Below are positions 1 through 12,938 of a DNA stretch of 12,938 bases, one piece after another. The notes beneath the pieces are model-generated. The model worked only from the letters and a program-made list of their open reading frames with translations. It had not been told where the DNA came from and made no database searches. Source of the DNA: Treponema sp. (GTDB taxonomy: Bacteria > Spirochaetota > Spirochaetia > Treponematales > Breznakiellaceae); NCBI GenBank assembly GCA_031275535.1, contig JAISOR010000088.1, forward strand, positions 1-12,938. Direction: 5' to 3'. Within the stretch, counting starts at the first letter, position 1; each line of letters begins with the position of its first letter. A program made the translations under genes and the position numbers.

Positions 1-1
1 C

Positions 2-475
2 TTCACGGTAACCGCTTCTCTGGGGAATGTCTCGGTTTTGGAAGGTTTAATCGAGGTAGATGTTCTGGTTATCCGGGAGGGGGATCTGCTTAGGGTCCAG
101 GTCCCGTCAATAGTTTTCAGCGCCAATGCGGGGACCTTTGACGGCCTTGCCCCGGACATAGCGGAAAACAACGAGCGCATTCTTCGGCGTATTGCGGCGG
201 TCCTCAACAAATTTGTCACCTACCAGGTCAAGGTCGAAGGCCATGCGAATCCCACAGCCCGGACAGCCCGGGAAGCAGCGAGGGAGGAAGCCAACGAACT
301 ACAGCCCTTGAGCGAACTGCGGGCAAAGGCCGTGGTAGGTAAATTGATCGAGTTTGGCGTAGCCGCCAACCGTCTTAGCTATGTAGGCATGGGCGGTACC
401 CGTCCGGTGATCCAGTTAGATGATCGGGACAACTGGTGGAAAAACCGCCGGGTTGAATTTATCCTGATCCGGTAA
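2..475 (+). CDS. OmpA-family C-terminal domain protein (5' end outside window)
   Basis: The reading frame is open from base 2 with no stop, so the start lies before the window. An internal TTG at 38 is not needed as a start. The visible 157 residues are mostly an OmpA-like peptidoglycan-binding domain. It shows the beta strand VPSIVFSANAG, a helix with NNERILRRIAAVLNK, the strand-turn VKVEGHANP (family VxGHTD), then LSELRAKAV, the GVAANRLSYVGMGG segment, and the closing NRRVEFILI. These are the diagnostic family positions. Such domains tether outer-membrane or periplasmic proteins to peptidoglycan. The loop after the GHANP motif is longer than usual and rich in Ala, Arg and Glu. What precedes the domain (barrel, lipoprotein or repeats) cannot be seen. 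The gene ends in TAA, and a strong terminator follows about 110 nt later. Confidence 0.85.
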   Translation, partial: FTVTASLGNVSVLEGLIEVDVLVIREGDLLRVQVPSIVFSANAGTFDGLAPDIAENNERILRRIAAVLNKFVTYQVKVEGHANPTARTAREAAREEANELQPLSELRAKAVVGKLIEFGVAANRLSYVGMGGTRPVIQLDDRDNWWKNRRVEFILIR

Positions 476-575
476 GGACCCGCGTAAGAATAAAATGCCA
501 TGCATTTTATTCTAATTGCTTATATAGTAAGGAAATAAGATGACCAATAGGTCGTCTTATTTCTACGCGGGTCCT
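475..575. repeat. Nested inverted repeat: outer stem enclosing two hairpins
   Basis: An outer arm AGGACCCGCGTA (475-486) is exactly matched by its reverse complement at 564-575. Directly inside the left arm is a perfect 12-bp hairpin, AGAATAAAATGC (487-498), loop CAT, partner 502-513. Directly inside the right arm is a 14-bp hairpin, GAAATAAGATGACC (532-545), loop AATA, partner 550-563, with a single T-G wobble. An 18-nt AT-rich linker (514-531) separates the hairpins. The two halves also resemble each other as inverted copies beyond the outer arm, with 7 of the next 11 positions alike. The layout resembles a REPIN or a small MITE. There is no U-run, so it is not a standard terminator. No second copy was noticed in this window. 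Confidence 0.75.
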
Positions 576-583
576 AAATATCC

Positions 584-621
584 GGGCTGTCCCCCAAAGG
601 GACAGCCCCTTTTATCTTTGT
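584..621 (+). terminator. Rho-independent terminator after the OmpA-family gene
   Basis: A perfect 10-bp GC-rich stem, GGGCTGTCCC (584-593) with GGGACAGCCC (599-608), closes over the 5-nt loop CCAAA. The T-rich tract CTTTTATCTTTGTTTT follows. It would stop + strand transcripts before they run antisense into the VWA gene, whose stop codon lies 24 nt past the stem. Read from the - strand, the same stem is not followed by a T-run, so termination of the VWA gene here would be weak. Confidence 0.85.
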
Positions 622-631
622 TTTCCCGCTC

Positions 632-1741
632 TTATTGGGGCAGGATGATGGCGTTCACCTTAAGGCTCCGTTCGGCCACCGCCCGGTCTACCATCTCCTT
701 AGAGACCTTTCCCCGCTGCCGGGGATGGGGGGGGGCGTCGCCAATAAGGATGATGAGCCGGGATTCCCCGGTCCAGGGGAACTTTTGGGCCGCCTCGTAG
801 AGGGCCTCATAAACCACTTCGGGGATATCCCGGCCGCCCCCAACCCGGATAGCCTGTAAGGTTTTGCGGAAACCCTCAAAATCACCGGTAAAGGGAACAA
901 TACGGGTAAGGTATTCCTCGTAATAATCCTTATACAGAACCATCCCGATCCTGAACCGGGGAAACCCCGAAATCATGCGCTCCAAGAGGGGGATAAGCTG
1001 CTCCCGAATCGCGTCAATATCGTCCTTCATGCTGCCGGTGGTGTCCAAACACAGGACCAGATCCAGGATCTTCCCCCTTTCTTCTTCCAGAATAAGGCCG
1101 ATCTTATCCACCAGATCGGCCGCCCCGGTGGAGTAGATCAGGTCCCCCTTGCCGGCGGCGCTTATCTCCCGAAAGGCCTCAACCGTATCCTTCATAAAGT
1201 TTCCCTCCGGCGGCCCCTCCAGGGGCCTCTGGGTCACCCGCAGGATAAAGGGATTATCCCGAAAGGCGCCCCGGTAATCCCCGTAGGGCAGGGCAAAACT
1301 GCGTATATTCAGGTAGGTCCCGTCCACCACATAGACCTCGCCGTGACGGGTCCCGGGGTACCCATAGTTGAGAATATAGGGGATATATATATGGAAGCTC
1401 TGTCCCCATTCAGCATCCCCCTCGGGGCTCGAATCAATGAGGGACCAGATCGCGCTTTCCCGGGGGATGGGGACGCCGTCCAATAGACGGATCTCATCCC
1501 CGTTGACCGCGTTCCAATCCGGGGACCGGTAGGCATAATTATCCGCCCGCAGGGTGGGATCCCTGGTGGACTCCGTAAGGAGTACCGACGAAATGCCCGG
1601 TTTCTTCCGTATAAAAAGATGAAAGCCCCCGTCCACCCGCTGCTCAATCCGTAAATCGCCGGGGCCCAGGGATAGATCCTGGCCATAACCCTGCCCAATA
1701 CCCAGGGCCACAAGGACAAGGAAAAAACTTTTTTTCTTCAT
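632..1741 (-). CDS. Secreted VWA-domain protein
   Basis: The product is 369 residues. Its N-terminus (MKKKSFFLVLVALGIGQGYG) is a typical Sec signal peptide with a likely signal peptidase I site after YGQ or QGYG. There is no lipobox cysteine, so it should be periplasmic or surface-exposed rather than a lipoprotein. Residues 25-215 form an unassigned N-terminal region with many aromatic and glycine turns. Residues 226-369 are a von Willebrand A domain. The metal-binding (MIDAS) motif is DTTGS at 233-237, GGGRDIPE at 301-308 fills the position usually holding the MIDAS threonine, and GDAPPH has Asp335. VWA domains bind proteins through a divalent metal. The closing LKVNAIILPQ is the last beta strand, so the protein is complete. 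The Shine-Dalgarno is weak. It lies convergent to the OmpA-family gene and divergent from the DeoR regulator. The binding partner is unknown. Confidence 0.85.
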   Translation of the reverse strand: MKKKSFFLVLVALGIGQGYGQDLSLGPGDLRIEQRVDGGFHLFIRKKPGISSVLLTESTRDPTLRADNYAYRSPDWNAVNGDEIRLLDGVPIPRESAIWSLIDSSPEGDAEWGQSFHIYIPYILNYGYPGTRHGEVYVVDGTYLNIRSFALPYGDYRGAFRDNPFILRVTQRPLEGPPEGNFMKDTVEAFREISAAGKGDLIYSTGAADLVDKIGLILEEERGKILDLVLCLDTTGSMKDDIDAIREQLIPLLERMISGFPRFRIGMVLYKDYYEEYLTRIVPFTGDFEGFRKTLQAIRVGGGRDIPEVVYEALYEAAQKFPWTGESRLIILIGDAPPHPRQRGKVSKEMVDRAVAERSLKVNAIILPQ

Positions 1742-1791
1742 GTTTTTAATATCGGTCTAATAGAAAAATTGAAAATATCCCTCTTTAATGC

Positions 1792-1820
1792 TTGCTTTCT
1801 TTTTTATTATGCTATATATT
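1792..1820 (+). promoter_or_regulatory. Sigma70-like promoter for the deoR-E2-E3-E1-PHP-SDR operon
   Basis: The -35 box is TTGCTT (1792-1797). After a 17-bp AT-rich spacer comes a -10 box TATATT (1815-1820, five of six consensus bases). The transcription start would fall near 1826-1828, leaving a leader of about 30 nt before the regulator's ATG. Because the promoter overlaps the apparent upstream extension of the reading frame, it supports the downstream start for the regulator. Confidence 0.55.
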
Positions 1821-1860
1821 CAAAACAAATCCGAAAGAACTTCGAAAGAGAAAGGAAATG
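1821..1860 (+). promoter_or_regulatory. Candidate DeoR operator: repeats phased at 11 bp
   Basis: CGAAAGA occurs exactly at 1832-1838 and again at 1843-1849. Looser copies sit on the same 11-bp register at 1821 (CAAAACA) and 1854 (GGAAATG). The repeats lie between the -10 box and the start codon of the DeoR-type regulator. Several DeoR-family repressors bind tandem TTTCG/CGAAA-type repeats spaced by about one helical turn, so autoregulation of the operon is plausible. This is a pattern match only; part of it overlaps the ribosome binding site. Confidence 0.35.
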
Positions 1861-2652
1861 ATTGCGGATCTGAATGAAAGGGAACGGACTATCCTCGAAC
1901 GGCTTTCTGCGGAAGGGTCCGTTACGGTGACTACCCTGGCCCAGGATCTGGGTTTGTCGGAGGTAACCATCCGGGGAGATCTAAAAACCCTGGAAGACAA
2001 GGGATGGCTCAACCGTACCTGGGGAGGGGCGGCGCCGGTGATGCACCGCTATATCCTGGAACGCCAAAAGGAACGGCAGGAACAGAAGAACGCCATAGCC
2101 CGGGCCGCAGCGGATCTGGTTCAGGATGGGGACGTGATCATGATCGAGGCGGGGACTACCACGGCCCTGGTGGCCAGGTACCTGGCGGGAAAACGGGACA
2201 TCCATATCGTAAGTAATTCAACCCTGGTTTTTTCCTATGCCCGCATGAACCCGAATCTCCAGATTACCATGACCGGCGGTGAATTCCGGCGGCCCACCGA
2301 ATCCCTGGTGGGCCCTATCGCCCTCCAAACCATTGCCCGGCTTAATGTCCGGCTGGCCTTTGTGGGGACCGATGGCTTCACCCTGGAACGGGGCATCACC
2401 ACCCATCTGATGGAAGGGGCGGAGATTGTCAAGGCCATGAAGGCCCACGCCCAAACCACGGTTCTGGTGGCGGATTCCAGCAAATACGGAAAGATCGGTT
2501 TTACCAGCGTCCTGCCCTTGTCGGATATGGACCTGATCCTGACCGACGGAGAACTGGAGGATGGGGCGGCGGGGAAATTAGCCGAGGCGGGAGTACGGGT
2601 GGAACGGATAAAGGGCAGCCGGGAGCATGAACCCGGGAACGTAAAAACATAG
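1858..2652 (+). CDS. DeoR-family transcriptional regulator
   Basis: The product is 264 residues. I chose the ATG at 1858, preceded by AAAGGA, because the family begins with this segment (MIADLNERERTILERL) and because an upstream TTG at 1792 lies inside the promoter. Residues 6-56 are a DeoR winged helix with recognition helix SEVTIRGDLKTLEDKG. Residues 75-235 are the DeoRC sugar-phosphate sensor. Its ISOCOT-type fold signatures are present: DVIMIEAGTTT, VSNSTLVF, TGGEFRRPTESLVGP, GTDGFTLERGITT and LVADSSKYGKIGF. Members usually repress sugar-catabolic operons and are released by a phosphorylated sugar. It is the first gene of the operon, 40 nt before E2, and so probably controls the downstream genes and itself. 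The natural ligand cannot be read from the sequence. A charged C-terminal tail of about 15 residues is not part of the conserved domain. Confidence 0.92.
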   Translation: MIADLNERERTILERLSAEGSVTVTTLAQDLGLSEVTIRGDLKTLEDKGWLNRTWGGAAPVMHRYILERQKERQEQKNAIARAAADLVQDGDVIMIEAGTTTALVARYLAGKRDIHIVSNSTLVFSYARMNPNLQITMTGGEFRRPTESLVGPIALQTIARLNVRLAFVGTDGFTLERGITTHLMEGAEIVKAMKAHAQTTVLVADSSKYGKIGFTSVLPLSDMDLILTDGELEDGAAGKLAEAGVRVERIKGSREHEPGNVKT

Positions 2653-2655
2653 AAC

Positions 2656-2676
2656 GGCGGCGGCGATTCCGCCGCC
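2656..2676 (+). other. GC-rich intercistronic hairpin between deoR and E2
   Basis: GGCGGCGG (2656-2663) pairs perfectly with CCGCCGCC (2669-2676) around the loop CGATT. The stem begins 3 nt after the regulator's stop codon and ends 6 nt before the E2 Shine-Dalgarno (AGGAG, 2683-2687). No U-run follows, so it is not a full terminator. It could set the expression ratio between regulator and enzymes by stalling, 3'-end protection or mRNA processing. Confidence 0.55.
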
Positions 2677-2692
2677 TTAGATAGGAGTGATT

Positions 2693-4126
2693 ATGGCGCA
2701 TGTTTTGATAATGCCCCGGCAGGGGAATACGGTGGAATCCTGTATCATCGTTGAGTGGAAGGTTAAGGAAGGGGACACGGTGAGTGCCGATACCGCTATT
2801 TGCGAAGTGGAAACCGACAAGGCAACCTTCGAGGTCCCCGCGGGGGAACAGGGGCTGGTTCTAAAGCTGCTCCGGGCCGGGGGCGAGGATGTGCCGGTCC
2901 TGGAACCCATCGCGGTAATTGGACAGGCCGGGGAAGACTGGGCCGCCGCCCTGGGAAAGGCGGATGCCGGCTCTGTCCCCGTTTCGGCTTCTCCCGGCGG
3001 GGAACAGTCCGCCCCGATGCCGGCCTCCGGGGGACAGGGCCCGAACATCGCGGAACCGGCGGCCCCTTCATGGGGGCAGGGCCCGAACGCCGCCCGGATG
3101 CCGGGGGAACGGCTCCCGGTGTCCCCCCGGGCGCGGAATTTAGCGGATAAGGAAGGCATCTCCCCCGCAGGCATCCCCGGCTCCGGTCCCGGCGGGCGGA
3201 TAATTGAACGGGATATAGCGGCGGCCCTGCAATCCGGGCCCGCCCTGACCGCGGCGGCCAGGGCGGATCTGCGGGGGAACGGCGGTGCCGCCGGGGGGAG
3301 CCTCCCGCCGGAAGGCTCGGGGCTGGCCGGCAGGATCACCGCCGGAGATCTGGCCGGGGCCGGAGGGACCGGGGCCGCAAAACCCGCGGCTGCGGAGAAG
3401 GCCCCGCCCCGGATACCGGACCTGGGAGAAGGGGGCGTCACCGAAACCCCCATCAAGGGGATCCGCAAACTTATCGCGGACCGGATGTTCCAATCCCTGG
3501 CGGAAAGCGCCCAGTTTACCCTGAATGCGGCGGCCCCGGCGGTGCGGCTCCAGGAACTTAGGGCCCGGATGAAGGGAAGCGGCGAAAGCCTGGGACTCTC
3601 CAACATAACGGTCAACGATCTTGTCCTCTTTGCGGTTTCCCGGACCCTCCCCCGCTTCCCCTTTATGAACGCCCATAAGATCGGGGATACCCTCAAAACC
3701 TTTGAACGGGTTCACCTGGGGATGGCGGTGGATACCCCCAAGGGCCTGATGGTACCGGTGATCCGAAACGCCAACCTCCTCTCCCTTAGACAAATCTCCG
3801 GGGAGGCAAAACGGCTGGCCTCGGCCTGCCAAAATGGAGGCATAGGCCCCGATGAACTTTCGGGGTCCACCTTTACGGTAACCAACCTGGGAAGTTTGGG
3901 GGTAAGCGGTTTTACCCCGGTACTCAACGCCCCCGAGGTAGGCATCCTGGGCGTCTGCGGCATAGAGCTAAAGCCCCTGGCCGGGACAGGCGGTGAGGTG
4001 AGCTTCCTGCCCCATATCAGCTTTAGCCTGACCATCAATCACCAGGTGGTGGACGGCGCCCCTGCGGCCCGGTTCCTCAAGGCCCTGGGAGACACGGTGG
4101 CCGATATAGATCTCTGGTTCGTGTAA
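2693..4126 (+). CDS. Dihydrolipoamide acyltransferase (E2) of a 2-oxoacid/acetoin-type dehydrogenase complex
   Basis: The product is 477 residues. The ATG at 2693 is preceded by AGGAG at 5 nt, a better start than the GTG two codons earlier. It is the core of a lipoate-dependent complex that moves an acyl group from E1 to CoA. Residues 1-80 are a lipoyl domain with the swinging-arm lysine in ETDKATFEV (Lys43). A linker rich in Pro, Ala and Gly follows (about 85-142). Residues 143-179 are the peripheral subunit-binding domain (VSPRARNLADKEGI through GPGGRIIERDI). Residues 204-223 look like the second half of another such domain. The catalytic domain (about 240-477) begins with IKGIRKLIADRM and ends with the active-site motif NHQVVDGA (His450, Asp454), where most relatives have DHRVVDGA. 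Acyl specificity cannot be read: acetyl is likely, branched-chain or other acyl groups are possible. The E3 gene follows after 14 nt. Confidence 0.93.
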   Translation: MAHVLIMPRQGNTVESCIIVEWKVKEGDTVSADTAICEVETDKATFEVPAGEQGLVLKLLRAGGEDVPVLEPIAVIGQAGEDWAAALGKADAGSVPVSASPGGEQSAPMPASGGQGPNIAEPAAPSWGQGPNAARMPGERLPVSPRARNLADKEGISPAGIPGSGPGGRIIERDIAAALQSGPALTAAARADLRGNGGAAGGSLPPEGSGLAGRITAGDLAGAGGTGAAKPAAAEKAPPRIPDLGEGGVTETPIKGIRKLIADRMFQSLAESAQFTLNAAAPAVRLQELRARMKGSGESLGLSNITVNDLVLFAVSRTLPRFPFMNAHKIGDTLKTFERVHLGMAVDTPKGLMVPVIRNANLLSLRQISGEAKRLASACQNGGIGPDELSGSTFTVTNLGSLGVSGFTPVLNAPEVGILGVCGIELKPLAGTGGEVSFLPHISFSLTINHQVVDGAPAARFLKALGDTVADIDLWFV

Positions 4127-4140
4127 ATAAGGAGGAGCCA

Positions 4141-5550
4141 TTGTACGACGTTATCATAATCGGAGCCGGGCCCGGGGGATACCTTGCGGCGGAACGGCTG
4201 GGCCACGCAAAGAAAAAGGTTTTGTTAATAGAAGAACAATACCTGGGAGGCACCTGCCTTAATGTGGGATGTATTCCCACCAAAACCCTGCTCAATTCGG
4301 CCAAACAGTATGTCCATGCCCGGGAAGCGGAAAAGTTCGGCGTTACCGTTAAGGGAGTATCCTTCGACTGGGGGGATATTCAGAAGTGGAAAAACGAGGT
4401 CGTAGAAAAGCTCCGGGCCGGGGTAAGCGCCCGGATGAAGCGTTTTGCCGTGGATGTGGCCGCCTGTACGGGGGAGATCCTGAGCCCCCCCAGGGGCGGC
4501 GTTCCGGGAAAGGTCCGGGTAAAACCGGGCGCCGGAGGGACCGAAGAACACGAGGGCAGGACGATTCTGGTATCCACCGGCTCTGTCCCCGTCCTGCCCC
4601 CTATTCCGGGGGCCAGGGATAACCCCGAGGTGGTGGACTCCACGGGGCTCCTTTCCATCGGGAAGGTCCCCAAGCGGCTGGCGGTCATCGGCGGGGGGGT
4701 CATTGGGGTAGAATTCGCCGGCCTGTTCTCCGCCCTTGGGTCGGAGGTCCGGGTCATCGAAATGATGGACGAAATCATCCCCTTTATGGATAAGGAACAG
4801 GCTCCCCTGTTCCGCCGGGCCATGAAATCGGGGCAAAAACCGGGGGTCGAGTTTAACCTGGGCTGTAAGGTTGGGCAGATTGAGGGGGCCTCGGTCGTTT
4901 TTACCCCCAAGACGGGGACCACGGAAAAGCTCGAAACAGACCTCGTCCTCATGGCGGTGGGCCGGCGGCCGGTACTCACGGGCTGGGGCGCGGAGGCGGC
5001 GGGGCTGGACCTAAGCCCCAAGGGGGTCGCCGTGGACGACCGGATGCGGACCAATGTACCCGGTATCTGGGCCGCGGGGGATGTGACCGGCCGGAGCCTC
5101 CTGGCCCATTCGGCATACCGTATGGCGGAGGTGGCGGTGGCGGATATTCTTGCCTGCCTGGATGGGAAACCGCCGGCGGCAAACCGGATGCGGTACAACG
5201 CCGTGCCCTGGGCGGTTTACGGCATCCCCGAAGCCGCGGGGGTGGGAATTACGGAGCAGGAGGCGGAAGCCCGGGGCATCGCCGTCCTTACGAGCTCTGT
5301 CCCCATGCGGGTCTCCGGCCGTTTTGCCGCGGAGAACACCTTTGCCGGCCAGGGGGCGGTCAAGATCATCGCCGACGCCCTGAGCCGGCGGATCCTGGGG
5401 ATCCACGCGGTGGGGGCCTATTCCTCGGAGTTTATCTGGGGAGGGGCGGCCCTGATAGAACAGGAACTTCGGATCGAAGATGTCAAAGAGCTCATATTCC
5501 CCCATCCCACGGTCTGCGAATTGATCCGCGACGCGGTTTGGGAACTATAA
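4141..5550 (+). CDS. lpdA: Dihydrolipoamide dehydrogenase (E3)
   Basis: The product is 469 residues, a normal length for E3. It reoxidises dihydrolipoyl-E2 and reduces NAD. It starts with TTG, supported by a strong AAGGAGG a few bases upstream and by the immediate FAD-binding segment MYDVIIIGAGPGGY (residues 1-14). The redox disulfide lies in GGTCLNVGCIPTK (Cys39, Cys44). The NAD-binding fold is AVIGGGVIGVEFAGLFSALGSEV. The second FAD contact is GIWAAGDVTGRSLLAHSA. The C-terminal catalytic pair sits in HPTVCE (His455, Glu460). All catalytic positions are therefore present. A small proline- and glycine-rich loop around residues 117-136 is longer than in many homologues. It lies between E2 and E1 with short spacers, so it is dedicated to this complex, though E3 proteins are often shared. 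Confidence 0.96.
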   Translation: MYDVIIIGAGPGGYLAAERLGHAKKKVLLIEEQYLGGTCLNVGCIPTKTLLNSAKQYVHAREAEKFGVTVKGVSFDWGDIQKWKNEVVEKLRAGVSARMKRFAVDVAACTGEILSPPRGGVPGKVRVKPGAGGTEEHEGRTILVSTGSVPVLPPIPGARDNPEVVDSTGLLSIGKVPKRLAVIGGGVIGVEFAGLFSALGSEVRVIEMMDEIIPFMDKEQAPLFRRAMKSGQKPGVEFNLGCKVGQIEGASVVFTPKTGTTEKLETDLVLMAVGRRPVLTGWGAEAAGLDLSPKGVAVDDRMRTNVPGIWAAGDVTGRSLLAHSAYRMAEVAVADILACLDGKPPAANRMRYNAVPWAVYGIPEAAGVGITEQEAEARGIAVLTSSVPMRVSGRFAAENTFAGQGAVKIIADALSRRILGIHAVGAYSSEFIWGGAALIEQELRIEDVKELIFPHPTVCELIRDAVWEL

Positions 5551-5577
5551 CGATACTAATCGGCAAGGAGAAGAACA

Positions 5578-8049
5578 ATGCCAAAATCACTGTTGATAGA
5601 CCCCATGGAAGTACGGAAACCGGAGATGCTTAAAATCAAGGATATTCCGGTTAATCAGTATAAGGGTGATATAAAGAAGGAACTGGGCCTCTACGGAAAG
5701 GACCGGCTTAAACGGATATGGTACGACATGGTTACCATCCGGGAGTTCGAGACCATGCTCAATACCTTTAAGACCATGGGAACCTGGAATGGGATCGAGT
5801 ACAACCACAAGGGACCGGCCCATCTTTCCATGGGGCAGGAAGCCTCCGCGGTGGGTCAGTGCGTAAACCTGGGGGTGGAGGACTATATTTTTGGGAGCCA
5901 CCGGAGCCATGGAGAAATTCTGGCCAAGTGTTATTCCGCGGTGTGGCAGCTCTCGCAGGATGCCCCGGGGGAGAAAAAACTGGAGGCCATCATGAAGGGC
6001 TTCCTGGACGGAGAGACCCTGCGGGCGGCGGAGAAGATCCCCTATAACAACCTAAAGGACCTGGCGGAAAATTTTGTCCTCTACGGGACCCTGGCGGAGA
6101 TCTTTGCCCGCCAGGCGGGATTCAACCGGGGGCTGGGGGGCTCCATGCACGCCTTCTTTACCCCCTTTGGCTCCATGCCCAATAACGCCATCGTGGGGGG
6201 CTCCGCGGATATCGCCACCGGGTCGGCCCTGTACAAGCGGATCAACAAAAAGCCGGGGATTGTGATCGCCAACATCGGGGACGCATCCATGGGCTGCGGG
6301 CCGGTCTGGGAGGCCATGATGATGGCAGCCATGGATCAGTACCATACCCTTTGGCCTAAGGCGGCCGGGGGAGCGCCCCCCATCCTCTTCAACTTCTTCA
6401 ACAACTTCTACGGCATGGGGGGACAGACCTCGGGGGAAACCATGGGCTATGGGTTCATGGCCAGGGTCGGAGCGGGGGTCAACCCGGAGAACATGCACGC
6501 CGAAAGGGTGGACGGCTACAGTCCCCTGGCGGTGGCGGAGGCCATTGCCCGGAAGAAAAAGCTCCTCCTGGACGGCAAGGGACCGGTGTTGCTGGACACC
6601 CTGACCTACCGGATATCCGGCCATTCCCCCTCGGACGCTTCCAGTTACCGGAGCCCCGAGGAAATAAAGCTCTGGCAGGAGGCGGATTCCATCAACGCCT
6701 ACGGCGCCTACCTGGCCGAAAACGGCGTCGCCACCCAGGGGGAACTGGATTCCCAGCGGGCCCTGGTTCAGGCAAAGCTCCTGGAGGTGGTAAAGCTGGC
6801 CACGGACAACGCCGCCTCGCCCCGGCTGGGGGAGGGTTTTATCGAGTCGGTGATGTTCTCCAACGGCAGGATCGAAAAGATGGAAGACCGGGAAGCGGAA
6901 CTGTCCCAGCCTCCGGAGGAGAATCCCCGGATAAAGGCCCTGGCGGGAAAGGCCCGGTACGGTTTTGAAGCCGATGGAAAGCCGGTTTCCAAGAACAAGG
7001 CCTTCCAGTACCGGGACGCCCTCTTTGAGGCCCTGGTCCACCGTTTCTCCATCGATCCCACCCTGGCGGCCTGGGGAGAGGAGAACCGGGATTGGGGGGG
7101 AGCCTTCGCGGTGTACCGGGGCCTTACGGAGCTTTTGCCCTATAACCGGCTCTTCAACAGCCCCATTTCCGAGGGGGCCATCGTGGGCGCCGGGGTCGGC
7201 TATGCCCTTTCCGGCGGCCGGGCGGTGGTGGAACTAATGTACTGCGATTTTATGGGCCGGGCGGGGGACGAGATTTTCAACCAGGCCTCCAAATGGCAAT
7301 CCATGTCCGCGGGGCTCCTCAAGATGCCCCTGACGGTCCGGGTTTCGGTGGGAAATAAATACGGGGCCCAGCACAGCCAGGATTGGGCCGCCCTGGTGGC
7401 CCATATCCCCGGACTCAAGGCCTATTTCCCCGCCACTCCCTATGATGCCAAGGGCATGCTCAACCTGGCCCTGCGGGGGACAGACCCGGTGATCTTCTTT
7501 GAAAGCCAGCTCCTCTACGACATGAGCGAACAGTTCGAAAAGGGCGGCGTTCCCGAGGGCTACTATGAAGTCCCCGAAGGGGAGCCGGTCATCCGGAAAC
7601 AGGGGAAGGACATTACCATAGCCACCCTGGGGGCGACCCTCTATAAGGCCCTGGAGGCGGCGAAAAAACTGGAAGCCGATTACGGCCTTTCGGTGGAACT
7701 TATAGACCTTCGGTTCATCAATCCCTTAAACTATGAAAAGATCATCGAATCCGTTAAAAAGACGGGGAAGCTGCTGCTGACAAGCGACGCGGCGGAACGG
7801 GGGTCCTTTCTCCACACCGTGGCCAGTAACATCCAAACCATGGCCTTTGACTATCTGGATGCCCCGGTTACGGTGGTGGGGAGCCGGAACTGGATAACCC
7901 CGGCGGCCGAAATGGAAGAATACTACTTCCCCCAGGTTAACTGGATCATCGACGCCATCCATGAACGGGTATTGCCCCTACAGGGATACCGTCCGGTAAC
8001 GGTGCAAACCACCCTGGATCTGATCCGCAGAAACCGTTTAGGGGTATGA
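5578..8049 (+). CDS. Fused E1 alpha/beta thiamine-dependent dehydrogenase
   Basis: The product is 823 residues and fuses what are usually two subunits. Start ATG has AAGGAG upstream. Residues about 45-400 are the E1-alpha half: HLSMGQEAS (82-90), SHRSHGE (107-113), GLGGSMH (185-191), the thiamine diphosphate/Mg motif GD (234-235) through NN (275-276), and [10 protein letters not shown] with His349. Residues about 475-815 are the E1-beta half: PISEG with the cofactor-activating Glu532, GAQHSQDW with His599, and the transketolase C-terminal segment [12 protein letters not shown]. The protein decarboxylates or cleaves its substrate and loads the acyl group on E2 lipoate. Against typical alpha plus beta (about 650-660 residues) it has extra material at the N-terminus (about 45), an insertion near 121-170, a stretched cofactor motif, and a charged connector near 430-475. 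Pyruvate, branched-chain oxoacids, acetoin or a sugar-derived hydroxyketone are all possible substrates. Confidence 0.93.
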
Positions 8050-8071
8050 GAGGTAGAAAAACGCGAAGGGT

Positions 8072-9433
8072 ATGAAAAACTACGAGATCACCATCAACGA
8101 TCCCCGGGCGGATCCACAGGAACGGCTTGGCGCGCTCAGGGCCCTGGAAAGGGAGTCTCCCCCGGGGGGAAAAACAACGGGGGAGATAAACAACCACATC
8201 CACACGATTTACAGCTTTAGCCCCTATACACCCAGCATGGCCGCGCTGCGGGCCCGGCAGGCGGGGCTTGAAGCGGCGGGATCGGTGGATCATGATTCCA
8301 TCGCCGCGGCGGAGGAGATGATCGCCGCCTGCGCGGAACTAGGCATAGGGGGCTGTGTGGGCTTCGAGGTCCGGGTAAGTTTCAAGACCGGGGCCGACGG
8401 CAGGCCCGGCCCCTTCGCGGACCGGAAGATCAACAACCCCGATTCGGCGGGCCTGGTCTACATGACCGTCCAGGGAGCGCCCCGGCCCGCGATACCCCGG
8501 ATCCGGGCCTTCCTGGACCCCCTGCGCCAGGAGCGGCGCCTGCGGACCCAGGCTATGGCGGAGGCCGCCAACAGCCTCCTGGCAGAGGCGGGCCTGGGGC
8601 GGATTGAGTTCGAGGAAGACATCCTGAACCGCTCCCAATTTGCCCGGGGCGGGGAAATTACCGAAAGGCACCTCCTGGCTGCCGTGGCGGACAAGCTTAT
8701 CCTAAAATACGGCCAGGGGCCGGCCCTTATCGAAGGGCTCAGGACCCGGTTCGGGGTAGCGGTTCCCCCCAAAACCGGGGCGGCCCTCTCGGACCCCGCC
8801 AATCCCCACTATCTCTTTGATCTGTTGGGAATTCTCAAATCCGGTTTTCTTTCCCGGATTTTTATACAACCCGGAGAAAGGGAATGTATCCCCGCCGGGA
8901 AGGTAACGGACTTTGCGGCCTCCATCGGGGCAATTCCGGCCTACGCCTATTTGGGGGACGTGGGGGAATCGCCCACGGGGGATAAGAGGGCTGAAAAATT
9001 TGAAGATGATTATCTGGAAGAACTTTTTGATGAACTGTCCCGCCTGGGATACAGGGCGGTTACCTATATGCCCCCCCGGAACACGGCGGCCCAGCTCCGC
9101 CGGGTCAGGGAACTTTGCGGGGAACGGGGTTTTATGGAAATATCCGGGGTAGACATCAACAGCTCCCGGCAGTCCTTTAACTGTCCCGAGGTGTTGCAGG
9201 ATGAATTCCGCCACCTCATAGACACCACCTGGGCCCTGATTGCCCATGAACGGCTCACATCCCTGGACCCGGTCTTTGACCTCTTTTCCCCGGCAAACCC
9301 CCTGGCGGCCCGGCCCCTGGCGGCCCGGCTTAGGGCCTATGCGGCGGCGGGGAAAGATCTGGACCTCCGGCGGCCCGGGGAATCGGCCCCGGAAATAGCA
9401 AGAAAACTACAGGAAGGAAGGTACCTGGTATGA
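8072..9433 (+). CDS. PHP-domain protein, probable metal-dependent phosphoesterase
   Basis: The product is 453 residues, longer than the usual 270-300 residue PHP phosphatases. The N-terminal PHP metal ligands are clear: NNHIHTIYS (His42, His44), SVDHDSI (Asp73, His74, Asp75) and GFEVRVSF (Glu99). The later AHP motif is replaced by PAYAYLGDVG, and the closing DxH motif by IAHERL, so the second half departs from the standard set. A long middle section (about 120-300) carries the segments GGEITERHLL and NPHYLFDLLGILKSGF. From memory, proteins with these same segments occur in other anaerobes, so the changes are probably family-wide rather than decay. The gene starts 22 nt after E1 and overlaps the next gene by ATGA. 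The SD is modest (GAAGGG close to ATG). A phosphosugar substrate is an inference from the PHP fold and context; hydrolysis has not been shown. Confidence 0.8.
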   Translation: MKNYEITINDPRADPQERLGALRALERESPPGGKTTGEINNHIHTIYSFSPYTPSMAALRARQAGLEAAGSVDHDSIAAAEEMIAACAELGIGGCVGFEVRVSFKTGADGRPGPFADRKINNPDSAGLVYMTVQGAPRPAIPRIRAFLDPLRQERRLRTQAMAEAANSLLAEAGLGRIEFEEDILNRSQFARGGEITERHLLAAVADKLILKYGQGPALIEGLRTRFGVAVPPKTGAALSDPANPHYLFDLLGILKSGFLSRIFIQPGERECIPAGKVTDFAASIGAIPAYAYLGDVGESPTGDKRAEKFEDDYLEELFDELSRLGYRAVTYMPPRNTAAQLRRVRELCGERGFMEISGVDINSSRQSFNCPEVLQDEFRHLIDTTWALIAHERLTSLDPVFDLFSPANPLAARPLAARLRAYAAAGKDLDLRRPGESAPEIARKLQEGRYLV

Positions 9434-10701
9434 CCATGGATCAACTCATCATCGCCCCCCTGGTCCGGGGCCTCTGCGTGAACGCCGCGGGGGAAGCCCG
9501 GACCATCGTTCCCGGATCAGCGGGAACAATCCCCCCCCAGGCCCTCAGGATAGACATCAGCTCCGCCATAAGCGGGGATACCCTGGATGAAGCCGCGGCG
9601 GCAAAGGCGCTGCAGGAAGCCTATGCGGCCTGGGAATTTGAAAACACCCCCGGCGGGGCGGAGGCGGTGGCAAGAAGGGGGGAGCCGGGGAAACAGCCCT
9701 CCTGCATCGCCCTCACGGGGGGAGAGGAACCCGCGGTCTATTGGATAGACCGGGATATTGACGCGGCCAGGAAGCGGCGGGACACCGGAAACGGGGAATT
9801 TCTGGAAGGGCTTTCCCCTCCGGTTTCACGGTTAAACGCCCTCTGTACTCCCGGCATGTCCGCGGCCGGCCGTTCCGCGGTGGTACAGGGTAAGACGGCC
9901 CTGGTAACCGGGGGCGCCCAGGGTTTTGGGGAGGAGATAGTCCGGGGGCTGGCCGCCTCGGGGGCGCTGGTCTTTATCGCCGACCTTAACCTGCCGGGGG
10001 CGGAAAAGCTGGCGAACACGATAAACGCCGCCCAAAAGCGGACCGCGGCCATAGCGGTTCCGGTCAATGTGGCCGATGAGGATTCGGTGGAGGGGCTCTT
10101 CAAAACCGTGGCGGAAACCGCCGGGGGCCTTGACATCTGCGTCAGCAACGCCGGGATCCTAAAGGCCGCCGGCGTATTGGAACAGGACCTCTCCAGCTTT
10201 AAGCTGGTCACCGATATTAACTATACCGGGTTCTTCCTTATGGCAAAACACTGCGGCAGGCTGCTCAGAAGGCAGCACCGGACCGCCCCCAACTGGAAAA
10301 CCGACATCATCCAGATCAACTCTAAATCGGGACTGGCGGGCTCAAACAAGAACGGCGCCTATGCGGGGGGAAAATTCGGCTCCATTGGGCTGGCGGCGAG
10401 TTTTGCCCTGGAACTGGTGGAATACAACATCAAGGTAAACGCCATCTGTCCGGGCAATTTTTTCGACGGCCCCCTGTGGTCGGACCCGGAGAAGGGCCTT
10501 TTTGTGCAGTACCTCAACACGGGGAAAGTTCCGGGCGCCCGGAATGTGGCGGATGTAAAAGCCTTTTATGAGGCCAAGGTTCCCATGAAGCGGGGCTGTA
10601 CCGGCGCCGATGTCATGCGGGCCATCTACTACATTATCGAGCAGGAGTACGAAACCGGCCAGGCCGTCCCCGTTACGGGGGGACAGGTTATGCTGCACTA
10701 A
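9430..10701 (+). CDS. SrlD-like short-chain dehydrogenase with an N-terminal extension
   Basis: The product is 423 residues. Residues 153-423 are a complete classical SDR: TGGAQGFG dinucleotide loop (160-167), SNAG (239-242), catalytic serine in INSKSG (Ser298 or Ser300), and YAGGK (Tyr311, Lys315). The segments IIQINSKSG, VPMKRGC and the terminal VTGGQVM closely match enterobacterial sorbitol-6-phosphate 2-dehydrogenase (SrlD), so oxidation of a (phospho)alditol at C2, or the reverse, is the best guess. Residues 1-150 are an Ala/Gly-rich extension I cannot assign. It keeps the same base composition as the rest, and the frame is intact, so it is not an obvious read-through artefact. The start overlaps the PHP stop as ATGA with GGAAGG at 8 nt upstream, suggesting translational coupling; a second ATG at 9436 is also possible. 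It is the last gene of the operon. Confidence 0.88.
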   Translation: MTMDQLIIAPLVRGLCVNAAGEARTIVPGSAGTIPPQALRIDISSAISGDTLDEAAAAKALQEAYAAWEFENTPGGAEAVARRGEPGKQPSCIALTGGEEPAVYWIDRDIDAARKRRDTGNGEFLEGLSPPVSRLNALCTPGMSAAGRSAVVQGKTALVTGGAQGFGEEIVRGLAASGALVFIADLNLPGAEKLANTINAAQKRTAAIAVPVNVADEDSVEGLFKTVAETAGGLDICVSNAGILKAAGVLEQDLSSFKLVTDINYTGFFLMAKHCGRLLRRQHRTAPNWKTDIIQINSKSGLAGSNKNGAYAGGKFGSIGLAASFALELVEYNIKVNAICPGNFFDGPLWSDPEKGLFVQYLNTGKVPGARNVADVKAFYEAKVPMKRGCTGADVMRAIYYIIEQEYETGQAVPVTGGQVMLH

Positions 10702-10735
10702 ATGTGTGCGGTAAGGGGGAACGGAAGAACCGCAA

Positions 10736-11665
10736 CTATAACTGCGCTATGGCCGGGGGGGCGGGAGGATTGATAAACTTTTTCCACACCGAGGGGGCAA
10801 TGCCGGTTTTGTTTTTAAACAAGCGGGAGAAGTAGTACTGATCCTCAAACCCCATTTTAAGGGCCACCTCTTTTACCGATACATTCTCCTGTTCCAAAAG
10901 GCTTTCGGCCTTGTGGATCTTAATATGAATGTAAAACTGATAGGGGGTCATGGAGGTATAGGTTTTAAAGATCTCATTAAGCCTTGAGGTGCTTATCCCT
11001 ATCTGTTCGGAAATATGTGACAAATTGATAGTACCATACACATTCGATTCCATGAGGCCCTTGGCTTTTTCCACGATCTTTTGATAGTAGTTGGGCTGTT
11101 CCTTTCGCCGCTCGTGGGTCAGCATCTCCGCAATCAGGGAAAGGATCCCCGTGCAGGCCTTAAGCTGATACAGGGATCGTTGTGCCCGGACCTCATCAAA
11201 AATATTGTTAAAGGTTAAGATGATGTTATCCCGCAGGCCAAGATCAAAAAAAAGATGGCCCCGGGAAAGAAGGTCCCGCCGGATCAGGTTGGAAAAAAAA
11301 TCTCCCTTAAACCCGACCCAGTATTCATGCCAGCCTGTTTCATATAGGGGTTTATACGCATGCCGGATCCCCGGCAGAATTAACAGCATAGAACCGGGGA
11401 GAACCTCATAGGTCCGGTCCTCTACGGAAAAGACCCCCTGCCCTTCGGTAATATATACTAACTGAAATTCCGGCAAGATCCGGCCTTCGGCCACCTGTCT
11501 AAAGAGAACGGGATGCTCGTTTTTATGCGGCGGATAGATCGTGTTTGGTTCTACCTTTATACAACCCGCGGTGGTACAGACCATCCCCAGCTTTTCATCT
11601 TCCTCACTGTAGGGAAGATAATGTAAAAAAGAATCCCAGGCTTCCCACGAAATTTCCATATCCAT
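10736..11665 (-). CDS. AraC-family transcriptional regulator
   Basis: The product is 309 residues. Residues 65-115 are a cupin-like ligand pocket (FQLVYITEGQGVF, LPGSMLLILPG, WHEYWVGFKG). Residues 195-298 are the AraC DNA-binding domain with two helix-turn-helices: ISEQIGISTSRLNEIFK (about 218-234) and VKEVALKMGFEDQYYFSRLFK (264-284), ending in the family's GIAPSVWKK. Members with a cupin domain usually activate sugar or glycoside uptake genes after binding the ligand. Base composition is visibly more AT-rich than in the adjacent metabolic operon. It ends convergent to the SDR gene with a 34-nt gap and is divergent from the ABC transporter gene, its most likely target. The SD is weak; a second in-frame ATG two codons in is an alternative start. 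The C-terminal tail (PPAPPAIAQL) is proline-rich and not conserved. Confidence 0.92.
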   Translation of the reverse strand: MDMEISWEAWDSFLHYLPYSEEDEKLGMVCTTAGCIKVEPNTIYPPHKNEHPVLFRQVAEGRILPEFQLVYITEGQGVFSVEDRTYEVLPGSMLLILPGIRHAYKPLYETGWHEYWVGFKGDFFSNLIRRDLLSRGHLFFDLGLRDNIILTFNNIFDEVRAQRSLYQLKACTGILSLIAEMLTHERRKEQPNYYQKIVEKAKGLMESNVYGTINLSHISEQIGISTSRLNEIFKTYTSMTPYQFYIHIKIHKAESLLEQENVSVKEVALKMGFEDQYYFSRLFKNKTGIAPSVWKKFINPPAPPAIAQL

Positions 11666-11741
11666 TGATAATACAATCTTTTTTCCATCACTTCAATAGA
11701 TTTATCCATTTACGGGGAAACTATATTCAGGGAGAATGGAA

Positions 11742-11770
11742 TTTATAATTTACGAGAACTTATAGGGCAA
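11742..11770 (-). promoter_or_regulatory. Possible promoter for the AraC-family gene
   Basis: On the - strand TTGCCC (complement of 11765-11770) is followed after 17 bp by TATAAA (complement of 11742-11747). The AraC start codon lies about 75 nt downstream. The -35 half is poor. A + strand TATAAT (11744-11749) overlaps it and could be the -10 box of the transporter gene, but it has no recognisable -35 box, as is common at activator-dependent promoters. Both readings are tentative. Confidence 0.3.
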
Positions 11771-11790
11771 AATATGTTGAGGGGGGAGGA

Positions 11791-12938
11791 ATGGCGGAGC
11801 ATATATTAGAGTTGCGGCATATTTCAAAGATCTTTCCCGGCGTCAGGGCCTTGGAGGATGTTCACTTTGAACTTAAGCCCGGGGAAGTCCACGCCCTTAT
11901 GGGAGAGAACGGCGCGGGAAAATCAACCTTTATCAAGATCATCACCGGGGTATATAAACCCAACAGCGGAGAGATCCTCATTGGCGGGAAACCCGTAGAC
12001 ATCAGGACCCCCCAGGATGCCCAGGCCCTGGGGATTGCCGCCATATATCAGCATGTAACCTGTTTTCCGGATATATCGGTGGCGGAAAATATCTTTATGG
12101 GTCATGAAAAAATCCACTCCCCCCGGGGACCGATTAACTGGCGGATCATGCATCAAAAAGCGACGGAACTCCTGGAACAGTTGGACGCCAACTTTGACAG
12201 CAGCACCGTCATGGGCAGCCTTTCGGTGGCCCAGCAGCAGATCGTGGAAATTGCCAAGGCCCTTTCTGCCAATGCCCGGATCCTTATCATGGACGAACCC
12301 ACGGCGCCCCTTTCCAACCGGGAATGTGAAGACCTCTACCGCATAACCGCGGGTTTAAAAGAGAAGGGGGTTTCCATCATTTTTATCTCCCATCGTTTTG
12401 AGGACATGTACCGCCTGGCCGACCGGGTAACGGTGTTTCGGGACGGACGGTATATCAACACCTGGAAAAAGTCCGAGATAAATGACAGCACCATGGTAAT
12501 GGCCATGGTAGGCCGGGAAATCCGTCAGTTTTTTCCCCGGCGGGATACCACGCCGGGGGAGGAGATCTTCCGGGTGGAGGGGCTTTCCCGAACCGGCTAT
12601 TTCAAGGATGTGGGATTTACCCTGCGGAAGGGGGAAGTTCTTGCCCTTACCGGGCTGGTCGGCGCGGGGCGGACCGAGGTATGTGAATCGATTTTTGGCA
12701 TCAGTAATTACGACACGGGGACCATTACGCTGAACGGAAAGGAGCTGGATCATCTCAGCGCCTCCGAAGCGATAGCCTCGGGGATTGGCTACCTCCCGGA
12801 GGACCGGCTGAAACAAGGCCTGGTCCTCCGCTGGGAAATCGCGAAAAACATTAGCCTTCCGGCGCTGGATAAATTTGTCAGGTTCGGGTGGATCAACCGG
12901 ACAAAGGAAAATGAGGTCGCCAAAGAACTGGGGGAGAA
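11791..12938 (+). CDS. Sugar ABC transporter ATP-binding protein (RbsA/MglA type), 3' end outside window
   Basis: 382 codons are visible; the frame is open to the end of the window, and full-length relatives have about 500 residues. It begins at ATG 11791 just after GGGGGGAGGA, unusually close, but the N-terminus (ILELRHISKIFPGVRALEDV) matches the family start. The first ATPase half has Walker A GENGAGKST (38-46), Q-loop IYQH, signature LSVAQQQ, Walker B ILIMDEPT and H-loop FISHR. The second half shows the degenerate Walker A GLVGAGRTE and the alternative signature LPEDRLKQGL, the hallmark of CUT2 sugar importers (ribose, galactose, xylose, autoinducer-2). It powers import through a permease and a periplasmic binding protein, which probably follow downstream. 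The transported sugar cannot be told from the ATPase. Divergence from the AraC gene suggests control by that protein. Confidence 0.94.
   Translation, partial: MAEHILELRHISKIFPGVRALEDVHFELKPGEVHALMGENGAGKSTFIKIITGVYKPNSGEILIGGKPVDIRTPQDAQALGIAAIYQHVTCFPDISVAENIFMGHEKIHSPRGPINWRIMHQKATELLEQLDANFDSSTVMGSLSVAQQQIVEIAKALSANARILIMDEPTAPLSNRECEDLYRITAGLKEKGVSIIFISHRFEDMYRLADRVTVFRDGRYINTWKKSEINDSTMVMAMVGREIRQFFPRRDTTPGEEIFRVEGLSRTGYFKDVGFTLRKGEVLALTGLVGAGRTEVCESIFGISNYDTGTITLNGKELDHLSASEAIASGIGYLPEDRLKQGLVLRWEIAKNISLPALDKFVRFGWINRTKENEVAKELGE

Follow-up and report, generated by a model that had tools for sequence, protein, structure and literature searches.

L-Rhamnose and L-fucose, which derive from pectin and mucus, are 6-deoxyhexoses, and the usual described ends of their breakdown are lactate, 1,2-propanediol or propionate. 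In the L-sorbose pathway, a ketose phosphate is reduced by SorE, and SorD then oxidises the other end. Thiamine/lipoate dehydrogenase complexes are recognised by their TPP, E1 beta, lipoyl, HxxxDG and CxxxxC motifs. Aldolase and lactaldehyde dehydrogenase activities have been shown for RhaEW (PMC3870299), and one paper states that purified pyruvate dehydrogenase forms 1-deoxy-D-xylulose. An acetyl-CoA route for deoxyhexoses was not found described in the title or the start of the abstract among the matches listed in a literature search that covered mostly open journals, without preprints.

The window analyzed here, a stretch of 12,938 nucleotides from Treponema sp., includes an operon of six genes (1858-10701) encoding DeoR, E2, E3, fused E1, a PHP protein and an SDR. 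The original prediction had recognised this operon, and it is indeed real and conserved among relatives. The features of the window are as follows.

1858..2652, plus strand: repressor of the DeoR family, opening the operon (DeoRC 166 bits, HTH_DeoR 48.6 bits)
2687..4126, plus strand: E2, dihydrolipoyl acyltransferase, with lipoyl, E3-binding and catalytic domains
4141..5550, plus strand: E3, dihydrolipoyl dehydrogenase (TIGR01350 423.9 bits, cut-off 408.8; CxxxxC redox motif)
5578..8049, plus strand: fused E1 alpha-beta, thiamine-dependent dehydrogenase (E1_dh, Transket_pyr and Transketolase_C domains; placed by tree; family motifs kept)
8072..9433, plus strand: PHP-fold protein with an altered metal site, proposed isomerase/epimerase
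9430..10701, plus strand: SDR, sorbitol-6-phosphate-dehydrogenase-like (PRK12384 224.7 bits, below the cut-off of 307)
10736..11665, minus strand: AraC-family regulator (67-68% identity to the AraC gene of locus L006)
11791..12936, plus strand: sugar ABC transporter ATPase, running off the window (73-76% identity to the ATPase of RhaS-type importer clusters in other loci)

The DeoR gene, for which an alternative TTG start lies at 1792, recurs as the first gene across related loci. The window proteins carry the complete set of thiamine/lipoate superfamily motifs: GDx...N for TPP, the Glu and His of E1 beta, the lipoyl lysine, HxxxDG in E2 and CxxxxC in E3. In E2, ETDKA is located in the lipoyl domain (residue 42) and HxxxDG in the catalytic domain (residue 452). 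The SDR has TGGAQGFG at 160, YxxxK at 311 and an N-terminal extension of 150 residues; a remnant of an aldolase C-terminus was considered for this extension and dropped (profile comparison probability 0.2%). Rfam and tRNA scans of the window gave no match, promoter and terminator scans of it gave counts no higher than shuffles, and the repeats in it are short, diverged matches only. The operon DNA had no match in E. coli genomes, nor did the PHP protein in plasmids.

The related loci supply the genes missing from the window, namely an FGGY kinase, a SorE-like dehydrogenase, LplA, and L-rhamnose or L-fucose genes. Rhamnose markers were found in 15 of 80 loci, fucose markers in 8 and both in none. 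Among the neighbors, L-rhamnose mutarotase, RhaS (449.5 bits, cut-off 342), LplA and L-fucose mutarotase score over the NCBIfam curated cut-offs, as does L-fucose isomerase (1072.9 bits, cut-off 775), and L-rhamnose isomerase is over the cut-off for one of two NCBIfam models and slightly below it for the other. By these isomerase, mutarotase or importer genes, loci of relatives belong to L-fucose or L-rhamnose clusters. In genome G050, for instance, FucI-LacI-permease-ABC-SBP-FucU (locus L163) is divergent from DeoR-E2-E3-E1-PHP-SDR-kinase. The window itself is tied to these sugars via the similarity of its importer ATPase and its AraC gene only; in L006, the latter stands between aldolase-PHP-SDR-Zn-dehydrogenase and the rhamnose importer. 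We conclude that the operon very probably serves L-rhamnose/L-fucose catabolism in spirochaetes. The sugar-catabolic role originally predicted for the complex is thus upheld by rhamnose/fucose genes and a sugar kinase in the relatives' loci. The rhamnose/fucose link itself was missing from that prediction, which had been made from the sequence alone.

Across 197 spirochaete genomes sampled evenly, PHP was found in 11 and E1 in 12, with an overlap of 11 (chance probability 4e-17, a figure that ignores kinship), and the two genes are no more than 250 bases apart in 10 of the 11 genomes with both; the E1 gene of genome G062 occurs without PHP. FucI is present in 11 of the 12 E1 genomes versus 21 of the 185 others in this sample. 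Among 50 PHP genomes, E1 was detected in 45, the Zn-dehydrogenase in 46 and the kinase in 44. Treponema primitia, too, has a recorded PHP homologue. All absences of E1, PHP and aldolase, including that of E1 in five of these 50 genomes, are soft, genome completeness not being given. The expectation that PHP and SDR genes accompany homologues of the complex holds for PHP and E1 in all 11 PHP genomes of the even sample. Counting against it are five alphaproteobacterial regions, inspected out of 16 matching records, that show no annotated PHP or SrlD-like SDR beside E1, and 31 loci, among 63 examined, with neither E1 nor aldolase directly upstream of PHP.

Phylogenetic analysis placed 28 fused E1 rows, including the alphaproteobacterial homologues, in one clade (100/100). 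The references comprised two pyruvate dehydrogenase rows, two spirochaete pyruvate dehydrogenase-like rows, one branched-chain row and two acetoin-setting rows chosen by their neighbors (2,3-butanediol dehydrogenase or acetoin reductase). In the tree made here, the E1 of the window falls in neither the pyruvate nor the branched-chain clade, the test set beforehand, and the acetoin-setting rows pair by themselves; the references are long-branched and known by annotation, the two pyruvate dehydrogenase rows fail to group, and the clade arises at an unresolved fork. On this tree and the gene context, a housekeeping pyruvate dehydrogenase was rejected for the complex, in agreement with the original prediction. 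Candidate phosphate-binding basic residues peculiar to the E1 family are K65 and R561 only.

The best overall explanation, to which we assign a probability of roughly 0.6, is a 6-deoxyhexose pathway with the following steps: (i) the sugar would be imported and isomerised to L-rhamnulose or L-fuculose, as gene homologies strongly suggest; (ii) the FGGY kinase, judged by homology and neighbors, would produce the 1-phosphate; (iii) the zinc dehydrogenase, by its homology to SorE, would reduce the C2 ketone to a 6-deoxyhexitol-1-phosphate; (iv) the SrlD-like SDR, by analogy with the L-sorbose pathway, would oxidise the carbinol beside the methyl group to a 1-deoxyketose-6-phosphate (CH3-CO-CHOH-...); and (v) the fused E1 with E2 and E3 would cut the acetoin-like bond to acetyl-CoA, NADH and a tetrose-4-phosphate. 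Since pyruvate and acetoin dehydrogenases form 1-deoxyketoses, step (v) has a precedent, and we regard 1-deoxyketose cleavage by the E1 complex as rather probable; the exact intermediates are proposed tentatively. The original idea that an SDR of the alditol-phosphate type supplies the complex with a 1-deoxyketose (phosphate) fits the neighbors best (rhamnose/fucose genes, SorE-like reductase and kinase) and gains support from this context, and the original interpretation as a whole is partly supported.

The enzymes for the middle steps were assigned by similarity, with none of the four (SDR, kinase, Zn-dehydrogenase, aldolase) reaching the curated cut-off for its named function. Aligned over 100% of the query, the Zn-dehydrogenase of locus L002 shows 46-49% identity to three proteins annotated as SorE (L-sorbose-1-phosphate reductase); its nearest E. 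coli protein is YggP (54%). A kinase 47% identical to the operon-linked FGGY kinase adjoins an annotated rhaD in Treponema saccharophilum. A hint at alditol phosphates comes from locus L080, whose PHP protein is joined in one chain with a domain resembling mannitol-1-phosphate 5-dehydrogenase (241.9 bits, cut-off 356).

The standard route has to be weighed against this scheme. In it, rhamnulose- or fuculose-1-phosphate is split by an aldolase into DHAP and L-lactaldehyde, which the SDR, acting like RhaW, oxidises to lactate, and the complex is a pyruvate dehydrogenase that completes the breakdown. A RhaE-like aldolase is encoded in 38 of the 50 PHP genomes, and of the 38 genomes with both this aldolase and RhaI, 33 have the two genes no more than 3 kb apart; in L080 the aldolase is fused to the SDR, a fusion that resembles RhaEW (PMC3870299). 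The aldolase in 38 of 50 genomes and the L080 fusion would equally suit the ordinary lactaldehyde route. The window SDR does match RhaD_aldol-ADH (142.1 bits) but is nearer to sorbitol-6-phosphate dehydrogenase (224.7 bits), and the same holds for the SDR part of the L080 fusion (213.1 versus 236.1 bits). The operon is also present in fucose-type genomes where the class II aldolase was not found: PF00596 had no match in three of them (G002, G048 and G050), whereas 17 of the 20 genomes searched have one, so that the textbook cut to lactaldehyde seems unavailable there. Furthermore, the E1 lies outside the pyruvate dehydrogenase rows of the tree, and the standard route leaves no role for the SorE-like reductase and PHP. 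We consider it improbable and, given the aldolase-free genomes, disfavored as a sole explanation; it is retained as a rival.

In the deoxyketose pathway, because L-rhamnulose-1-phosphate and L-fuculose-1-phosphate differ at C4 only, the RhaI-linked RhaE-like class II aldolase of rhamnose-type genomes might act, speculatively, as a C4 epimerase merging rhamnose into the fucose trunk. This would define, tentatively, a third split of 6-deoxyhexoses besides aldolase cleavage to lactaldehyde and the non-phosphorylated acid routes: the carbonyl is moved to the methyl end, the thiamine/lipoate cut yields acetyl-CoA and D-threose- (or erythrose-) 4-phosphate, and PHP, as a metal isomerase/epimerase, would convert the tetrose to a usable form. 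By stereochemistry, the tetrose is presumably D-threose-4-phosphate, which is not a standard central metabolite. This product, the sub-cut-off enzymes, and the separation of E1 from PHP-SDR at roughly every second locus examined count against the best explanation, as do the PHP genomes without E1 and the E1 of G062 without PHP.

In alignments, the metal site of the PHP protein departs from that of canonical PHP enzymes at three positions: Phe49 replaces the SDG aspartate (versus 3e0f and a spirochaete paralogue), Asp296 is aligned with the PH histidine, and Asn363 replaces the histidine of the closing DxH (versus the spirochaete paralogue only). Phe49 and Asn363 are invariant in 15 of 15 aligned family members, and Asp296 could still bind a metal. 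With both the SDG aspartate and the closing histidine replaced, the protein does not classify as a PHP metal phosphoesterase; an ordinary phosphatase is disfavored, and the phosphate step once assigned to it is doubtful. Speculatively, the substrate of PHP is probably a sugar phosphate or a tetrose phosphate, and the protein may be a non-hydrolytic metal enzyme. It might instead be a carbon-carbon lyase on the deoxyketose phosphate, with the complex converting methylglyoxal, hydroxyacetone or lactaldehyde to acetyl-CoA and a C1 unit, or to lactoyl-CoA. The presence of PHP in the operon of all three aldolase-free genomes favors such a lyase, as does its altered metal site, with which simple phosphatase chemistry cannot be taken for granted. 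However, we know of no PHP-fold aldolase, and the lyase would leave unexplained the same E1 clade without annotated PHP in Alphaproteobacteria, beside kinases and polyol dehydrogenases; we consider this reading unlikely, slightly more so than the standard route.

The alphaproteobacterial homologues, 52-54% identical to the E1 of the window, belong to a family common in that class and currently annotated as 'alpha-ketoacid' or '2-oxoisovalerate' dehydrogenase. They adjoin polyol dehydrogenases, xylulokinase-like and PfkB kinases, and general sugar importers, a setting in which a deoxy sugar is unproven and which would suit a transketolase-like oxidative cut of an ordinary ketose phosphate to glycolyl-CoA rather than acetyl-CoA. 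The spirochaete loci, in contrast, are linked to rhamnose and fucose, both of them 6-deoxy sugars, and we give this last alternative very little weight.

If the deoxyketose pathway is true, a direct route to acetyl-CoA would bypass the lactaldehyde and propanediol steps, predictions of rhamnose and fucose products from termite-gut and ruminant-gut spirochaetes would change, and 1-deoxyketose formation by pyruvate and acetoin dehydrogenases, an old curiosity, would have a physiological job. The pathway also offers a testable function for the large fused-E1 family of Alphaproteobacteria and raises the puzzle of what an altered-metal-site PHP-fold enzyme does in sugar breakdown.

Comparison with known systems revealed both shared and distinct features. 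The operon PHP differs from the PHP phosphoesterases RNase AM, CV1693 and 3e0f by Phe49, Asp296 and Asn363 at metal-site positions. The RhaI-linked aldolase and SDR resemble the two halves of RhaEW (PMC3870299) and are fused in L080, whereas the spirochaete SDR is separate in most loci and nearer to SrlD, and the three fucose-type genomes have no detected class II aldolase. The pairing of a SorE-like Zn-dehydrogenase with an SrlD-like SDR recalls SorE/SorD (and SrlD) of the L-sorbose pathway; the predicted spirochaete substrate, however, is a 6-deoxyketose-1-phosphate, so the product would lack the C1 hydroxyl. The acetoin dehydrogenase complex (AcoABC and E3) is likewise a thiamine/lipoate complex, the proposed substrate would offer it the same methyl ketone-carbinol bond, and next to rhizobial E1 relatives lie proteins of the lipoyl and alpha/beta-hydrolase kinds that correspond to the two halves of AcoC. 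In contrast to acetoin dehydrogenase, the E1 alpha and beta of the window are fused, carry an insert of about 47 residues relative to the acetoin row and form a separate clade; the E2 in spirochaetes belongs to the 2-oxoacid_dh type, and the complex is tied to rhamnose/fucose genes rather than to butanediol/acetoin genes.

The operon of the window and the gene facing it are as follows.

632-1741, minus strand: VWA-domain protein, divergent from the DeoR gene.
1858-10701, plus strand: six genes encoding, in order, a DeoR regulator, dihydrolipoyl acyltransferase (E2), dihydrolipoyl dehydrogenase (E3), a fused alpha-beta thiamine-dependent dehydrogenase (E1), a PHP-fold protein and an SrlD-like SDR.

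The intergenic gaps are, in order, 34, 14, 27, 22 and -4 bases; gene and domain analysis thus bears out the six-gene operon with two overlapping last genes that had been proposed. The complex looks competent, since the established thiamine, lipoyl, E2 and E3 motifs are all retained in the window proteins. Homologs of the VWA-domain protein are also found upstream of the operon in four other loci (L015, L023, L041 and L053).

Genome contigs were scanned with a PHP alignment built from 15 of 120 listed homologs, and the best 80 of 222 stretches encoding a relative, with titles naming spirochaetes or unspecified bacteria, were taken as loci. Of the 72 examinable loci among these, 66 have SDR as the next gene downstream of PHP. 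On the upstream side, examined in 63 loci, the neighboring gene encodes E1 in 29, a class II aldolase (PF00596, RhaE-like) in 3 and neither in 31. Therefore, PHP and SDR are the most closely linked genes, with E1 frequently but not invariably beside them, and the expected constant adjacency does not hold throughout. Fifty of the 80 loci led to 50 genomes, chosen because they bear PHP, that encode E1 in 45 cases (completeness is not reported and absences are soft), a SorE-like Zn-dehydrogenase in 46 (in G033 just a 54% identical copy), an FGGY kinase in 44, the class II aldolase in 38, L-rhamnose isomerase (RhaI) in 41 and L-fucose isomerase (FucI) in 36.

A less biased test used 197 spirochaete genomes sampled evenly around G001, which is a PHP genome too, with thresholds of E <= 1e-30 for PHP and E <= 1e-150 for E1. 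PHP was found in 11 genomes and E1 in 12, and all 11 PHP genomes, four of them (G001, G002, G006 and G009) known beforehand, are within those 12; the chance of this overlap is about 4e-17, kinship ignored. Both genes are on the same contig in 11 of 11 genomes and at most 250 bases apart in 10. The genome G062 (L159) has E1-E3-E2 on a 9.4 kb contig and no PHP match genome-wide, a soft absence as completeness is not reported. The operon of L044, from a metagenome bin titled Treponema denticola, includes the kinase and the Zn-dehydrogenase.

The recurring neighbors of the operon make L-rhamnose or L-fucose, which share a terminal methyl group, the very likely sugar of the pathway. In termite-type loci, L-rhamnose isomerase scores 614 bits (cut-off 572) and, with a second model, 574 bits, under that model's cut-off of 585; scores are L-rhamnose mutarotase 128 bits (cut-off 99.6) and RhaS 358 bits (cut-off 342). 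In genomes G087 and G057, where the operon contig is about the whole genome in extent, the operon is followed by RhaS (449.5 bits in L157; in L158 a match of 52%) together with an ABC gene, and a few kb further by a 410-residue PF00596 gene. L-Fucose mutarotase is divergent from DeoR in L069 and L077 (175-176 bits, cut-off 141; colon bins titled water buffalo and water deer) and in L071, where it was assigned by similarity. In G050, the genome of L077, FucI-LacI-permease-ABC-SBP-FucU (FucI 1072.9 bits, cut-off 775) stands opposite DeoR-E2-E3-E1-PHP-SDR-kinase. In tblastn searches using one or two representative queries, rhamnose markers occur in 15 and fucose markers in 8 of the best 80 of 222 loci, and both in none. 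Among the 197 genomes, FucI is present in 11 of 12 with E1 versus 21 of 185 without it. The window probably belongs to the rhamnose type, because, of the two genes beyond the 3' end of its operon, that for the sugar ABC ATPase has 73-76% identity to its counterpart in RhaS clusters and that for the AraC regulator, on the opposite strand, has 67-68% identity to AraC in L006.

Two local features accompany these clusters. The operons of L157 and L158 revealed no E3 gene in the stretch from E2 to E1; in both, Zn-dehydrogenase and RhaS are separated by genes for proteins of 678 and 475 residues, which may form a two-component pair. A 473-residue protein with weak likeness to arabinose/sulfoquinovose isomerases (L060:8458-9879, minus strand) is encoded at the start of the cluster for rhamnose import in five loci (L006, L051, L058, L060 and L062).

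Judged from its sequence, the operon is a conserved deoxyhexose system. The original prediction, that the complex cleaves an SDR-made ketose, possibly a 1-deoxyketose, to acetyl-CoA and an aldose (phosphate), appears to fit best, and the neighboring genes narrow the substrate to rhamnose or fucose derivatives. No account of an acetyl-CoA route for deoxyhexoses was found in the searched open-access literature, and PMC3870299 contains no word beginning with 'spiroch'.

The Zn-dehydrogenase, whose gene often follows SDR or the kinase, shows, in its L002 copy, 54% identity to YggP of E. coli and 46-49% to three annotated SorE proteins (L-sorbose-1-phosphate reductase), and the SDR is closest to sorbitol-6-phosphate dehydrogenase (224.7 bits, under the cut-off of 307). 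In the sorbose pathway, SorE reduces L-sorbose-1-phosphate to glucitol-6-phosphate, which a second enzyme oxidizes to fructose-6-phosphate. The same reductase and dehydrogenase pair would here convert a 6-deoxyketose-1-phosphate to a 1-deoxyketose-6-phosphate, a product sharing the CH3-CO-CHOH core of acetoin. L-Fuculose-1-phosphate would yield L-fucitol-1-phosphate, provided that the reductase keeps SorE stereochemistry, then 1-deoxy-D-tagatose-6-phosphate, and finally acetyl-CoA and D-threose-4-phosphate. The scheme is at its weakest here, since this unusual tetrose would need further conversion.

The kinase, of the FGGY_C_2 kind, is about 30% identical to FGGY kinases of rhizobia, including one encoded next to rhaM. 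Of the 32 genomes with both kinase and FucI, 10 have the two genes no more than 3 kb apart and 17 no more than 20 kb apart. On plasmid pTS1 of Treponema saccharophilum (L194:10001-12367), a 47% identical kinase precedes an annotated rhamnulose-1-phosphate aldolase (RhaD), the textbook route. The E1 operon of L080 contains two adjacent fusions (8744-13233), dehydrogenase-PHP (840 residues) and class II aldolase-SDR (656 residues). In the first, PHP follows a domain resembling mannitol-1-phosphate 5-dehydrogenase, which scores 241.9 bits against a cut-off of 356, while both Mannitol_dh Pfam domains exceed theirs. This domain has no homolog in the 87 other loci searched; the fusion is a further pointer to alditol phosphates.

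A PF00596 search, positive in 17 of 20 genomes and 12 of 14 controls, detected no aldolase in the fucose-type genomes G002, G048 and G050 (completeness not reported, absence soft). Their carbon chain seems to be cut by other means, with the fused E1 as the obvious candidate; cleavage of the 1-deoxyketose would be the reverse of the bond formation by which purified pyruvate dehydrogenase is reported to make 1-deoxy-D-xylulose. The aldolase tracks L-rhamnose isomerase, RhaI being found in 38 of 38 aldolase genomes versus 3 of 12 aldolase-free ones (Fisher 9e-8, kinship ignored). L-Rhamnulose-1-phosphate differs from L-fuculose-1-phosphate in its configuration at C4, and some class II aldolases, e.g., AraD, are 4-epimerases. 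The aldolase may be a C4 epimerase merging rhamnose into the fucose-type trunk, which would explain its need in rhamnose genomes only. A plain RhaE role is a possible alternative, which would fit the aldolase-SDR fusion of L080; this fusion resembles RhaEW, a rhamnulose-1-phosphate aldolase/lactaldehyde dehydrogenase.

As to the fused E1 proposed to cleave the 1-deoxyketose, in a maximum-likelihood tree of 40 rows 14 spirochaete and 14 alphaproteobacterial-side proteins (11 with alphaproteobacterial names, 3 unnamed) form one clade (100/100, stem of 3.97 changes per column). The suggested comparison with pyruvate, branched-chain and acetoin enzymes places this clade apart from all of them, in a tree with annotated genes as references, several long branches and two PDH rows that do not group; the clade leaves an unresolved fork common to acetoin, one PDH group and others. 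A C. difficile plasmid (L138:7055-18013) encodes what is perhaps another sugar-linked complex: its E1-E2-E3 genes come immediately after a sugar-binding regulator, and PTS genes lie downstream of them.

In five alphaproteobacterial regions out of 16 records, on Agrobacterium, Rhizobium and Pleomorphomonas plasmids, E1 has genes for sugar kinases and importers, a lipoyl protein and an alpha/beta hydrolase as neighbors, joined in some cases by a polyol dehydrogenase. No PHP or SrlD-like SDR is annotated near E1 in these regions, whose gene tables are incomplete, an observation that speaks against the predicted partnership with PHP and SDR in these homologs. The E1 neighbors nevertheless support extension of acetoin-like chemistry on sugars beyond spirochaetes: on pRL8, the lipoyl protein and the hydrolase match the two halves of AcoC, the E2 of the acetoin complex, with scores under its cut-off. 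The acetoin-type E2 in these sugar or polyol clusters (L091, L092, L093, L094 and L095, one of them on pRL8) is thus split into the lipoyl protein and the alpha/beta hydrolase.
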